DNA of 64,000 nucleotides from Xanthomonas sp. Leaf148 (lineage in GTDB: Bacteria; Pseudomonadota; Gammaproteobacteria; Xanthomonadales; Xanthomonadaceae). Shown one piece after another: positions 1-64,000 of this stretch. The stretch covers positions 434,001 through 498,000 of the forward strand of contig NZ_LMOP01000001.1 of NCBI RefSeq assembly GCF_001423585.1, in the 5' to 3' direction. How positions within the stretch are numbered: the first letter of the stretch is position 1; every line of letters begins with the position of its first letter. A program made the translations under genes and the position numbers. The notes below the pieces were generated by a model. The model saw nothing but the letters and a program-made list of their open reading frames with translations, ran no database searches and was not told where the DNA came from.

Positions 1-952
1 GGCGGATCACTTCAGGCAACGCGTCCAGGCCTTCTTCGAAAGTGTATTCGAACCCGTGGTGCACGGTGCCCAGCGCTGCGGCGGCCACTTCTGCAGCGGC
101 AAGATCGGGCGAGCCTTTCAGGCCGATCGCGAACGAATGCAGCCGCGGCCACCACGCTTCGGTGGTGTCGTTTTCTTCGATGCGATGCCGTGCATAGCGC
201 GCGGCGACGGCTGCAACCAACGACGAATCCAGGCCGCCCGAGAGCAACACGCCGTATGGCACGTCGGTCATCAACTGACGATGCACCGCCCGCTCGAAGG
301 CTTCGCGCAATTCCTGCAGTTGCACCTGCACGCCTTCCACTTCGCCGTATTCGCGCCAGGCGCGTTCGTAGTAGCGGCTCAATGCGCCGGTGGCGCTGTC
401 GTACCAATGGCCCGGCGGAAACTGTGCGGCATCGGCGCAATCGTCCACCAACGATTTCAGCTCGGAGGCCACGCGCAGGCGGCCTTCGCGATCGTGGCCC
501 CAGTACAGCGGCACCACGCCGATCGGGTCGCGCGCAATGATCACGCGCCCGGCCGCCTTGTCCCACAGTGCGAACGCAAAGATGCCGTTGAGGCGGTTGA
601 GATACGAGGCCGGTGCATCTTCGCGATACAGCGCGTTGATCACCTCGCAATCGGAACCGGTCTGGAAGGCGTACGGCTGCTGCAGCTCCTGCTTGAGTTC
701 GCGATGGTTATAGATTTCGCCATTCACCGCCAAGGCCAGCTGCCCATCTTCGGAGAGCAAGGGCTGCGAGCCGCCAGCCGGGTCGACGATGGCCAGCCGC
801 TCGTGCACCAGGATTGCGCCGGTGTCGACATACACGCCGCTCCAGTCCGGACCGCGATGCCGCTGCCGCTGCGAACATTCCAGCGCCTGCCGGCGCAGGG
901 CCTGCAGATCGTCGCCGGGTTGCAGGCCGAAAATGCCGAAGATGGAACACAT
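1..952 (-). CDS. asnB: Asparagine synthetase B, glutamine-hydrolysing (3' end outside window)
   Basis: Converts aspartate, glutamine and ATP to asparagine in the cytoplasm. The minus-strand frame from the ATG at 952 starts Met-Cys-Ser-Ile-Phe-Gly-Ile; Cys2 is the class II glutaminase nucleophile exposed after Met removal. It continues with RHRGPDWSG, VNGEIYNHRELK and a synthetase P-loop-like VLLSGGLDSSLVA near residue 240. About 317 codons are present and the gene runs off the left edge, so the rest of the synthetase domain is unseen. It lies 295 bp downstream of dapE on the same strand, with an attenuator-like leader in between (separate entries), so expression probably responds to asparagine supply. 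Shifting the start to a codon above 952 is not supported because Cys2 must be N-terminal. Confidence 0.93.
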   Translation of the reverse strand, partial: MCSIFGIFGLQPGDDLQALRRQALECSQRQRHRGPDWSGVYVDTGAILVHERLAIVDPAGGSQPLLSEDGQLALAVNGEIYNHRELKQELQQPYAFQTGSDCEVINALYREDAPASYLNRLNGIFAFALWDKAAGRVIIARDPIGVVPLYWGHDREGRLRVASELKSLVDDCADAAQFPPGHWYDSATGALSRYYERAWREYGEVEGVQVQLQELREAFERAVHRQLMTDVPYGVLLSGGLDSSLVAAVAARYARHRIEENDTTEAWWPRLHSFAIGLKGSPDLAAAEVAAAALGTVHHGFEYTFEEGLDALPEVIR

Positions 953-1022
953 GGAAACACTCCTGATCAAACTGCGGGGATGGATGACCGATGGACGAGC
1001 ATGCTGCTTGGAAGTGACGCCC

Positions 1023-1055
1023 AAAAAAAAACCCGCATCGGCCGATGCGGGTTTT
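1023..1055 (-). terminator. Intrinsic terminator in asnB leader
   Basis: A perfect 28-bp palindrome (arms AAAACCCGCATCGG at 1055-1042 and its complement at 1041-1028) followed on the minus strand by a run of nine U (1031-1023). It sits 71 nt before the asnB start codon, so it must be conditional. It is the termination half of the attenuator. Because it is palindromic with A on the other side it could also stop plus-strand transcription, but no plus-strand gene ends here. Confidence 0.85.
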
Positions 1056-1109
1056 CTGATTCCTGGGCGTTTGGATGTACTTCGCCTAGTCGCAGACCCG
1101 CATCGGCCG
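1023..1109 (-). promoter_or_regulatory. Predicted transcription attenuator of asnB (terminator/antiterminator switch)
   Basis: On the minus strand, segment A (1109-1096, CGGCCGATGCGGGT) lies at the end of the Asn-rich leader ORF. It is perfectly complementary over 14 nt to segment B (1052-1039, ACCCGCATCGGCCG). Segment B overlaps the 5' arm of the terminator hairpin (1055-1042 pairing with 1041-1028), so the two stems exclude each other. Predicted logic: a ribosome stalled at the Asn codons leaves segment A free, A pairs with B and transcription proceeds into asnB. With charged Asn-tRNA the ribosome reaches the stop codon at 1088-1086, masks A, and the terminator forms. The geometry is seen in the sequence; the mechanism is inference by analogy with known amino-acid attenuators. 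Confidence 0.72.
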
Positions 1110-1175
1110 CGCACGATTATTCGCGCGCAGCGTGTTGCGGTTGGCGTTATTAAGCTTGGCGAGGTGGATGACCAT
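1086..1175 (-). CDS. Asparagine-rich leader peptide of asnB (29 aa)
   Basis: A 29-codon ORF (ATG at 1175, TAG at 1088-1086) in the gap between dapE and asnB. Six of its 29 residues are Asn, at positions 9, 10, 12, 14, 19 and 20, in the stretch LNNANRNTLRANN; the codons are a mix of AAT and AAC. Such end-product codon runs upstream of a terminator are the hallmark of ribosome-mediated attenuators (trpL, hisL, ilvL). The last codons overlap a 14-nt segment (1109-1096) that can pair with the terminator. No clear Shine-Dalgarno precedes the ATG; a weak -10-like TAGCGT ends 7 nt upstream, which would make the message leaderless. The role is inference from sequence. Confidence 0.72.
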   Translation of the reverse strand: MVIHLAKLNNANRNTLRANNRARPMRVCD

Positions 1176-1182
1176 GTAACCG

Positions 1183-1211
1183 ACGCTAACCGTTCGTTTT
1201 CGCTGGCGCAA
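1183..1211 (-). promoter_or_regulatory. Possible weak promoter for asnB leader
   Basis: TTGCGC (1211-1206) and TAGCGT (1188-1183) are separated by 17 bp on the minus strand. Each matches the sigma-70 consensus at only three positions. If used, transcription would start at or next to the A of the leader ATG (1175). Read-through from dapE is the alternative source of the transcript. Confidence 0.25.
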
Positions 1212-1247
1212 CTGTTTCAGCGGCAACGACGGCGACGCAGCGCTTGC

Positions 1248-2378
1248 TCAACCGATCAACAAGCGTTCGACAAGCGTGCGGTACAGCGACGGCAACGCCT
1301 CCAGATCGGCCACGCGCACATGCTCGTCGACTTGGTGGATCGACGCGTTGACCGGGCCGACCTCGATGCATTGCGCGCCCAGCGGCGCGATGAAGCGCGC
1401 ATCGGAGGTGCCACCGCCGGTGCTCTCCTCCGGCGGCGCGCCAGCGAACTGGCCCAACACTTCGCGCGCGACGCTGCGCAGGCGCCCCTCCGGGGTGTAG
1501 AACGGCTCGCCGCTGCGGTGCCAGCGCACGCTGTAATCCAGCGCATGGCGATCCAGCACTGCGGTGATTTCTGCCTCCAGCCGCGGCGCATCCCACTGCG
1601 GGGTGTAACGCAGATTGAAGGCCACCTGCAGCTCGCCGGGGATCACGTTGTTGGCACCGGTGCCGGCATGGATGTTGGAAATCTGCAGACTGGTGGGCGG
1701 GAAACTTTCGAACCCGTCGTCCCAGCGCCGTGCGACCAATTCGGCCAACGCGGGCGCTGCCAGATGGATCGGGTTGCGCGCCTTGTGCGGATACGCCACA
1801 TGGCCCTGCACGCCGTTGACGGTCAGCGTGCCGGACAGGCTACCGCGGCGTCCAACCCGCAGCAGGTCGCCCAGTCGCTCGGTGGACGATGGCTCGCCGG
1901 TGATGCACCAATCGATCGCTTGCCCACGTTCGCGGAACAGATCGGCCACACGCCGCACGCCATCGATGGCATCGCCTTCCTCATCGGAGGTCAACAACAC
2001 CGCCAACGTACCGGGGTGCTCCGCATGGGCCGCAACAAACTGCTCGGCGGCAATCACGAAGGCAGCCACGCTGCCTTTCATATCGGCGGCACCACGCCCG
2101 TACAGCACGCCATCGCGGATCTGCGGATCGAACGGATCGCTGGTCCACGCTTCGCGCGGGCCAGGCGGCACCACATCGGTATGCCCGAGCAGCACCAGCA
2201 CCGGCGCGCCGCTACCGTGCGTGGCCCACAGATTATCGACCTCGCCCAAGCGCAGGTGCTCGCAGGCGAATCCGGCAGCGGCCAGGCGCTGCGCGATCAC
2301 GGCCTGGCAGCCGGCATCCACCGGGGTCACCGAGGCGCGCGCAATCAAATCACGGGTCAGATCCAGCACATCACTCAT
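1248..2378 (-). CDS. dapE: Succinyl-diaminopimelate desuccinylase
   Basis: Hydrolyses N-succinyl-LL-diaminopimelate to LL-DAP and succinate in the succinylase route to lysine and peptidoglycan DAP. The protein is 376 aa, the usual DapE size. M20 metallopeptidase motifs are present in order: [11 protein letters not shown] with zinc-ligand His66, [10 protein letters not shown], the catalytic/ligand stretch [17 protein letters not shown] and [10 protein letters not shown] longer frame exists upstream (to 2447), but the ATG at 2378 gives the normal N-terminus MSDVLDLT. It is preceded by the arsC/spx-like gene, as in E. coli (yffB-dapE), with a 225-bp gap containing a strong hairpin. asnB follows. 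Confidence 0.95.
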
Positions 2379-2545
2379 CGAAACATCACCATAGCGAGGC
2401 CGCACCAGCGGCGTGGATGGATCATGGACAGCGTAGAGCAAGCGCACTGACCAGGTCCGCGCCGCGCGCGTTGATCACCGCTCGCGGCGCGTCGTGGTAC
2501 TGCGGTCTACGCTGAAGCAAGCTGCACCCAGTACGGGCGTCTTTC

Positions 2546-2574
2546 GCCACCGCAGCAGCAACCGCTGCGGTGGC
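2546..2574. other. Hairpin in the gap upstream of dapE
   Basis: A perfect 11-bp stem (GCCACCGCAGC at 2546-2556 with its complement at 2564-2574) and a 7-nt loop. It lies between the arsC/spx-like gene and dapE. There is no U tract on either strand, so it is more likely an mRNA stability or processing structure than a classical terminator. Confidence 0.4.
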
Positions 2575-2603
2575 ATTGCCGGCACCGTCGCGACTGCAGC
2601 TGC

Positions 2604-2960
2604 TCAGCCCACACCAAACGCTTTCTTGAAGCCGTTATCGGAAAAGCCCTGAGTCAATGCACCGTCGTCGGTAACCACTACCGGCCGGCGGATCAACTGC
2701 GGGTACTCGCGCAATAACAGCTTCCACTCCGCCTCCGAGCCGGGCACCTTCTTGTTGTCGGGCAGCTGCCGCCAGGTGGTGGACGACTTGTTGATCAAGG
2801 CATCGAATCCGCCCGCCTTGTCGGCCCACTCCAGCAGTGTCTCCGGCGACGGCTTGTTGTCGCGGTAATCCACAAACGTGTAAGCGACACCGAAGCGGTC
2901 CAGCCACTTGGTGGCCTTCTTGCAGGTGTCGCAGTTCTTCAATCCATACAACGTGGTCAT
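2604..2960 (-). CDS. ArsC/Spx-family thioredoxin-fold protein (YffB-like)
   Basis: A 118-aa protein of the arsenate reductase/Spx/YffB family with an N-terminal thioredoxin-like fold. It begins [16 protein letters not shown] with a CxxC at Cys10/Cys13, followed by the family's LLEWADKAG, STTWRQLPD and LIRRPVVV blocks (cis-Pro region near RRPVV). In E. coli the orthologue yffB is next to dapE, the same arrangement as here. Family members act as glutathione-dependent oxidoreductases or, in Firmicutes, as RNA polymerase-binding Spx. The physiological role in proteobacteria is unclear, so no function is claimed. The ATG overlaps the stop of the upstream membrane-protein gene by 4 nt, which suggests translational coupling. 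Confidence 0.85.
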   Translation of the reverse strand: MTTLYGLKNCDTCKKATKWLDRFGVAYTFVDYRDNKPSPETLLEWADKAGGFDALINKSSTTWRQLPDNKKVPGSEAEWKLLLREYPQLIRRPVVVTDDGALTQGFSDNGFKKAFGVG

Positions 2961-3430
2961 GTCGTGCTCTCTTCAACTGCATGGTGCGTGCCCGCACGCG
3001 CCAGCAAGGTGGTGGCCAACGCGGTGGGGTCTTGCCCGCGTGCAGGCAGGAACACCACCCGTGCGCGCTCACCGTGGAATTTCAACGCCAGCCGCACCGG
3101 TGGAAACAGCCAGGCCGGATCGACCGCACGCAACTGCGCCAGGTCCACACGCTGCGACCGCCCCTTCTGCACGATCTCCAGCGCATCGCCGGCATCGCGC
3201 ACCTGCGCCCATCGCCTGCACAACACGATATGCCGCACGGTCAGCCCCAGCATCGCGACAGGCGCCAGCCAGCGCAGCACGTCCAGCTGCTGCGGCACGC
3301 CATCGCGCGCCAGCGAGCCCGCCACGTAGACCGCGGCCCATCCCAGCCACAGGGCCGGGATGCCCCACCGGATCCAGCCACTGCCCGGACGCGACAGCAG
3401 GGTGCCGGCGGATGCGGGTGCGGTACTCAA
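2957..3430 (-). CDS. Small two-helix membrane protein, unknown function
   Basis: A 157-aa protein. Two hydrophobic segments (about residues 21-40 and 50-66) are followed by a soluble C-terminal part of about 90 residues containing [16 protein letters not shown], reminiscent of PH-like domains of bacterial membrane proteins. The start codon is TTG at 3430, overlapping the dapD stop (TTGA); the gene in turn overlaps the next ATG by 4 nt. This tight coupling argues that the frame is translated and that it belongs to the map-glnD-dapD operon. No specific family is recognised. Confidence 0.7.
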
Positions 3431-4623
3431 TCGGCCAGACCGCGCAGCAGCTCGTTAACGCTGGTCTTGCTGCGTGTCCTGGCATCCACCTGCTTGACGA
3501 TCACTGCGCAATACAGCGAATGCGAGCCGTCCTTGGACGGCAGCTGACCAGACACCACCACGCTGTACGGCGGCACATAGCCGTAGGAAATCTCGCCGGT
3601 AGCGCGGTTGTAAATACGCGTGCTCTGCGAAATGAACACACCCATGCCGATCACGCTGTGATGGCCGATGACCACGCCTTCGACCACCTCCGACCGCGCG
3701 CCGATGAAGCAATGGTCTTCGATGATGGTCGGGCTGGCCTGCAGCGGTTCGAGCACGCCACCGATGCCGGCACCGCCGGACAGATGGCAGTGCTTGCCGA
3801 TCTGCGCGCACGAGCCCACCGTTGCCCAGGTATCGACCATGGTGCCTTCGCCGACATAAGCACCGATATTGGTGAAGCTCGGCATCAGCACCACGTCCTT
3901 GCCGAAATAGGTGCCGCGACGCGCGACCGCACCGGGCACCACGCGCACGCCGGCCTTGCGGAAGTCGGCTTCATGGAAGCCGGCAAAGCGCGATTCCACC
4001 TTGTCCCAGAACGGCGCCGGCTGGGCGTCGATTACCGCCATCTCGTTGACGCGGAAATACAGCAGCACAGCTTTCTTCAACCACTCGTTGACGGTCCAGC
4101 CGCCCTGCCCGTCCGGCTCGGCCACGCGGAATTCGCCGCTCTCCAGGCCATCGATCACGCGGGTGACGATCGCGCGGGTGGAGCCGTCGATCTCATCCAT
4201 CGTCAAGGTGGCGCGGCGCTCGAAGGCGCTTTCGATGCCGAACTTCAGTTCATCGCTGCCCACATGGGTTGCCGCGCTCTGCACGGCCTGCTCGGCAATC
4301 GGCCGTTTCTTTGCAGCGGCCGCTTTCTTTGCAGCTGGCGCCGACACCACGCCGGTCGCCTGCCTGGCCACGCGCGCTGCGCTGGCGGCCTTCTTTTCAG
4401 CAGTCTTCTTTACAGCAGCCTTGTTTACAGCGGTGCTCTTGACCGGCGCGGTCTTGACCGCCGCCGTCTTGACGGCGCCTTTCTTGCCGACGCTCGCGAC
4501 CGGCTTGGTCGTGTCTGCTGCAGGCGTCTTGCCGGCCTTGGCGGTGGAGGTGGCTGCGCGCTTGGGTGCGGCGCTGGCGGTGGTCGCGCCGGGCTTGCGC
4601 GCGGTCTTCTTGGTGGTGGCCAT
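3427..4623 (-). CDS. dapD: Tetrahydrodipicolinate N-succinyltransferase with Lys/Ala-rich N-terminal extension
   Basis: Transfers succinyl from succinyl-CoA to tetrahydrodipicolinate (lysine/DAP pathway). Residues from about 121 onward align with the whole of E. coli DapD (274 aa): [24 protein letters not shown], then a left-handed beta-helix with hexapeptides such as [24 protein letters not shown]. The first 120 residues are extra. They are low-complexity and rich in Lys, Ala, Thr and Pro (repeats such as AAVKTAPVK and KKAAAAKK), resembling histone H1 tails. The ATG at 4623 has a GGAG Shine-Dalgarno 8 nt upstream, supporting the long form. A GTG at codon 121 could give a normal-length form but has no clear ribosome site. 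It follows glnD by 17 nt. Confidence 0.93.
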
Positions 4624-4640
4624 GGGGGTCTCCAGACGTA

Positions 4641-7250
4641 CTAGGCGGGGTCGAGACAGGCGCACAACGCATCGCGCAGGGCCTGCCGGGCGGATTCGGA
4701 CAACGGGCGATCGTGCTCGTCGGTGATCTGGAACTGATCTTCCGCACGCTCGCCAAAGGTGGCGATGCGCGCGTCGTGCACGCGCAGATGTTGCATGCGC
4801 AGGACATACGCCACATCGGCGAGCAGGCCGGGGCGATCGGGGGCGACCAGACTGATGCGGGTGCGGCGGCCGCCAGCGCTTTCGCTGAATTCCACGCGCG
4901 GCGCAAAGCGGAAATGCCGCAACTGGCGCGGCACGGCACGCCGCGATGGCCGTACTTTTTGCAGGTCGCCGGCCAGCACCTGGCGTAGCGCGGCGGCAAG
5001 ACGCTGCGGATCGCCATCGGCATAGCCTTCCTGCGGCAGCACTTCGAACACGTCGAAGATCGCATCGTGCGGCGCGTCCAGCACGCGCGCACGATGGATG
5101 CCGTAGCCCTTGCGATCCAGCGTGGCGACGATCGCCGAAAACAGGCCATCGCGGTCTGGCGAATACACGAACAGTTCCAACGCATCGTTGTCCGGCACCG
5201 CACGACGCGCTTTGACCAGGGTCTGGCCGATCTGCACTTCGATCAGCGAGACGGCCTGCCAGGCGAGCTGCTCGGGACGGAAGCGCAGGAAGTTTTCATC
5301 CGGCATGCCGGCGAACTGGCGGTCGATGGTGGCATCGTCATGGCCTTGCGCCTGCATCAGCGCGCGTGCGGAGTCGCGCGCTTCGCGCAAGCGCTCCTCG
5401 CGCGGCGGCGGATGTTCCAGGCCTTCGCGCAGCGCGCGACGCGCGGCGAAATACAGATCGGCCAGCAACCGGTCCTTCCACGCATTCCACAACTTGGGGC
5501 TGGTGCCGGCGATGTCGGCGCAGGTCAACAGATACAGATAATCCAGACGCTCGCGGGTGCCGACCAGGGTGGCGAAGCGATGGATCACCTCCGGGTCGGA
5601 GATGTCCTGCTTTTGCGCGGTGACCGACATGCGCAGGTGCTGCTCCACCAGCCAGGTCACCAGTTCGGTATCGCCTTCGCTGAGCCGATGCGCAAGACAG
5701 AACGCGCGCGCATCGACTGCGCCCAGTTCGGAGTGATCTCCACCGCGGCCTTTGGCGATGTCGTGAAACAACCCGGCCAGCAGCAGCAATTCTGGCTTGC
5801 GCAGCCGTGGCCAGACTTCGTGGGTGATCGAAAAACGCTCGTCGGCGCGCCCTGCGGCGAACAGCGCGATGTTCCGCAGCACCATCAATGTGTGCTGGTC
5901 CACCGTGTAGACGTGAAACAGATCGAACTGCATGCGACCGGACACACTGGCAAACGCCGGAATCCACTGCCCCAGCACACCCAGCCGCGCCATGCGATTG
6001 AGCGTTTCCACCGCACGCGGGCCGCGCAGCAGCGCCATGAAACGGTCGCGCGTGGCGGCATCGGCCACGTCGTAAGCCGGCAGTTGCTGCAGCACTTCGG
6101 CCAGCGCGCGTGCGGTCAGCGAATGCAGCCCGCGCACATCGCGATGCGCGGCCCACTGCGCAAACAGCGCGAATACCCGCAGCACATCGCCATCCGGCCA
6201 GCTGTCGGCATCGGCGGCCAGGTAACCACGACGCAGACTGAAACCGTCGTCCAACGGCTCCGGTACCGCCTCGCCATCGAACTGTTCTTCGAAGCGCTGC
6301 AGCAGCCGGTCGCTGATCCGGCGGATCAACGCAGCGCTGCGGTAAAAGCGCTGCATCATCTTTTCGACGCCCAGGCTTTCCGGGTCGTCGGCAAAGCCCA
6401 GCCGCTGCGCCAGGGTCTTTTGGTAATCGAAACGCAGGCGTTCTTCCGGCCGGTTGGCCACGATGTGCAGCCCGAAGCGCAGCCGCGCCAATTCTTCGCG
6501 CTCGCGTCGCAAGGCAGCCGCTTCGTCGAAGCCGACATGGCCCAGCCCGACCAATGCTTCCAGATCCTTAACCCCGAACGCGCGCAACGCCATCCAGCCC
6601 AGGGTCTGCAAATCGCGCAGGCCACCCGGGCCGTCCTTGATGTCGGGTTCGAGATTGTCGGCGGTGTCGCCAAACCGCTGATGCCGCGCCAGCAATTCTT
6701 CGCGCTTAGCCTGGAAGAAATCGCGCGGCGGCCACACCCATTGCGGCGCGATCGCCGCAGCCAGTGCCGCGCGCGCGTCGCCATCGGCCACCAACGGCCG
6801 CGACTCGATCAACGCGGTGAGCACGGTCTGATCAATCGCCGCGGCGGTACATTGCGCCGGCGAGCGCACTGCGTGACTGATCGACAGGCCCACATCCCAC
6901 AACAACGCGAACAACCGCGCCAGCGCCTGCTCGTGGCGCTGCTGCACGGCGGTGTCGCCCAACACCAGCACGTCCACGTCCGAACGCGGAAACAGCTCGC
7001 CGCGGCCATACCCACCGACCGCATGCAGCGACAGGCCGCTATCGGCCGGAATACAGCGGGTCCAGGCGTTGCGCATCAACTGGTCGACCGCGCGTGCGCG
7101 TAGCGCAACCAACCGTTCGATCGGTTCGCCCTGATCGAAGCGTTTGCACAGCCGCATGTCCGCGTGCACCAGCAGCGGACGGGCCTGCGCGGCCCATTCC
7201 GCATCGCCGGCGACGCCCGGGTCGGGTCGATCCGCCGGCGTGGCCGTCAT
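4641..7250 (-). CDS. glnD: Bifunctional PII uridylyltransferase/uridylyl-removing enzyme
   Basis: Senses glutamine and uridylylates or de-uridylylates PII proteins (GlnB/GlnK), controlling glutamine synthetase and nitrogen-regulated transcription. 869 aa, normal for GlnD. Domains: N-terminal nucleotidyltransferase with [19 protein letters not shown] (metal-binding Asp91/Asp93), a long helical linker, an HD hydrolase domain around HTLMVLRN and [22 protein letters not shown], and two C-terminal ACT domains (about residues 690-770 and 800-869) that bind glutamine. The ATG at 7250 overlaps the map stop codon (ATGA), so the two are translationally coupled. A longer frame to 7325 is not needed. Confidence 0.96.
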
Positions 7251-8023
7251 ACCGGCGCGGGCGAATTGGCAGACAGCGTCAGCACATCCACGCCGTCTTC
7301 GGTCACTGCGACCATGTGCTCCCACTGCGCGGACAACTTGCGGTCCTTGGTGACCACGGTCCAGCCGTCGGGCAGTGTCTTATGGTGATAGGTGCCTTCG
7401 TTGATCATCGGCTCGATGGTGAAGGTCATGCCCGGCTTGAGCACCAGGCCTTCGCCCGGACGGCCGTAATGCATCACCTGCGGTTCGTCGTGATAGACCT
7501 TGCCGATGCCGTGTCCGCAGTAGTCGCGCACCACGCTGAAACGTTCGGCCTCGGCAAACTTCTGGATCGCATGGCCCACATCGCCCAGCGTGGCGCCCGG
7601 CTTGACCGCGCGGATGCCGCGCCACATCGCTTCATAGGTGGTGTCCACCAGGCGTTTGGCCATCACCGACGGCGTGCCAACGTAATACATGCGGCTGGTG
7701 TCGCCGTGCCAGCCGTCCTTGATCACGGTGACATCGATATTGACGATATCGCCTTCCTTCAACACCTTGGCCGCGCTCGGAATGCCGTGACAGATCACGT
7801 TATTGACCGAGGTGCACACGCTCTTGGGAAAGCCGCGATAGCCAACGTTTGCAGGAATGGTGCCCTGCACGTTGACGATGTGGTCGTGGCAGATGCGGTC
7901 GAGCTCGGCAGTGGTCACGCCTGGCTTGACGTGCGGGCCAACGATGTCGAGCACCTCGGCGGCCAGACGGCCGGCGATGCGCATCAGTTCGATTTCTTCT
8001 TTGGTTTTTAGATTGACGCTCAT
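7247..8023 (-). CDS. map: Methionine aminopeptidase type I
   Basis: Removes N-terminal methionine from nascent proteins. 258 aa, a typical type I enzyme without extension. Metal-ligand regions are visible: NIDVTVIKDGWHGDTSRMYYVG (two Asp ligands), YCGHGIGKVYHDEPQVMHYG (His ligand), FTIEPMI and the C-terminal QWEHMVAVTEDG (Glu ligands). The ATG at 8023 gives the standard MSVNLKTKEEIELMR start. It has no Shine-Dalgarno, and a -10-like GATAAT ends only 7 nt upstream, so the mRNA may be leaderless. In many bacteria map is next to rpsB; here a pilus locus separates them. It heads the minus-strand operon map-glnD-dapD. Confidence 0.95.
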   Translation of the reverse strand: MSVNLKTKEEIELMRIAGRLAAEVLDIVGPHVKPGVTTAELDRICHDHIVNVQGTIPANVGYRGFPKSVCTSVNNVICHGIPSAAKVLKEGDIVNIDVTVIKDGWHGDTSRMYYVGTPSVMAKRLVDTTYEAMWRGIRAVKPGATLGDVGHAIQKFAEAERFSVVRDYCGHGIGKVYHDEPQVMHYGRPGEGLVLKPGMTFTIEPMINEGTYHHKTLPDGWTVVTKDRKLSAQWEHMVAVTEDGVDVLTLSANSPAPV

Positions 8024-8029
8024 GCCCCG

Positions 8030-8057
8030 ATTATCGCCGATCCGGGCTGAATCTGAA
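8030..8057 (-). promoter_or_regulatory. Predicted promoter of map (leaderless transcript)
   Basis: On the minus strand TTCAGA (8057-8052) and GATAAT (8035-8030) are 16 bp apart; the -10 box matches the consensus at five of six positions. The expected start point is the A of the map ATG at 8023. The absence of a ribosome-binding site is consistent with leaderless translation. Confidence 0.5.
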
Positions 8058-8263
8058 CGACCCGCGACAGCGTTTTTTGCAGGACACAGTGTCGACACGG
8101 CAAGCGGACCGGGCAACAGCAAACCGTCGCGAGCGCCTATTCATGTGTGACGCAGTTCCTCTCGCGTCAAGAATCCTGCGAGCGAAGTCATCAATAGGAC
8201 ATCGCAAATTTCGCAAAAGATGCAAGCGAAACAGCTAGATACAAGATGAATTCGCAGTTATGT

Positions 8264-8280
8264 TTGGCACAGTTGATGCA
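8264..8280 (+). promoter_or_regulatory. Predicted sigma-54 (RpoN) promoter of the SCPU pilus locus
   Basis: The sequence TTGGCACAGTTGATGCA carries GG at 8266-8267 and GC at 8278-8279, exactly 10 bp apart as required for the -24/-12 elements. TGGCAC is a perfect -24 box and ATGCA matches the -12 TTGCA at four of five positions. The expected start lies near 8290, about 50 nt before the first pilin ATG. If correct, transcription needs RpoN and an enhancer-binding activator. Confidence 0.6.
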
Positions 8281-8340
8281 TTGCATGGAGGGCGACAGCT
8301 TGTCGCGTCATCAAAGACCTGACCGGTCAAGGAAATGTCC

Positions 8341-8865
8341 ATGCGCACTGTCCGCCCTGTCCTGCTCTCCATCGGCCTGCTCTCGACCATCGGCATGGCG
8401 ACGGCAGCAGATACAACCACCTTCAACGTCAAGATCGCCGTCACCAAGGCCTGCACCATCACCGCCGCCTCCGCCACGGACGTCGACTTCGGCTCGGTGC
8501 TCTCCACCTCGACCGCCAACGCCGATGCCAACGGCAGCGTGACCGCCCAATGCACCGCATTGACGCCCTACAACATCGCGCTGAGCGCGGGCAGCAACGC
8601 GGGCACCGCCAACGATGTGACCACCCGTCGCATGAAGAACGCCGACCCATTGGTCACCACCAACAACTTCATCGCCTATCAGCTCTATCAGGACCTGGGC
8701 CGCAGCACGGTGTGGGGCAGCACCACCGGCACCAACACCCTGAGCCGCACCGCCACCGGCATCAACCAGGTCTACCCGGTCTACGGTCGTGTGACCAATC
8801 CGTCGGTCAACAACGCCGCGACCGGTAGCTACCAGGACACGATCACCGCGACCATCGTCTATTGA
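8341..8865 (+). CDS. Spore coat protein U-domain major pilin (Csu-like)
   Basis: A 174-aa secreted protein with a signal peptide (cleavage after the TAA of about residues 20-22) followed by one SCPU domain: a Cys-x-Ile motif (KACTITA), VDFGSV, GSVTAQC, PYNIALSAG, YQLYQD, WG and the terminal DTITATIVY beta strand. These are the hallmarks of pilins of the Acinetobacter Csu type assembled by the chaperone/usher pathway. The ATG at 8341 has AAGGA at 8329-8333 with suitable spacing; the in-frame ATG at 8335 is too close to it. First gene of a six-gene cluster, presumably the abundant rod subunit. Confidence 0.85.
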   Translation: MRTVRPVLLSIGLLSTIGMATAADTTTFNVKIAVTKACTITAASATDVDFGSVLSTSTANADANGSVTAQCTALTPYNIALSAGSNAGTANDVTTRRMKNADPLVTTNNFIAYQLYQDLGRSTVWGSTTGTNTLSRTATGINQVYPVYGRVTNPSVNNAATGSYQDTITATIVY

Positions 8866-8873
8866 GCTCACGC

Positions 8874-9641
8874 ATGCCATTGCAACAGCTGCCGTCGCGC
8901 CTCCGTGCGTGGCTGGTCCCGGTTGGACTCGCCCTGAGCCTGTCGCTGAGCTGCGCCTGGCTGTTGCCGTCTGCGCAGGCGGCCAGCCTGCAGCTGGCAC
9001 CGACCTCGCTGACCCTGAGCGCAGAGCAGACCGCCGACGGCCTATGGCTGAGCAACAGTGGCGGCGCGCCGGTGCAAGTGCAGACCCGCGCCTATCGCTG
9101 GACCCAGCGCGATGGGCAGGACCAGCTCGATCCGACCCAGGAAATCCTGATCAGCCCACCGATGCGCACCCTGGCTGCAGGCGAGCGCCAACTGATTCGC
9201 GTGATCCGCGCCGGGCCTGCGCCCAGTCGCCAGGAGCTCTGCTACCGCATCATTGTCGACGAACTGCCCAGCGCCGATGCCGATCGCAAGGGCATGCAGT
9301 TCGTGCTGCGCTACTCGGTGCCGATCTTCGTCCTGCCACCCGGCAAGGCCGAGCCCACGCCCACCCTGAGCGCGCAGGTGATCGCCGGTACCGATGGCAA
9401 TGCGCAGATCCAGATCAGCAACAGCGGCTCCGGGCATGCGCAGGTCGCCGATCTGCAGCACCGGGTCGATGGCGCAACCAAGACCACCTTGAATGGCTTG
9501 GTGGGCTACGTGTTACCGGGCCAGACCATGCGCTGGTCGCTGGGCGCACCGCTGGCGCAGTTCGGCCGCGGCTCCATCGTCGCAAGGATCAATGGTGAGG
9601 CTGACGAACGCACCCTGTTGGCCGCGCCCACGGCGCCGTGA
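8874..9641 (+). CDS. Periplasmic pilus chaperone (PapD/CsuC-like), copy 1
   Basis: A 255-aa protein with a long signal peptide ending near AQA (about residue 37) and a two-domain immunoglobulin-like chaperone. Typical features are SLQLAPTSLTL, LWLSNSGG, the QTRAYRWTQ strand, ERQLIRVIR (the conserved basic residue that anchors the pilin C-terminus), YRIIVDELP, LRYSVPIFV, and the second domain with LVGYVLPGQT. It stabilises subunits in the periplasm and delivers them to the usher. It starts 8 nt after the pilin stop. A TTG at 8862 would add four residues and is less likely. Confidence 0.85.
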   Translation: MPLQQLPSRLRAWLVPVGLALSLSLSCAWLLPSAQAASLQLAPTSLTLSAEQTADGLWLSNSGGAPVQVQTRAYRWTQRDGQDQLDPTQEILISPPMRTLAAGERQLIRVIRAGPAPSRQELCYRIIVDELPSADADRKGMQFVLRYSVPIFVLPPGKAEPTPTLSAQVIAGTDGNAQIQISNSGSGHAQVADLQHRVDGATKTTLNGLVGYVLPGQTMRWSLGAPLAQFGRGSIVARINGEADERTLLAAPTAP

Positions 9642-12006
9642 TGCGGCCCGGCTGGCGATGACCCTGCTTGCGACCGCCACCGGGTTGGCAAACGCCATGG
9701 CCGGCGATCTCGCCGATGTCGCATCGTTGCCCGACCAGATTGCGCAAAGCGCCGCCACACAACCGCAGTCGCTGTATCTGGACGTCACCTTGAATCAGGC
9801 CGATCGCGGCCTGGCGCCGTTCGAACTGGTCGACGGTCATTTGCGTGGATCGGTGGAAACGCTGCGCAAACTCGGCTTCATCCTGGCCGATCGCCTGCCC
9901 GGCGAATTGGTCGATCTGGATCAGCTACCCGATGTGGAAGTGCGCTACGACGCCGCACTGCAGCGGCTCGCGCTGCAGGTACCGCTGGCGCAGCTGTCGC
10001 TGTCCACCACCGTACTCAAGGCCGAAGAAGCCGCCCCGCCCAGCGCCACCGCATCGCCGGGCATGCTGCTCAATTACGACTTCTATGCCACGCGCAATGC
10101 CGGTTCCAGCAGCATGTCGCTGGCCACCGAACTGCGCGGCTTCGGCCTGGGTCGCGGCATGGTCGATACCACCGCCATTTTTCTGGCCTACGACCGCCCG
10201 CAGGACCAACGCTGGCGCAGCGAGGCGGTGCGCCTGGATAGCGCCTGGCAGATGGATTTCCCCGACAGCGCCACCAGCCTGCGGGTGGGCGATTTCTACA
10301 GCGGGTTCGTCGACTGGAGCCGTTCGCTGCGGCTGGGCGGCGTGCAGATCGGCCGCAATTACGCGCTGCAGCCCTACCGTGTGCTGACCCCGACGCCCAG
10401 CTTTCTGGGCGAAGCGGCGGTGCCCTCCACGGTGGAGCTGTATGTCGATGGCCTGCGTCAGTACAGCGGCCAGGTACCGGCCGGGCCGTTTCAACTGGCC
10501 GCGCAACCGGGCATCAGCGGCACCGGGCAGGCGCAGATCGTGGTGACCGATGCCTTCGGCCGGGTGCGTCGACTGGACTTCGCGTTTTACGGCACGCCGC
10601 AACTGCTTGCGCGCGGCATTTCCGAGTGGTCGGCAGGCATCGGCCATCTGCGCCGCGACTATGGCGTGCGTTCGTTTTCCTATGCCTCGCAGCCGGTCGC
10701 CAGCGCCAGCTTTCGCAAGGGATTGCGCGATGACTTCACCATCGAGGCGCACACCGAAGCCGGCGGCGGCGTGGTCAATGCCGGCGCAGGCGGGGTGTGG
10801 TTGCTCGGCGCTGGCGGCGTGTTCAATGCGGCCTACGCACACAGCAGCATGCATGCGCTGCGTGGCGGCCAGTCCGTGCTGGGCTACGCCTGGAACAACC
10901 GGCGTTTCAACGTAAATCTGGGCACCCAGCGTACCCACGGCGATTACCGCGACCTCGGCGCGTTGCAGGGCAGCCTGCCGGCGCGCGTCAGCGACCGCGC
11001 CGCATTCGGCGTCAATGCCGACCCGATCGGCTCGCTGGGCACCAGCTACGTGCGCCTGAGCTACCCGCAAGGCGACACCTCGCGTTATGCCAGCGTGTTC
11101 TGGTCGCGCAGCTTCGGGCGCAACTGGGCCGCCAATCTATCCGGCAACCAGAACCTGGATATCCGCAGCGACCGCAGCCTGTATCTGTCGCTGTCCACCA
11201 CCTTCGGCGAATTGCGCCAGGCCAGCGCGTCGATGCAGCGCAACGGCAATCGCACCGGGTTTGTGGCCGATGTCAGCCAGCCGCTACCCGGCGACGGCGA
11301 CCTGGGCGGCATCGGCTGGCGCGTGCAGGCACGCGCGGGCGACGATGCCAGCGGCGGGCTGGCCGAGCTGGGCTGGTTGAACCGCGTCGGCCGCTACAAC
11401 TTCGGCGCCGCCACCCAGGACGGCGACCAGTTCGGCTATGCCAGCGCCAGCGGCAGCCTGGTGTGGATGGACGGCCGCAGCTTTGCGGCGCGCGACGTCC
11501 AGGACGCGTTTGCGGTGGTGTCCACCGACGGCCAGGCCGGCATTCCGGTACGGCTGGAGAACCGCTTGATCGGGGTCACCGATGCACGCGGCACCTTGTT
11601 GGTGACGCCGCTGCAATCGTGGCAGCGCAATCAGCTATCGATCGACACGCTGAGCCTGCCGGCGGACCTGCGCGTGGATCGGGTCGACACCACGGTGACG
11701 CCGCGCCAGCAATCTGGTGTGGCGGTGCGCTTCGGCATTACCCGCGTGCGGGCTGCGGTGATCGTCTTGCACGACGCAAACGGCGCGCCGGTGCCGGTGG
11801 GCAGCGTGGCGCAACGCGAAGGCGGTGCCGAACGCGTGGTGGTCGGCTACGACGGCGAAACCTATCTGGACAATCTGCAGAACGACAACCGCATCCTGGT
11901 GGAGTTGCCGGAGGGCCGCTGCATCGCGCAGTTCGCGTATCCGGCCGACGCTGGCCGCATTCCGCGGGTCGGCCCGTTGCGCTGCATCGCGGAGCCGACG
12001 CCATGA
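9592..12006 (+). CDS. Outer-membrane pilus usher (FimD/CsuD-like)
   Basis: An 804-aa usher that forms the outer-membrane pore and assembly platform for pilus subunits. After a signal peptide (about 37 aa, Arg-rich then hydrophobic, ending ANAMA) come the N-terminal chaperone-binding domain (SLYLDVTLNQ), the middle beta-barrel with plug (GRNYALQPYRVLTPTPSF, then VPSTVELYVDGLRQ and GPFQLAAQPG) and C-terminal domains. The size is slightly below classical FimD, as expected for the Csu branch. The ATG at 9592 overlaps the chaperone gene by 50 bp and has AAGGA 4 nt upstream; ATG 9658 is a shorter alternative that would cut off the Arg-rich n-region. Next gene overlaps by 4 nt. Confidence 0.88.
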   Translation: MVRLTNAPCWPRPRRRDAARLAMTLLATATGLANAMAGDLADVASLPDQIAQSAATQPQSLYLDVTLNQADRGLAPFELVDGHLRGSVETLRKLGFILADRLPGELVDLDQLPDVEVRYDAALQRLALQVPLAQLSLSTTVLKAEEAAPPSATASPGMLLNYDFYATRNAGSSSMSLATELRGFGLGRGMVDTTAIFLAYDRPQDQRWRSEAVRLDSAWQMDFPDSATSLRVGDFYSGFVDWSRSLRLGGVQIGRNYALQPYRVLTPTPSFLGEAAVPSTVELYVDGLRQYSGQVPAGPFQLAAQPGISGTGQAQIVVTDAFGRVRRLDFAFYGTPQLLARGISEWSAGIGHLRRDYGVRSFSYASQPVASASFRKGLRDDFTIEAHTEAGGGVVNAGAGGVWLLGAGGVFNAAYAHSSMHALRGGQSVLGYAWNNRRFNVNLGTQRTHGDYRDLGALQGSLPARVSDRAAFGVNADPIGSLGTSYVRLSYPQGDTSRYASVFWSRSFGRNWAANLSGNQNLDIRSDRSLYLSLSTTFGELRQASASMQRNGNRTGFVADVSQPLPGDGDLGGIGWRVQARAGDDASGGLAELGWLNRVGRYNFGAATQDGDQFGYASASGSLVWMDGRSFAARDVQDAFAVVSTDGQAGIPVRLENRLIGVTDARGTLLVTPLQSWQRNQLSIDTLSLPADLRVDRVDTTVTPRQQSGVAVRFGITRVRAAVIVLHDANGAPVPVGSVAQREGGAERVVVGYDGETYLDNLQNDNRILVELPEGRCIAQFAYPADAGRIPRVGPLRCIAEPTP

Positions 12007-13037
12007 GCCTGCATGCGCTCTGGCGGGTCTTGCTTGCACTGAGCCTTGCACTGCTATGGCTGACGCCCAGCCAGTCGGCGCATGCCGATACCACCTGCAC
12101 GGTGACGTTGGGGACGCCCTTGGCCTTCGGCAACGTGGCTGCCAATGGCGCCACCGATGCGGTCGCGAGCTTCAACGTGTCCTGCGCCACCACCGCGCTC
12201 AGCGTGCTGGGCCAGGCGCGGGTGACGCTGTGCCTGGACCTGGGGCCCGGCAGTGCCAGCGCAGGCGTGTATACGCCGCGCCGCATGCTCAACGCCACCA
12301 GCGATGCGGTGAGTTATCAGATCTACAGCGATGCGGCGCGCACGCAGGTCTGGGGCGCCACCGGATCGAGCACGCCGTCGCCGCTGGTACTGAATTTCGC
12401 CTATTCGGTACCGATCCTGGTCGGCGGCTCGCAGACCACCACGGTCACCTTCTACGGACGCATTCCCGGCAGCCAGACGCTGTCGGTGGGCAACCACACC
12501 AGCAGCTTCGGCGGCGCCGATACGGTGATGCGCTACGCCTACAACGAAAGCATCATCGGCGGCATCCAGCCGCCGGCCAGCTGCAACACGGGCGGCAGCG
12601 GCGCCAAGACCGCCAGCAATGCATTCCCGTTCACCGCCTCGGCCAATGTGCCGGCGCGCTGCAATACCTATGTCACTACCGATCTGGATTTCGGCAGCAT
12701 CGCCGGCAGCATCGACACCCAGATCGACCGCAGCTCGACCATCAGCCTGGCCTGCACCAACCGCACCGCCTGGAACATCGGCCTGGACGTCGGCGTCAAC
12801 GCCAGCGGCAGCACCCGACGGATGCGCCACGCCAGCAGCGCCAACTTCATCACCTACGAGCTCTACAAGGACTCGGGCCGCAGCAGCCGCTGGGGCACCA
12901 CGATCGGGGTCGATACCCTCGCCGGCACCGGCAACGGGGTCGCGCAGACGGTGACCGTCTATGGCCGCGCGCCGGCGCCGCAGCTACCCATCGCCGGGGC
13001 CTATACCGACACGGTGACTGTCTCGATCACTTACTGA
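12003..13037 (+). CDS. Two-domain SCPU tip adhesin (CsuE-like)
   Basis: A 344-aa secreted protein with a signal peptide (about residues 1-29, SAHA) followed by two SCPU domains. Domain 1 runs about 30-190 (TCTVTLGTPLAFGNV, FNVSC, RRMLNATSD, YQIYSDAARTQVWG). Domain 2 runs about 215-344 (RCNTYVTTDLDFGSIAG, SLACTN, RRMRHASSA, YELYKDSGRSSRWG, DTVTVSITY). In Csu pili the two-domain subunit CsuE caps the tip and binds surfaces, so an adhesive tip role is inferred. ATGA overlap with the usher stop. Confidence 0.82.
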   Translation: MSLHALWRVLLALSLALLWLTPSQSAHADTTCTVTLGTPLAFGNVAANGATDAVASFNVSCATTALSVLGQARVTLCLDLGPGSASAGVYTPRRMLNATSDAVSYQIYSDAARTQVWGATGSSTPSPLVLNFAYSVPILVGGSQTTTVTFYGRIPGSQTLSVGNHTSSFGGADTVMRYAYNESIIGGIQPPASCNTGGSGAKTASNAFPFTASANVPARCNTYVTTDLDFGSIAGSIDTQIDRSSTISLACTNRTAWNIGLDVGVNASGSTRRMRHASSANFITYELYKDSGRSSRWGTTIGVDTLAGTGNGVAQTVTVYGRAPAPQLPIAGAYTDTVTVSITY

Positions 13038-13085
13038 CCGTTAATTAAGTTCGCTTCGGGGGCGTCGCTATTTGTAACGACTCCA

Positions 13086-13412
13086 ATGCAAACGATTGCC
13101 TTCATGACGCCGGTCACCTTCCTGAAGTGCTTCACGCTGGTCGCCCTCGCTTGCAGCGCCGCTGCCGCAACTGCGTCCACTAACCGCGGCCCGGACAACT
13201 CCAGCCTGCACATCGGCCTGCGCCTGCTCAGCGGTTGCGAGCTGCGCACGACCCCGCCGCGCGCCAGCTGCTCGCGTGGCACGCCGGTCGCGGTTGCGCA
13301 GCCGTCGCGCAACGTCAACACCCCGTCGACCACCAGCACGGGCCAGGACGCCAGCGCACTTGCAGGGCCTGCGCCCAGCGGTGCGACGCGCATCACCACC
13401 ATCGCGTTCTGA
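13086..13412 (+). CDS. Small secreted protein of the pilus cluster, unknown
   Basis: A 108-aa protein with a predicted signal peptide (residues about 8-31, ending near ATA-S) and a mature part with two Cys (SGCELRT and RASCSRG) spaced about ten residues apart, then a Thr/Ser/Ala/Pro-rich tail. No SCPU or chaperone signature is visible. It lies 48 bp after the adhesin and ends 2 nt before the second chaperone start, so co-expression is likely. Possibly an accessory or minor subunit. The start is uncertain: no Shine-Dalgarno is evident and ATG 13104 is an alternative. Confidence 0.55.
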   Translation: MQTIAFMTPVTFLKCFTLVALACSAAAATASTNRGPDNSSLHIGLRLLSGCELRTTPPRASCSRGTPVAVAQPSRNVNTPSTTSTGQDASALAGPAPSGATRITTIAF

Positions 13413-13414
13413 GC

Positions 13415-14122
13415 ATGGCCGCCACCCACCCGCGCTGCAGTTGGCTGATCCTGGGCCTGCTATGCATGGCCGCCAGCGGCAGCGCTGTCGCTGCCGAAAT
13501 CGCCATCGCCCCAACCACCGCACACATCCCGGCCGACAGCAACCAGGCGGCCGTGTGGCTTTATAACCAGTCTGCACAACCGTGGCGCGCCGACGCCAAG
13601 CTCTACCGCTGGCACCAGGACGGTGGGCGCGAACTGCTGGAACCGGCCACCGGCGCCGCCGTCAGTCCCAGTCAGTTCGAAATCCCGGCGCAAGGCCGCC
13701 AGCTGTTGCGGGTCATCCGCCTCGGCCCAAGCCCGGCACGGATCGAAGACAGCTATCGGTTGGTGGTGACCCAACATGCCGTGGGCGATGAAACCGAGCT
13801 GCTGCGCTATTCCACGCCGGTGTTTGCGATGCCCACCGAGCCGGGCGAGTTGCACCCGCAGCTGCAGGCGACGCTGTCCGGCCAGGGCAGCGGCCGCAGC
13901 TTACGCATCCACAATGCCGGCGTGCACCACGCCCGCCTGGCCGACCTGGCCTTTATCGATGCCGGCGGTACCCGGCACAGCATCGGCAACGATCTGGCCG
14001 GCTATGTGCTGCCCGGCCAGACCCGGCAATGGGCGCTGCCGGCAACCCTGTCCGCCGATCTGGGACGCTTCGTGGCCCGCGTCAACAGCGATACCGAAAC
14101 CACGCTCGCACTGCAGCCCTGA
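13415..14122 (+). CDS. Periplasmic pilus chaperone, copy 2
   Basis: A 235-aa second PapD-like chaperone in the same cluster. Signal peptide to about residue 26 (AVAA), then EIAIAPTTAHI, AVWLYNQSAQPW, KLYRWHQDGG, GRQLLRVIRLG with the conserved basic anchor, YRLVVTQH, LRYSTPVFAMP, and domain 2 with LAGYVLPGQTRQWALP. It is clearly related to the first chaperone but diverged. Two chaperones for one usher suggests dedicated handling of different subunits. Last gene of the cluster; the rpsB promoter follows. Confidence 0.83.
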   Translation: MAATHPRCSWLILGLLCMAASGSAVAAEIAIAPTTAHIPADSNQAAVWLYNQSAQPWRADAKLYRWHQDGGRELLEPATGAAVSPSQFEIPAQGRQLLRVIRLGPSPARIEDSYRLVVTQHAVGDETELLRYSTPVFAMPTEPGELHPQLQATLSGQGSGRSLRIHNAGVHHARLADLAFIDAGGTRHSIGNDLAGYVLPGQTRQWALPATLSADLGRFVARVNSDTETTLALQP

Positions 14123-14436
14123 GTCCCCTCGCCCGCCAGTCCGGGCGATGCCGGCAGTGCACATTGCATACGACCGGCCCGGCCGGCTATACTCCGCCGG
14201 CTGTTTTGCGTCTTTGCCGCATTGCGCCGTCCACGTCGGACGTCACCGACGAATCCACACCTGCTGCCGCCATCCGTGCCGGGGTGCCCTCACAAGGGTT
14301 CGTCGCGGAGGCAACAGGGAAGCCCAACCCCGGAATCTTGTGCGTTTGATGCGAGTGTTCTCGCAGCGCCCGCACTCCCTGCGCTGACTTCAAACAACAG
14401 CTGCGCACGGCGATTCCGCTACCAGGAGTTTTTTCA
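14123..14436 (+). promoter_or_regulatory. rpsB promoter and long 5' leader
   Basis: 314 bp without a gene. A good sigma-70 promoter is present: TTGCAT (14164-14169), 18-bp spacer, TATACT (14188-14193). Transcription from about 14200 gives a leader of roughly 235 nt before rpsB. In E. coli S2 represses its own rpsB-tsf operon through the leader; a similar autoregulatory fold is plausible, but I cannot demonstrate it from sequence alone. Confidence 0.65.
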
Positions 14437-15270
14437 ATGCCTCAGGTCACCATGCGTCAGATGCTGGAAGCCGGCGTCCATTTCGGCCACCAGACCCGCT
14501 ACTGGAACCCCAAGATGGCGCCGTACATCTTCGGCGCGCGCGGCAAGATCCACATCATCAACCTCGAGAAGACCGTCCCGCTCTTCAACGACGCGATGAA
14601 CTTCCTCTCCTCGATCGCGCAGAAGCGCGGCACCGTGCTGTTCCTGGGCACCAAGCGCAGCGCGCGCGAGTCGATCAAGGAAGAAGCCGAGCGTTGCAAC
14701 ATGCCGTTCATGACCCAGCGCTGGTTGGGCGGCACGCTGACCAACTTCCGCACCGTCAAGCAGTCGGTTGCCCGCCTGAAGGAACTGGAAGCCGCTGAAA
14801 CCGACGGCACCTTCGAAAAGCTGGTCAAGCACGAAGTGCTGGGCCTGCGTCGCGAGCGCGAAAAGCTGGACGCGTCGCTGGGCGGCATCAAGGAAATGAA
14901 CCGTCTGCCCGACGCGATCTTCGTGATCGACATCGGCCATGAAGACATCGCCATCAAGGAAGCCAAGAAGCTCGGCATCCCGGTGATCGCCGTGGTCGAC
15001 ACCAACTACGATCCGGCCCTGGTCGACTACGCCATCCCGGGTAACGACGACGCCATCCGCGCCGTGCAGCTGTACGCACGTGCCGCTGCCGATGCCGTGC
15101 TGGAAGGCAAGGCTGCTGCGCCGAACTCGGCGTCGGTGCGCGAAGAAGAGTTCTCGGCTGACGCCGGCGACGAAGGCAAGGGCCGTCGTGCCCCGGCCAA
15201 GAAGTCCGCCGAGAAGAAGGCCGACGCACCGGCAGCAGCTGAAGCACCTGCAGCACCGGCTGCCGAGTAA
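14437..15270 (+). CDS. rpsB: 30S ribosomal protein S2
   Basis: A 277-aa S2 with [33 protein letters not shown], and [29 protein letters not shown]. It is about 35 residues longer than E. coli S2 because of an acidic then Lys/Ala-rich C-terminal tail (about 235-277). It binds the 30S head region last in assembly and is needed for S1 binding. Strong AGGAG Shine-Dalgarno upstream. It forms the usual pair with tsf, 170 bp downstream. Confidence 0.98.
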
Positions 15271-15440
15271 TCGGCATGCAATGCGGCCGCTCCATGCTGG
15301 GCGGCCGCAGCCCCGACGGGTCCATCGCGCCCCGTCGCTGAGGCCACCAAAGATTTTTACGGGGGCGGCCCGCACGCTGCACCGTCTCCTCACTGGCGGA
15401 ACACTTCCGCCGTACGCATTCGTCCATACGAGGTAATTCC

Positions 15441-16319
15441 ATGGAAATCACTGCTTCCCTGGTCAAGGAACTGCGCGAGCGCACCGGCGCCGGCATGATG
15501 GAGTGCAAGAAAGCACTCGTCGAAAACGCTGGCGACATCGATGCCGCTGCCGAGTGGCTGCGCAAGTCGGGTCTGGCCAAGGCCGACAAGAAGGCCGACC
15601 GCGTTGCTGCCGAAGGCCGCATCGCCACTGCACAGGCCGGCGGCAAGGCCGTGCTGGTCGAAGTCAATTCCGAGACCGACTTCGTCGCCAAGGATGAGAA
15701 CTTCCTGGCCTTCACCGAGGTCGTGGCCAACGCCGCACTGAACTCCGACGTCGCCGATGCCGAAGCGCTGAAGAGCGTCAAGCTGGACAGCGGCGAGACC
15801 ATCGAAGAGCGTCGCGCTGCGGTCATCGCCAAGGTTGGCGAGAACCTGCAGGTGCGTCGCCTGGCCCGTATCGACAGCGCCAACAACGTCGCGGCCTACG
15901 TGCACGGCGGCCGTATCGGCGTGCTGGTCGAGCTGAAGGGTGGCGACATCGAGCTGGCACGCGGCATTGCCATGCACATCGCCGCAATGAACCCGCCGCA
16001 CATCAAGGCATCCGACGTCCCGGCCGAGTTTGTCGCCAAGGAAAAGGAAATCGAACTGGCCAAGATGTCCGAAAAGGACAAGTCCAAGCCGGCCGAGATC
16101 CTGGAAAAGATCATCAGCGGCAAGATCAGCAAGATCGTCAACGAAGTCACGCTGTACGGCCAGCCGTATGTGCTGAACACCGATCAGACCGTCGAGCAGG
16201 CCGTCAAGGCCGCTGGTGCCGACGTGATCGGCTTCCAGCGCCTGGCCGTTGGCGAAGGCATCGAGAAGGTGGTGGAAGACTACGCCGCCGAAGTGATGAA
16301 GCAGGCCGGTCTGGCCTGA
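15441..16319 (+). CDS. tsf: Elongation factor Ts
   Basis: A 292-aa guanine nucleotide exchange factor for EF-Tu. It has the N-terminal UBA-like module ([20 protein letters not shown]), the signature [16 protein letters not shown] (residues about 74-89), the core repeats, and the C-terminal module ending [15 protein letters not shown]. Preceded by GAGGTAATTCC and followed directly by a strong intrinsic terminator that closes the rpsB-tsf unit. Confidence 0.98.
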
Positions 16320-16335
16320 TCTTCGCCAAAGAGTG

Positions 16336-16368
16336 AAAAAAGCCGCGGCCATGCCGCGGCTTTTTTTT
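16336..16368 (+). terminator. Terminator after tsf
   Basis: 9-bp GC-rich stem AGCCGCGGC (16341-16349) with its complement (16353-16361), CAT loop and a run of eight T, preceded by A residues. A textbook intrinsic terminator. Confidence 0.93.
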
Positions 16369-16598
16369 GCCTGCGAATCCGCGCTGCATCGAAGCGCACG
16401 AACTGAAGCACACACATCCGTGGTGCCTGCAACCGGCCTCGACGCTATAGATGTCGTCGGCCGTGCCGCTAAGCCTAGATGCCAACCAGACTCTCAGCAC
16501 CCCTCACGCATGCGTTCCAGCGCAGCGACTGCGAGCCGTGGCGTGCTCAAACTCACCGAACGCAGCTGTATGCTTGCGTTCACTGTTGGCGATGACTC

Positions 16599-18122
16599 AT
16601 GCAACCAGATCTCCAGGCCGCCCTGCACTACTGCCGTAACCTGCCATCGCCACCCGGCGTCGCGCTGCGCATCATCGAGCTGGCGCAGGACCCGGATGTG
16701 GACATGACCACCACCGCGAAAGTCATCGGCATGGACATCGCCCTGAGCGCACGCATGCTGCGCGTGGCCAACTCACCGCTCTACGCCAGCCGCCGCCGTG
16801 TCGACAACCTCGGCCAGGCGCTCACCATGCTCGGCCTCAACGCGACCCTGAGCCTGGCGCTGGGGTTTTCGATGGTGCACGGCGTGCGCAGCACCTTTAT
16901 CGCGCACCCGTTGCATGAGCGCATCTGGCGTCGTGCCGGGCTATGCGCGCTGGCCAGTCGCATCTTGGGTCAGGCCTATGGCATCCGCAAACCCGAAGAA
17001 TTGATGCTGGCCGGCCTGCTGCAGGACATCGGCAAGCTGGCACTGCTGCAAGGGGCGCCCGAGCTGTATGCGCCGCTGCTGGAACAGGCGCCCGACAATG
17101 CATCGCTGCTGGATGCCGAACGCGAACACCTGGGTGCCACCCACGCCGAAATCGGCGCCTGGCTTGCGCACCAGTGGCAATTACCGCACTACCTGCAGAA
17201 CGCGATCGCGAAAAGCGAAGAAGAACCGTCAGGCCTGGAGCCCTTCATGGCTTGCGTCGCGCTGTCCGGACGTCTGGCCGACATCTGGCTCTCCGCTAGC
17301 GCGGCTACCGCCACCGAGCATGCGCAGCGCCAGGCGCAGGACGTGCTGGAGCTGGATGCCGAACGCTTCGAAAAAGTGATCGAACGCATCGCCGAATCCT
17401 TGCCCGAGCTCGAAGCCTTATTCGACATCCGCGTGCCGCAACCCGAGCATATCCAGCTGATCTTCGAGCAGGCGCGCGAGCTGGCCCTGCTGCGCAGCCT
17501 GCGCGAATTGCAGGATGTGGCCGAAGCGCGCCGCCATGCCGACGAATCGGAGAACCGCATGCGTCATCTGGCCGAGCAGGCCAGCCGCGATGCACTGACC
17601 GGTGTGTTCAATCGGCATCAGCTCGGCACCGCGCTGGCGCATGAGTTCGAACTGGCATCGCGGCAGGCCTGGCCGCTGTCGATCGCCTTCATCGATCTGG
17701 ACGATTTCAAGCGCGTCAACGATGCGCACGGCCATCTGGTCGGCGACGAGGTGTTGCGCAACTTTGCGCAGACGCTGCAACGCATGGTGCGCACCAGCGA
17801 CCTGGTGGCACGCTATGGCGGCGAAGAATTTCTGGTGATCCTGCCCAACACGCCTGCCGATGCGGCGTTGATGGTGATCGAGCGCATCCTTGCCGAAACC
17901 GCGCGCACGCCGATGGCGCAACTGCAGGGCGGCCCGCTGCACATCACCTTCTCCGCGGGCCTGGCCACGCATGGCGGCATCGAGCGCCAGTTCGAAAGTA
18001 TCGAACACCTGTTGCAGGCCGCAGACAGCACGCTGTACCGCTCCAAGCATCGCGGCCGCAACCGCGTCACCGCCTACGATGCGACCGATGTTCCGACGCC
18101 ACCGAACCCGCGGGCGCACTGA
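16599..18122 (+). CDS. HDOD-GGDEF diguanylate cyclase
   Basis: A 507-aa cytoplasmic protein. An N-terminal HDOD domain (about 10-210: LPSPPGVALRIIELAQDP, AKVIGMDIALSARMLRVANSPLY, LAGLLQDIGKLAL) is followed by a helical/coiled linker (about 300-330) and a C-terminal GGDEF domain (about 335-500). The active-site motif is GGEEF at 407-411 with DLDDFKRVND upstream, and an allosteric I-site RTSD at 398-401 sits the standard five residues before it. It should therefore make c-di-GMP with product inhibition. HDOD domains are protein-interaction signalling modules. The gene sits alone between tsf and pyrH, which are adjacent in many bacteria, so it is an insertion into a housekeeping block. Confidence 0.88.
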   Translation: MQPDLQAALHYCRNLPSPPGVALRIIELAQDPDVDMTTTAKVIGMDIALSARMLRVANSPLYASRRRVDNLGQALTMLGLNATLSLALGFSMVHGVRSTFIAHPLHERIWRRAGLCALASRILGQAYGIRKPEELMLAGLLQDIGKLALLQGAPELYAPLLEQAPDNASLLDAEREHLGATHAEIGAWLAHQWQLPHYLQNAIAKSEEEPSGLEPFMACVALSGRLADIWLSASAATATEHAQRQAQDVLELDAERFEKVIERIAESLPELEALFDIRVPQPEHIQLIFEQARELALLRSLRELQDVAEARRHADESENRMRHLAEQASRDALTGVFNRHQLGTALAHEFELASRQAWPLSIAFIDLDDFKRVNDAHGHLVGDEVLRNFAQTLQRMVRTSDLVARYGGEEFLVILPNTPADAALMVIERILAETARTPMAQLQGGPLHITFSAGLATHGGIERQFESIEHLLQAADSTLYRSKHRGRNRVTAYDATDVPTPPNPRAH

Positions 18123-18183
18123 GCGGCACGTCACCTCGATGACGACAAAGGAATTTTTACCACGCCCGGTGGCACGCTTCCGC

Positions 18184-18189
18184 TAGAAT
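18184..18189 (+). promoter_or_regulatory. Probable -10 box of pyrH promoter
   Basis: TAGAAT 40 nt upstream of the pyrH ATG matches the -10 consensus at five of six positions. No convincing -35 element is present at the usual distance. Confidence 0.4.
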
Positions 18190-18228
18190 TGCCGGCGTTT
18201 GTCGTCCCCCACCCCCGAGGTCTCCCCC

Positions 18229-18951
18229 ATGTCCGAACTTTCCTATCGCCGCATTCTTCTCAAACTTTCCGGGGAGGCGCTGATGGGGGACGGGGATTAC
18301 GGCATCGATCCCAAGGTGATCAACCGCCTCGCCCATGAAGTGATCGAAGCGCAGCAGGCCGGCGCACAGGTCGCACTGGTGATCGGCGGCGGCAACATCT
18401 TCCGCGGCGCCGGCCTGGCCGCCAGCGGCATGGACCGTGTCACCGGCGACCACATGGGCATGCTCGCCACCGTGATCAACGCGCTGGCCATGCAGGACGC
18501 GCTGGAAAAGCTCGGCGCCAAGGTGCGCGTGATGAGCGCGATCAAGATCAACGACGTCTGCGAAGATTTCATCCGTCGCCGTGCCATGCGTCACCTGGAA
18601 AAGGGCCGTATCGCGATTTTCGCCGCCGGCACCGGCAACCCGTTCTTCACCACCGATTCGGGCGCGGCGCTGCGCGCGATCGAAATCGGTGCCGACCTGC
18701 TGCTCAAGGCAACCAAGGTCGACGGCGTGTACGACAAAGACCCGAAGAAGCACACCGACGCGGTGCGCTACGACAGCCTGACCTACGACGAAGTCATCAT
18801 GCAGGGCCTGGAAGTGATGGACACCGCCGCCTTCGCGCTGGCACGCGACAGCGATCTGCCGCTGCGCATCTTCGGCATGAGCGAGCCCGGCGTGCTGCTG
18901 CGCATCCTGCGCGGCGAGCAGATCGGCACCTTGGTGCAGGGCCGTAGCTGA
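18229..18951 (+). CDS. pyrH: Uridylate kinase
   Basis: A 240-aa UMP kinase of the amino-acid kinase fold: [16 protein letters not shown] near the N-terminus, [23 protein letters not shown] and the C-terminal [10 protein letters not shown]. It phosphorylates UMP to UDP, feeding pyrimidine nucleotide and UDP-sugar synthesis. The ATG at 18229 gives the standard N-terminus; an in-frame TTG at 18199 is not needed. Followed by frr after 199 bp, with frr having its own promoter-like sequence. Confidence 0.97.
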
Positions 18952-19113
18952 CTTTTTGGGAATAGAGAATCGGGATTTGTGATTCGTCACAGCGTGGATC
19001 GGGCGCTCCGCTCGTGTCCGATCCATCGCAGCGCCTGGCGTGAACGCGCCAGGCAGGTGAACCGGCTGCGCCGGCTCATGTAGGCCGGCGAGTCGTGAAA
19101 CCCCAGTCCCGGC

Positions 19114-19119
19114 TATAAT
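19114..19119 (+). promoter_or_regulatory. -10 box (TATAAT) upstream of frr
   Basis: A perfect TATAAT lies 31 nt before the frr ATG; the -35 region is poor. The intervening gap 18952-19150 also carries a GGGATTC-type repeat pair (18958-18986 and about 19099-19113). Confidence 0.5.
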
Positions 19120-19150
19120 CCCCGGATTCAGCTCCACACGGATTCCGGCG

Positions 19151-19708
19151 ATGCTCAACCAGATCAAACAAGACGCGCAGGCGCGCATGACCAAGAGCAT
19201 CGATGCTCTGCGCCATTCACTGACCACCGTGCGTACCGGCCGCGCTTCGCCGGCGCTGCTGGACGGCATCAAGGTCAAGGCCTACGGCACCGACACCCCC
19301 CTCAATCAGGTTGCCAGCATCAGCGTGTCCGAAGGCCGCTCGCTGGTGATCAGCCTGTTCGACAAGGGCATGATCAAGGACGTGGAAAAAGCCCTGTACG
19401 CCTCGGACCTGGGCCTGACCCCGACCGTGGTGGGCACCGTGATCCGTCTCAACCTGCCGCCGCTGACCGAGGAGCGCCGCAAGGAGCTCAGCAAGTCCGT
19501 GCATGGCGAAGGCGAAGACAGCAAGGTCGCCATCCGCAACATCCGTCGCGATGCCAATCAGCAGGTCAAGGATCTGCTGAAAGACAAGAAGGTCACCGAA
19601 GACGAAGCCCGTGCCGCCGAAGACGACATCCAGAAGTTGACCGACAAGGCCATCAAAGATGTGGATGAGGTCGTCAAGGGCAAGGAACAGGAATTGATGA
19701 CGGTCTGA
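19151..19708 (+). CDS. frr: Ribosome recycling factor
   Basis: 185 aa, exactly the family length. [44 protein letters not shown] and the C-terminal helix with [22 protein letters not shown] are diagnostic. Together with EF-G it splits post-termination ribosomes. First gene of a tight run frr-uppS-cdsA-dxr-rseP-bamA. Confidence 0.98.
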
Positions 19709-19710
19709 TC

Positions 19711-20487
19711 GTGGCATCGCCTGCCATGCATCCAGTCCCTTCTACCGACGCAGTCCCGCGCCACATTGCCATCATCATGGATGGCAACGGGCGTTGGGCG
19801 CAGCGTCGGCGACGTCCGCGCATGATCGGCCATCGCGCCGGTGCGCGGGCGGTCAATCGCACCATCGATTTCTGCCTGGAAAAGGGCGTGTCGGCGCTGA
19901 CCCTGTTTGCGTTCTCCAGCGAAAACTGGGGCCGCCCGCAGGAGGAAGTCGATTCGCTGATGAAGCTGTTCCTGCATGCGCTCGACCGCGAGGTCGAAGA
20001 ACTGCAACGGCGTGGCGTGCAGGTGCGTTTCATCGGCGAGCGCAATCGCTTCGCTGCGCCGTTGCGCGACCGCATGGCCGCTGCCGAACGCAGCACCGCG
20101 GGCAATGCGCGACTGGTGCTCAGCATCGCGGCCAGTTACGGCGGCCGCCAGGACATCGCGCTGGCGGCACGTGCGCTGGCCGAAGAGGTGGCGGCCGGCC
20201 GCCTGCAACCGCATCAGATCGACGAGGCCCTGCTGTCCAGCCGCGTCGCACTGTCCGACCTGCCGGCGCCGGATCTGTTCATCCGTACCGGTGGCGATAC
20301 CCGCATCAGCAATTTCCTGCTCTGGCAGCTGGCCTACACCGAGCTGTGGTTCACCGAAACCCTGTGGCCGGAGTTCGATGCCGGCGTGCTGCAGCAGGCG
20401 CTGGACGACTATGCCGGGCGCGAACGCCGCTTTGGCCTGACCAGTGCCCAGATCGCCGACAAGGCGACGGAGATCTCCTCCGCATGA
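19711..20487 (+). CDS. uppS: Undecaprenyl diphosphate synthase
   Basis: A 258-aa cis-prenyltransferase that extends farnesyl-PP with eight isopentenyl-PP units to the C55 lipid carrier for peptidoglycan and O-antigen. Motifs: [14 protein letters not shown] (catalytic Asp, P-loop-like), [32 protein letters not shown] and [17 protein letters not shown] at 19711 begins 2 nt after the frr stop; the ATG at 19726 is an equally plausible start (253 aa). The stop overlaps the cdsA ATG (ATGA). Confidence 0.96.
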
Positions 20488-21311
20488 CCAAGACCCGCGT
20501 GATTGCTGCGCTGATCATGGCGCCGCTCGCCATCTGCGCGATCGTGCTGCTGCCCACCCAATGGCTGGCGGCGCTGGCGGCGATTCTGTTCCTGACCGGC
20601 CTGTGGGAGTGGCTCAAGCTCTCCGGCATCGACGACAGCCTGCCGCGCACCGTGCTGCTGATGCTCAATCTGCTGCTGATGGTGCTGATGGTGTGGGCGT
20701 CGGCCGGCTCGATGGTGCTGTTCCAGATCGCCGCCCTGGTGGGTGTGGCCTGGTGGGTGCTGGCGCTGCTGTGGCTGCGCTTTTTCACCTTCGGTGCCGA
20801 TCATGGCAACGGCCAGGCGCGCGCGCTCAAACTGGCGGCCGGCACTCTGGCGGTGCTTCCCGCCTGGGCCGCGCTGGTGCTGCTGCACGCCAACCCGGAC
20901 AAGGGCAACCTGTGGCTGCTGACCGCCCTGACCATGGTCTGGGCGGCCGACTCGGGTGCGTATTTCGCCGGACGTGCGTTCGGCAAGCACAAGCTGGCGC
21001 CGCGCATCAGTCCGAACAAGACCATCGAAGGCCTGCTCGGCGGGATGGTTGCCGGCATCGCGGTGGCCTGCGCCTTCGGCTGGCTGGCCGGGCTGACCCT
21101 GGCGCATGTGCCGCAGTTGGTCCTGGTCGCGGCGGTGGCGGTGCTGGCGTCGGTACTCGGCGATCTGTTCGAGAGCCTGCTCAAGCGCCACGCCGGCGCC
21201 AAGGACTCGGGCACGGTGATTCCCGGCCACGGCGGCGTACTGGATCGCATCGATGGCGTGCTCGCCGCCCTGCCGGTGTTCGCACTCGGCAAGGAAATTC
21301 TCGGATTCTAA
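20484..21311 (+). CDS. cdsA: Phosphatidate cytidylyltransferase
   Basis: A 275-aa polytopic inner-membrane enzyme making CDP-diacylglycerol from CTP and phosphatidic acid, the branch point of phospholipid synthesis. About seven to eight hydrophobic segments are visible. The family signature is intact: [18 protein letters not shown], then [12 protein letters not shown]. It overlaps uppS by 4 nt and is followed 2 nt later by dxr. Confidence 0.96.
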
Positions 21312-21313
21312 GC

Positions 21314-22504
21314 ATGGCTGGCTCTTCTCCCCGCCAGGTCGCCATCTTCGGCGCGACCGGCTCGATCGGTACGTCGGCACTGGACGTGATCGCCCGTCAT
21401 CCGCAGCGGCTGCGCGCCAGCGTGCTGTCTGCGGGCCGCCAGGTCGACGCCTTGCTGGCGCTGTGCGCCACGCATCGGCCTGCGCATGCGGTGATTGCCG
21501 ACGAGGCGCTGTACCCGGCCCTGCGTGACGGTTTGCGTGCCGCCGGCCTCGCCACCCAGGCGCACGCCGGCACCGCGGCGCTGGATGCGCTGGCCGGCAG
21601 CGATGCCTGCGACACCGTGGTGGCTGCCATCGTCGGCGCCGCCGGCTTGCCGTCGACCCTGGCCGCCGCCCGCGCCGGCAAGCGCCTGCTGCTGGCCAAC
21701 AAAGAGTCGCTGGTGCTGGCCGGCGAGCTGCTGACCCGCACCGCTGCTGCGGCGGGCGCGGAAATCATTCCGATCGACAGCGAACACAGCGCCATCTTCC
21801 AATGCCTGCGCTCGTGCGACGCCAGCCGCGGCGTGCGTCGGGTGGTCCTGACCGCGTCCGGTGGCCCGTTCCGTGGCTGGGATCGCACCGCGCTGGCGGC
21901 AGTGACGCCCGCGCAGGCGGTTGCGCACCCGAAGTGGTCGATGGGCCCGAAGATTTCGGTGGACTCGGCCACCCTGATGAACAAGGGCCTGGAAGTCATC
22001 GAGGCGCATCATCTGTTTGGCCTGCCCGGCGAGCAGATCGACGTGCTGGTACACCCGCAAAGCCTGGTGCATTCGCTGGTGGAATTCGTCGACGGCTCCA
22101 CCCTGGCCCAGCTTGGTCTGCCGGACATGCGCACCACGCTGGCGGTCGGTCTGGCGTGGCCGGAGCGGGTGGAATCGGGCGTGGCGGGACTGGATCTGCT
22201 GCAACAGGGCCGACTGGATTTCGAGCCGCCCGACACCGATGCATTCCCCTGCCTGCACCTGGCCTGGGAAGCTTTGCGCGCCGGCGGAACCGCGCCGGCG
22301 ATCCTGAACGCGGCCAACGAAGTGGCTGTTTCAGCGTTTCTTCAGGGCCAAATAGGTTTCCTAGCGATCCCTGCGTTGGTCGAACACACGCTGACAACGC
22401 TCTCACGGCACAATGCCGACTCCCTCGACACCCTGCTTTTTGCCGATGCGCAAGCCCGGCAAATCACTGAACGCGCCCTCGCCAACTACGCCCATCATGC
22501 TTGA
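21314..22504 (+). CDS. dxr: 1-deoxy-D-xylulose 5-phosphate reductoisomerase
   Basis: A 396-aa NADPH-dependent enzyme of the MEP isoprenoid pathway, upstream of the substrate used by UppS. Motifs: [16 protein letters not shown] (dinucleotide binding), [15 protein letters not shown], the metal and substrate site [14 protein letters not shown], the flexible loop [21 protein letters not shown]-type sequence (about residues 210-230), and the C-terminal [15 protein letters not shown]. Fits the operon of envelope-lipid genes. Confidence 0.97.
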
Positions 22505-22530
22505 TCGATCCACGCAGCCGAGTTGCATCC

Positions 22531-23877
22531 ATGGGTGATTTCATCGGTTCGGTCTGGTGGATGATCGTCAGCCTGGGTCTATTGGTGACGTTCCACGAAT
22601 TCGGACACTTCTGGGTCGCGCGCCGCTGTGGCGTCAAGGTACTGCGGTTTTCGGTGGGCTTTGGCAAGCCGCTGTGGATGCGCCGCGACCGCCACGGCAC
22701 CGAGTTCGTGGTGGCGGCGATCCCGCTGGGTGGCTACGTCAAGATGCTCGACGAGCGCGAAGGCGACGTACACCCGGCCGAACTGGACCAGGCGTTCAAT
22801 CGCAAGACGGTGTGGCAGCGTATTGCCATCGTCGCGGCCGGCCCAATCGCCAATCTACTGCTGTGCATGGCGATGCTGTGGGCAATGTTCGTGGTCGGCA
22901 AGCAGGATTATTCGGCCACCGTCGGCCGCGCCGATGGTCTGGCCGCCGAAGCGGGGCTGACACCGGGCGAGCGCATCGTGCGCATCGACGGACGCAGCGT
23001 GAGCAGCTGGAGCGATGCCAGCATGCAGCTCACCACTGCGGCCATGGATAAGCGCGATATCCAGCTGCGCACCGCCGTCGAGGGTGGCGGCAACAGTGAG
23101 CACACCTTGCGTCTTTCGCAGTTGCCGGTGGGTTTCGACGAGCGCCGGGTGGCATCGCTGGCCGGCATCGGCTGGCAGTTCATGTTGCAGCCGCCGGTGA
23201 TTGCCGAAGTGGTGCCAGGTTCGGTGGCCGACGGCCTGCTCAAGCCGGGCGATCGCATCGTGGCCATCGATGGCCAGCCAATCCGCTCGGCCCAGGACAT
23301 CATTCCGCAGGTGCAGGCGCTGGGCGCGCATGGCGGGCCGGGCATGATCGAAGTGGCGCGCGGCGAAGACCGCCTGGCGCTGGAAATCGCACCGCGCAAA
23401 TCGCCGCAAGGCCAGTGGATGATCGGGGTCCGCCCCGCCGCCGCGCCGGCGCCGGAATACGATAGTCGCCAGCAGTACGGCATCTTCGCTGCGGTGCCGG
23501 CAGCCATCCGCGAAACCGGCAAGATGACCGCCGATTCGCTGGGCATGATGAAGCGAATGCTGACCGGCCAGGCCTCGGTCAAGAACATTTCCGGCCCGGT
23601 CACGATTGCGCGCGCAGCCAACGCTTCGGCCGAACGCGGGCTCGACTGGTTCCTGTATTTTCTGGGCTTGCTGTCGCTCAGCCTGGCGATCATCAACCTG
23701 ATGCCCATCCCGATCTTGGACGGTGGGCATCTGCTGTATTACCTTATTGAGTTGGTCAAGGGCAGCCCGATCAGCGAACGGGCCATGATTGCCGGGCAAT
23801 ATGTCGGCCTGGCGGTTCTGGCCGGGTTGATGGGACTGGCGTTCTACAACGACATCCTCGGCCTGGTTCCACGATGA
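22531..23877 (+). CDS. rseP: Site-2 membrane metalloprotease RseP
   Basis: A 448-aa inner-membrane zinc protease that cuts the anti-sigma factor RseA (releasing sigma-E) and remnant signal peptides. Active site HEFGH at residues 22-26 in the first transmembrane segment, and the third zinc ligand Asp397 in NLMPIPILDGGHL. Two periplasmic PDZ domains lie between (about 115-200 and 205-300: GLTPGERIVRIDG and GLLKPGDRIVAIDG). The ATG at 22531 is preferred over TTG 22501 because the first helix then begins correctly. bamA follows 83 bp later. Confidence 0.96.
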   Translation: MGDFIGSVWWMIVSLGLLVTFHEFGHFWVARRCGVKVLRFSVGFGKPLWMRRDRHGTEFVVAAIPLGGYVKMLDEREGDVHPAELDQAFNRKTVWQRIAIVAAGPIANLLLCMAMLWAMFVVGKQDYSATVGRADGLAAEAGLTPGERIVRIDGRSVSSWSDASMQLTTAAMDKRDIQLRTAVEGGGNSEHTLRLSQLPVGFDERRVASLAGIGWQFMLQPPVIAEVVPGSVADGLLKPGDRIVAIDGQPIRSAQDIIPQVQALGAHGGPGMIEVARGEDRLALEIAPRKSPQGQWMIGVRPAAAPAPEYDSRQQYGIFAAVPAAIRETGKMTADSLGMMKRMLTGQASVKNISGPVTIARAANASAERGLDWFLYFLGLLSLSLAIINLMPIPILDGGHLLYYLIELVKGSPISERAMIAGQYVGLAVLAGLMGLAFYNDILGLVPR

Positions 23878-23960
23878 AATTGCTCCACTCTTTCCGCCTG
23901 TTGTCGTCGTCATACGTCGGCATCCAGCAACACCCGAAATCGACTCCAACCGGATGTGAC

Positions 23961-26327
23961 ATGACGCGTCTTCCCACTCGCCGCCTGCTTGCCCTCGCTC
24001 TTGCCGCCGGCCTCAGCCTGCCAGCCGTTGCCCTGGCCGCAGAGCCGTTCGTTGCCAGCGACATCCGCGTCGACGGCCTGCAGCGCATCGCTTCCGGCAC
24101 CGTGTTCACCTATCTGCCGGTGAACCGCGGCGACACCGTGGACGACACCAAGGTGGCCGACTCGATCCGGGCGCTGTACCGCACCGGCTTCTTCGAAGAC
24201 GTGCAGCTGGACCGCCAGGGCAACATCCTGGTGATCACGGTCAAGGAACGCCCGGCGATCAACAAGCTCACCGTGACCGGCAACAAGGACATCAAGTCCG
24301 AAGAGCTGCTCAAGGGCCTGGGCGATATCGGCCTGACCGAAGGCGGCACCTTCGATCGCCTGAGCCTGGACCGCGTGACCCAGGAACTGACCCGTCAGTA
24401 CAACAACCGCGGCAAGTACAACGTTGAGATCACTCCGACGGTCAGCCCGCTGGACCGTAATCGCGTCGATGTGGCCATCGCGATCAAGGAAGGCAAGGCG
24501 GCCAAGATCCGTCACGTCAACCTGATCGGTACCGAAAAGTTCGCCAACGAAGACATCCTGGAAAACTGGGAATCCAAGGAGCACAACTGGGCCTCGTGGT
24601 ATCGCCGCGACGACCAGTACTCCAAGGAAAAGATGTCCGGCGACCTGGAGAAGCTCAACTCCTGGTACCTGGACCGTGGCTACGTCGACTTCAGCATCGA
24701 CTCCACCCAGGTGGCGATCAGCCCCGACAAGCGCGACATGTTCGTCAGCGCCGGCGTCACCGAGGGCGAGCAGTACAAGATTTCCGACATCAAGGTCACC
24801 GGCGACACCGTGCTGCCGCAGGCCGATATCGAGCGCCTGGTGATTCCCAAGGCCGGCGATATCTTCTCGCGCGCGCTGCTGGAATACACCTCCGATGCGA
24901 TCACCAACACGCTGAGCAACGTCGGTTACGCGTTCGCCAAGGTCAACCCGCTTCCGACGCCGAACCGCGAGGACCGCACCGTTGCGGTGAACCTGCAGGT
25001 GGTGCCGGGCCCGCGCGTGACCGTGCGCCGGATCCTGTACAAGGGCAACAGCCGCACCTCCGACGAAGTGTTGCGCCGCGAAATGCGCCAGTTCGAAAAC
25101 ACCTGGTATTCGCAGGCTGCGATCGACCGTTCCAAGATCCGTCTGCAGCGCCTGGGCTACTTCGAGTCGGTGAACGTGGAAACCCCGGCGGTGCCTGGCA
25201 GCAACGACCAGGTGGACGTGATCTACGACGTCAAGGAAACCACTTCCGGCAGCTTCGTGTTCGGCCTGGGTTATTCGCAGAGCTTCGGTGTGACCACCTC
25301 GGTGCAGTTGTCGCAGAACAACTTCCTGGGCGGCGGTAACCGGGTGGCGGTGGAAGCCTCGCGCAGCACCTTCCAGCAGCGTTACGCGTTCTCCTATACC
25401 AACCCGTTCTTTACCGACGATGGCGTGTCGCTGGGCTACAACCTGTCGTGGCGCTCGCTGGATTACTCGGACTTCAACACCGCGCAGTTCAACAGCAAGA
25501 ACGGCTCGGCGCAGGTGGTGTTCGGCGTGCCGATCACCGAGAACGACACCGTCTCGGCAATGATCGGCATCGACAGCAACCAGATCACCACGTTCCCGGG
25601 CACCACGCCGCAGGCGATCGTCGATTACATCGATGCGATCGGCACGCGCACCTTCCATGCCTGGCGCAGCGAGCTGGGCTGGGCGCGCGACACCCGCAAC
25701 GACTTCTTCATGCCAACCCGCGGCATGTACCAGCGCGTCGGCCTGGAAACCACCCTGCCCGGCTCCACGGTCGAGTACTACAAGCTCAACTACCAGATCT
25801 CCAACTATTGGCCGATCATCCCGGCGCTGGTGTTGAACACGCGCTTCGAGCTGGGTTACGGCGATAGCTATGGCAATGACAGCACACGCGTAGTGGCCGG
25901 CCCCAATGGCACTTCGCGCACCATCACTGCGACCGGGCTGCCGTTCTACGAGAACTTCTACGCCGGCGGTACCAACTCGGTGCGCGGCTTCGAAGACAAC
26001 ACCCTGGGTCCGCGCTCGGAGCCGATCAACGGATTCAACCGCGGTCAGCCGCTGGGTGGGTCGTTCAAGACCGTCGGCTCGGTGGAAATGTACTTCCCGA
26101 AGCTGTTCGACAGCCCGTCGGCGCGCATCTCCGCGTTCTTCGACTTCGGTAACGTGTACGACGGCGTGGACAACTTCAAGGCCAACGAGTTGCGCGCCTC
26201 CACCGGTGTGGCGCTGTTGTGGCGCGCCCCGGTCGGCCCCATCTCGATCAGCTACGCGTTCCCGCTGAAGAAGGAAGACAACGACGAGATCGAGCGCCTG
26301 CAGTTCACCTTCGGCGGCCAGTTCTAA
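23961..26327 (+). CDS. bamA: Outer-membrane protein assembly factor BamA
   Basis: A 788-aa Omp85 protein that inserts beta-barrel proteins into the outer membrane. Signal peptide MTRLPTRRLLALALAAG with cleavage after ALA (about residue 26), five POTRA domains (about 30-430), then a 16-stranded barrel with GTNSVRGFEDNTLGPR in the conserved loop and a terminal beta-signal FTFGGQF ending in Phe. The start at 23961 is chosen for the signal peptide; the in-frame ATG at 23874 overlaps rseP but would give an atypical N-terminus. Ends the envelope run with a strong terminator. Confidence 0.97.
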   Translation: MTRLPTRRLLALALAAGLSLPAVALAAEPFVASDIRVDGLQRIASGTVFTYLPVNRGDTVDDTKVADSIRALYRTGFFEDVQLDRQGNILVITVKERPAINKLTVTGNKDIKSEELLKGLGDIGLTEGGTFDRLSLDRVTQELTRQYNNRGKYNVEITPTVSPLDRNRVDVAIAIKEGKAAKIRHVNLIGTEKFANEDILENWESKEHNWASWYRRDDQYSKEKMSGDLEKLNSWYLDRGYVDFSIDSTQVAISPDKRDMFVSAGVTEGEQYKISDIKVTGDTVLPQADIERLVIPKAGDIFSRALLEYTSDAITNTLSNVGYAFAKVNPLPTPNREDRTVAVNLQVVPGPRVTVRRILYKGNSRTSDEVLRREMRQFENTWYSQAAIDRSKIRLQRLGYFESVNVETPAVPGSNDQVDVIYDVKETTSGSFVFGLGYSQSFGVTTSVQLSQNNFLGGGNRVAVEASRSTFQQRYAFSYTNPFFTDDGVSLGYNLSWRSLDYSDFNTAQFNSKNGSAQVVFGVPITENDTVSAMIGIDSNQITTFPGTTPQAIVDYIDAIGTRTFHAWRSELGWARDTRNDFFMPTRGMYQRVGLETTLPGSTVEYYKLNYQISNYWPIIPALVLNTRFELGYGDSYGNDSTRVVAGPNGTSRTITATGLPFYENFYAGGTNSVRGFEDNTLGPRSEPINGFNRGQPLGGSFKTVGSVEMYFPKLFDSPSARISAFFDFGNVYDGVDNFKANELRASTGVALLWRAPVGPISISYAFPLKKEDNDEIERLQFTFGGQF

Positions 26328-26336
26328 GACGCACGC

Positions 26337-26376
26337 AAAACAATGGCGGCCCGACTGATCGGGCCGCCATTGTTTG
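26337..26376 (+). terminator. Terminator after bamA
   Basis: A perfect 16-bp stem (26338-26353 with 26360-26375) and a 6-nt loop; arms begin AAACAATGGCGG. It works in both directions and also faces the small minus-strand gene that ends at 26403. Confidence 0.85.
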
Positions 26377-26402
26377 TCTGTCATGCCTGAGGTGTTACAG
26401 GC

Positions 26403-26594
26403 TCAGAAGTAGCTCTGGAACAACGTGCTCAGACAGCTCGCCGTCCCGCTCCAATCGGATGTATCCACACACTGGACCTGCTGGTCCCAGAAGTTATGAG
26501 CGTCGGCACGCTCCTGCGCGAAATCATCGGCCGAGGCGCTGCTGACTGCGCCCAGCAGGACCACGCCAGCGAACATGGAGAGGAGAGTTTTCAT
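26403..26594 (-). CDS. Small secreted two-cysteine protein, unknown
   Basis: A 63-aa protein with a clear signal peptide (MKTLLSMFAGVVLLGAV, cleavage after SASA near residue 22) and a mature part of about 41 residues that is acidic and aromatic, with two Cys (QCVDT and ASCLS) that could form one disulfide, ending in Phe. A good AGGAAG Shine-Dalgarno precedes the ATG. It lies convergent to bamA and divergent from lpxD, exactly where skp (ompH) is found in E. coli. It shows no resemblance to Skp. Function unknown. Confidence 0.65.
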   Translation of the reverse strand: MKTLLSMFAGVVLLGAVSSASADDFAQERADAHNFWDQQVQCVDTSDWSGTASCLSTLFQSYF

Positions 26595-26721
26595 ATGCTT
26601 CTTCCTGGGTTAGCCGCTCGGTTGCGGCCAGGCAACAGATACGCCTGACTGTTTAGCGAATTTTTGGCGATGTTTTTTTTCCGTAAAAACAGCCACTTAC
26701 TGTTTACGCGAGGTTCACCTG

Positions 26722-27735
26722 ATGCCCCTGACTGCCAGTGCGATTGCCGAACAATTTGGTCTGACCGTCGTGGGCGACGGCGCGACCGAGGTCACCGGGG
26801 TGGCGACGCTGGCGCACGCCGGAGCGGGCCAGCTGAGCTTCCTGTCCAACCCTCGCTATCGGCCGCAGTTGGCTGACACACAGGCTGCCGTGGTGGTGGT
26901 GCGCGCCGAGGACGCCGAGGCGGCGCACAGCACCGTGCTGGTTGCCAAGGACCCGTACACCGCATTCGCCAAGATCGCCGCGTTGTTCGATGTGGCGCCG
27001 GTGCGCGAGCCCGGCATTCATCCCTTGGCGGTGATCGACCCCAGCGCACAGGTGTCGCCTGGCGCGCATGTTGGCCCGTTCGTCAGCATCGGTGCGCGCA
27101 GCCGCGTGGGCGATGGCTGCATCATCGGCACCGGCAGCATCATCGGCGAAGACTGCGTGGTGGACGATGGCAGCGAGCTGATCGCCCGCGTCACCCTGGT
27201 CACCCGGGTGCGGCTGGGCAAGCGCGTGCGGATTCATCCCGGCGCAGTGATCGGCGCCGATGGGTTCGGCCTGGCGATGGATGCCGGCCACTGGATCAAG
27301 GTGCCGCAGCTGGGCGGTGTGGTGATCGGCGACGACTGCGAGATTGGCGCCAACACCTGCATCGACCGCGGCGCGCTGGAAGACACCGTGCTGGAAGAAG
27401 ACGTGCGCGTGGATAACCTGGTGCAGATTGCCCACAACTGCCGGATCGGCGCGCACAGCGCGATCGCCGGCTGCACCGGCATTGCCGGCAGCGCCAAGAT
27501 CGGCCGCTATTGCCTGCTCGGCGGGCATGTCGGCGTGGTCGGCCACCTGGAGATCTGCGACAAGGTCGTGATCACCGGCAAGTCGGTGGTGCGCAATTCC
27601 ATCCATGAGCCGGGCGAATATTCGTCTGGCACCCCTCTCACCGACAATCGCACGTGGCGCAAGAATGCCGCGCGCTTCAAACAACTCGATGCGCTGGCAA
27701 GGCGCATCCTGGCTGTGGGCAAGGAGAACGCATGA
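26722..27735 (+). CDS. lpxD: UDP-3-O-acylglucosamine N-acyltransferase
   Basis: A 337-aa lipid A enzyme, third step: transfers hydroxyacyl from ACP to UDP-3-O-acyl-GlcN. The N-terminal uridine-binding domain (about 1-100) contains LSFLSNPRY; then a left-handed beta-helix of hexapeptide repeats (VIGTGSIIGEDCVV and so on) with the catalytic-His region LVQIAHNCRIG. Starts lpxD-fabZ-lpxA-lpxB-rnhB; fabZ overlaps by 4 nt. Confidence 0.96.
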   Translation: MPLTASAIAEQFGLTVVGDGATEVTGVATLAHAGAGQLSFLSNPRYRPQLADTQAAVVVVRAEDAEAAHSTVLVAKDPYTAFAKIAALFDVAPVREPGIHPLAVIDPSAQVSPGAHVGPFVSIGARSRVGDGCIIGTGSIIGEDCVVDDGSELIARVTLVTRVRLGKRVRIHPGAVIGADGFGLAMDAGHWIKVPQLGGVVIGDDCEIGANTCIDRGALEDTVLEEDVRVDNLVQIAHNCRIGAHSAIAGCTGIAGSAKIGRYCLLGGHVGVVGHLEICDKVVITGKSVVRNSIHEPGEYSSGTPLTDNRTWRKNAARFKQLDALARRILAVGKENA

Positions 27736-28190
27736 GTTACCCCGTTTACGAGCTGCCGATCGACGTCAATCAGATCCAGACGCTGATCCCGCACCGCTAC
27801 CCGTTTCTGCTGGTCGACCGGGTCATCGAACTAGACCTGGAAGCCAAGCGCATCGTCGGGCAGAAGAACGTCAGCATCAACGAGCCGTTCTTCCAGGGCC
27901 ACTTCCCGAACCGTCCGGTGATGCCGGGCGTGTTGATCATCGAAGCGCTGGCGCAGGTCGGTGGCGTGATGACCCAGCTCGGCCTGGGCCGCGATGCGTT
28001 GTCCCAGCTGTTCTACATGGTCAAGGTGGACAATGCGCGCTTCAACAAGCAGGTGGTCCCCGGCGATGTGCTGATCATGGAGGTGCAGATGAAGCGCCTG
28101 ATCCGCAATGTGGGATGCTTCTATGGCGAGGCCAAGGTCAACGGCGAAATTGTGGCCAGTGCCGAGGTGATGTGCGCCGGCGCCAGGTAA
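27732..28190 (+). CDS. fabZ: 3-hydroxyacyl-ACP dehydratase FabZ
   Basis: A 152-aa hot-dog-fold dehydratase of fatty acid elongation that competes with LpxA/LpxD for hydroxyacyl-ACP. The active site is GHFPNRPVMPG with His57, and Glu71 in IIEALAQVGG. The ATG at 27732 overlaps the lpxD stop (ATGA). Being embedded in the lpx operon fits coordination of fatty-acid and lipid A flux. Confidence 0.97.
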   Translation: MSYPVYELPIDVNQIQTLIPHRYPFLLVDRVIELDLEAKRIVGQKNVSINEPFFQGHFPNRPVMPGVLIIEALAQVGGVMTQLGLGRDALSQLFYMVKVDNARFNKQVVPGDVLIMEVQMKRLIRNVGCFYGEAKVNGEIVASAEVMCAGAR

Positions 28191-28215
28191 TGACCCGCTC
28201 CCGGAGTGAGACACG

Positions 28216-29007
28216 ATGCGTGATTCGACACCTTTGATTCATCCCACCGCCGTCATCGACCCGTCGGCGCAACTGGCCGACGATGTGCGCGTTGGCGCGT
28301 TCTGCCTGATCGGCGCCGATGTCCACATCGGTGCCGGGACCGAGGTGGGGCCGCATTGCTCGATCCACGGCCCGACCCGGATCGGCCGCAACAACCGCTT
28401 CATCGGGCATGCGGCGATCGGCGGCGAACCGCAGGACAAGAAGTACGCCGGCGAGCGTACCGAGCTTACGATCGGCGACGGCAACGTGATCCGCGAATTC
28501 GTCACCATCAATCGCGGCACCGGCGGCGGCGGCGGCATCACCGTGGTCGGCAACGACAACTGGATGCTGGCCTACACGCATGTGGCGCACGACTGCCATG
28601 TCGGCAACCACTGCGTGTTCTCCAACAACACCACGCTGGCCGGCCATGTCACCGTGGGCGATTACGTGATCATCAGCGGCTTTGCCGGCGCGCATCAGTT
28701 CTGCCGTATCGGCGCACACGCCTTCCTGGGCATGGGCGCGCTGACCAACGGCGACGTGCCGCCGTTCACCATGGTCGGCAGCGAGTCGCTGGGCCGCCCG
28801 CGCGGCATCAACAGCGAAGGCCTCAAGCGCCGCGGCTTCGATGCCGAGCGCATCACCGCCATCAAGCGCGCCTACCGCACGCTGTACGTCGCCGGCCTGC
28901 CGCTGGCCGACGCCAAGTTGCAACTGGCCGAACAAGCCAAGGACAGCGAAGACGTCCGCGGCATGCTTGAGTTCATCGAAGCGGCAGAAAGGCCGTTGCT
29001 GCGATGA
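28216..29007 (+). CDS. lpxA: UDP-N-acetylglucosamine O-acyltransferase
   Basis: A 263-aa first enzyme of lipid A synthesis, a trimeric beta-helix. Hexapeptide repeats begin at [20 protein letters not shown]; the catalytic His region is [19 protein letters not shown], and the C-terminal helical domain follows [12 protein letters not shown]. 25 nt after fabZ. Its last codons (TGA at 29005-29007) overlap the lpxB ATG at 29004. Confidence 0.97.
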
Positions 29008-30323
29008 CGGGAATCGGGAATCGGGAATCGGGAATCGTGGACGGCCAGCGCAACGGCCCGTCGGTCGGCAGCGTTCCGACTGCACGACCGATTCCCCATT
29101 CCCCACTCCCGATTCCCGGCGCGCGCAAGCGCGCCCCCCGCATCGCCCTGATCGCCGGCGAAGCCTCCGGCGACATCCTGGGCGCCGGGCTGATTGCGCA
29201 GTTGCGGCTACGGTATCCCGATGCGGAATTCGCGGGTATCGGTGGCGATGCGATGCGCGGTGCCGGGTGCCAGACCTGGTTCGATGCAAGCGAGCTGGCG
29301 GTGATGGGGCTGACCGAAGTACTACGCCATCTGCCGCGCCTGCTGAAGCTGCGCCGCGCCTTCCGCGAGCGCGTGCTGGCGTGGAAACCGGACGTGTTCA
29401 TCGGCATCGATGCGCCGGATTTCAATCTGCCGGTCGAACGCTGGCTCAAGCAGCGCGGCATTCGCACCGTGCACTACGTCAGCCCGTCGGTGTGGGCATG
29501 GCGCGAGAAACGTGCCGAGAAGATCGGCGCCAGCGCCGACCTGGTGCTGTGCCTGTTCCCGATGGAGCCGCCGATCTACGCCAAGCACGGCGTGGATGCG
29601 CGCTTTGTCGGTCACCCCATGGCCGACGACATCGCTTACAAGGCCGACCGCGAGGCGGCCCGCGCCACATTGGGAATTTCCGCCTCCAGCACCGTGCTGG
29701 CGGTGCTGCCGGGCAGCCGGCATGGCGAAATCAGCAAGCTGGGCGACACCTTCTTCCAGGCCGCCTGGCTGGTCTCCGAGCACCTGCCCAACCTGCATGT
29801 GCTGGTCCCCGCCGCCAACCCGGGCTGCAAGCAGTTGCTGGCTGAACAGCTGTCGCGCAGTTCGTTGCCGGTGATGCGCTCGCACCTGCTCGACGGCCAG
29901 GCGCGCACCGCCATGCTGGCGGCCGATGTGGTGCTGCTGGCCTCGGGCACCGCCACGCTGGAGGCGATGCTGGTCAAGCGGCCGATGGTGGTCGGCTACA
30001 AGGTCGCGCCGCTGACTTATCGCATCGTCAAGACGCTGGGCTTGCTCAAGGTCAACCGCTACGCGCTGCCCAACATCCTGGCCAACGCCGACCTCGCCCC
30101 CGAGCTGATGCAGGACGACTGCACTCCGGAACGGCTGTGTGTCGCGCTGCTGGATTGGTTCAAGCACCCGGACAAGGTCGCCGCCCTGCAACCGCGTTAT
30201 CTGGCCCTGCACGCCGAACTCCGCCGCGACGCCTCCGCACGCGCAGCCGATGCGGTGGCAGAGCTGCTTGAGGGCGGGGATTCGAGAGTGGGGAGTCGGG
30301 ATTCGTCAGGAGCCACGGCATGA
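29004..30323 (+). CDS. lpxB: Lipid A disaccharide synthase with repeat-encoded N- and C-terminal tails
   Basis: Condenses UDP-diacyl-GlcN and lipid X to the lipid A disaccharide (GT19). The conserved core starts near residue 44 ([21 protein letters not shown]) and includes [39 protein letters not shown] and [13 protein letters not shown]. The first about 43 residues (GIGNRESGI and [11 protein letters not shown]) are encoded by an inverted pair of GGGAATC-type repeats, and the C-terminal [10 protein letters not shown] also comes from such a repeat. The total of 439 aa is about 55 longer than E. coli LpxB. ATGA junctions at both ends tie it to lpxA and rnhB; no later ATG close to the core is obvious, so the tail is probably translated. 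Confidence 0.94.
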
Positions 30324-31066
30324 AAATCGCTGCTCCATCCACATTGCCCTTGGGCGAGAACGCCGAACAACGCCAATCGCCGTTGTTCGGCCAATCCCAA
30401 ATGCCCAATCCCCAATCCCGGCTCTTGATCGCCGGCGTCGACGAAGCCGGCCGGGGGCCGCTCGCCGGGCCGGTGGCGGTGGCGGCGGTGGTGTTCGACC
30501 CGAGCAAGCCGCGCATCAACGGGCTGGACGATTCCAAGCAACTAACTGCCGAGTGCCGCGAGCAGTTGTATGCGCGCATCGTCGACCGGGCGCTGGCGTG
30601 GTCGGTGGTGTTGATCGACAGCGAAGAAATCGACCGCATCAACATCTACCAGGCCACCATGCTTGGCATGCGGCGGGCGGTGGAAGGCGTGGCGCACGTG
30701 GCCGGGTTTGCGCGCATCGACGGCAACCGTGTGCCCAAGGGACTACCCTGCCCGGCCGAGGCGCTGATCGGCGGCGACGCGCTGGACCGCGCCATCATGG
30801 CCGCCTCGATCGTGGCCAAGGTCACCCGCGATCGCCTGATGCACGAACTGCACGCGCAGCATCCCGAATACCGCTTCGACCAGCACAAGGGCTATGCCAC
30901 GCCGGTGCATCTGACCGCGCTGCGCACCCATGGGCCGTGTCCGCAGCATCGCCGCAGCTTTGCGCCGGTGCGGCTGGCGCTGGAAGGCCGTGAAAGCCGG
31001 TCCCCGGGACCAGGGACCGGCGACCCGCAACAGCTGCAGGTCGTGGAGCTGGTTGTCCGGCCATAG
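30320..31066 (+). CDS. rnhB: Ribonuclease HII
   Basis: A 248-aa enzyme that cleaves RNA in RNA/DNA hybrids and at misincorporated ribonucleotides. Catalytic DEAGRG (in [16 protein letters not shown]), [18 protein letters not shown] and [10 protein letters not shown] are present. The first about 33 residues are not part of the family; residues about 24-34 (SQMPNPQSR) are encoded by a repeat copy. A start at Met28 (30401) would remove most of this, but the ATG at 30320 overlaps the lpxB stop. The C-terminal tail after GRESRSP is also low-complexity. Confidence 0.94.
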
Positions 31067-31349
31067 GCGGCGGGCGTTTTGGCACCGTTGGTTTGGTTTC
31101 TCCTCGGGACCTGTGATCGGAACATCTGCACATTGTGCAATCCGTCGATGGGGTTGCAGGCATGGATCGTTCTACCTGCAAAGAACCTGAATTCCTCATC
31201 AGCCAAATGCCTCCCCAAGGCCCCGGCAGCTGGCGATTCAGCGCTTTTCCGGGTCCCTGCTGGCCGATCCCGCGTCCCGCACCCACCTGTCAAGCCTTGT
31301 TCGTCCCCGCCCCCGCCGGTACCCTGACCGCGCATTATTCCGGTCTCGC

Positions 31350-34300
31350 ATGTCCACTTCCCGTTTCGTCCATCTGCACGTCCACACCGAGTTCTCGTTG
31401 GCGGATTCCACTATCCGCGTGCCCGAGAAACCGGATCAGGCTGACCCGAAAAAGGCCAAGCAGGCCAACCTGCTGAGCCGCGCGGTCGAGCTCGACATGC
31501 CATCACTGGCGGTCACCGACCTCAATAACCTGTTTGCGCTGGTCAAGTTCTACAAGGCCGCCGAAGGCGTCGGCATCAAGCCGATTGCCGGCGCCGACGT
31601 GATGATCGCCACCCCGGACATGACGCCCTGGCGCATGACCCTGCTGTGCCGCGACCGCGAGGGCTACCTGAGCCTGTCGCGGCTGCTGACGCGCGCCTGG
31701 ATGGAAGGCCACCGCCCCGAAGGCGGCGTGGCGATCCACCCGGAATGGCTGCAGGCCGGGCACGCCAACCTGTTCGCCCTGGCCGGCCGCGACAGCCTGG
31801 CCGGCCGCCTGTTTTCCGAGGGCCGCGCCGATCTGGCCGAGCAACAGCTCGCCGACTGGCAACGTGTGTTCGGCGATGGCCTGCACCTGGAGCTAACCCG
31901 CACCGGGCGCGAGGGCGAAGAACGCTTCAACCAGTTCGCCCTGCATGCCGCCGGCGTGCGCGGGCTGCCGGTGGTGGCCAGCAACGATGTGCGCTTTCTG
32001 TATGCCAGCGACTTCAATGCGCACGAGGCGCGCGTGTGCATTTCCTCCGGCCGCGTGCTGGACGACCCCAAGCGCCCGCGCGACTACAGCGACCAGCAGT
32101 ACCTGAAGTCCGGCGATGAAATGGCCGCGCTGTTCGCCGATGTGCCCGATGCGATCGACAACACGCATGCGCTGGCGCAGCGCTGCAACATCGAGATGCG
32201 CCTGGGCACCTACTTCCTGCCCGCCTATCCGGTGCCCGAAGACGAGACGCTGGACAGCTGGATCCGCAGCCAGTCGCGCGACGGTCTGGCCGCGCGCCTG
32301 GAAAAGAGCCCGATCGCGCCCGGCAAGATTCGCCAGGACTATGTCGACCGGCTCGAATTCGAGCTGGACACCATCATCAAGATGGGCTTCCCCGGCTACT
32401 TCCTGATCGTTGCCGACTTCATCCAGTGGGGCAAAAATCAGGGCATCCCGATCGGCCCGGGCCGCGGTTCCGGTGCCGGTTCGCTGGTGGCCTGGGCGCT
32501 GCAGATCACCGATCTGGACCCGCTGCCGTACAACCTGCTGTTCGAGCGCTTCTTGAATCCAGAGCGCGTGTCGATGCCCGACTTCGACATCGACTTCTGC
32601 ATGGATCGCCGCGACGAAGTCATCGACTACGTGGCGCGCAAGTACGGCCGCGAGCGGGTTAGCCAGATCATCACCTACGGCACCATGGCCGCCAAGGCGG
32701 TGGTGCGCGACGCCGGGCGCGTGCTTGGCTTCACCTATGGTCTGGTCGACAGCGTCGCCAAGCTGATCCCCAACATCCTGGGCATCACGCTCAAGGATGC
32801 GATGGGCGAAGGCAAGGACTCGGAGATGGCCTCTCCGGATCTGATCCAGCGCTATCAGGTCGAAGACGACGTACGCGACCTGATAGACCTGGCGCGCCAG
32901 CTCGAAGATCTCACCCGCAACGCCGGCAAGCACGCCGGTGGCGTGGTGATCGCGCCCGAACCGCTGAGCGAATTCTGCCCGCTGTTCGCCGAACACGACG
33001 AAGACGGCCGCGGCAAGAATCCGGTCACCCAGTTCGACAAGGACGACGTCGAAGCGGTGGGCCTGGTGAAGTTCGACTTCCTCGGCCTGCGCACGCTGAC
33101 CATCATCGACTGGGCGGTCAAGGCGATCAACGTGCGCCACGCGCGCGCCGGCATCGACCCGGTCGACATCACCACCATTCCGCTCGACGACGTGCCCACC
33201 TACAAGGGCGTGTTCGCCTCGGGCAACACCGGTGCGGTATTCCAGTTCGAATCCTCGGGCATGCGCCGCCTGCTCAAGGACGCGCGCCCGGACCGTTTCG
33301 AAGACCTGATCGCGCTGGTGTCGCTGTACCGCCCCGGCCCGATGGACCTGATCCCGGACTTCAACGCGCGTAAGCACGGCCAGCAGGAGATCATCTACCC
33401 GGATCCGCGCACCGAAGCGATCCTGAAAGACACCTACGGCATCATGGTGTATCAGGAGCAGGTGATGCAGATGGCGCAGATCGTCGGCGATTATTCGCTG
33501 GGCGGCGCCGACCTGCTGCGTCGTGCGATGGGCAAGAAGGTGCCGGCCGAAATGGCCAAGCACCGCGAAATCTTCCGCGAAGGTGCGGCCAAGGGCGGCG
33601 TGAGCGCGGCCAAGGCCGACGAAATCTTCGACCTGATGGAGAAGTTCGCCGGCTACGGCTTCAACAAGTCGCACGCCGCCGCCTACGCACTGGTCAGCTA
33701 CCAGACCGCGTGGCTGAAACGCCATTACCCGGCCGAATTCATGGCCGCGACGCTGTCCTCGGACATGGACAACACCGACAAGGTGGTCGGCTTTCTCGAT
33801 GAGGTGCGCAACCTCGGCCTCACCGTCAAGCCGCCGCGCGTCAACGAATCGGCCTATATGTTCGAGGCCGCCACCCCGGACACCATTCAATATGGTCTGG
33901 GCGCGATCAAGGGCGTGGGCCACGGCGCATGCGAGGCGATTGTCGAAGAGCGCCAACGCGGCGGCGCGTACACCACGTTGCTGGATTTCTGCACGCGCGT
34001 AGGCACCGCAAAGCTCAACCGCCGCACGCTGGAAGCGATGATCAATGCCGGCGCGATGGATGGCCTGGGCAGCAACCGCGCCTCGCTGATGCTGCAATTG
34101 CCGGAAGTGATGAAGGCGACCGAGCAGATGGCGCGCGAACGCGCATCCGGTCAGAACTCACTGTTCGGCGGCGCAGATACAAGTGCGCCGGCGCTGCGTC
34201 TGGACCTGCCCGAAAGCAAGGAATGGCCACTGGGCCAATTGCTCACCGGCGAGCGCGAAACGCTGGGTTTCTATCTCAGTGGCCACCCGTTCGACCCGCA

Positions 34301-34940
34301 CCGCGACGAAGTCCGCGAGCTGGTCGGCTGCGATCTTGGGTCGCTGGAAAAGATCCTGGCCTCGCAGCAACGCGGCGGCGGCGGGGGTGGCGGCGATGGC
34401 GAAAAACGCGCCTGGCGCCCGGAAGTCAGCGCCATTCTGGCCGGCCAGGTGATCGGCGTGCGCCGCAAGGGCGACAGCCAGGTCTTCGTGCAGCTGGAAG
34501 ATGGCCGCGGGCGGGTGGAATGCAGCGCGTTCTCCGATGCGATGGCCGAGTTCGGCCACCTGCTCACCCGCGACCGCATCCTGATCGTCAAGGGCGGCCT
34601 GCGCGAGGACGAATTCAACGGCGGCTACAGCCTGCGTATTCGCCAATGCTGGGACTACGAGCAGATCTGCGCCGAGCATGCGCAACGGCTGTCGCTGCGC
34701 CTGGATCTGCGTGAAAAGCAGGCCTTCAAGCGCATCGATGCCCTGCTGGCCAAGCACCGCCCCGGCAAGACGCCGCTACGTCTGGACCTGCTGCTGCGCG
34801 CCCCCGGCGGCGGCGTCGCCGGCATGCTCGACCTCAATGGCAGCAACTCGGTGCGCATCGACCAGCACCTGATGGACAGTCTGCGCGCCGATCCGGCGGT
34901 GCGCACGTTGAAGATCAAGTACAGCCCACCGTGGGCGTGA
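31350..34940 (+). CDS. dnaE: DNA polymerase III alpha subunit
   Basis: The 1196-aa replicative polymerase. N-terminal PHP domain (FVHLHVHTEFSLADS), palm with GPGRGSGAGSLVAWAL and the catalytic-Asp motif PDFDIDF at about 410-416, GYGFNKSHAAAYA in the polymerase core, helix-hairpin-helix region (YGLGAIKGVGHGACEAI), OB fold near 1020-1110 (VIGVRRKGDSQVFVQLEDGRG) and a C-terminal tau-binding region. A seven-Gly run in a linker near residue 1011-1017 is unusual. It follows a 283-bp gap after rnhB in which no gene is credible. Confidence 0.97.
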   Translation: MSTSRFVHLHVHTEFSLADSTIRVPEKPDQADPKKAKQANLLSRAVELDMPSLAVTDLNNLFALVKFYKAAEGVGIKPIAGADVMIATPDMTPWRMTLLCRDREGYLSLSRLLTRAWMEGHRPEGGVAIHPEWLQAGHANLFALAGRDSLAGRLFSEGRADLAEQQLADWQRVFGDGLHLELTRTGREGEERFNQFALHAAGVRGLPVVASNDVRFLYASDFNAHEARVCISSGRVLDDPKRPRDYSDQQYLKSGDEMAALFADVPDAIDNTHALAQRCNIEMRLGTYFLPAYPVPEDETLDSWIRSQSRDGLAARLEKSPIAPGKIRQDYVDRLEFELDTIIKMGFPGYFLIVADFIQWGKNQGIPIGPGRGSGAGSLVAWALQITDLDPLPYNLLFERFLNPERVSMPDFDIDFCMDRRDEVIDYVARKYGRERVSQIITYGTMAAKAVVRDAGRVLGFTYGLVDSVAKLIPNILGITLKDAMGEGKDSEMASPDLIQRYQVEDDVRDLIDLARQLEDLTRNAGKHAGGVVIAPEPLSEFCPLFAEHDEDGRGKNPVTQFDKDDVEAVGLVKFDFLGLRTLTIIDWAVKAINVRHARAGIDPVDITTIPLDDVPTYKGVFASGNTGAVFQFESSGMRRLLKDARPDRFEDLIALVSLYRPGPMDLIPDFNARKHGQQEIIYPDPRTEAILKDTYGIMVYQEQVMQMAQIVGDYSLGGADLLRRAMGKKVPAEMAKHREIFREGAAKGGVSAAKADEIFDLMEKFAGYGFNKSHAAAYALVSYQTAWLKRHYPAEFMAATLSSDMDNTDKVVGFLDEVRNLGLTVKPPRVNESAYMFEAATPDTIQYGLGAIKGVGHGACEAIVEERQRGGAYTTLLDFCTRVGTAKLNRRTLEAMINAGAMDGLGSNRASLMLQLPEVMKATEQMARERASGQNSLFGGADTSAPALRLDLPESKEWPLGQLLTGERETLGFYLSGHPFDPHRDEVRELVGCDLGSLEKILASQQRGGGGGGGDGEKRAWRPEVSAILAGQVIGVRRKGDSQVFVQLEDGRGRVECSAFSDAMAEFGHLLTRDRILIVKGGLREDEFNGGYSLRIRQCWDYEQICAEHAQRLSLRLDLREKQAFKRIDALLAKHRPGKTPLRLDLLLRAPGGGVAGMLDLNGSNSVRIDQHLMDSLRADPAVRTLKIKYSPPWA

Positions 34941-34946
34941 GGGGCT

Positions 34947-35050
34947 GGGATTGGGGATTCGGGATTGGAGATTCGCAGGAGCAGTACCACGGCTTCAGTA
35001 CGGCCGTAGACCGCCGTTGCAAATCCCGAATTCCCAATGCCCAATCCCTG
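34947..35050. repeat. GGGATTC-type inverted repeat pair between dnaE and accA
   Basis: A forward array (34947-34975, degenerate 7-8-mers GGGATTGG/GGGATTCG) begins just after the dnaE stop and is followed by CGCAGGAGCAG. A complementary array (35021-35050, AATCCCGAATTCCCAATGCC type) lies 46 bp on. RNA from either strand could fold into a long imperfect hairpin. The accA -10-like TACACT is at 35092-35097. Same family as copies listed at 41731, 56327 and 58677. Confidence 0.75.
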
Positions 35051-35125
35051 CTACCGAACGGCTCCGTACGGGCCGCAGACATCGCTTCCGCTACACTCCC
35101 CGCCTTACGTTGACGACGCCATTGC

Positions 35126-36085
35126 ATGAATCCTAACTACCTCGACTTCGAGCAACCCATCGCCGATCTGGAAGCCAAGATCCAGGAACTGCGCAACGCC
35201 AGTACCGGGCCTGCAGTCAATGTGGAGACCGAGGTACGGGCGCTGCGCGACAAGGCTCGCGTGCGCACCGCACAGATCTTCCGCGACCTGTCGTCGTGGC
35301 AGATCTCGCAGCTGGCGCGCCACCCGCAGCGCCCCTACACGCTGGACTACATCAACACCATCTGCGACGAATTCCAGGAACTGGCCGGCGACCGCGCCTA
35401 TGCCGACGACAAGGCCATTGTCGGTGGCCTGGGCCGCATCGACGGCCGCCCGGTGGTCATCATCGGGCACCAGAAGGGCCGCGACACCAAGACCAAGGTG
35501 GCGCGCAACTTCGGCATGCCGCGTCCGGAGGGTTACCGCAAGGCGCTGCGCCTGATGAAGCTGGCCGAGCGCTTCCGTCTGCCGTTGCTGACCTTCATCG
35601 ACACCCCCGGCGCGTATCCCGGCATCGGTGCCGAAGAACGCGGCCAGTCCGAAGCGATTGCGCGCAACCTGCTGGAAATGGCCGAGCTGAAAGTCCCGGT
35701 GATCTGCACCGTGATCGGCGAAGGCGGCTCCGGTGGCGCGCTGGCCATCGGTGTCGGCGACCGCACCCTGATGCTGGAATACGGCACCTACTCGGTGATT
35801 TCGCCCGAAGGCTGCGCATCGATCCTGTGGAAGGATGCGGGCAAGGCCAAGGACGCCGCCGAACAGCTCGGCCTCACCGCCAAGCGCCTCAAGGGCCTGG
35901 GTCTGGTCGACAAGGTGATCCGTGAGCCTACTGGCGGCGCACACCGCAATCCCGAGCAGATGGGCAAGCGTCTGAAGGCCGTGCTGCTCAACGAGATGGA
36001 CGCGCTGGAGAAAATCCCGGTCGAAGCACTGCTGCAACAACGCTACGAGCGTCTGCGCAGCTACGGCGCCTACGAAGGAAACTGA
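35126..36085 (+). CDS. accA: Acetyl-CoA carboxylase carboxyltransferase subunit alpha
   Basis: 319 aa, standard AccA length. With AccD it transfers carboxyl from biotin (BCCP) to acetyl-CoA, making malonyl-CoA. [62 protein letters not shown]-type sequence (about residues 155-175), [15 protein letters not shown] and [11 protein letters not shown] are diagnostic. Same position after dnaE as in E. coli. Confidence 0.98.
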
Positions 36086-36092
36086 ATCCTGC

Positions 36093-36113
36093 GGCTCCGC
36101 GTGGCGGAGCCTT
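36093..36113 (+). terminator. Possible terminator after accA
   Basis: 8-bp stem GGCTCCGC (36093-36100) with its complement (36104-36111) and a GTG loop, followed only by TT. Weak U tract, so attenuation rather than full termination is possible. Confidence 0.4.
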
Positions 36114-36149
36114 AAGGAACTTGCACCAAGGACAAGGACTCCTACCGGC

Positions 36150-36905
36150 ATGAGCCCACTCATTCTTCTGTCGATCGTGTTGCAAATCGCCTGCTGCGTG
36201 CATGTCGTGCGCAGCGGCCGGCCGCTGTACTGGATCTTGATCCTGCTGACGTTTTCGTATCTGGCGGTGTTGATCTACGCGTTTGTCGCGGTCATCCCGG
36301 ACATGCGTAACGACCCGACCGCACGTCGTGGCTTGCAGCGCGTGCGCCGGAAGCTGGACCCGCAGCGCGACCAGCGCGATGCCGCCCGCAAACTGGATGT
36401 CTCCGACACCCCGGAAAACCGCCGCCAGCTGGCACGCACGCTGCTTGAGCAGGGCAACTATGCGCAGGCCGCCGAGGTGTACGAAGGCGCCTTGCGCGGC
36501 CTGTATCGCGACGACCCGGACCTGATGCTGGGGCTGGCGCAGGCGCAGTTCGGTCTTGGCAATGCCGCGCAGGCACGCCAGACCCTGGATGCCTTGATCG
36601 CCGCGAACCCCAACTTCCGCTCGCATGACGGGCATCTGCTGTACGCCCGCGCGGTGGAAAGCAGCGGCACCATCGAAGAAGCGCTGCACGAGTACGAGAC
36701 GCTGGTGCAGGGCTACCCAGGCGAAGAAGCACGCGTGCGCTATGCGCAGCTACTAAAACGCGCCGCGCGTCCGGAGGAAGCCAAGGCCGTGTTCGACCAG
36801 GTGGTGCGTCGCGCTGCGGCCTCGCCCAAACATTACCAGCGCGAGCAACGCAGCTGGATCGATCAGGCACGCAAGGGTCTAAGCGAGTTGAGTTCGATCG
36901 CCTGA
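36150..36905 (+). CDS. Membrane-anchored TPR protein
   Basis: A 251-aa protein with two N-terminal hydrophobic segments (about 3-20 and 27-48) followed by a soluble part with tetratricopeptide-like repeats (RRQLARTLLEQGNYAQAAEVYEG, LMLGLAQAQFGLGNAAQARQ, LLYARAVESSGTIEEALHEYE). It resembles proteins annotated as PLDc_N/TPR tetratricopeptide proteins; a scaffolding role at the inner membrane is plausible. Partner unknown. It follows accA after 64 bp and could be co-transcribed if the small hairpin there is inefficient. Confidence 0.75.
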   Translation: MSPLILLSIVLQIACCVHVVRSGRPLYWILILLTFSYLAVLIYAFVAVIPDMRNDPTARRGLQRVRRKLDPQRDQRDAARKLDVSDTPENRRQLARTLLEQGNYAQAAEVYEGALRGLYRDDPDLMLGLAQAQFGLGNAAQARQTLDALIAANPNFRSHDGHLLYARAVESSGTIEEALHEYETLVQGYPGEEARVRYAQLLKRAARPEEAKAVFDQVVRRAAASPKHYQREQRSWIDQARKGLSELSSIA

Positions 36906-37361
36906 GTCAGGCCTGCGTTTTGCGTGCGCCTATCCGTCGCGATGCTGGCGCACTGGCTGCGTAGATGTAGCGCAAGCCAATCGCACTCCGCTGCGGGATA
37001 TCGCCAATGACGAGCATGGTGTTGCTTGTCCGGAAGTGCTGCGCGATCGCTGCAGAGCGTGCAGCGCACGGGCACACTGCTGGCAGTGCTACGCCAGCCC
37101 GCAGTGTTTTTTCCAGCGAACGCATCGGCATCCGTCGATGTGCCTGCGTCGCGGCGACTTCAGCACCTGGCGCATGCCGCCAAGGCGACGCCAAGAGCAG
37201 CTAGCAACCCTACTGCGCTTCCCGCCAGGCAGGCGCGGCGGCTGCGCGGTGCGGCCTGTACTACACGGATAATCGTGCTCATGGCCCGCCGTCCACGCCT
37301 ACCGGACCATTGCTCGCCATGTTTTGGTAGCCGCTCCACGCCGCCTTGCGCGCATCACCGC
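36906..37361. other. Gene-free gap with one dispersed repeat
   Basis: 456 bp between two convergent genes. No frame here has a family signature or ribosome site. The right part is a dispersed repeat (37193-37337); the left part (36906-37190) has several short GC-rich dyads but nothing I can name. Confidence 0.6.
37193..37337. repeat. About 145-bp dispersed element, copy A
   Basis: Shares ordered blocks with 45273-45424: AAGAGCAGCT at the left, CCAGGC-GGCGCGG, GGTGCGGC-TGTAC, CCGTCCAC, TTGCTCGC and GTTTT then GCCGCTC at the right. The ends are imperfect inverted repeats (AGAGCAGCT-GC against GC-GCCGCTC). No ORF inside, so a non-autonomous (MITE-like) element or structured intergenic repeat. 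Confidence 0.6.
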
Positions 37362-37808
37362 TTAAAAAGGCTTGGCCAGCACCAGCCAGATCACGCCGAC
37401 CAGCAGAATCACCGGCACCTCGTTGAACAAGCGCAACGCCCGACCGCTCGGGACCGCACGGCCCTGATCCACGCCCTTCAACCAGCGTCCGGCCACAATG
37501 TAGTGCGCCAGGATCAACGCCACCGCGAACAGCTTGGCGTGCAGCCAGCCGCCGGTCACCATCGTGGGGAAATTTGGAATCACCCGGTAGCCTTGCCACA
37601 GCACCGCGCCCAGCAGCAGCGCCAGACCGAGCATGCTGTGGCCGAACCTGTAGAGGCGGCGGCCCATCAGCACCAGCCGTGCACGCACGGAGGGTTCGCT
37701 GCCGGCTTCGGCGATGTTGACCAGAATGCGCGGCAGGTAGAACACCGCTGCCATCCAGGCGATCACGAACAACAGATGGAAGGTCTTGATCCACAAATAC
37801 AGGGTCAT
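37362..37808 (-). CDS. HemJ/CopD-family membrane protein
   Basis: A 148-aa protein with four transmembrane segments. It begins MTLYLWIKTFHLLFVIAWMA and continues FYLPRILV, with a conserved His in helix 1, the FYLPR box, and later KLFAVALILAHYIVAGRWLKG and FNEVPVILLVGVIWLVL. These fit HemJ (UPF0093), the haem-dependent protoporphyrinogen IX oxidase that replaces HemG/HemY in many proteobacteria, although the wider CopD family is also possible. If HemJ, it performs the penultimate step of haem synthesis. The gene is monocistronic, divergent from the methyltransferase. Confidence 0.75.
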   Translation of the reverse strand: MTLYLWIKTFHLLFVIAWMAAVFYLPRILVNIAEAGSEPSVRARLVLMGRRLYRFGHSMLGLALLLGAVLWQGYRVIPNFPTMVTGGWLHAKLFAVALILAHYIVAGRWLKGVDQGRAVPSGRALRLFNEVPVILLVGVIWLVLAKPF

Positions 37809-37882
37809 GCGCTGGCTCCGCTGGCTCGCGTAGGATGACCCGCATTTTCACCTATCCGCGCACGCGAAAGCAGCTGAGCCCC

Positions 37883-38485
37883 ATGCAGCAGTCAGACGAA
37901 AAACAGTACGACGCCCAGTATTTCCGCCGCTGGTACCGCGATGCCGGGCTGGCCGACCCGGCCCGGCTGCGACGCAAGGTCGCACTCGCCGTCACACAGG
38001 CCGAGTACTACCTGGAGCGGCCGATCCGCAGCGTGCTGGATATCGGCTGCGGCGAAGCTGCCTGGCGTGCCCCCTTGCTGGCGCTGCGGCCCAAGCTCAG
38101 CTATCTGGGCTTCGACAGCAGCGCATACGCCTTGCAGCGCTACGGACGCAGCCGTCAGATCCACCCTGCCCGCTTTGGCGATTTCGCCTGGCTACGTCCC
38201 TGCGCACCGGTGGACCTGCTGATCTGCTCGGACGTGCTGCATTACGTGCCCACGCGCGAATTCAACCAGGGCCTGCCGGGGCTGGCCGACATGTGCGCAG
38301 GCGTGGCGTTTCTGGAGACCTTTGCGCAGGAAGACGCATTCGAAGGCGACCACGACGGCTTCCAACCACGCCCGGCGCGCTGGTATCGCAAACGCTTTGC
38401 CAGCGTCGGCTTCGCCGCGCTGGGTTCGCATTGCTGGTTGTCGCCGCAGTTGGCAGGTGAGGCGTCGGCGCTGGAGCATGGTTGA
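37883..38485 (+). CDS. Class I SAM-dependent methyltransferase
   Basis: A 200-aa cytoplasmic protein. Motif I of the Rossmann SAM site is VLDIGCGEAAWRAPLL (about residues 52-67), the second acidic motif is YLGFDSS, and DLLICSDVLHYV matches motif IV/post-I of methyltransferases. The substrate is unknown. The start at 37883 (MQQSDEKQYDAQYFRRWY) is chosen because ATG 37835 is only 26 bp from the divergent gene start, leaving little room for promoters; the longer form cannot be excluded. Confidence 0.8.
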   Translation: MQQSDEKQYDAQYFRRWYRDAGLADPARLRRKVALAVTQAEYYLERPIRSVLDIGCGEAAWRAPLLALRPKLSYLGFDSSAYALQRYGRSRQIHPARFGDFAWLRPCAPVDLLICSDVLHYVPTREFNQGLPGLADMCAGVAFLETFAQEDAFEGDHDGFQPRPARWYRKRFASVGFAALGSHCWLSPQLAGEASALEHG

Positions 38486-38944
38486 CGCAACGTTGGCTGT
38501 TTGAGGCAATTATCGTGTGTAGCGTCGCTCCGTACCCTCACCAATCTCCCGCAGGGAGAAGGGCTTACTCCTGTCAGACCCGCCGTTACCCTGCGGGCGA
38601 GCGCGATCTTCCAGCCCGGCGAGCTGTTCCTTCTCCCACCGGGAGAAGGTGCCCCGCAGGGGCGGATGAGGGTACGGATTAAGCCACAGAAAGTTGGATG
38701 CACATGTGGCTTCGCCCGTACCCTCACCCACCCCTCTCTAGCAGGGAGACAGAGGCTTACCCTGCCGGCGAACGCGATCTTCAAGCCGTGCGAAGCCGCT
38801 CGAAAGGCCACGACCAGCGGCAGCTAAAGCTGCTTACGCCTGCCCTAGCTTTTGTGACAGCCTCTACCGTCCGGAGCCCCATTAAGGTGCAAATGCGCCA
38901 AACCCGGTATGCTGCGCGGCAGCAAAACCGCACGGATGGGTGGA
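38486..38944. repeat. Repeat-filled gap: CCTCATCCGCCCC-type palindromic elements
   Basis: 459 bp with no gene. One element (about 38530-38676) has terminal inverted repeats CCGTACCCTCA and TGAGGGTACGG and contains CTTCTCCCACCGGGAGAAGG and GCCCCGCAGGGGC palindromes. A degenerate second half-copy starts about 38718 (GTACCCTCACCC, CAGGGAGACAGAGG). The same GCCCCTGCGGGGC and CTTCTCCC-GGGAGAAGG palindromes recur at 58768-59070. The last about 60 bp hold the phaZ promoter, possibly with -10 TATGCT at 38908. Confidence 0.75.
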
Positions 38945-40252
38945 ATGCTTTATCAACTGCATGAGCTGACCCGCAATCTGCTAGCCCCCTGGGTGCATCA
39001 GGCCCAGGCGAACGCCAAGATGTTTTCCGACCCCGACAGTCTGTGGGCCTCGCTTCCCGGCGCCGAACGCATGGCGGCCAGCAATGAGCTGTTCCATCGG
39101 CTGGGCAAGGAATACGAAAAGCCTGCCTGGGCGCTGGACGATGTCGAGGTCGACGGCCACTCGCTGCCGATCATCGAACGCGAGGTGCTGAGCAAGCCGT
39201 TCTGTCGCCTGCTGCGCTTCAAGCGTTTCAGCGACCACGTCGAGCTGATCGGCAAGATGAAGGAGCAACCGGCCGTGCTGGTGGTGGCGCCGTTGTCCGG
39301 CCATCACGCCACGCTGCTGCGCGACACCGTGCGCACGCTGCTGCGCAACCACAAGGTCTATGTGACCGATTGGGTGGACGCGCGCATGGTGCCGCTGGAA
39401 GCCGGTGCGTTCCGGCTCGAGGACTACATCACCTATATCCAGGACTTCATCCGCCATATCGGCGCCGAGCGCCTGCATGTGGTGAGCGTGTGTCAGCCCA
39501 CCGTGCCGGTGTTGGCGGCGGTGTCGTTGATGGCGACCAACGACGAGTCCACGCCGCGCTCGTTGGTGATGATGGGCGGTCCGATCGATGCACGCCGCAG
39601 CCCCACCCAGGTCAATAACCTGGCAACGGAAAACGGCATCGAGTGGTTCCAGAACAACCTGATCCACACCGTGCCGTTCCCGTATCCGGGACATGGCCGC
39701 CAGGTGTATCCAGGCTTTTTGCAGCACGCCGGTTTCCTGTCGATGAACCCCAATCGGCACGTGATGTCGCACTGGGATTTCTACACCGATCTGGTCAAGG
39801 GTGATTTGCAGGATGCGCAGGCGCATCGGCAGTTCTACGATGAGTACAACGCCGTGCTCGACATGCCGGCCGAATACTATCTGGACACGATTCGCGTGGT
39901 GTTTCAGGACTTCTTGCTGCCGCAGGGCAAGTGGAAAGTGGACGGCCAGCTGGTCAAGCCGTCGGCGATCCGCAACACCGCCTTGTTGAGCATCGAGGGC
40001 GAACTCGACGATATCGCCGGCCTCGGCCAGACCGAAGCGGTGCACGATCTGTGCACCGGTATCGATGCGGCGCACCGCCGCCATCTGGTGGTGGAAGGTG
40101 CCGGCCATTACGGCATCTTCAGCGGCCGTCGTTGGCGCGAAGTGGTCTACCCGCAGGTGCGCGAGTTCATTGCGCGCTATGACGCAGACCCGGTCGGCAG
40201 CCGCGACCCGGCCACCGTCACTCCCATCCGCAAACGCGGCAAGCGTGCCTGA
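38945..40252 (+). CDS. phaZ: Intracellular polyhydroxybutyrate depolymerase
   Basis: A 435-aa alpha/beta-hydrolase of the intracellular PHB depolymerase family. It starts MLYQLHELTRNLLAPW and contains the nucleophile motif VVSVCQPTVPVLAAVSLM with Cys183, the same residue number as the catalytic Cys of Ralstonia PhaZ1, and GAGHYGIFSGRRWRE with the catalytic His near the C-terminus. It would degrade amorphous PHB granules. No phaC synthase or phasin is in the window. The ATG at 38945 is chosen over 38909 because it matches the family N-terminus. Closed by a strong terminator. Confidence 0.9.
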   Translation: MLYQLHELTRNLLAPWVHQAQANAKMFSDPDSLWASLPGAERMAASNELFHRLGKEYEKPAWALDDVEVDGHSLPIIEREVLSKPFCRLLRFKRFSDHVELIGKMKEQPAVLVVAPLSGHHATLLRDTVRTLLRNHKVYVTDWVDARMVPLEAGAFRLEDYITYIQDFIRHIGAERLHVVSVCQPTVPVLAAVSLMATNDESTPRSLVMMGGPIDARRSPTQVNNLATENGIEWFQNNLIHTVPFPYPGHGRQVYPGFLQHAGFLSMNPNRHVMSHWDFYTDLVKGDLQDAQAHRQFYDEYNAVLDMPAEYYLDTIRVVFQDFLLPQGKWKVDGQLVKPSAIRNTALLSIEGELDDIAGLGQTEAVHDLCTGIDAAHRRHLVVEGAGHYGIFSGRRWREVVYPQVREFIARYDADPVGSRDPATVTPIRKRGKRA

Positions 40253-40262
40253 TCTGCACAAC

Positions 40263-40295
40263 AAAAAATCCCCGGCATGTCCGGGGATTTTTTTT
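40263..40295 (+). terminator. Terminator after phaZ
   Basis: 13-bp stem AAAAAATCCCCGG (40263-40275) with its complement (40281-40293), CATGT loop and T run. It works bidirectionally and may also serve the minus-strand gene ending at 40385. Confidence 0.93.
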
Positions 40296-40384
40296 ATGCT
40301 GAAAAATCGAGAGGCAATTTAAACCGTGTCATGCAAAGTGCGCTGCGCTAAGGCCACGCGCGTGTTGCACGCCACCCTCGATCA

Positions 40385-41302
40385 TCACGCCTCCGCATCA
40401 CCGCTTTTGACCAGCAGATGCTTGGCCAGCATGCCGTGCAACGTGCCTATCCCGCGTGCCGCATGCAGGGTGACGAACAGCAACAATACCCCCAGTAGAG
40501 ACAACGGCACCACCATCAGCGGCATCACGATCACCTGTCCGTCCCAGGTGATGGACATTCCTTGATCGAAGAACAGCGCCAGCGGCGCAGCAGTGAGCGT
40601 CAACGACACGCTTAGCAGAGTAGTAAACAGCGTGAAGTAGAGACTGCCCAACGGCAGCATCAACACGAAGTACAGCAGCGTGCTCCAGGTCCGCAGGTCG
40701 GTAAACATCGCAGCGATGCGCTGTAGCCAGCCGCCTTGCACGCCCGGATGTTGCGGGCGACGCGGCATGCGCACCCCGAGCAAGGTTTCCACCATGCGTC
40801 CTTCCACCAGCGACAACACGCGCACCGAGCCGAAGAACAGCACCAGCAGCGGCACGCCGATGATCAGGATCAACAGGCCCAGCGACAGGCTGACCCCGGT
40901 GACCACCCAGGTGAAATAGAACACGCCGGTGAGTAGCGACAGCAACATGTAGAACAGTGCGCCATAGGTGCGCGGGTCGGCGGCCACGCCAAAGAACTTG
41001 CCGATCAATGAAGGACGCTTGGGCGGCAGTGGCGGGCGCAGCGCGCGGCTGACCGTGACCTCGGTTTCGCGATAGATCTCGGCCACTTCATCGGGCGCAC
41101 CGTAGCTGGCGGCAACCCCTGCAATGACGTCGGCTTCGCTCTTGCCGCTCTGTTCGGCAAGCTCGGCGCGCAGATATTCTTCGGCATCGTAAAGCGCATC
41201 CTGGATCATCGCCGGGTCGGCACCAACCAGCGCCTGCCGCAGCTGCAGCAGGTAGTCGGCAATGGTGGTCGGCAACGGACGTGTCGGTAAGGTCGTCATC
41301 AT
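40385..41302 (-). CDS. Membrane protein with DUF1700-like N-terminus, PadR partner
   Basis: A 305-aa protein. The N-terminal about 80 residues (IADYLLQLRQALVGAD, ALYDAEEYLRAELAE, YGAPDEVAEIY) form the helical domain typical of DUF1700/HAAS proteins. Then come about four to six transmembrane segments resembling a Sensor-type membrane domain. The gene directly overlaps a PadR regulator by 4 nt, the standard pairing for HAAS/DUF1700 proteins, so it is presumably under PadR control and may sense membrane or envelope stress. The actual signal is unknown. Confidence 0.72.
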   Translation of the reverse strand: MMTTLPTRPLPTTIADYLLQLRQALVGADPAMIQDALYDAEEYLRAELAEQSGKSEADVIAGVAASYGAPDEVAEIYRETEVTVSRALRPPLPPKRPSLIGKFFGVAADPRTYGALFYMLLSLLTGVFYFTWVVTGVSLSLGLLILIIGVPLLVLFFGSVRVLSLVEGRMVETLLGVRMPRRPQHPGVQGGWLQRIAAMFTDLRTWSTLLYFVLMLPLGSLYFTLFTTLLSVSLTLTAAPLALFFDQGMSITWDGQVIVMPLMVVPLSLLGVLLLFVTLHAARGIGTLHGMLAKHLLVKSGDAEA

Positions 41303-41661
41303 GGGTGTGTCCCCTGCAGCACTGAATCAACGGAATCACGGGTGGCGCGCCAGGCGGCGGTCCATTGGCGCAGGCAGTCACGCCCGCTGTCGGTAATGCG
41401 GTAGTAGCGGCGTGGCGGCCCCGATGCGGACGGCTCGATATGGCTGTGCAACAGTCCCGCCCCTTCCAGATTGCGCAACACCGGATACAAGGCGCTCTGC
41501 TTGCCGCTCAGCACGCCTTCCAGATGCTCGAGCCGCTTGGCGATCAGATAGCCGTACAGCGGTTCGTCGGCCTGGGCCAGCACCGCCAGCAAAGCCAGCG
41601 ACACGGTGCCGGCGCTCAGCTCCTTCTGAAATTTGCGTAGGTGGACATCCGGCTCGGTCAT
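41299..41661 (-). CDS. PadR-family transcriptional regulator
   Basis: A 120-aa winged-helix protein: LALLAVLAQADEPLYGYLIAKRLEHLEG, SALYPVLRNLEGAGLL, and the wing RRYYRITDSGRDCL. PadR proteins are ligand- or stress-responsive repressors that bind dyads near their own promoters. ATGA-type coupling with the downstream membrane protein indicates a two-gene operon. Upstream DNA has CTAGGT (41674-41679) inverted as ACCTAG (41700-41705), a candidate operator. Confidence 0.88.
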   Translation of the reverse strand: MTEPDVHLRKFQKELSAGTVSLALLAVLAQADEPLYGYLIAKRLEHLEGVLSGKQSALYPVLRNLEGAGLLHSHIEPSASGPPRRYYRITDSGRDCLRQWTAAWRATRDSVDSVLQGTHP

Positions 41662-42039
41662 CGGTCATCTCCGCTAGGTCGAAGGTGATGCTATGTAGAA
41701 CCTAGCTATAGCGAATGTGCCGGTAGTCATGGGCGGGGAGTGGGGAGTCGGCAGTGAGGAGTCGCAAAGGCCAAGGCCGAGACTTGGTCGGCCAGCCACG
41801 CTTGAGCAATTGTTGGTATCGCAATGAAGTCACCGCATCCCGCATCGGCGCCGTTGCGAATCCCCACTGCCCAATCTCCAATCCCCGCTCCACTAGCGCT
41901 CGCCTGCGCAAACCCTAGTGCGTTCATGAGCTTAGAACCTTTGGGTTACTGCCTTTCTGGCGCGGCTTTACTACAGTCGACGTCCCCCGTGCCGATAAGT
42001 TTCGCTCAGGGGTTTTTCACTTTTCGATGGGGCAACACG
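41662..42039. other. Gap between padR and porin, with repeat pair
   Basis: 378 bp without a gene. It contains the padR control region and a GGGGAGTCGG-type forward array (41731-41757) with its inverted partner (41857-41890). Downstream, CTTTACT near 41967 and a pyrimidine-rich leader precede the porin start. An in-frame reading back to 41824 passes through the repeat and is not believed. Confidence 0.6.
41674..41712 (-). promoter_or_regulatory. Candidate PadR operator/promoter region
   Basis: CTAGGT (41674-41679) and ACCTAG (41700-41705) form a perfect 6-bp inverted repeat spaced by 20 bp, 13 bp upstream of the padR ATG, with several overlapping CTAT/ATAG motifs (CTATGTAG, GCTATAGC). Suggestive of autoregulation; low certainty. 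Confidence 0.35.
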
Positions 42040-43593
42040 ATGCAATTGACACGCTTGGCGCAGCCAGCCATGGCTGAAACTTCTTTTGGAGCCACCCGGC
42101 GCCTGTGCCTTGCGATCGGTTTGGCGCTGCCGGTACTGGGCTTTGCGCAGACACAACCAGCGCCAGCCAATGCCGAACAGACCCAGCCGGAACCCGCCAA
42201 GCCGCCGGTCACCGCCGCGCCCGCCACCGCCAAGGGCTATCCGCTCGAAGCGCAGGGCTGGGGCGCCAAACAGGGCGGCAACATGTGGCAGGTGCGCTGG
42301 GCCGAAGACTGGTCGTATCTGAAGGATCCGTCCAAGCGCAAGAGCCCGTTCGACCCGCTCAAGTACATCCCGCTCAATGCATCGGGCGATGTCTACGTCT
42401 CGCTCAGCAACGAGCTGCGCGTGCGCAGCAATACCATCACCAATCCCGGTCTGATTCCCGGCAGCCATTCGCAACAGCAGTACCTGTTCCGCGCGTTCTT
42501 CGGTGCAGACCTGCATGTGGGCGAGCACTTCCGTTTGTATACGGAACTGGCGCACGGCAGCCTGGATGGACGCAACGAAGGCGCCAAGACCGGCACCCAG
42601 GAAAACAACGCGATCCTGCAACAGGTGTTCTTCGACGTGAAGGGCAACATCGGCGGCGCCGACACCGGCCTGCGTGTCGGCCGTCAGGTGTTCGTCGACG
42701 GCCCGACCACATTGATGGCGCTACGCGACAACACCGATATCTTCGTGACCTTCAACGGTGTGCGCGCCTGGGCCATCGGCGAAAAGACCCGCGTGGATGT
42801 GTTCGATTTCAACTTCAACCTGGATGGCACCGAAGGATTGGGCGACGACCGCATCGACCGCTCGCGGCATTTCCGCGGCGTGGTGGGTGGCTATCGATTG
42901 CCGACCGCCAAGCCGATGTATCTGGAGCCGTTCTTCTACCAGTTCCGCAACGACAATCAGCTCTGGGGCCGCCAGACCGCCGAAGAAAATCGCAACTATT
43001 ACGGCCTGCGGTTGTGGGGCAACGTGGGCAAGCTGCGCACCGATTCGTTCGTGACCGTGCAGCGCGGCAGTTTCGGCGGACGCGACCTGCGCGCCTATAT
43101 GGCCAGCACTTCCAATGCGTGGACGCTGAGCGACAGCGGCTGGAAGCCGCGCCTGGGCTTTCATAGCGAAATCGCCTCCGGCGGCGGCGGCACGTCCGGC
43201 ACCGGCACGCTGCGCAATAACAATTTTCTCTATGGCAACACGATCTACTTCAGCTGGGCCACGTTCTTCGGCCCGGTGAACCTGGTCACTGCCGCGCCGA
43301 CCTTCACGTTCTCACCCACCTCCAAGCTCACCGTGAATTTGGAATGGGAAACCCTGTGGCGCCAGACCACCAGCGATGCGATCTACAACAATCAGGCGCG
43401 CGCCTACGCACGCACCCAGAGCACCGGCGAGCGTCGCATCGGCACCATGCCGCGTATCAACGCCACCTGGAACATCGATCCGAACTGGTCGGTGACCTTC
43501 CGCGCCGAGCACCTGATGGCCGGTCCAGCGCTGGAAAAGGCCGGCTACGGCGATTCGACCTTCGTGATGGGTTGGTTGAACTTCCGCTTCTAA
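42040..43593 (+). CDS. Alginate-export-type outer-membrane porin
   Basis: A 517-aa outer-membrane protein. Signal peptide (about residues 1-39, ending GFAQ), a proline/alanine/glutamine-rich stretch (40-65), then a beta-barrel with alternating amphipathic strands ending NFRF with terminal Phe. The SRHFRGVVGGYR, YLEPFFYQF and NYYGLRLWG stretches resemble the alginate export (AlgE-like) domain family. No alginate biosynthesis genes are nearby, so the substrate is unknown; in related bacteria such proteins can be general anionic-sugar porins. ATG 42040 is chosen for the signal peptide. Confidence 0.75.
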   Translation: MQLTRLAQPAMAETSFGATRRLCLAIGLALPVLGFAQTQPAPANAEQTQPEPAKPPVTAAPATAKGYPLEAQGWGAKQGGNMWQVRWAEDWSYLKDPSKRKSPFDPLKYIPLNASGDVYVSLSNELRVRSNTITNPGLIPGSHSQQQYLFRAFFGADLHVGEHFRLYTELAHGSLDGRNEGAKTGTQENNAILQQVFFDVKGNIGGADTGLRVGRQVFVDGPTTLMALRDNTDIFVTFNGVRAWAIGEKTRVDVFDFNFNLDGTEGLGDDRIDRSRHFRGVVGGYRLPTAKPMYLEPFFYQFRNDNQLWGRQTAEENRNYYGLRLWGNVGKLRTDSFVTVQRGSFGGRDLRAYMASTSNAWTLSDSGWKPRLGFHSEIASGGGGTSGTGTLRNNNFLYGNTIYFSWATFFGPVNLVTAAPTFTFSPTSKLTVNLEWETLWRQTTSDAIYNNQARAYARTQSTGERRIGTMPRINATWNIDPNWSVTFRAEHLMAGPALEKAGYGDSTFVMGWLNFRF

Positions 43594-43671
43594 ACGCGGT
43601 GTTTGGTCAGCGCGCTGCACTGCGCTGACTCGATGTGCCTGCGTTTTGTTTTAAAAAGTCGTTGCTCGATC

Positions 43672-43710
43672 ACATGCCGCGTCCCGCAAGGACGCGGCAT
43701 GTTGGTTTTC
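43672..43710 (+). terminator. Terminator after the porin
   Basis: 13-bp perfect stem ACATGCCGCGTCC (43672-43684) with its complement (43690-43702), CGCAA loop, followed by TGGTTTTC. Moderate U tract. Confidence 0.7.
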
Positions 43711-43818
43711 AGCGCTGGTGTGTCTGATGACCACGCACTCTTTTACCAATCCCCACTGCCCAATCCCAAATACCAGCCTCCCCTGCACCGGACGCGGCCG
43801 AATGCCTACACTACGCAG

Positions 43819-44493
43819 ATGTCTGAATCCCCCACTCCGCACACCCGCCCTTCCCTGCAACGCGTGTTTCTGACCGGGTTGCTCACCCTGCTGCCAGTCT
43901 GGCTGACCTGGGTGGTGGTGAAGTTCGTCTTCTCGCTGCTCTCTGGCATCAGCAGCCCGTGGGTGGTGCCGCTGTCCGGGCGTATCGCCGCCTCGTTTCC
44001 CGATTACCTGGGCTGGATCAAGGCGCTGTGGGTGCAGAACACCATCGCCTTGGTCGCCACGGTGGCGGCGATCCTGTTCGTGGGCATCCTGAGCCGGCGG
44101 GTGATCGGCCAGCGTCTGCTGCGCTGGTTCGAGGCGATCATGCGGCGCATCCCGCTGGCCAGCGTGGTCTACGACAGCGCGCGCAAATTGCTCGACATCC
44201 TGCAGACGCAGCCCGGCAGTACGCAGCGCGTGGTGCTGATCGACTTCCCGCATCGCGATATGAAGTCGGTCGGCCTGGTCACGCGCGTAATCAAGGAGCA
44301 AGGCACCGGCCGCGAGCTGGCGGCGGTGTATGTGCCGACCACGCCCAACCCTACCTCCGGCTATCTGGAAATCGTGCCGGTGGAGCTGCTCACGCCCACC
44401 GACTGGACTGTGGATCAGGCAATGAGTTTCATCATCTCCGGCGGCGCGGTTTCGCCGGAGTCGGTTCCCTTCACCCGTACTGCGGATCGCTGA
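43819..44493 (+). CDS. DUF502-family membrane protein
   Basis: A 224-aa protein with two transmembrane segments (about 15-40 and 70-95) and a soluble C-terminal domain. SLQRVFLTGLLTLLPVWLTWVV, GILSRRVIGQRLL, RIPLASVVYDSARKLLDIL, VLIDFPHRDMKSVGLVT and VYVPTTPNPTSGYLEIVP are typical of DUF502, for which I know no established function. TACACT (43807-43812) ends 6 nt before the ATG, so the mRNA may be leaderless. The next gene, yhhQ, begins 4 nt after its stop. Confidence 0.85.
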   Translation: MSESPTPHTRPSLQRVFLTGLLTLLPVWLTWVVVKFVFSLLSGISSPWVVPLSGRIAASFPDYLGWIKALWVQNTIALVATVAAILFVGILSRRVIGQRLLRWFEAIMRRIPLASVVYDSARKLLDILQTQPGSTQRVVLIDFPHRDMKSVGLVTRVIKEQGTGRELAAVYVPTTPNPTSGYLEIVPVELLTPTDWTVDQAMSFIISGGAVSPESVPFTRTADR

Positions 44494-44497
44494 CGCC

Positions 44498-45274
44498 ATG
44501 ACACACACGCGTACCCTCGACGATCGTGCGGTCCGCCTGTTCATTGCCCTGGCGGCGTTTTTCTGCGTCAACGCGGCGCTGGCCGAGTTCATCGGCGTCA
44601 AGATCTTCGCGCTGGAAGACACGCTCGGCATCGCACCGCTGAACTGGAACCTGTTCGGCCAGACCGGCTCGCTCAGCTTCACCGCCGGCACCTTGTTATG
44701 GCCGGTGGTGTTCATCATGACCGACACCATCAACGAGTTCTTCGGCAGCCGCGGGGTGCGTTTCATCTCGTGGGTGGCGGTGGCGCTGATCGGCTACGGA
44801 TTCGTGTTTGCGTTCGCGGCGATCGCCCTGGCGCCGGCCGGCTGGTGGGTGACCGCAGCACAGAGCCAGGGTGTGCCGGACTATCAGGCTGCATTCGCCG
44901 CGGTGTTCGGGCAGGGCTTGTGGACGATCGGCGGCTCGCTGGTGGCGTTTTTGTTCGGCCAGTTGATCGACGTGTCGGTGTTCCATCGCATCCGCAAGGT
45001 CACCGGCGAAAAACACGTGTGGCTGCGTGCCACCGGCTCCACCGCGGTGTCGCAGTTGGTGGACAGCTTCGTGGTGATCTACATCGCCTTCGTGCTTGGC
45101 CCGCAGCATTGGTCTATCGACCAGTTCCTGGCGGTGAGCACGCTCAACTACATCTACAAGATGGGCTTTGCGATCGCCCTGATTCCGCTGCTGTACGTCG
45201 CGCGTCGCGCCATCAGCGCGTATCTCGGCGCCGATCGCGCCGAGCAGCTGCGCGAAGAAGCCGCTGCAGACTAA
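44498..45274 (+). CDS. yhhQ: Queuosine precursor transporter (YhhQ/VUT family)
   Basis: A 258-aa inner-membrane protein with six transmembrane segments: LFIALAAFFCVNAALAEFIGVKI, the conserved TAGTLLWPVVFIMTDTINEFFG, GSLVAFLFGQLIDVSVFHRIRK, and WLRATGSTAVSQLVDSF. YhhQ imports preQ0/preQ1 for the Q34 tRNA modification. No riboswitch or que gene is adjacent. It lies 4 nt after the DUF502 gene, suggesting an operon of unknown rationale. Confidence 0.88.
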   Translation: MTHTRTLDDRAVRLFIALAAFFCVNAALAEFIGVKIFALEDTLGIAPLNWNLFGQTGSLSFTAGTLLWPVVFIMTDTINEFFGSRGVRFISWVAVALIGYGFVFAFAAIALAPAGWWVTAAQSQGVPDYQAAFAAVFGQGLWTIGGSLVAFLFGQLIDVSVFHRIRKVTGEKHVWLRATGSTAVSQLVDSFVVIYIAFVLGPQHWSIDQFLAVSTLNYIYKMGFAIALIPLLYVARRAISAYLGADRAEQLREEAAAD

Positions 45275-45424
45275 GAGCAGCTCGCAAAACGACCGTACTC
45301 ACCACCAGGCGGGCGCGGCCGGTGTTCGGTTCTCGGTGCGGCATGTACCGTTCGTACACGCCGGTTCCTCCGCACCGTCCACACCGAACTGACGACTGCT
45401 CGCTACGTTTTGTGAGCCGCTCTA
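45273..45424. repeat. About 150-bp dispersed element, copy B
   Basis: Begins within the yhhQ stop codon with AAGAGCAGCTCGCAAAACG and ends ACGTTTTGTGAGCCGCTCT, imperfect terminal inverted repeats of about 18 bp. Internal blocks match copy A at 37193-37337 in order. The rest of the gap to 45636 (GC-rich, no gene) contains nothing I recognise apart from the leader of the DUF885 gene. Confidence 0.65.
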
Positions 45425-45636
45425 AAGGCTGCGCAGCGCCCACCCACTGCCTGCCCAAGGCCAACAGTGCCTGTGGCAGCACGCTGCGCGGTGCGTTATC
45501 GCAGCGCACCATTCCAGCGATGCACTGTGCCTGCCCGTGCCGCATCTGAATTGCATGTGCGCCGCATGCCCCGGATAGCTGGCCGTAACGGTGCGGATCG
45601 GGCAAGCTCCCCGCTCGCTTGTTTCCGGAGCCGGTA

Positions 45637-47586
45637 ATGCCCCTCAGCTTTTCCCGCCTGCTGTCGCTGGTCCTCGCCGCTGTGTTGAGCCTGTCAGTGG
45701 CAGCGCCCGCCGATGCGGCCAAGAAGAAGACCGCCAAGGCACAGACCTCGCAAACGCGCGCGAAGGCGAGCAAAGGCAAGAAGACCGCCAAGCCGGCGGC
45801 CAAGGCCTCCAGGACCGCCAAGGGCAGCAAGGCCGCCAAGGCCAGGCCACGCGCGGTCGCCGCGCCAGTGGTGCTAACCAAGGCCCAGCAGCTCAACCTG
45901 CTCTACGACCAGTACTGGGACGCCTCGCTCAAGCTCAATCCGCTGCAGGCCACCTTCCAGGGCGAGAGCCGCTACAACGACCAGCTGCCCAACTTCCTCT
46001 CGCCAGCGTTCCGCCAGCAATCGCATGATTTCACCGTGCTGTGGCTGGGCAAGGCCGAAGCGCTGGGCCCGGATGGCCTGAGCGGGCAGGACCTGCTCAG
46101 CTACCAGATCTTCGTGCGCGATGCGCGCAGTGCGCTGGCCGCCGAGCAGTTCCCCAGCTGGATGCTGCCGATCAACCAGTTCTACAACATCGCCAGCATT
46201 GCGGTGGTGCTCGGTTCCGGCACCGGCGCGCAGCCGTTCAAGACGGTCAAGGATTACGACAACTGGTCGCGGCGTGCGCTCGGCATTCCCGACCTGTTCG
46301 ACCAGGCCATCACCAACATGCGCGCCGGCATGCAGGCCGGCGTGGTGCAGCCCAAGGTGCTGATGCAGAAAGTGCTGCCGCAACTGGATGCGATCATTGC
46401 GCGCAGCGCCGAAGACAGCCTGTTCTGGGGGCCGATCCGCAACCTGCCGGCCGATATGCCCGAGGCCGACAAGCAGCGCCTCACCGCCGAGTACAAGCGG
46501 ATGATCGAGGTGCGCATCCTGCCGGCGTATCGCGCGCTGCGCGGCTTCATCGCCACCGAATACCTGCCCGCCTGCCGCGACACCGATGGTCTGGCGGCGC
46601 TACCCAACGGCGCGGCGTGGTATGCCTACGACGTGCGTCAGAGCACCACCTCCGACCTGAGCCCGGAGCAGATCCATCAGATCGGGCTTGACGAGGTCGC
46701 GCGCCTGCAGGGCGAGATCGCCGCGCTGGCCAAGCAGGTCAAGTTCCGCGGCAACCTGCCCAAGTTCTACAAGTTCATGCAGACCGACAAGCGCTTCAGC
46801 TTCCGCAGCGATACCGAGCTGCTGGGGTATTACCGTGGCCTGCAGGGACGCGTGCAAGGCGCAGTACCGCGCCTGTTCGCCAGCCAGGACATGCCGCCGC
46901 TGGAAGTGCGCGCGGTGGAACCGCAGCGCGCGCAAGCGGCGGCCAGCGGCTCGTACATGCGTCCCAGCGTCGGTGGCAGCACTGGCGCCACGCCGGGCAT
47001 CTTCTACGTCAATACCTCCGACCTGCCCTCACGCAAGACCTGGGAAGCGGAGAGCCTGTACCTGCACGAGGCGATTCCCGGCCACCATTACCAGCTTGGG
47101 CTGCAGCAGCAGCTGACCGACCTGCCCAAGTTCCGTCGGCTCGGGGGCGAGACCGCCTACATCGAAGGATGGGGCCTGTATGCCGAATCGCTGGGCCGCG
47201 AATTGGGGCTGTATCAGGACCCGTACAACACCTACGGCTATCTGCAGAATGCGCTGTGGCGCTCGATCCGGCTGGTCGCCGATACCGGCCTGCACAGCAA
47301 GGGCTGGACCCGCACCCAGGCCATCGACTACATGCTGGACAACTCGGCGATGAGCCGCATCGACGCCGAAGCCGAAGTCGACCGCTACATGGCCATCCCC
47401 GGTCAGGCGCTGGCCTACAAGGTCGGCGAGATGAAGATCGCGCAGCTCCGCGAGCAGGCGCAGCGCGAGCTGGGGCCGCGCTTTGACATCCGCGCCTTCC
47501 ATACCGAAGTGCTCAAGGACGGCTCGGTGCCGCTGGAGATCCTGCAGGACAAGATCCAGCGCTGGATCGCAGCGCAGAAAGGCTGA
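45637..47586 (+). CDS. Secreted DUF885-family metallopeptidase with Lys/Ala-rich linker
   Basis: A 649-aa protein. Signal peptide MPLSFSRLLSLVLAAVLSLS (cleavage near ADA, about residue 27), then a strongly basic low-complexity segment (about 28-75, KKKTAKAQTSQ and KGKKTAKPAAKASRTAK), then a large alpha-helical gluzincin domain. The zinc motif is HEAIPGHHYQ (an HExxxH-like site), followed by ETAYIEGWGLYAESLG with the third ligand Glu. DUF885 proteins are M3-like/carboxypeptidase-Taq-like peptidases. The basic linker could hold the enzyme to anionic envelope polymers. GGAG precedes the ATG. Confidence 0.82.
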   Translation: MPLSFSRLLSLVLAAVLSLSVAAPADAAKKKTAKAQTSQTRAKASKGKKTAKPAAKASRTAKGSKAAKARPRAVAAPVVLTKAQQLNLLYDQYWDASLKLNPLQATFQGESRYNDQLPNFLSPAFRQQSHDFTVLWLGKAEALGPDGLSGQDLLSYQIFVRDARSALAAEQFPSWMLPINQFYNIASIAVVLGSGTGAQPFKTVKDYDNWSRRALGIPDLFDQAITNMRAGMQAGVVQPKVLMQKVLPQLDAIIARSAEDSLFWGPIRNLPADMPEADKQRLTAEYKRMIEVRILPAYRALRGFIATEYLPACRDTDGLAALPNGAAWYAYDVRQSTTSDLSPEQIHQIGLDEVARLQGEIAALAKQVKFRGNLPKFYKFMQTDKRFSFRSDTELLGYYRGLQGRVQGAVPRLFASQDMPPLEVRAVEPQRAQAAASGSYMRPSVGGSTGATPGIFYVNTSDLPSRKTWEAESLYLHEAIPGHHYQLGLQQQLTDLPKFRRLGGETAYIEGWGLYAESLGRELGLYQDPYNTYGYLQNALWRSIRLVADTGLHSKGWTRTQAIDYMLDNSAMSRIDAEAEVDRYMAIPGQALAYKVGEMKIAQLREQAQRELGPRFDIRAFHTEVLKDGSVPLEILQDKIQRWIAAQKG

Positions 47587-47781
47587 GGGCAACGATTGCG
47601 GCCGATGCAAGGGTTATCGGCCGTCGCGGTCAGGCCGGTGTTAGGCCTGGGTGCGGATCTGCGCTTGGCATGCGTCGCGCAACACCGGCATGACGTGCCG
47701 GTTGCCGGTTGCGGGTGCCGCAGCGGCCACGCTCGCCGCTTTGAGGCGCGTCCTCAAGGCGCGGCAACGACGGTGGTGTCT

Positions 47782-48744
47782 TCAACCCACCGCCCGCGCC
47801 GCGGCCAATGCGGCGATATCGCGCGGCGTGGTGCGGCAACAGCCACCGATTAACCGCGCGCCTGCGGCCAGCCACCGCGTGTGCTGATCCGCCAGACTGC
47901 ACGCGGGCGCATCGCCGGCATGCCAGCGCTTGTCGCCAGCGTCGTAGTGCTCGCCCGAGTTGGGATACACCACCAGCGGCAACGCGGTCAGCGCCGACAG
48001 GCGCTGCAATGCGGCGGTGACCTGATCCAGCGCAATACAGTTGATCCCCACCGCGATCACCTGTGCGCAGGCATCCAGTGCCGGCATCACCTGCGCCAGC
48101 GGCGTGCCATCGCTCAAATGGTCGGCATCGCGCAAGGTGAAAGAGAACCACGCATGCAGCTGCGGAAATTCTTCCAGCAGCAGGCGTAACGCCACGATCT
48201 CGTTCGCCGAGGGCAGCGTCTCGCAGGCCAGTACATCCACACCCGCGGCAGCCAGCGCGGCGATGCGTGGGCGATGGAACTCCATCAGTTGCGCCAACGG
48301 CAATACGTAGTCGCCACGGTATTCCGAGCCATCGGCCAGATACGCCCCATATGGCCCGACTGAGCCAGCCACCCACAACGGCGCAGCGTCCGGCTGCGCC
48401 TGCAGATGATCGGCGCGCGCCTGTGCGGCCAGGGCCACGCTACGGGCGATCAAGGCCTGCGATTGCGCCAGATCCAGCCCGCGCGCCGCAAAGCCCAGCG
48501 GCGTGGCCTGGTAACTGGCAGTGATCGCGCATTGCGCGCCGGCAGCGAAGTAGTCGCGATGCACCTGATAGATCAGCTCCGGTTGCTCCATCAGCACGCG
48601 CGCCGACCACAGCGCATCGTTGAGATCGCAGCCGCGTTGTTCCAGTTCGGTGGCAAGCGCGCCATCCAGCAGCACATAGCCATCGTGCTGGAGCGCCGCA
48701 CTGAACGGCGCAGTTGCGCGCGGCTGGCGGGGAAGAATCTTCAT
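47782..48744 (-). CDS. mmuM: Homocysteine S-methyltransferase
   Basis: A 320-aa zinc methyltransferase using S-methylmethionine (or SAM) to methylate homocysteine to methionine. [15 protein letters not shown] at the N-terminus, [13 protein letters not shown], and zinc ligands Cys236 (in AVGINC) with Cys302/Cys303 (GGCCRTTP). It overlaps the upstream permease gene by 4 nt, the mmuP-mmuM arrangement of E. coli, so S-methylmethionine salvage is the likely pathway; plants make S-methylmethionine, which suits a plant-associated bacterium. Confidence 0.9.
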
Positions 48745-50138
48745 GTGTGCAGTCTCCTGGCCGCGAGCCATTGGGTCAGTGCATAGGCGCCGTAACACAG
48801 CGCCACAAATGGAATGCCGCACCACAGCGCGATGCGCTGTTGCGGATCGAATGCCAACCCGATGCAGGCCAGCAGACACAGCGCGAATCCAAGGATCGGC
48901 GTCCACGGATACCAGGGCGCGCGATAGGCCAGCGTCTCTGCGGCAATCCCGTCGCGGACCAGCTGCTGACGAAAGCGGTAATGCGATGCGCAGATGCTTA
49001 GCCACACCACCACCACCGCAAAGCCGGACACTGCGGAAATCGCAACGAACACCGTCTCGGCCGCGTACACGCCGGTGAGTAGGGCCAGCAGACCGCCCAG
49101 CATGCTCAGCAGCAAGGCCGGCAACGGAATGCCGCGCCGGGTCAGGCGCGCAAGGCGCGCCGGCAGCGTGCCTTCGTTGGCCAACGACCACAGCATGCGC
49201 GCCGCCGCATACAGGCCGGAATTGGCCGCCGACAGGATCGCGGTCAGGATCACCGCATTCAAGATGTCCGCCGCGTACGGAATGCCCAGCAACTCGAACG
49301 CGCGCACGAACGGGCTGGTCTCGACGGCCGCCTGGCTGGCGGGCAGCAAGGCAGCGAGCACAAACACGGTACCCACGAACAGCACCACCAGCCGCACCAG
49401 CGTCGTGCGGATCGCCAGCGGAATGGCGCGTGCCGGCTGCGCGGTTTCGCCCGCGGCCACGCCGATCAATTCGGTGCCGGAAAACGCGAAGTTCACGGCC
49501 ACCATCGTCATCAGAATCGGCAACGTGCCGTGCGCAAACCAGCCATCGGCACGCAGATGGCGCAACCCGGGCGCAGGCGCACCATCGGCCAACGGCAGCA
49601 GGCCGATCACCGCCGCGCCGCCCAGCACGATGAACACCAAAATCGTGATCACCTTGATCAACGAAAACCAGAATTCGCCCTCGGCAAACCAACGCGCCGA
49701 CACCGTGTTCAAGCCGAAGATCAGCGCGCAGAACAACAGGCACCATGGCCATGCCGGGCTATGCGGAAACCAGTACTGCATGCAGAACGCAGCGGCGGTC
49801 AGGCTCGACCCCAGCGCCACCGTCCAGGTCAGCCAATATAGCCACGCCACCACATACCCGGTGGCCGGCCCCAGATAGCGCGCCGCATACACATGAAACG
49901 CCCCGGTCTGCGGCATCGCCACCGCCAGTTCGCCCAGGCATTGCATCACCAGATACACCACCAGCGCACCGATCAGATACGCGATCACCGTGCCCAACGC
50001 ACCGGTGCTGGCGATGATGTAGCCGGTGTTGAAGAACAGCCCGGTGCCGATTACCCCGCCCAGCGACAACATCACCAGATGGCGCACCTGCATGCTGCGC
50101 TGGAACTGCGGTGCGGCGCTGGAAGAAGGGTCTGGCAT
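48741..50138 (-). CDS. mmuP: Amino-acid permease, probably S-methylmethionine transporter
   Basis: A 465-aa APC-superfamily transporter with twelve predicted transmembrane segments. [26 protein letters not shown] is the conserved first helix with the substrate-binding GxIGTG motif, and [20 protein letters not shown] is the classic segment after helix 6. Coupling to mmuM indicates S-methylmethionine uptake. The ATG at 50138 ([16 protein letters not shown]) is chosen; an in-frame reading to 50279 overlaps the divergent gene's leader and lacks support. Confidence 0.88.
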
Positions 50139-50277
50139 GCGTCGGTCTGATGGGCGGCGCACCATCCTGCCACGCGCATGCAGGCGAGCACAGCCATGCG
50201 GTGGCGAGCTGTGACGCTGTACAAGCACTTCAGGCAGACGCGGGTATGCTCGCGTGCCGATCCTGCGGAGCACCGTC

Positions 50278-50445
50278 ATGTCTGAGACACGTTACCCGCG
50301 CCTGCCTGCAGCGTTGCCGCCCCGCGCACGCTGCTTGCTGCCTGCGCATGCGCCACACCGCCGCGCGCTGGATCTGCGCGAGGCGGTGATGGCGGTTGAT
50401 CGCGGCCAGCAACACGATCTGTCGGTACAGCGGAGCGCAGCATGA
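50278..50445 (+). CDS. Small basic ORF coupled to the YaeR gene (55 aa)
   Basis: A 55-aa reading frame from ATG 50278 whose TGA overlaps the ATG of the next gene (ATGA at 50442). It is rich in Arg, Pro and Ala, with a helical end [13 protein letters not shown]. It has no recognised family. The exact stop/start overlap and position between divergent promoters suggest a real coupled leader gene, but high GC makes chance ORFs common. Confidence 0.4.
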
Positions 50446-50831
50446 GGCTGGCCGGCATCCATCATGTGGCAATCATCGCGGGCGACTACCCGCGTTCGAA
50501 ACAGTTTTATTGCCAGATCCTGGGCTTGCGCGTGCTGGCCGAGCATTACCGCCAGGCACGCGATTCCTGGAAGCTGGATCTGGCGCTGCCCGACGGCGGT
50601 CAGATCGAACTGTTCTCGTTCCCCAACGCACCGCTGCGCCCCAGCCGCCCGGAAGCACGCGGGCTGCGTCACCTGGCCTTTCGCGTAGAAGACCTGGATA
50701 GCGCGGTGGCGCATCTCAACGCCCATGGCGTCATCACCGAAAACATCCGCATCGACGAATACACCGGCCGGCGTTTCACCTTCTTCGCCGATCCGGACGA
50801 TCTGCCGCTGGAGCTGTACGAGATCGGCTGA
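50442..50831 (+). CDS. VOC/glyoxalase-family protein YaeR (GloA2-like)
   Basis: A 129-aa vicinal-oxygen-chelate protein closely resembling E. coli YaeR: GIHHVAIIAGDYPRSKQFYC, ARDSWKLDLALPDGGQIELF, FPNAPLRPSRPEARGLRHLAF and FFADPDDLPLELYEI. Candidate metal ligands are His8 (in IHHV), His in GLRHLAF and the C-terminal Glu in LELYE. The substrate is not established; it could be a lactoylglutathione lyase-like detoxification enzyme. Confidence 0.85.
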   Translation: MRLAGIHHVAIIAGDYPRSKQFYCQILGLRVLAEHYRQARDSWKLDLALPDGGQIELFSFPNAPLRPSRPEARGLRHLAFRVEDLDSAVAHLNAHGVITENIRIDEYTGRRFTFFADPDDLPLELYEIG

Positions 50832-50982
50832 GAAACCACCACGCCGGGCATCGGCTCGACGGGCACCGGTTCGACATCCACTCGGCGGCGCTTCGCTAAT
50901 CGATCCTCCACATGACTTCCGGCCGATGCGGCGCCGCAGCAACGCAATGAAGATCTAAGCATCCCGGGACACAGGAACGTCC

Positions 50983-51876
50983 ATGCTGCAGATTCGTGCG
51001 TTGTCCAAGACCTACGCCAACGGCGTGCATGCGTTGCAAGGCGTCACGCTGGATATTCCTCGCGGCATGTTCGGATTGCTTGGCCCCAACGGGGCCGGCA
51101 AGTCGTCCTTGATGCGCACGCTAGCCACGTTGCAGGAACCCGATGCCGGCAGCGTCAGCCTCGGCTGCGCCGACGGCAGCAGCATCGACGTGCTCAGGGA
51201 CAAGGACGCGTTGCGCCGCCGGCTGGGCTATCTGCCGCAGGATTTCGGCGTGTATCCGAAGGTCAGTGCGCTGGACATGCTCGATCACTTTGCGGTGCTC
51301 AAAGGGCTGACCAACCGTGCACAGCGCAAGGAGGTGGTCGAACGTTTGCTGCAACAGGTCAATCTGTGGGACGCGCGCAAGCGCAAGCTCGGCACCTACT
51401 CCGGCGGCATGCGCCAGCGCTTCGGTATCGCGCAGGCGCTGCTGGGCAACCCGCAACTGGTGATCGTCGACGAGCCCACGGCCGGGCTGGACCCGGAAGA
51501 GCGCAATCGTTTTTTGAATCTGCTGGCCGAAATCGGTGAGAACGTGGTGGTGATCCTGTCCACCCACATCGTCGAAGACGTCACCGACCTGTGCCCGACG
51601 ATGGCCATCATGAACAAGGGACAGGTGTTGCTGACCGGGAAGCCGGCCGATGCGATAGACATGCTCAACCAGCAGGTCTGGCGCAAACAGGTCAGCAAGA
51701 ACGCCTTGCCCGATTACGAAGCGCGCTTCACCGTACTGTCCACGCGCCTGATTGCCGGCCATCCGGTGATCCATGTGTTCAGCGCCGACTGCCCGGAACC
51801 GGGCTTCGAGCAGGTCGCACCCGATCTTGAGGATGTCTATTTCCAGCGCCTGCGCAAGCAAGCGCTGGCTGCCTGA
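50983..51876 (+). CDS. ABC transporter ATP-binding protein
   Basis: A 297-aa ATPase with Walker A GPNGAGKSS (about residues 35-43), Q-loop YLPQDFGVYP, signature YSGGMRQRFGIAQAL, Walker B LVIVDEPTAGLDPEE and switch His in STHIVED. An extra C-terminal region of about 70 residues follows. It pairs with the permease-peptidase fusion 12 nt downstream, with which it should form one transporter. The substrate is unknown. Confidence 0.92.
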   Translation: MLQIRALSKTYANGVHALQGVTLDIPRGMFGLLGPNGAGKSSLMRTLATLQEPDAGSVSLGCADGSSIDVLRDKDALRRRLGYLPQDFGVYPKVSALDMLDHFAVLKGLTNRAQRKEVVERLLQQVNLWDARKRKLGTYSGGMRQRFGIAQALLGNPQLVIVDEPTAGLDPEERNRFLNLLAEIGENVVVILSTHIVEDVTDLCPTMAIMNKGQVLLTGKPADAIDMLNQQVWRKQVSKNALPDYEARFTVLSTRLIAGHPVIHVFSADCPEPGFEQVAPDLEDVYFQRLRKQALAA

Positions 51877-51888
51877 CGGAGCGCCGCG

Positions 51889-54800
51889 ATGATCCTGGCG
51901 TTCCTGCGCTTCGAGCTGCGCGAACAACTGCGCTCGCCCTTTTTGTGGTTGCTGGCCGCGTTATACGCATTGCTGGCCTTCGCCGCACTCTCCAGCGATG
52001 CCGTGCAGATTGGTGGTGGCATCGGCAATGTGCTGCGCAACGCGCCGACCGTCATTGCCAGCGTACTGGCGATCTTCAGTCTGCTCGGTCTGCTGGTGGC
52101 TGCCTTGTTCGTCAGCAACGCGTTGCTGCGCGATTTTGAGATGGGCACTGCGGAGCTGGTGTTTTCCACACCGGTGCGCCGCCGCGATTACCTGGTCGGC
52201 CGTATCGGTGCGGCACTGATCGCCGGCACGGTGATGTATCTGGTGATCGCGCTGGGCATGTTCGTGGCGCAGTTCATGCCGTGGATTGACCAGGCGCGGC
52301 TGGGGCCAGTCGCGCTGTTGCCATACCTGTGGTCGCTGCTGGTGCTGATACTGCCCAACCTGCTATTCACCACCGCGTTGCTGTCGGTGCTGGCGGTGAC
52401 CACGCGCAGCATCCTGTGGGTCTACATCGGCGTCATCGTGTTTTTCGTGTTGTATGGCGTGAGCCGTGCGCTGCTGGCCGATTTGGACAACGTCTGGATC
52501 GCGACCCTGGCCGACCCCCTCGGCATCCGCGCACTGTCGCAGACATTGCGCTATTGGTCGGCCGAACAACGCAACTTGCAGCTTCCTCCGTTGACCGGTT
52601 ACCTGCTCGCCAATCGCGCCCTATGGCTGGGTATGAGCGGGCTGTTGTTCACTGCGACCTTCGCACTGTTCCGCACCGAACGCAGCGGCACGCGTCGTCG
52701 ACGCGGCGCGGCGCCTGCTGCATCCACCAGCGCACAGGCAGCCAGCGTGCGCGTCACCACCACCCGCCTCGCCGTGACACCCGCCTTCGCGGCTAGCACC
52801 GCTTTTCAACAACTGCTGCGCCAGATCCGTTTCGATACGCTCGGCGTGCTGCGCAGCGCGCCGTTCGTGGTGCTGCTGATCCTGGGCCTGGCCAACTTCA
52901 TCCCGACCGCACTGTTCAATGCGCGCATGTACGGTACCGCCGTGCTGCCGGTCACCTCGTTGATGCTGCAAGCACTGCAGAACAGCTACAGCTTTCTGCT
53001 GATCATCGTGGTGCTGTTCTATGCCGGCGAACTGGTGTGGAAAGAACGCAGCAACCGCATCGACGGCATCACCGATGCCATGCCGGTGCCGGACTGGGTT
53101 CCCCTGCTTGGCAAGTTTGTGGCCTTGCTGGCAGTGATCGCCAGCTTCCAGCTCGCCGGCGCGTTGACCTCGATCGCGCTGCAACTTGGCCGCGGCTACA
53201 CCACGATCGAGCCGCTGCTGTATCTCAAGACCCTGGCGCTTGGCTCGGTGCTGTATGTGCTGATGGGCGGCATGGCCCTGGTGCTGCAGGTACTGAGCAA
53301 CAACAAGTTCGTCGGCTACGCATTGCTGATGCTGGTATTGATCGGGCAATCGGCGTTGTCGCTGCTCGATTACACACAGAATCTGTACAACTTCGGAGGC
53401 TGGCCCAACGCTCCGTATTCGGACATGAATGGCTTCGGCCATTTCCTGCCCGGGCAGTTGTGGTTTCAAGGCTATTGGGGCGTGTTCCTGCTGGCCTTGT
53501 TGCTTCTGTCTTCGGCGTTGTGGCCGCGCGGCGTCGGCCATGGACTGCGTCAGCGGATGCGCCTGGCATTGCAGCGCTTGCGCGGCGCGACCGGCGTGGC
53601 ATTGGCGGTCAGCCTGCTTGGCTTTGCAGCGATCGGCGGCTGGCTGTACTGGAACACCAACGTCTACAACAGTTTCCTGTCGCCGGAGCAGCAGCTAGAC
53701 CTGCAAGCGCGCTACGAGCGTGACTACAGCAAGTACAGGGACCTGCCGCAGCCGCGCATCGTTGCCGTGGATAACCATGTCGACCTGCATCCGGAAACGC
53801 AATCGGTGGTGATCGATGCCACCTGGACCGTGCGCAATTCCCATCGCGCGCCGATCAGCGAAGTGCATATCGGCATGCAGGGACGCACTGGCGACCGCAG
53901 CCTGGTCAACGTGGATCTGGGCGGGCAGACGCTGATCACCCACGATCGTGCGGCCGGCTACCGCATCTACCGGTTGCAACGCCCGCTGCAACCAGGCCAA
54001 GAGCGCGTGTTCCGCTTCCGCGTGGACCAGCACCCGCATGGCATTACCGCCGGGCAGGCACAGACCGATCTGGTCGCCAACGGCAGCTTCTTCAATAGTC
54101 AGGTATTGCCCTGGTTCGGCTACAACAGCCAAACCGAGATCACCGACCGCAATGATCGCCGCAAGCGTGGTCTGGGTGAGCCCACGCGCATGCCTAAATT
54201 GGAAGACCAGGCCGCACGCGCCAACACCTACGTCAGCAACGATGCCGACTGGCTCAGCTTCGCCAGCACCATCTGCACCGCACCGGACCAGATTGCGCTG
54301 GCGCCGGGCTATCTGCAGAGGGAGTTCCAGCAGGCTGGCAGGCGCTGCTTCCGCTATGTAATGGATCGCCCGATGCTGAACTTCTATGCCTACCTGTCGG
54401 CGCGCTGGCAGGTGCGCAAGGCCTACTACAAAAAGATTCCGATCGAGATCTATTACGACCCCAAGCACCCGTACAACGTGCAACGCATGATCGAGAGCGT
54501 GCAGAAATCGCTGGCCTATGACGAGGCCAATTTCACCCCGTACCAGCATCACCAGGTGCGCATCATCGAGTTTCCGGGCTATGCGGGGTTTGCGCAGTCG
54601 TTCGCCAATACCATTCCTTATTCCGAATCGGTCGGTTTCATCGCCGACCTGCGCGACAAGGACGACATCGACTACGTGTTCTACGTCACCGCGCATGAAG
54701 TGGCGCACCAGTGGTGGGCGCATCAGGTGATCGGTGCGAATGTGCAGGGCGCCACGATGCTGTCCGAATCGCTGGCGCAGTACTCGGCGCTGATGGTGAT

Positions 54801-55479
54801 GGAGCGCGAGTACGGGCGTGCGCACATGCGCCGCTTCCTCAAGTACGAACTGGACCGCTATCTGGAGGGCCGCGGCGGCGAGATCGTCGAGGAACTTCCG
54901 TTGTACCGGGTGGAGAACCAGCAATACATCCACTACCGCAAGGGGTCGCTGGCGTTCTACCGCCTGCGCGAAGAACTCGGCGAGCAGGCGCTCAATCGCG
55001 CGTTGCAGCGTTTCCTGCAGGCCAAGGCATTTCAGCAACCGCCTTACACCACCTCGGCCGAGCTGCTGCAGGCGATTCGTGCCGAGGCCCGCCCGGACCA
55101 GCAGGGAATGATCACCGACTTGTTCGAAAAGATCACCTTCTACGACAACCGTGTGGTTAGCGCACAGGCCCGCAAGCGCCCGGATGGACGCTTCGATGTG
55201 ACCGTGCAGGCGCAGGCGACCAAGTTGCAGGCCGATGGCCGCGGCAAGGAGCATGCGGTGCCGATGGACGACTGGATCGAAGTCGGGATCTACGGTCTGC
55301 CCGCGGGCAAGAACGCGCAGGCGCCGGTACTGGCGCTGCAGCGGCAGCACGTCACCAGCGCCACGCCCAGCTTCACCCTGACCGTCGACGCCCTGCCCAT
55401 CGAAGCCGGCTTCGATCCCGACAACAAGCTGATCGACCGGGTGCCGGACGACAATCGCAAGCGGGTGTCGCTGCAATAG
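51889..55479 (+). CDS. ABC-2-type permease fused to an M1-family aminopeptidase
   Basis: A 1196-aa inner-membrane protein. The N-terminal half (about 1-590) has roughly twelve hydrophobic segments in two ABC-2-type permease modules, separated by a soluble Ala/Arg-rich loop near 265-305. The C-terminal half (about 600-1196) is a periplasmic M1 gluzincin domain with HEVAH at 936-940 and the third zinc ligand in MLSESLAQYSALMVME (Glu960). The residue that usually lies 18 positions after the second His is 19 away here. The co-encoded ATPase is immediately upstream. Transport and peptide cleavage may be coupled, for example maturing an exported peptide, but the substrate is unknown. Confidence 0.88.
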   Translation: MILAFLRFELREQLRSPFLWLLAALYALLAFAALSSDAVQIGGGIGNVLRNAPTVIASVLAIFSLLGLLVAALFVSNALLRDFEMGTAELVFSTPVRRRDYLVGRIGAALIAGTVMYLVIALGMFVAQFMPWIDQARLGPVALLPYLWSLLVLILPNLLFTTALLSVLAVTTRSILWVYIGVIVFFVLYGVSRALLADLDNVWIATLADPLGIRALSQTLRYWSAEQRNLQLPPLTGYLLANRALWLGMSGLLFTATFALFRTERSGTRRRRGAAPAASTSAQAASVRVTTTRLAVTPAFAASTAFQQLLRQIRFDTLGVLRSAPFVVLLILGLANFIPTALFNARMYGTAVLPVTSLMLQALQNSYSFLLIIVVLFYAGELVWKERSNRIDGITDAMPVPDWVPLLGKFVALLAVIASFQLAGALTSIALQLGRGYTTIEPLLYLKTLALGSVLYVLMGGMALVLQVLSNNKFVGYALLMLVLIGQSALSLLDYTQNLYNFGGWPNAPYSDMNGFGHFLPGQLWFQGYWGVFLLALLLLSSALWPRGVGHGLRQRMRLALQRLRGATGVALAVSLLGFAAIGGWLYWNTNVYNSFLSPEQQLDLQARYERDYSKYRDLPQPRIVAVDNHVDLHPETQSVVIDATWTVRNSHRAPISEVHIGMQGRTGDRSLVNVDLGGQTLITHDRAAGYRIYRLQRPLQPGQERVFRFRVDQHPHGITAGQAQTDLVANGSFFNSQVLPWFGYNSQTEITDRNDRRKRGLGEPTRMPKLEDQAARANTYVSNDADWLSFASTICTAPDQIALAPGYLQREFQQAGRRCFRYVMDRPMLNFYAYLSARWQVRKAYYKKIPIEIYYDPKHPYNVQRMIESVQKSLAYDEANFTPYQHHQVRIIEFPGYAGFAQSFANTIPYSESVGFIADLRDKDDIDYVFYVTAHEVAHQWWAHQVIGANVQGATMLSESLAQYSALMVMEREYGRAHMRRFLKYELDRYLEGRGGEIVEELPLYRVENQQYIHYRKGSLAFYRLREELGEQALNRALQRFLQAKAFQQPPYTTSAELLQAIRAEARPDQQGMITDLFEKITFYDNRVVSAQARKRPDGRFDVTVQAQATKLQADGRGKEHAVPMDDWIEVGIYGLPAGKNAQAPVLALQRQHVTSATPSFTLTVDALPIEAGFDPDNKLIDRVPDDNRKRVSLQ

Positions 55480-55874
55480 CGGCAATCGCGGTCACTGGCC
55501 GATGCTCGCTGCTCGGCCAGGACCGGCGACGAGTACAGCCAACGACTGCAAGCGAGCCGAATGATTCCGCGACGGCCGACCTGACGACGCGCCCTGCGCG
55601 CATCGTCGACTCAGCCACATCGAACGGACTGCGTTCGCCCGTGCTCCCGGATCTCGGACAACGCGCATCGCACGACGGGATTTGCCGACTCGGCGCCGGC
55701 GCGCAAGCGGTCAGCCTGCGTAGCCGGCGTTCTCAGTGGAGCGGCGCGGCGACGGCACCGCAGCCGCGCGGCATGAACGCATCCCGCAGTGCGGCTTTCC
55801 GCCACCATACCCCACGGTATACATTCGCCATCAGGCCGCCGACGGCGGCCACAGCAATCCCTGGGAGGGGAATC
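55480..55874. other. Gene-free gap upstream of the DUF2147 gene
   Basis: 395 bp, GC-rich. No frame has a convincing start or family match; the in-frame reading upstream of 55875 shows no conserved sequence. A -10-like TATACA (55818-55823) may drive the downstream gene. No repeat of the families seen elsewhere was found. Confidence 0.5.
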
Positions 55875-56324
55875 ATGCGCAAGACCTTCAAGACCCTGAT
55901 GGTGGCCCTGCCGCTGGCGGCCGCTTCGCTGCTGGCCCAGGCATCCGATTCGCCGGTGGGTCGCTGGAAGACCATCGACGACGAGACCGGCAAGCCCAAG
56001 TCGGTGGTGCAGATCGAACAGGCCGCCAACGGCACGCTGAGCGGTAAGGTGGTCGAGATCCTGCAGTCCAACAATGGCCCCAATCCGATGTGCGACAAGT
56101 GCGACGGCGCGCTGAAAGGCAAGCCGATCAAGGGCATGACCATCCTGTGGGGCCTCAAGGCCGACGGCACCGCCGTATGGGGTGGCGGCTCGGTGCTGGA
56201 CCCGGCCAAGGGCAAGACCTACAAGGCCAAGATCACCCTGACCGAAGGCGGCAAGAAGCTGCAGATGCGCGGCTACGTCGGCATCGAAGCGCTGGGCCGT
56301 ACGCAGACCTGGGTGCGTGAGTAG
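55875..56324 (+). CDS. DUF2147-family secreted protein
   Basis: A 149-aa exported protein: signal peptide MRKTFKTLMVALPLAAASLLAQ ending near ASD, then the DUF2147 beta-barrel-like domain with SPVGRWKTIDDETGKPKSVVQI, GTLSGKVVEIL, MCDKCDGALKGKPIKGMTILWG, and AKITLTEGGKKLQMRGYVG. A CxxC pair (MCDKC) is characteristic of the family. The function is undefined; it is often found in envelope-associated settings. A strong GGGAGGGG Shine-Dalgarno precedes the ATG. Confidence 0.85.
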   Translation: MRKTFKTLMVALPLAAASLLAQASDSPVGRWKTIDDETGKPKSVVQIEQAANGTLSGKVVEILQSNNGPNPMCDKCDGALKGKPIKGMTILWGLKADGTAVWGGGSVLDPAKGKTYKAKITLTEGGKKLQMRGYVGIEALGRTQTWVRE

Positions 56325-56326
56325 CC

Positions 56327-56538
56327 GGGATTGGGGAATCGGGATTAGGGATTCGCAAGAGCAGGCGCCCGTGAGGGCGCCTTTTTTGTGCGTCGATGCA
56401 TCTCTGGAGGCTAGAGCCCTGTTGGGTCGGATCATCGGCAGTTGGTGCCTCAAAGACGGCTATCGCCGCGCGCCCGGAAAATCAGGCGACCTGATCCTGC
56501 TTTGACGAATCCCCAATCTCCATGCCCCAATCCCGGCT
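56327..56538. repeat. GGGATTC-type inverted repeat pair before metG
   Basis: Forward array 56327-56355 (GGGATTGGGGAATCGGGATT type) follows the DUF2147 stop and is flanked by CGCAAGAGCAG, as at 34975. The inverted partner is 56506-56538, just before the metG -10 box. A terminator hairpin is embedded between them. No gene in the span. Confidence 0.75.
56363..56387 (+). terminator. Terminator after the DUF2147 gene
   Basis: 8-bp stem AGGCGCCC (56363-56370) with its complement (56375-56382), GTGA tetraloop, then six T. Strong intrinsic terminator immediately after the repeat array. Confidence 0.88.
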
Positions 56539-56547
56539 CTCGACTAG

Positions 56548-56556
56548 TGCGATAAT
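56548..56556 (+). promoter_or_regulatory. Extended -10 promoter of metG
   Basis: TGCGATAAT: TG at 56548-56549 one base before GATAAT (56551-56556), 26 bp upstream of the metG ATG. The -35 region falls inside the repeat and is poor, as is tolerated with an extended -10. Confidence 0.5.
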
Positions 56557-56582
56557 CGCGTGTCCCCCGCATCACGCCTGCC

Positions 56583-58673
56583 ATGACCCGCACCGCACTT
56601 GTCACCACCGCTCTCCCGTATGCCAACGGTCCGCTGCATCTTGGCCACCTGGTCGGTTACATCCAGGCCGATATCTGGGTGCGCGCGCGCCGGTTGCGCG
56701 GCGACAAGACCTGGTTCGTCTGCGCCGACGACACCCACGGCACGCCGATCATGCTCGCGGCCGAGAAGGCCGGCGTCACCCCGGAAGCCTTCATCGCCAA
56801 CATCCAGGCCAGCCATGAGCGCGATTTCGCCGCGTTCGGGGTGACCTTCGATCATTACGATTCGACCAATTCGCCGGTCAATCGCGAGCTCACCGAAGCG
56901 TTCTACAACAAGCTGGAAGCAGCCGGCCATATCAGCCGGCGCTCGGTGGCGCAGTTCTACGACCCGGCCAAGGGCATGTTCCTGCCGGACCGCTACATCA
57001 AGGGGATCTGCCCCAACTGCGGCAGCGCTGATCAGTACGGCGACAACTGCGAAGTGTGCGGCGCCACCTACGCGCCAACCGAGCTGAAGGAGCCCAAATC
57101 GGTGATCTCCGGCGCCACGCCGGAGCTACGCGATTCGGAGCATTTCTTCTTCGAGGTGGGCCATTTCGATGGCTTCCTGCGTGAGTGGCTGGCCGGCGAT
57201 GTGGCGTTGCCGGGCGTCAAGGCCAAGCTCAAGGAATGGCTGGATGCCGAAGGCGGCCTACGCGCGTGGGACATCTCGCGCGATGCGCCGTATTTCGGCT
57301 TCCAGATTCCCGGCCAGCCGGGCAAGTATTTCTATGTGTGGCTGGATGCGCCGATCGGCTACCTGTGCAGCTTCAAGACGCTGTGCGCACAGATGGGCGA
57401 AGACTTCGAGGCGCATCTGGTGGCCGGCACGCAGACCGAGCTGCATCACTTCATCGGCAAGGACATCGTCAATTTCCACGGCCTGTTCTGGCCGGCGGTG
57501 CTGCACGGCACCGGCCACCGCTCACCCACGCGCCTGCACGTCAACGGCTATCTGACCGTGGACGGCGCCAAGATGTCCAAGTCGCGCGGCACTTTCGTGA
57601 TGGCGCGGACCTTCCTGGATGTCGGCCTGGAGCCAGAGGCGCTGCGCTATTACTTCGCGGCCAAATCCTCGGGCGGCGTGGACGATCTGGACCTCAACCT
57701 GGGCGATTTCATCGCACGGGTGAATGCCGATCTGGTCGGCAAATTCGTCAACCTGGCCAGCCGCTGTGCCGGCTTCATCGGTAAGCGCTTCGACGGCAAG
57801 CTGGCCGACGCGCTGCCCGATCCGGCGCAGTACGACCGCTTCGTCGCCGCGTTGGCGCCGATCCGCGAGGCGTATGAGCGCAACGATGCAGCCAGCGCGA
57901 TCCGCCAGACCATGGCGCTGGCCGACGAGGCCAACAAGTACATCGACGACACCAAGCCGTGGGTGATCGCCAAGCAGGACGGCGCCGATGCGCAGCTGCA
58001 ATCGGTCTGCACGCAGGGCCTGAACCTGTTCCGCATCCTGGTCGCCGGACTCAAGCCGATCCTGCCGCGCACCTGTGCCGAAGCCGAGGCTTTTTTGTCG
58101 GCGCCCATGACCAGTTGGGACGATGTGCAGCGCCCGCTCACGGCGCACACGATCCAGCCCTACACCGCCCTGTTCACCCGTATCGACCCCAAACAGATCG
58201 ACGCCATGACCGACGCTTCAAAAGACACCATGGCCGCAGCTGCGGCTCCGGCTGCGACCAACGCCAGCAATGCAACGGTGGCCAAGACCGATGCAAAAGC
58301 AACTACGCCGGCCAATCCCCCCGCCTCCGTCTCGAATCCAGGGCTTATTGGCATTGACGATTTCGCCAAGCTCGATCTGCGCATCGGCAAGGTGCTGGTG
58401 TGCGAGTTCGTGGAAGGCTCGGACAAGCTGCTGCGCTTCGAGCTGGATGCCGGCGAGTTGGGCAAGCGGCAGATCTTTTCGGGCATTCGCGGAAGCTACG
58501 GCGAACCGGAAACACTGGTCGGCCGCAGCGTGGTGTTCATTGCCAACCTGGCCCCGCGCAAGATGCGTTTCGGCATCAGCGAAGGCATGATCCTGTCGGC
58601 CGGCTTCGACGGCGGCGCGCTGGCGCTGCTGGATGCCGATAGCGGCGCGCAACCAGGCATGCCTGTCAGGTGA
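56583..58673 (+). CDS. metG: Methionyl-tRNA synthetase
   Basis: A 696-aa class I synthetase of the long (E. coli-type) form. HLGH at 19-22, the four-Cys zinc knuckle CPNCGSADQYGDNCEVCG near 140-160, WLDAPIGYLCSF, KMSKS at 330-334, then the anticodon-binding helical domain. A variable Ala/Thr-rich linker (about 545-585) leads to the C-terminal tRNA-binding/dimerisation (EMAP-like) domain (about 590-696: IDDFAKLDLRIGKVL, FIANLAPRKMRFGISEGMIL). Charges tRNA-Met for initiation and elongation. No riboswitch is evident upstream. Confidence 0.97.
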   Translation: MTRTALVTTALPYANGPLHLGHLVGYIQADIWVRARRLRGDKTWFVCADDTHGTPIMLAAEKAGVTPEAFIANIQASHERDFAAFGVTFDHYDSTNSPVNRELTEAFYNKLEAAGHISRRSVAQFYDPAKGMFLPDRYIKGICPNCGSADQYGDNCEVCGATYAPTELKEPKSVISGATPELRDSEHFFFEVGHFDGFLREWLAGDVALPGVKAKLKEWLDAEGGLRAWDISRDAPYFGFQIPGQPGKYFYVWLDAPIGYLCSFKTLCAQMGEDFEAHLVAGTQTELHHFIGKDIVNFHGLFWPAVLHGTGHRSPTRLHVNGYLTVDGAKMSKSRGTFVMARTFLDVGLEPEALRYYFAAKSSGGVDDLDLNLGDFIARVNADLVGKFVNLASRCAGFIGKRFDGKLADALPDPAQYDRFVAALAPIREAYERNDAASAIRQTMALADEANKYIDDTKPWVIAKQDGADAQLQSVCTQGLNLFRILVAGLKPILPRTCAEAEAFLSAPMTSWDDVQRPLTAHTIQPYTALFTRIDPKQIDAMTDASKDTMAAAAAPAATNASNATVAKTDAKATTPANPPASVSNPGLIGIDDFAKLDLRIGKVLVCEFVEGSDKLLRFELDAGELGKRQIFSGIRGSYGEPETLVGRSVVFIANLAPRKMRFGISEGMILSAGFDGGALALLDADSGAQPGMPVR

Positions 58674-59128
58674 AGCGGGAGTGGGGAGTCTGGATTCGCA
58701 TTCGGGATTCGGGATCAGTAGAAGCCAGAACCGATTGTTGAGGGAGACCTGACACGAGTGCTTGGCGCGTCCCCTCATCCGCCCCTGCGGGGCACCTTCT
58801 CCCGCACGCCGGAGAAGGTGTTAGATCAACGCTGGAGCAGCCCCTCTCCCGCCGGGAGAGAGGTTGGGATGAGGGTCCGTGGCGAAGCCCTGGTACCGTT
58901 GCACTTGCACGTGGCTCCGTCCGTCCCCTCATCCGCCCCTGCGGGGCACCTTCTCCCGCGCGCGGGAGAAGGAGTTAGATCAGCGATGGAGCAGCCCCTT
59001 TCCCGCATGCGGGAGAAGGCAGATAGATCAACGCTGGAGTAGCACCTCCCCCGCATGCGGGAGAGGAGAGCAACCAGTCACCGCGCCCTCACCCCATCCC
59101 GAATCCCAACTCCCCAATCCCAGCCCCC
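58674..59128. repeat. Repeat-filled gap after metG
   Basis: 455 bp without a gene. A GGGATTC-type forward array (58677-58715) and its inverted partner (59096-59126) bracket two tandem CCTCATCCGCCCC-type units. Unit 1 (about 58772-58878) and unit 2 (about 58924-59070) each begin CCTCATCCGCCCCTGCGGGG, then CACCTTCTCCCG and a GGAGAAGG palindrome. The phrase TTAGATCAACGCTGGAG or close variants recurs at about 58819, 58974 and 59017. The composite is a repeat nested in a repeat. Confidence 0.75.
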
Positions 59129-59719
59129 ATGCACCTGGCCCTGTTCGACTTCGACCACACCATCACCACCTGCGATACCTATGCGCGCTTTCTGCGCAAG
59201 GTCGCGGCGCCCGCGCAGTTGGCGTCGGCAAAGTGGCAGGTCGGTCCGTGGGTGCTGGGTTATCGGCTGGGCCTGGTGTCCGCTGCGGCGTTGCGTGCAC
59301 GTGTGACCCGCATTGTCTTCAGCGGCCGCACGCTGGATGAGATGGCCGCACACGGCGTGGACTACGCGCGCAGCGCGCTGCCGGGCGTCCTGCGTGCAGA
59401 GATGATGCAGCGCATCGACTGGCATCAGGCGCAAGGGCACGAGGTGGTACTGGTGTCGGCGTCGGTGGATCTGTATCTGCAGCCGTGGTGCACCCAGCAC
59501 GGGCTGTCGCTGATCTGCAATCGGCTGGAGCACAGCGACGGCCGCCTGAGCGGGCGCTATGCCGACGGCGATTGCGGCCCGCACAAAGCCGCGCAGATTC
59601 GCGCACGCTACGATCTGTCGCAGTACGCATGCGTGCATGCCTACGGCGACAGCCGCGAAGACACGCCGATGCTGGCACTGGCGCACCAGCGCTGGTATCG
59701 CGGCAATCCGGTGCACTGA
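59129..59719 (+). CDS. HAD-superfamily (IB) phosphatase
   Basis: A 196-aa phosphohydrolase with motif I LFDFDHTITTCDTYARFL (nucleophile Asp in DFDHT), motif II VLVSASVDLYLQPW, motif III Lys in GPHKAAQI and motif IV AYGDSREDTPML. This IB subgroup includes SerB-like and phospholipid-derived phosphatases such as PgpC (YfhB); the LVSAS and YGDSxxDxPML forms fit PgpC best. The substrate is unproven. It lies 6 nt upstream of the rnfB-like gene. Confidence 0.82.
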   Translation: MHLALFDFDHTITTCDTYARFLRKVAAPAQLASAKWQVGPWVLGYRLGLVSAAALRARVTRIVFSGRTLDEMAAHGVDYARSALPGVLRAEMMQRIDWHQAQGHEVVLVSASVDLYLQPWCTQHGLSLICNRLEHSDGRLSGRYADGDCGPHKAAQIRARYDLSQYACVHAYGDSREDTPMLALAHQRWYRGNPVH

Positions 59720-59725
59720 GCGCGC

Positions 59726-60145
59726 ATGCCCGACACCGCGCCCACGTTGGTCGAACGGCTCGACCGCCTGCTGCCGCAGACCCAATGCGGTCAATGCGGC
59801 TACGACGGCTGCCGCCCCTATGCGCAGGCCATGGCCGATGGGCACGCCGGTGTCGACCACTGCCCACCCGGCGGCGATGCGGGCGCGCGGGCCCTGGCGC
59901 AGGTGTTGGAGGTACCGGCACGCCCGTTCGATCGCAGCCGCGGCGCGCACAAACCACAACAAGTCGCCTGGATCGTGGAGGCCGATTGCATCGGCTGCAC
60001 CAAATGCATCCAGGCCTGTCCGGTGGATGCGATCGTCGGCGGGGCCAAACACATGCATACGGTGATCGCGCCGTTGTGCACCGGCTGCGAGCTGTGCCTG
60101 CCGGCGTGCCCGGTGGATTGCATCGAGCTGCACGCCATCGGCTAG
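59726..60145 (+). CDS. rnfB: RnfB-like ferredoxin protein without membrane anchor
   Basis: A 139-aa protein with the RnfB Fe-S domain ([18 protein letters not shown]; Cys21, 24, 29 and 46) followed by two [4Fe-4S] ferredoxin motifs ([12 protein letters not shown] and [12 protein letters not shown]). RnfB of the Rnf/Rsx ion-pumping complex normally begins with a hydrophobic anchor; here none is present and no other rnf gene is nearby. It is therefore probably a soluble electron carrier. Next to metG and a HAD gene. The partner is unknown. Confidence 0.8.
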
Positions 60146-60485
60146 GCGCCGCAAGCGCGAGCCGCTGCGCCGCCAGCCCAGCACGGCCGTCGCTGGATGC
60201 CACAACTGTCGCAGGTGGTTCTGCGGCTGCCGCGCGCAAGCGCCCAACCGATGACACGCGTGCCGCGGTGTGCCAGTTACCCGAATGCACGCCGCAAGAA
60301 TGGCGCGATCTTGCGGCGTGATCGCAGGCAGGTTCCACGCGCAACGCCCGGCATCGCGGCACCGCCCAAACCACCAGCCCGCGCGACCGCGTCCTACATT
60401 CCGTCAGGAACGTCCTGACGCCGCCGGCGCATCCATGCTGCGGCGGCGCCCGTATGAGTAGGCACTCCCATCGAGGAATCGGCCG
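60146..60485. other. Gene-free gap with one hairpin
   Basis: 340 bp. A perfect 8-bp stem CGTCAGGA (60402-60409) with TCCTGACG (60413-60420) and an ACG loop is the only defined structure, about 65 bp before the next ATG; it could be an operator or an mRNA hairpin. No credible ORF. Confidence 0.45.
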
Positions 60486-61274
60486 ATGCGCCCATTTGCT
60501 GCTGTCGTTGCTGCGCTGGCACTCCGCTGCCGGCCGATTCCGCCATTGTTGCTGCTGGTGCTGGGCAGCGTGCCGCTCAACGCGGTGGCGGTCACGCGGG
60601 TGGATGGCGACGTCTTCGATGCCGACAAGGGCGCCCTGCGCTACCGCGAATCGCACTGGCTGCTCGACGGTGGCGGGCGGCTAGTGCTGTACCGCTGCCC
60701 GAATGGGCAACCGTTCGCACGCAAACAGGTCGATGGCGGCAGCAGCTCGCCCGACTTCAGCCTGATCGATGGGCGCGATGGCTACCGCGAAGGCGTGCGC
60801 ACGCGCGGCGGCGCGCGCGAGATGTTCCAGCAACAGCCCGGTAAACCCGAACGCAGCACGGCATTACCGGCCGGCAAGGACGAGCGTGTGATCGATGCCG
60901 GTTTCGATGCCTATCTGCGCAGCCACTGGGATGCACTGGCCAGCGCATCGCAACGGGTGGACTTCGTGCTGCCCAGCCTGCAACGGCAGTTGGCGTTCCG
61001 GGTCGAACGTCTCGACGACAGCGCCGGCCAACGACGCTTCCGCATTTCGCTCGATGCCTGGTATGGCGCAGCAGTGCCATCGCTGGAGGTGCGTTACTCC
61101 ATCGCCAACAAACGCCTGCTCGAGTTCCGCGGCGTGGGCAATCTGCGCGATGCGCAAGGGCGCTACCCGCGCGTGCGCATCGTGTTTGCGGACACCGCTG
61201 CGCGTGCTGCCAGCGCGGACGACCTGCGCCAGGCACGCGAGCAGCCGCTGACCAAGAGCTGCAACGCGTCGTGA
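60486..61274 (+). CDS. Predicted exported protein, unknown function
   Basis: A 262-aa protein with a long N-terminal signal sequence (hydrophobic about residues 5-34, PPLLLLVLGSVPLNAVA) and a soluble mature domain with no recognised family. Recognisable pieces are YRCPNGQPFARKQV, PDFSLIDGRDGYREGV and DFVLPSLQRQLAFRVERLDD, reminiscent of an outer-membrane-lipoprotein-sorting-like beta fold. One Cys in the mature N-terminal part. A GAGGAATC ribosome site precedes the ATG. It sits upstream of DUF4345 and sigma-factor genes on the same strand. Confidence 0.65.
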   Translation: MRPFAAVVAALALRCRPIPPLLLLVLGSVPLNAVAVTRVDGDVFDADKGALRYRESHWLLDGGGRLVLYRCPNGQPFARKQVDGGSSSPDFSLIDGRDGYREGVRTRGGAREMFQQQPGKPERSTALPAGKDERVIDAGFDAYLRSHWDALASASQRVDFVLPSLQRQLAFRVERLDDSAGQRRFRISLDAWYGAAVPSLEVRYSIANKRLLEFRGVGNLRDAQGRYPRVRIVFADTAARAASADDLRQAREQPLTKSCNAS

Positions 61275-61359
61275 GCCAGGCCCGCGCCATCTTCACGTTC
61301 GACCACGCGCCGTTGCGTACAACGGCCCGGGCACCCATTCCCCGTACAGGAGCACCTCC

Positions 61360-61725
61360 ATGGCAAAAGCTTATCTCTGGCTCAACGCAGTGCTCTACGT
61401 CGTCCTGGCGATCTGGTGCACGCTGTCGCCGGCCAAGACCGCAAACGCGGTTGGCTATACCCAGCTGTCGCCGGCCGGGCAATCGGAGTATCTGGTCATC
61501 TATGGCGGCCTGCAGTTGGGCATGGCGTTCCTGTTCGGTTACTTCGCCTGGATCAATCAACCGCGCACCGGGCTGCTGGTCGCGCTGGCGTTCTACGTCC
61601 CCATCGTGCTGTTCCGCAGCGTCTCGCTGTCGCGCTTGTGGCCGGTTTCCGCACCAACCGTCGCGCTTGCCGGTGTCGAGATCCTGTTGCTGCTCGCCGC
61701 CGTGCTGCTGTGGCTGCGCAAGTGA
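61360..61725 (+). CDS. DUF4345-like small membrane protein
   Basis: A 121-aa protein with four predicted transmembrane segments (about 5-22, 45-63, 70-88, 97-118). It starts MAKAYLWLNAVLYVVLAIWC and contains GGLQLGMAFLFGYFAW, resembling DUF4345 proteins. No known function. It lies 58 bp before the ECF sigma gene and may be co-regulated with it. Confidence 0.7.
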   Translation: MAKAYLWLNAVLYVVLAIWCTLSPAKTANAVGYTQLSPAGQSEYLVIYGGLQLGMAFLFGYFAWINQPRTGLLVALAFYVPIVLFRSVSLSRLWPVSAPTVALAGVEILLLLAAVLLWLRK

Positions 61726-61783
61726 CAGACAGCGCCTGCACAGTCCGGTAGCATCGCCCCCACCTTACCCAACGCCCGATCGC

Positions 61784-62347
61784 ATGAGTGCCATTCCTGG
61801 CCAGGACGACGATGAAACCGGACGCCTGCTGACCGCAACTGCGGGCGGCGACCGGCATGCCTTCGAAGCGCTGTACCGGCAGACCTCGCCCAAGCTGTTC
61901 GGGGTCTGCCTGCGCATGATCCCGCAACGTGCCGAGGCCGAAGAGGTGCTGCAGGACGTGTTCACGCTGATCTGGCACAAGGCCGGTCAGTTCGATCCCA
62001 GCCGTGCCCGCGGGCTGACCTGGCTGGCGATGATCGCGCGCAACAAGGCGATCGATCATCTGCGTGCCAACGCGCCACAGCGCCGCAACGTGGCGCTGGA
62101 CGATGCCGGCGAACTGCGCGATGGCGATGCGTCTCCGCTGGAACGCACCGAGCGCGCCAGCACGCGTCGTCGCATCGACCACTGCCTGGCCGAACTCGAA
62201 CCGCCGCGTAGCGAACTGATTCGCACCGCGTTCTTCGAAGGCATCACCTACGAAGAGCTTGCCGCGCGCACCGACACACCGATCGGCACGATTAAAAGCT
62301 GGATCCGTCGCGGCCTGGCCAAACTCAAGGCATGTCTGGAACGATGA
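61784..62347 (+). CDS. ECF-family RNA polymerase sigma factor
   Basis: A 187-aa sigma factor with sigma-2 (AFEALYRQTSPKLFGVCLRM, AEEVLQDVFTLIWHKAGQFDP, LTWLAMIARNKAIDHLR) and sigma-4 (CLAELEPPRSELIRTAFFEGITYEELAARTD with GTIKSWIRRGLAKLKACL for -35 recognition). It overlaps its cognate anti-sigma gene (ATGA), the usual arrangement. Sequence features place it near the SigK/RskA-type ECFs. The promoter recognised by this factor could not be identified from this window. Confidence 0.92.
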   Translation: MSAIPGQDDDETGRLLTATAGGDRHAFEALYRQTSPKLFGVCLRMIPQRAEAEEVLQDVFTLIWHKAGQFDPSRARGLTWLAMIARNKAIDHLRANAPQRRNVALDDAGELRDGDASPLERTERASTRRRIDHCLAELEPPRSELIRTAFFEGITYEELAARTDTPIGTIKSWIRRGLAKLKACLER

Positions 62348-63180
62348 GCACGCCCTTTCCCATCGACCAGGAACCGCCGCGCGACGTGTTGGCCGGCGAG
62401 TACGTGCTCGGCCTGCTGAGCGCAGAAGAACGTCTGGCGGCAGAACAACGCATTGCGACCGACGGCCAGTTCGCCCAGGCGGTGCTGCAGTGGCAGGATC
62501 TTCTGGCCCCGTTGCTGGAAGAAATCTCCGCCGTGACCCCGCCTGATCAAGTGTGGGCGCAGGTGCGCCAGACGCTTGGCTTCGACACGCCGCTCCTTGC
62601 GGTGACATCGGCCGCGCCTGCAGCCACCACCGGCAAGCCGGCCGCGCCATTGTGGAACAACGTGCGCGTGTGGCGTTGGGCCAGCGCTGGCGGTCTGGCG
62701 ACCGCTGCGGTGTGCGTGCTCGCGTTGTTGAACCTGCGCACGCCGCCGGCACCGGTACCGCCTGTTGGCGATACGCCGGTGGTACAGACCCCGGTCACCC
62801 CGCCGGTGGCCACCACACCGCCGGCCACCGGCATTGCAATGACCTCCACGCTGGCCACCGAAGACGGGCGTCCAGGCTATGTGGCGCTGATGGATGCCGA
62901 CAAGCACACCATCACGGTGACGCCGCTGGATCGCACCGCCACGGCCGACAAGGTACCCGAGCTGTGGCTGATCACGCCGGACGGCAAGGCGCATTCGATG
63001 GGCATCTTCGACGATCAGCGTGCGCGTCGCGCGCAGATCCCGGATCAGCTGATGCCCATGCTCAGCAACGAGGCGATTCTGGCGGTGACGCTGGAACCGC
63101 CGGGCGGTGCACCGGGTGGCGTGGCCACCGGCACGGTGGTTGCCAAGGGCGGCATCAGCACGCTGGCAATGGCGCCCTGA
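62344..63180 (+). CDS. RskA-type anti-sigma factor
   Basis: A 278-aa protein: cytoplasmic anti-sigma part (about 1-85, LAGEYVLGLLSAEERLAAEQ and VLQWQDLLAPLLEEI), one transmembrane segment (about 108-128, TAAVCVLALLNL), a Pro/Thr-rich periplasmic linker (about 128-160), and a C-terminal RskA domain with GYVALMDADKHTITV, PELWLITPDGKAHSMG and AVTLEPPGGAPGG. It would sequester the ECF sigma at the membrane until a periplasmic signal releases it. ATG at 62344 overlaps the sigma stop. Confidence 0.88.
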   Translation: MSTPFPIDQEPPRDVLAGEYVLGLLSAEERLAAEQRIATDGQFAQAVLQWQDLLAPLLEEISAVTPPDQVWAQVRQTLGFDTPLLAVTSAAPAATTGKPAAPLWNNVRVWRWASAGGLATAAVCVLALLNLRTPPAPVPPVGDTPVVQTPVTPPVATTPPATGIAMTSTLATEDGRPGYVALMDADKHTITVTPLDRTATADKVPELWLITPDGKAHSMGIFDDQRARRAQIPDQLMPMLSNEAILAVTLEPPGGAPGGVATGTVVAKGGISTLAMAP

Positions 63181-63519
63181 TCGGGCGCATGAGCACCTGC
63201 TGCGCGGCCGCAAGACGCGGCGCAGCAGGTGCTTGAGAGGGCCACCTCTCCTCACTGCCAATGCGTGCCATCCGTCCGGGATGAGCACGCCTGCGTAGCG
63301 CTGCTCCTGCACGCTCGCCTGCGCCGCCCACGCAAGCAACTTCACAAGCCACCTCATCAGCGTCAGTGATACTGAGCGCACACATCCGGGTGCGCGGTTG
63401 CGTCATTGCGCTGCGCAAACGCGCCAATCCTGTCCTTGCATGCGACGATCAAGCGACCTGGTGCATCTGTTTGCCGGCAGCTTGCGTAAAGGGTGTCGAT
63501 AACCTACGGAGAACCACGC
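63181..63519. other. Gap before desaturase, with a strong hairpin
   Basis: 339 bp. A 13-bp perfect stem (AGCACCTGCTGCG at 63192-63204 with its complement at 63221-63233) follows the anti-sigma stop; with only TT afterwards it is a weak terminator candidate. No ORF in the remaining sequence; GGAGAA (63508-63513) is the ribosome site of the next gene. Confidence 0.5.
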
Positions 63520-64000
63520 GTGCCGAGCACTGGACTCGACCCCCGCGCCGCAACGCCTCAACCCTCGCCCACACGTCGTGGCTGGGTTGCATCGCGCATC
63601 GGTAGCCTGCGTCGCTGGGTAGATTCGCAAACCGATGAGCCATTGGACGAGGCGCGCGCCGATCGTATCGACTGGCTGCGCGCCCTGCCCTTCATCGCGC
63701 TGCATGTGGCCTGCCTGTCGGTGATCTGGGTGGGCGCATCGTGGTTTGCGGTCGCCCTCGCACTGGCGCTGTACGCGCTGCGCATGTTCGCGCTCACCGG
63801 CTTCTATCACCGCTATTTTTCTCATCGCGCGTTCAAGACCTCGCGCGTGTTGCAGTTCGTGTTTGCCGCCATCGGTGCAACGTGCGTGCAGCGAGGGCCG
63901 CTGTGGTGGGCGGCGCATCACCGCAACCACCACCGGCATACCGACACCGGCCGCGACCCGCATTCGCCGGCCCAGCACGGGTTCTGGTGGAGCCACACCG
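63520..64000 (+). CDS. Acyl-CoA (delta-9-type) fatty acid desaturase, 5' part
   Basis: A GTG-started frame running off the right edge (160 codons present). It is a membrane fatty acid desaturase: hydrophobic segment about 55-90, first His box H97-RYFS-H102 (HxxxxH), second His box HRNHH at 134-138 (HxxHH). The third His box lies beyond the window. Preceded by GGAGAACC, 8 nt before GTG. It introduces a double bond into acyl-CoA chains, adjusting membrane fluidity; it may be linked to the sigma/anti-sigma pair upstream, but this is unproven. Confidence 0.88.
   Translation, partial: MPSTGLDPRAATPQPSPTRRGWVASRIGSLRRWVDSQTDEPLDEARADRIDWLRALPFIALHVACLSVIWVGASWFAVALALALYALRMFALTGFYHRYFSHRAFKTSRVLQFVFAAIGATCVQRGPLWWAAHHRNHHRHTDTGRDPHSPAQHGFWWSHT

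Follow-up and report, generated by a model that had tools for sequence, protein, structure and literature searches.

The window analysed here, 64,000 nt of Xanthomonas sp. Leaf148 (GCF_001423585.1, NZ_LMOP01000001.1, positions 434,001-498,000), carries on its minus strand, in the order of reading, dapE (stop codon 1250-1248), a short leader ORF, a terminator and asnB (ATG 952-950). All coordinates given below are those of the window. The distance from the dapE stop to the leader ATG is 72 nt, and 70 nt lie between the last T of the terminator and the asnB ATG. The following features were assigned.

1248..2375, minus strand: dapE, the upstream gene on the same strand, outside the device (TIGR01246, 546.7 bits)
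1206..1211, minus strand: -35-like hexamer TTGCGC of the putative leader promoter (TTGC 35-37 nt before the start codon)
1183..1188, minus strand: -10-like hexamer TAGCGT after a 17-nt spacer, ending 7 nt 5' of the leader ATG (TTGC-anchored columns)
1086..1175, minus strand: Asn leader ORF MVIHLAKLNNANRNTLRANNRARPMRVCD, 29 codons, probably leaderless, with a UAG stop; conserved in relatives
1140..1151, minus strand: Asn codons 9 and 10 (1151-1146) and 12 (1142-1140), from the sequence
1136..1140, minus strand: segment 1, CCGCA, with its partner UGCGG at 1102-1098 (from the fold; 97.3% of cells paired in alignment A2, see below)
1134..1136, minus strand: Asn codon 14 (AAC), from the sequence
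1106..1131, minus strand: inner hairpin GCUGCGCGCGA-AUAA-UCGUGCGCGGC within the 1:2 stem (from the fold; 87.3% of cells paired in A2)
1116..1121, minus strand: Asn codons 19 and 20 (AAT AAT), lying in the apical loop of the inner hairpin and next to it (sequence and fold)
1096..1109, minus strand: segment 2, CGGCCGAUGCGGGU, the antiterminator strand at the end of the leader ORF (pairing and recoding test)
1083..1086, minus strand: GGCG, one strand of a second short antiterminator stem, pairing with CGCC at 1069-1066
1066..1069, minus strand: CGCC, the partner strand, pairing with GGCG at 1086-1083
1039..1052, minus strand: segment 3, ACCCGCAUCGGCCG, the complement of segment 2, overlapping the 5' arm and loop of the terminator (from the sequence)
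1023..1056, minus strand: intrinsic terminator (3:4), 13-bp stem 1056-1027 and nine-U tract 1031-1023 (dG -19.6 kcal/mol)
960..964, minus strand: Shine-Dalgarno sequence AGGAG of asnB (from the sequence; best anti-SD duplex -7.2 kcal/mol)
1..952, minus strand: asnB, glutamine-dependent asparagine synthetase, 5' part, running off the window (TIGR01536, 276.2 bits against a cut-off of 267.1, on a 316-aa fragment)

The leader ORF contains six Asn among its 29 codons, at positions 9, 10, 12, 14, 19 and 20, as a preliminary description of this DNA had it, and the gene downstream encodes the synthetase of that same amino acid (TIGR01536 score above the cut-off). The same description spoke of a 28-bp terminator palindrome with a nine-U tract. 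Its place is right; the palindrome AAAACCCGCATCGGCCGATGCGGGTTTT (1055-1028, loop of 4 nt, nine T ending at 1023) is a 28-nt dyad, and the RNA stem has 13 bp, one pair longer outward. The third element described there was recovered as well: the 14-nt segment CGGCCGATGCGGGT (1109-1096) is the exact complement of 1052-1039, which overlaps the 5' arm of the terminator. Beyond these elements we found a 1:2 hairpin, a probable near-leaderless start of the leader and a second short antiterminator stem. In Xanthomonas the 1:2 hairpin consists of CCGCA/UGCGG enclosing the inner hairpin, and it masks segment 2.

To follow the element in relatives, we used a set of 80 loci (L004-L083) coding for the nearest relatives of asnB, together with a script that requires a hairpin and a T-run downstream of a short ORF whose last 22 codons include at least four Asn. 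The Asn-rich leader ORF with the hairpin was present at 45 of the 80 loci; five of these (L016, L023, L029, L036 and L051) were missed by the script. Leaders were present at 44 of the 47 loci with asnB at least 70% identical, plus L051 at 65%. Genera named in the titles of leader-bearing records include Xanthomonas, Stenotrophomonas, Pseudoxanthomonas, Luteimonas, Thermomonas, Lysobacter, Arenimonas, Rhodanobacter, Dyella, Fulvimonas and Frateuria. The three loci without a leader despite asnB identity of at least 70% are L021, where a different open frame ends 19 nt before asnB, L031 and L049. Their contigs are labelled Holophagales, Rhodococcus and Deltaproteobacteria (L049 is a MAG), as could result from transfer or from mixed bins.

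A second, order-wide sample consisted of 200 evenly drawn genomes of the order, 128 of which had asnB at E≤1e-60: 66 with identity ≥70% (including the source genome, hence 65 others) and 62 with identity of 53-64%. A leader with 3-8 Asn in the last 22 codons was present in all 65 other genomes of the first group (the leaders of G083, G039 and G172 were re-read by eye), with a mean Asn fraction of 0.20 (63 leaders); the terminator was found by the script in 64 of the 65 and by eye in G024. Some species may occur in both samples, and the two are not wholly independent. Among the 62 divergent asnB genes, two with just 95 and 325 bases upstream, a leader was seen in one (G080), which is a lower bound. 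This lone Asn-rich leader, MFAIYNTINTTNNRLLRSAGSF (L179), comes from a different family (f7), has a terminator and precedes an asnB just 57% identical to the source gene; it may be a relic or an independent gain.

Pairing, energy, promoter, stall and recoding analyses were done on 45 rows, namely the window and 44 loci, with L051 left out. The terminator was present in 45/45 with dG from -13.2 to -31.8 kcal/mol, 19-34 nt past the leader stop; U tracts are poor in L029, L036 and L051. The leader stop is UAG in 38 of the 45 and in 56 of 63 leaders of the order sample. Pairing of segments 2 and 3 with at least six contiguous pairs (G-U allowed) was observed in 41/45, while L022, L029, L036 and L040 have five. 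The paired letters differ by genus: GGCCGAUGCGGG/CCCGCAUCGGCC in the Xanthomonas type, GGCGGGCC/GGCCCGCC in Rhodanobacter, CGCGGGC/GCCCGCG in Lysobacter and GCAGGCC/GGCCUGC in L039. The 1:2 hairpin differs as well, being CGCCAA/UUGGCG in the Rhodanobacter-type loci L027, L030, L035 and L038 (L026 and L037 have other best folds) and CGCC/GGCG plus GCCU/GGGC in Lysobacter. In Stenotrophomonas-type leaders segment 2 starts up to 29 nt before the stop, so that a ribosome bound at the stop would cover it partly.

In the joint alignment (A1, 45 rows) the 5' arm of the terminator was misaligned between genera, and the alignment was therefore split by clade into A2 (15 rows, Xanthomonas-type), A3 (14 rows, Rhodanobacter/Dyella) and A4 (10 rows), together 39 of the 45 rows; L007, L015, L016, L022, L029 and L036 were dropped before pair counts. 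The fraction of paired cells in A2, A3 and A4, respectively, was 97.3%, 69.0% and 87.5% for the 1:2 stem, 94.4%, 98.2% and 87.1% for the main 2:3 helix, and 98.8%, 98.0% and 98.9% for the terminator. For the second short antiterminator stem it was 54.4% (weak) in the Xanthomonas-type set and 92.9% (strong) in the Rhodanobacter/Dyella set; in all 14 rows of the latter, the first base of the stop codon is paired in the antiterminator.

The covariation score of the 1:2 stem and terminator taken together was above all 500 shuffles in A3 and A4, and not above all 500 in A2, which hardly varies. Changes on both sides of a pair fall mostly in the terminator; in the 1:2 stem they are thin, with one pair in A3 and one in A4. 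Covariation of the 2:3 helix was not clearly above shuffles in A2, A3 or A4, because 2:3 pairs vary too little within clades. Of what the preliminary description had proposed to look for in relatives, the Asn codons (45/80 loci; 65/65 genomes at ≥70% identity) and the pairing (41/45) were thus found to be conserved; strong covariation within genera was not.

Constraint on the antiterminator strand was assessed by recoding, with the peptide and the Asn codons kept fixed and the other codons drawn from asnB usage. The mean energy of the antiterminator duplex was -28.0 kcal/mol for native sequences versus -20.8 for recoded ones (window and 44 loci), with p≤0.05 in 31/45, p≤0.01 in 12/45 and a median p of 0.028. 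In 14/45 the test was not significant, and L022, L029, L036 and L039 had no excess (p 0.32-0.47). Shuffling the letters of the ORF end matched the native energy in no more than 2% of 200 trials for 37/45. The nucleotides of the ORF end are thus constrained beyond the peptide they encode. When partners were swapped between species, the mean rose to -22.7 kcal/mol from the native -28.0; the own partner was the single best for just 3/45, the arms of relatives being often equal or better, as GC-rich arms are common to relatives.

The tetranucleotide TTGC occurs 35-37 nt upstream of the leader start codon in 45/45 (window and 44 loci), and a start codon with this TTGC spacing and at least three Asn was available in 63/65 leaders of the order sample; starts were picked by hand in the first set and TTGC was required in the second, and both choices bias toward the spacing found. 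After a 17-nt spacer there follows a hexamer resembling T-A-n-n-n-T, the end of which is 6-8 nt 5' of the leader start; in the TTGC-anchored -10 columns (n=45) the T is present in 29, the A in 22 and the last T in 34. Transcription starting 7 nt past such a -10 hexamer would hit or adjoin the AUG, and judging from this promoter spacing the leader ORF looks near-leaderless. The anti-SD duplex is -2.4 kcal/mol for the leader ORF versus -7.2 for asnB, asnB having the stronger one in 42/45; SD-like duplexes of -7.3 to -7.7 kcal/mol precede some leaders (L020, L023 and L043). A generic consensus scanner reported neither promoter nor terminator in 900-1400; in our reading the terminator escaped it because A:T pairs of the stem consume T of the tract, leaving too few for the scanner's rule. 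In the window, 1227-1206 reads GTTGC...GAAAC...GTTGC, overlapping the leader -35 region, a possible regulator site; a GTTGC-GCAAC inverted repeat occupies the same place in several Stenotrophomonas and others.

The share of AAU among Asn codons is 136/290 in the 45 leaders versus 54/372 in the asnB genes of the 44 loci. Slower decoding or avoidance of pairing could be the cause of this enrichment.

We consider it very probable that the element controls asnB by ribosome-mediated transcription attenuation, with charged tRNA-Asn as the signal sensed. The proposed course of events is as follows. RNA polymerase would start at the leader AUG or within about two bases of it, and a ribosome would load on the nearly leaderless 5' end. 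With ample Asn-tRNA, the ribosome would clear the Asn codons, reach the UAG and cover at least part of segment 2, so that the 3:4 terminator would form and transcription would stop before asnB. When Asn-tRNA is scarce, the ribosome is expected to stall at an Asn codon and open the 1:2 hairpin, while segment 2 stays mostly uncovered; its pairing with segment 3 would then keep the terminator from forming, and asnB would be transcribed and translated from its own Shine-Dalgarno sequence. If the leader is not translated, segment 2 would be held by the 1:2 hairpin and the terminator would usually be favoured. What the analysis shows directly is the anatomy, its conservation, covariation of the terminator and, thinly, of the 1:2 stem, and constraint on the nucleotides of the antiterminator; the start site, leader translation, stalling, termination and the response to asparagine are what we infer.

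In the folding calculations the ribosome was taken to cover about 13 nt downstream of the stalled codon, an approximate footprint. With a stall at one or more Asn codons, the RNA made before the 3' arm of the terminator folded to the antiterminator in 45/45, a count made without a shuffle control. With the ribosome at the stop codon the terminator formed in 45/45, a result nearly built into the model, and in ribosome-free RNA the terminator won in 39/45. In the finished stalled RNA, the antiterminator had the lowest energy with a stall at one or more Asn codons in just 16/45; the switch must therefore be kinetic. In the trp attenuation model (PMC1183508), a race between ribosome and polymerase decides the outcome.

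Could the hairpin be simply the terminator of the dapE transcript, with an asnB promoter downstream and the Asn codons incidental? In the window dapE is on the same strand and stops 72 nt short of the leader ATG. The generic scan found no promoter between the terminator and asnB and none at the leader either, and so does not decide the matter. Of the 45 leader-bearing loci, however, just 7 have a dapE match whose end is no more than 150 nt from the leader on its upstream side, and 15 have one further away, while no dapE was found in the examined upstream DNA of 23 (less than 2 kb in four of these), and in L051 the leader is preceded by a tRNA-Arg gene. As dapE rarely adjoins the leader, and the leader-terminator unit tracks asnB instead, this reading was rejected as very improbable. 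Still less credible is a chance neighbourhood of an Asn-rich stretch and an ordinary terminator. Short ORFs are common, and the window represents one genome, but all 65 relatives with close asnB genes have the leader, and the script matched once in the window and almost nowhere away from asnB; with nearly all script matches at asnB leaders, chance was rejected too.

A slightly better, though still slim, prospect is that some factor other than Asn-tRNA controls the terminator, be it protein, small RNA or ligand, the ORF being a bystander or coding for a functional small peptide. The finished stalled RNA favours the terminator at every Asn codon in 29/45, and a leader peptide of Sinorhizobium meliloti acts in trans (PMC7298713). 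Against such control, the runs of Asn stay while other residues of the peptide change between genera, the Asn codons are placed, with respect to segments 1 and 2, as would suit stalling, the downstream enzyme makes asparagine, and no Rfam riboswitch was detected at gathering score.

Attenuation through charged tRNA-Asn would have well-studied counterparts, as leader-peptide transcription attenuators are known for the his, trp, thr, leu, ilv and phe operons. The asnB element shares with them an ORF rich in codons for the product, 1:2, 2:3 and 3:4 hairpins, an intrinsic terminator and a biosynthetic gene (for the trp model, see PMC1183508); unlike them, it would sense asparagine and precedes a single gene. 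The preliminary description had likened the leader to the trp/his/ilv attenuators with asparagine as the amino acid, and the comparison of relatives supports this, the 1:2 hairpin completing the trp/his-type set. None of the Rfam amino-acid leaders reached gathering score here (the best were Thr_leader with 22.7 of 55 bits and Leu_leader with 21 of 50); with no family at gathering score, a known Rfam leader or riboswitch was rejected. In Firmicutes, asn genes are controlled according to tRNA-Asn charging by the T-box, which lacks a leader peptide and itself binds the uncharged tRNA. The T-box thus also reads tRNA-Asn charging, whereas the asnB element uses a leader peptide; in the window scan no T-box match was found at gathering score.

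The S. meliloti trpL (rnTrpL) transcript begins at the leader AUG and is leaderless (PMC7298713). It resembles the asnB leader in this respect, but concerns tryptophan and an alphaproteobacterium, and for asnB the leaderless start is deduced from promoter spacing. Actinobacterial attenuators of trp, trpS, leuS and ilvB, also predicted as leader peptides with terminators by comparison, serve other amino acids; the word asparagine is absent from that paper (PMC1262725). Neither asparagin- nor asnB occurs in the main text of a broad attenuator screen (PMC2965389), and neither asparagine nor asnB in the available part of a survey of Xanthomonas small RNAs (PMC3039613). In the literature searched, which mostly does not include subscription papers, no Asn attenuator turned up among the matches listed, and no paper combined the terms asnB, attenuator and leader peptide. 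The two papers that mention both asparagine codons and a leader peptide treat other subjects, judging by title and the start of the abstract. Among the matches listed there was no description of the control of asparagine synthesis in this group. AsnB of Xanthomonadales is known for its signature indels (PMC3568101).

The attenuator reading is strongly supported by the comparison of relatives, and asparagine is apparently a new amino-acid specificity of the classical mechanism, an earlier prediction being possible with the subscription literature mostly outside the search. We lean, with some reserve, to the view that this is the first asparagine-specific ribosome-mediated attenuator, nearly confined to one order and one asnB lineage, in which the leaderless transcript would put the sensing ribosome on the RNA at the polymerase exit and the regulatory codons have moved towards AAU, the rarer Asn codon. 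Leader-peptide attenuation would then extend to asparagine, and the element would offer a ready reporter of Asn-tRNA charging in the group.

The limits of its spread are sharp, nearly always one asnB lineage and hardly anything outside, and would make it a clean case for the origin and inheritance of an attenuator. On both strands of the 64-kb window the script gave a single match, at the asnB leader, and in ~2.0 Mb of loci (both strands counted; results for L001-L083 and from L211 up) the only match away from asnB leaders was L052, from Bacteroidales. With the threshold lowered to at least three Asn, the script found no Asn leader upstream of asnS (30 loci), of 30 class loci or of 40 further TIGR01536 matches (profile 1-515 to 1-517; one with just 142 bases on the contig); over these loci together with L051-L083 and L221-L322 there were four matches (L055, L082, L227 and L228), none of which precedes the start of an asnB or asnS gene. 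This version of the script missed L051 with its poor U tract; weak elements could escape there and among divergent asnB genes.

The source genome has an AsnRS gene and, ~51 kb away, a second asnB-like gene (a TIGR01536 match; L002), before which the script with at least three Asn found no Asn leader. An AsnRS gene was found in 59 of 61 genomes of the order, the source genome among them, which fits a direct link of free asparagine to tRNA charging. AsnA was found in 1 of 132 genomes of the class and is absent from the source genome. With the source asnB as query (E≤1e-60), matches were obtained in 3 of 140 genomes of the class, including two Xanthomonadaceae, so that outside the order this lineage of asnB is rare.

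For RNA models R1 and R2, built from two clades, the top 29 and 32 matches across the order were without exception beside asnB; below these came matches on the opposite strand and weak ones off site. At E≤0.01 the two models matched 107 and 72 of the 200 genomes, but many of these matches are weak and probably due to chance. Weak off-site matches of R1 include G128:C4:308057-308161 (E 4.3e-7), not at the asnB of G128, and G154:C112:4522-4645 (E 3.8e-7), G154 not being among the listed asnB matches. Elsewhere in the window, at 45343-45418 on the plus strand, lies the Xanthomonas small RNA sX9 (Rfam RF02228, 85.1 bits).
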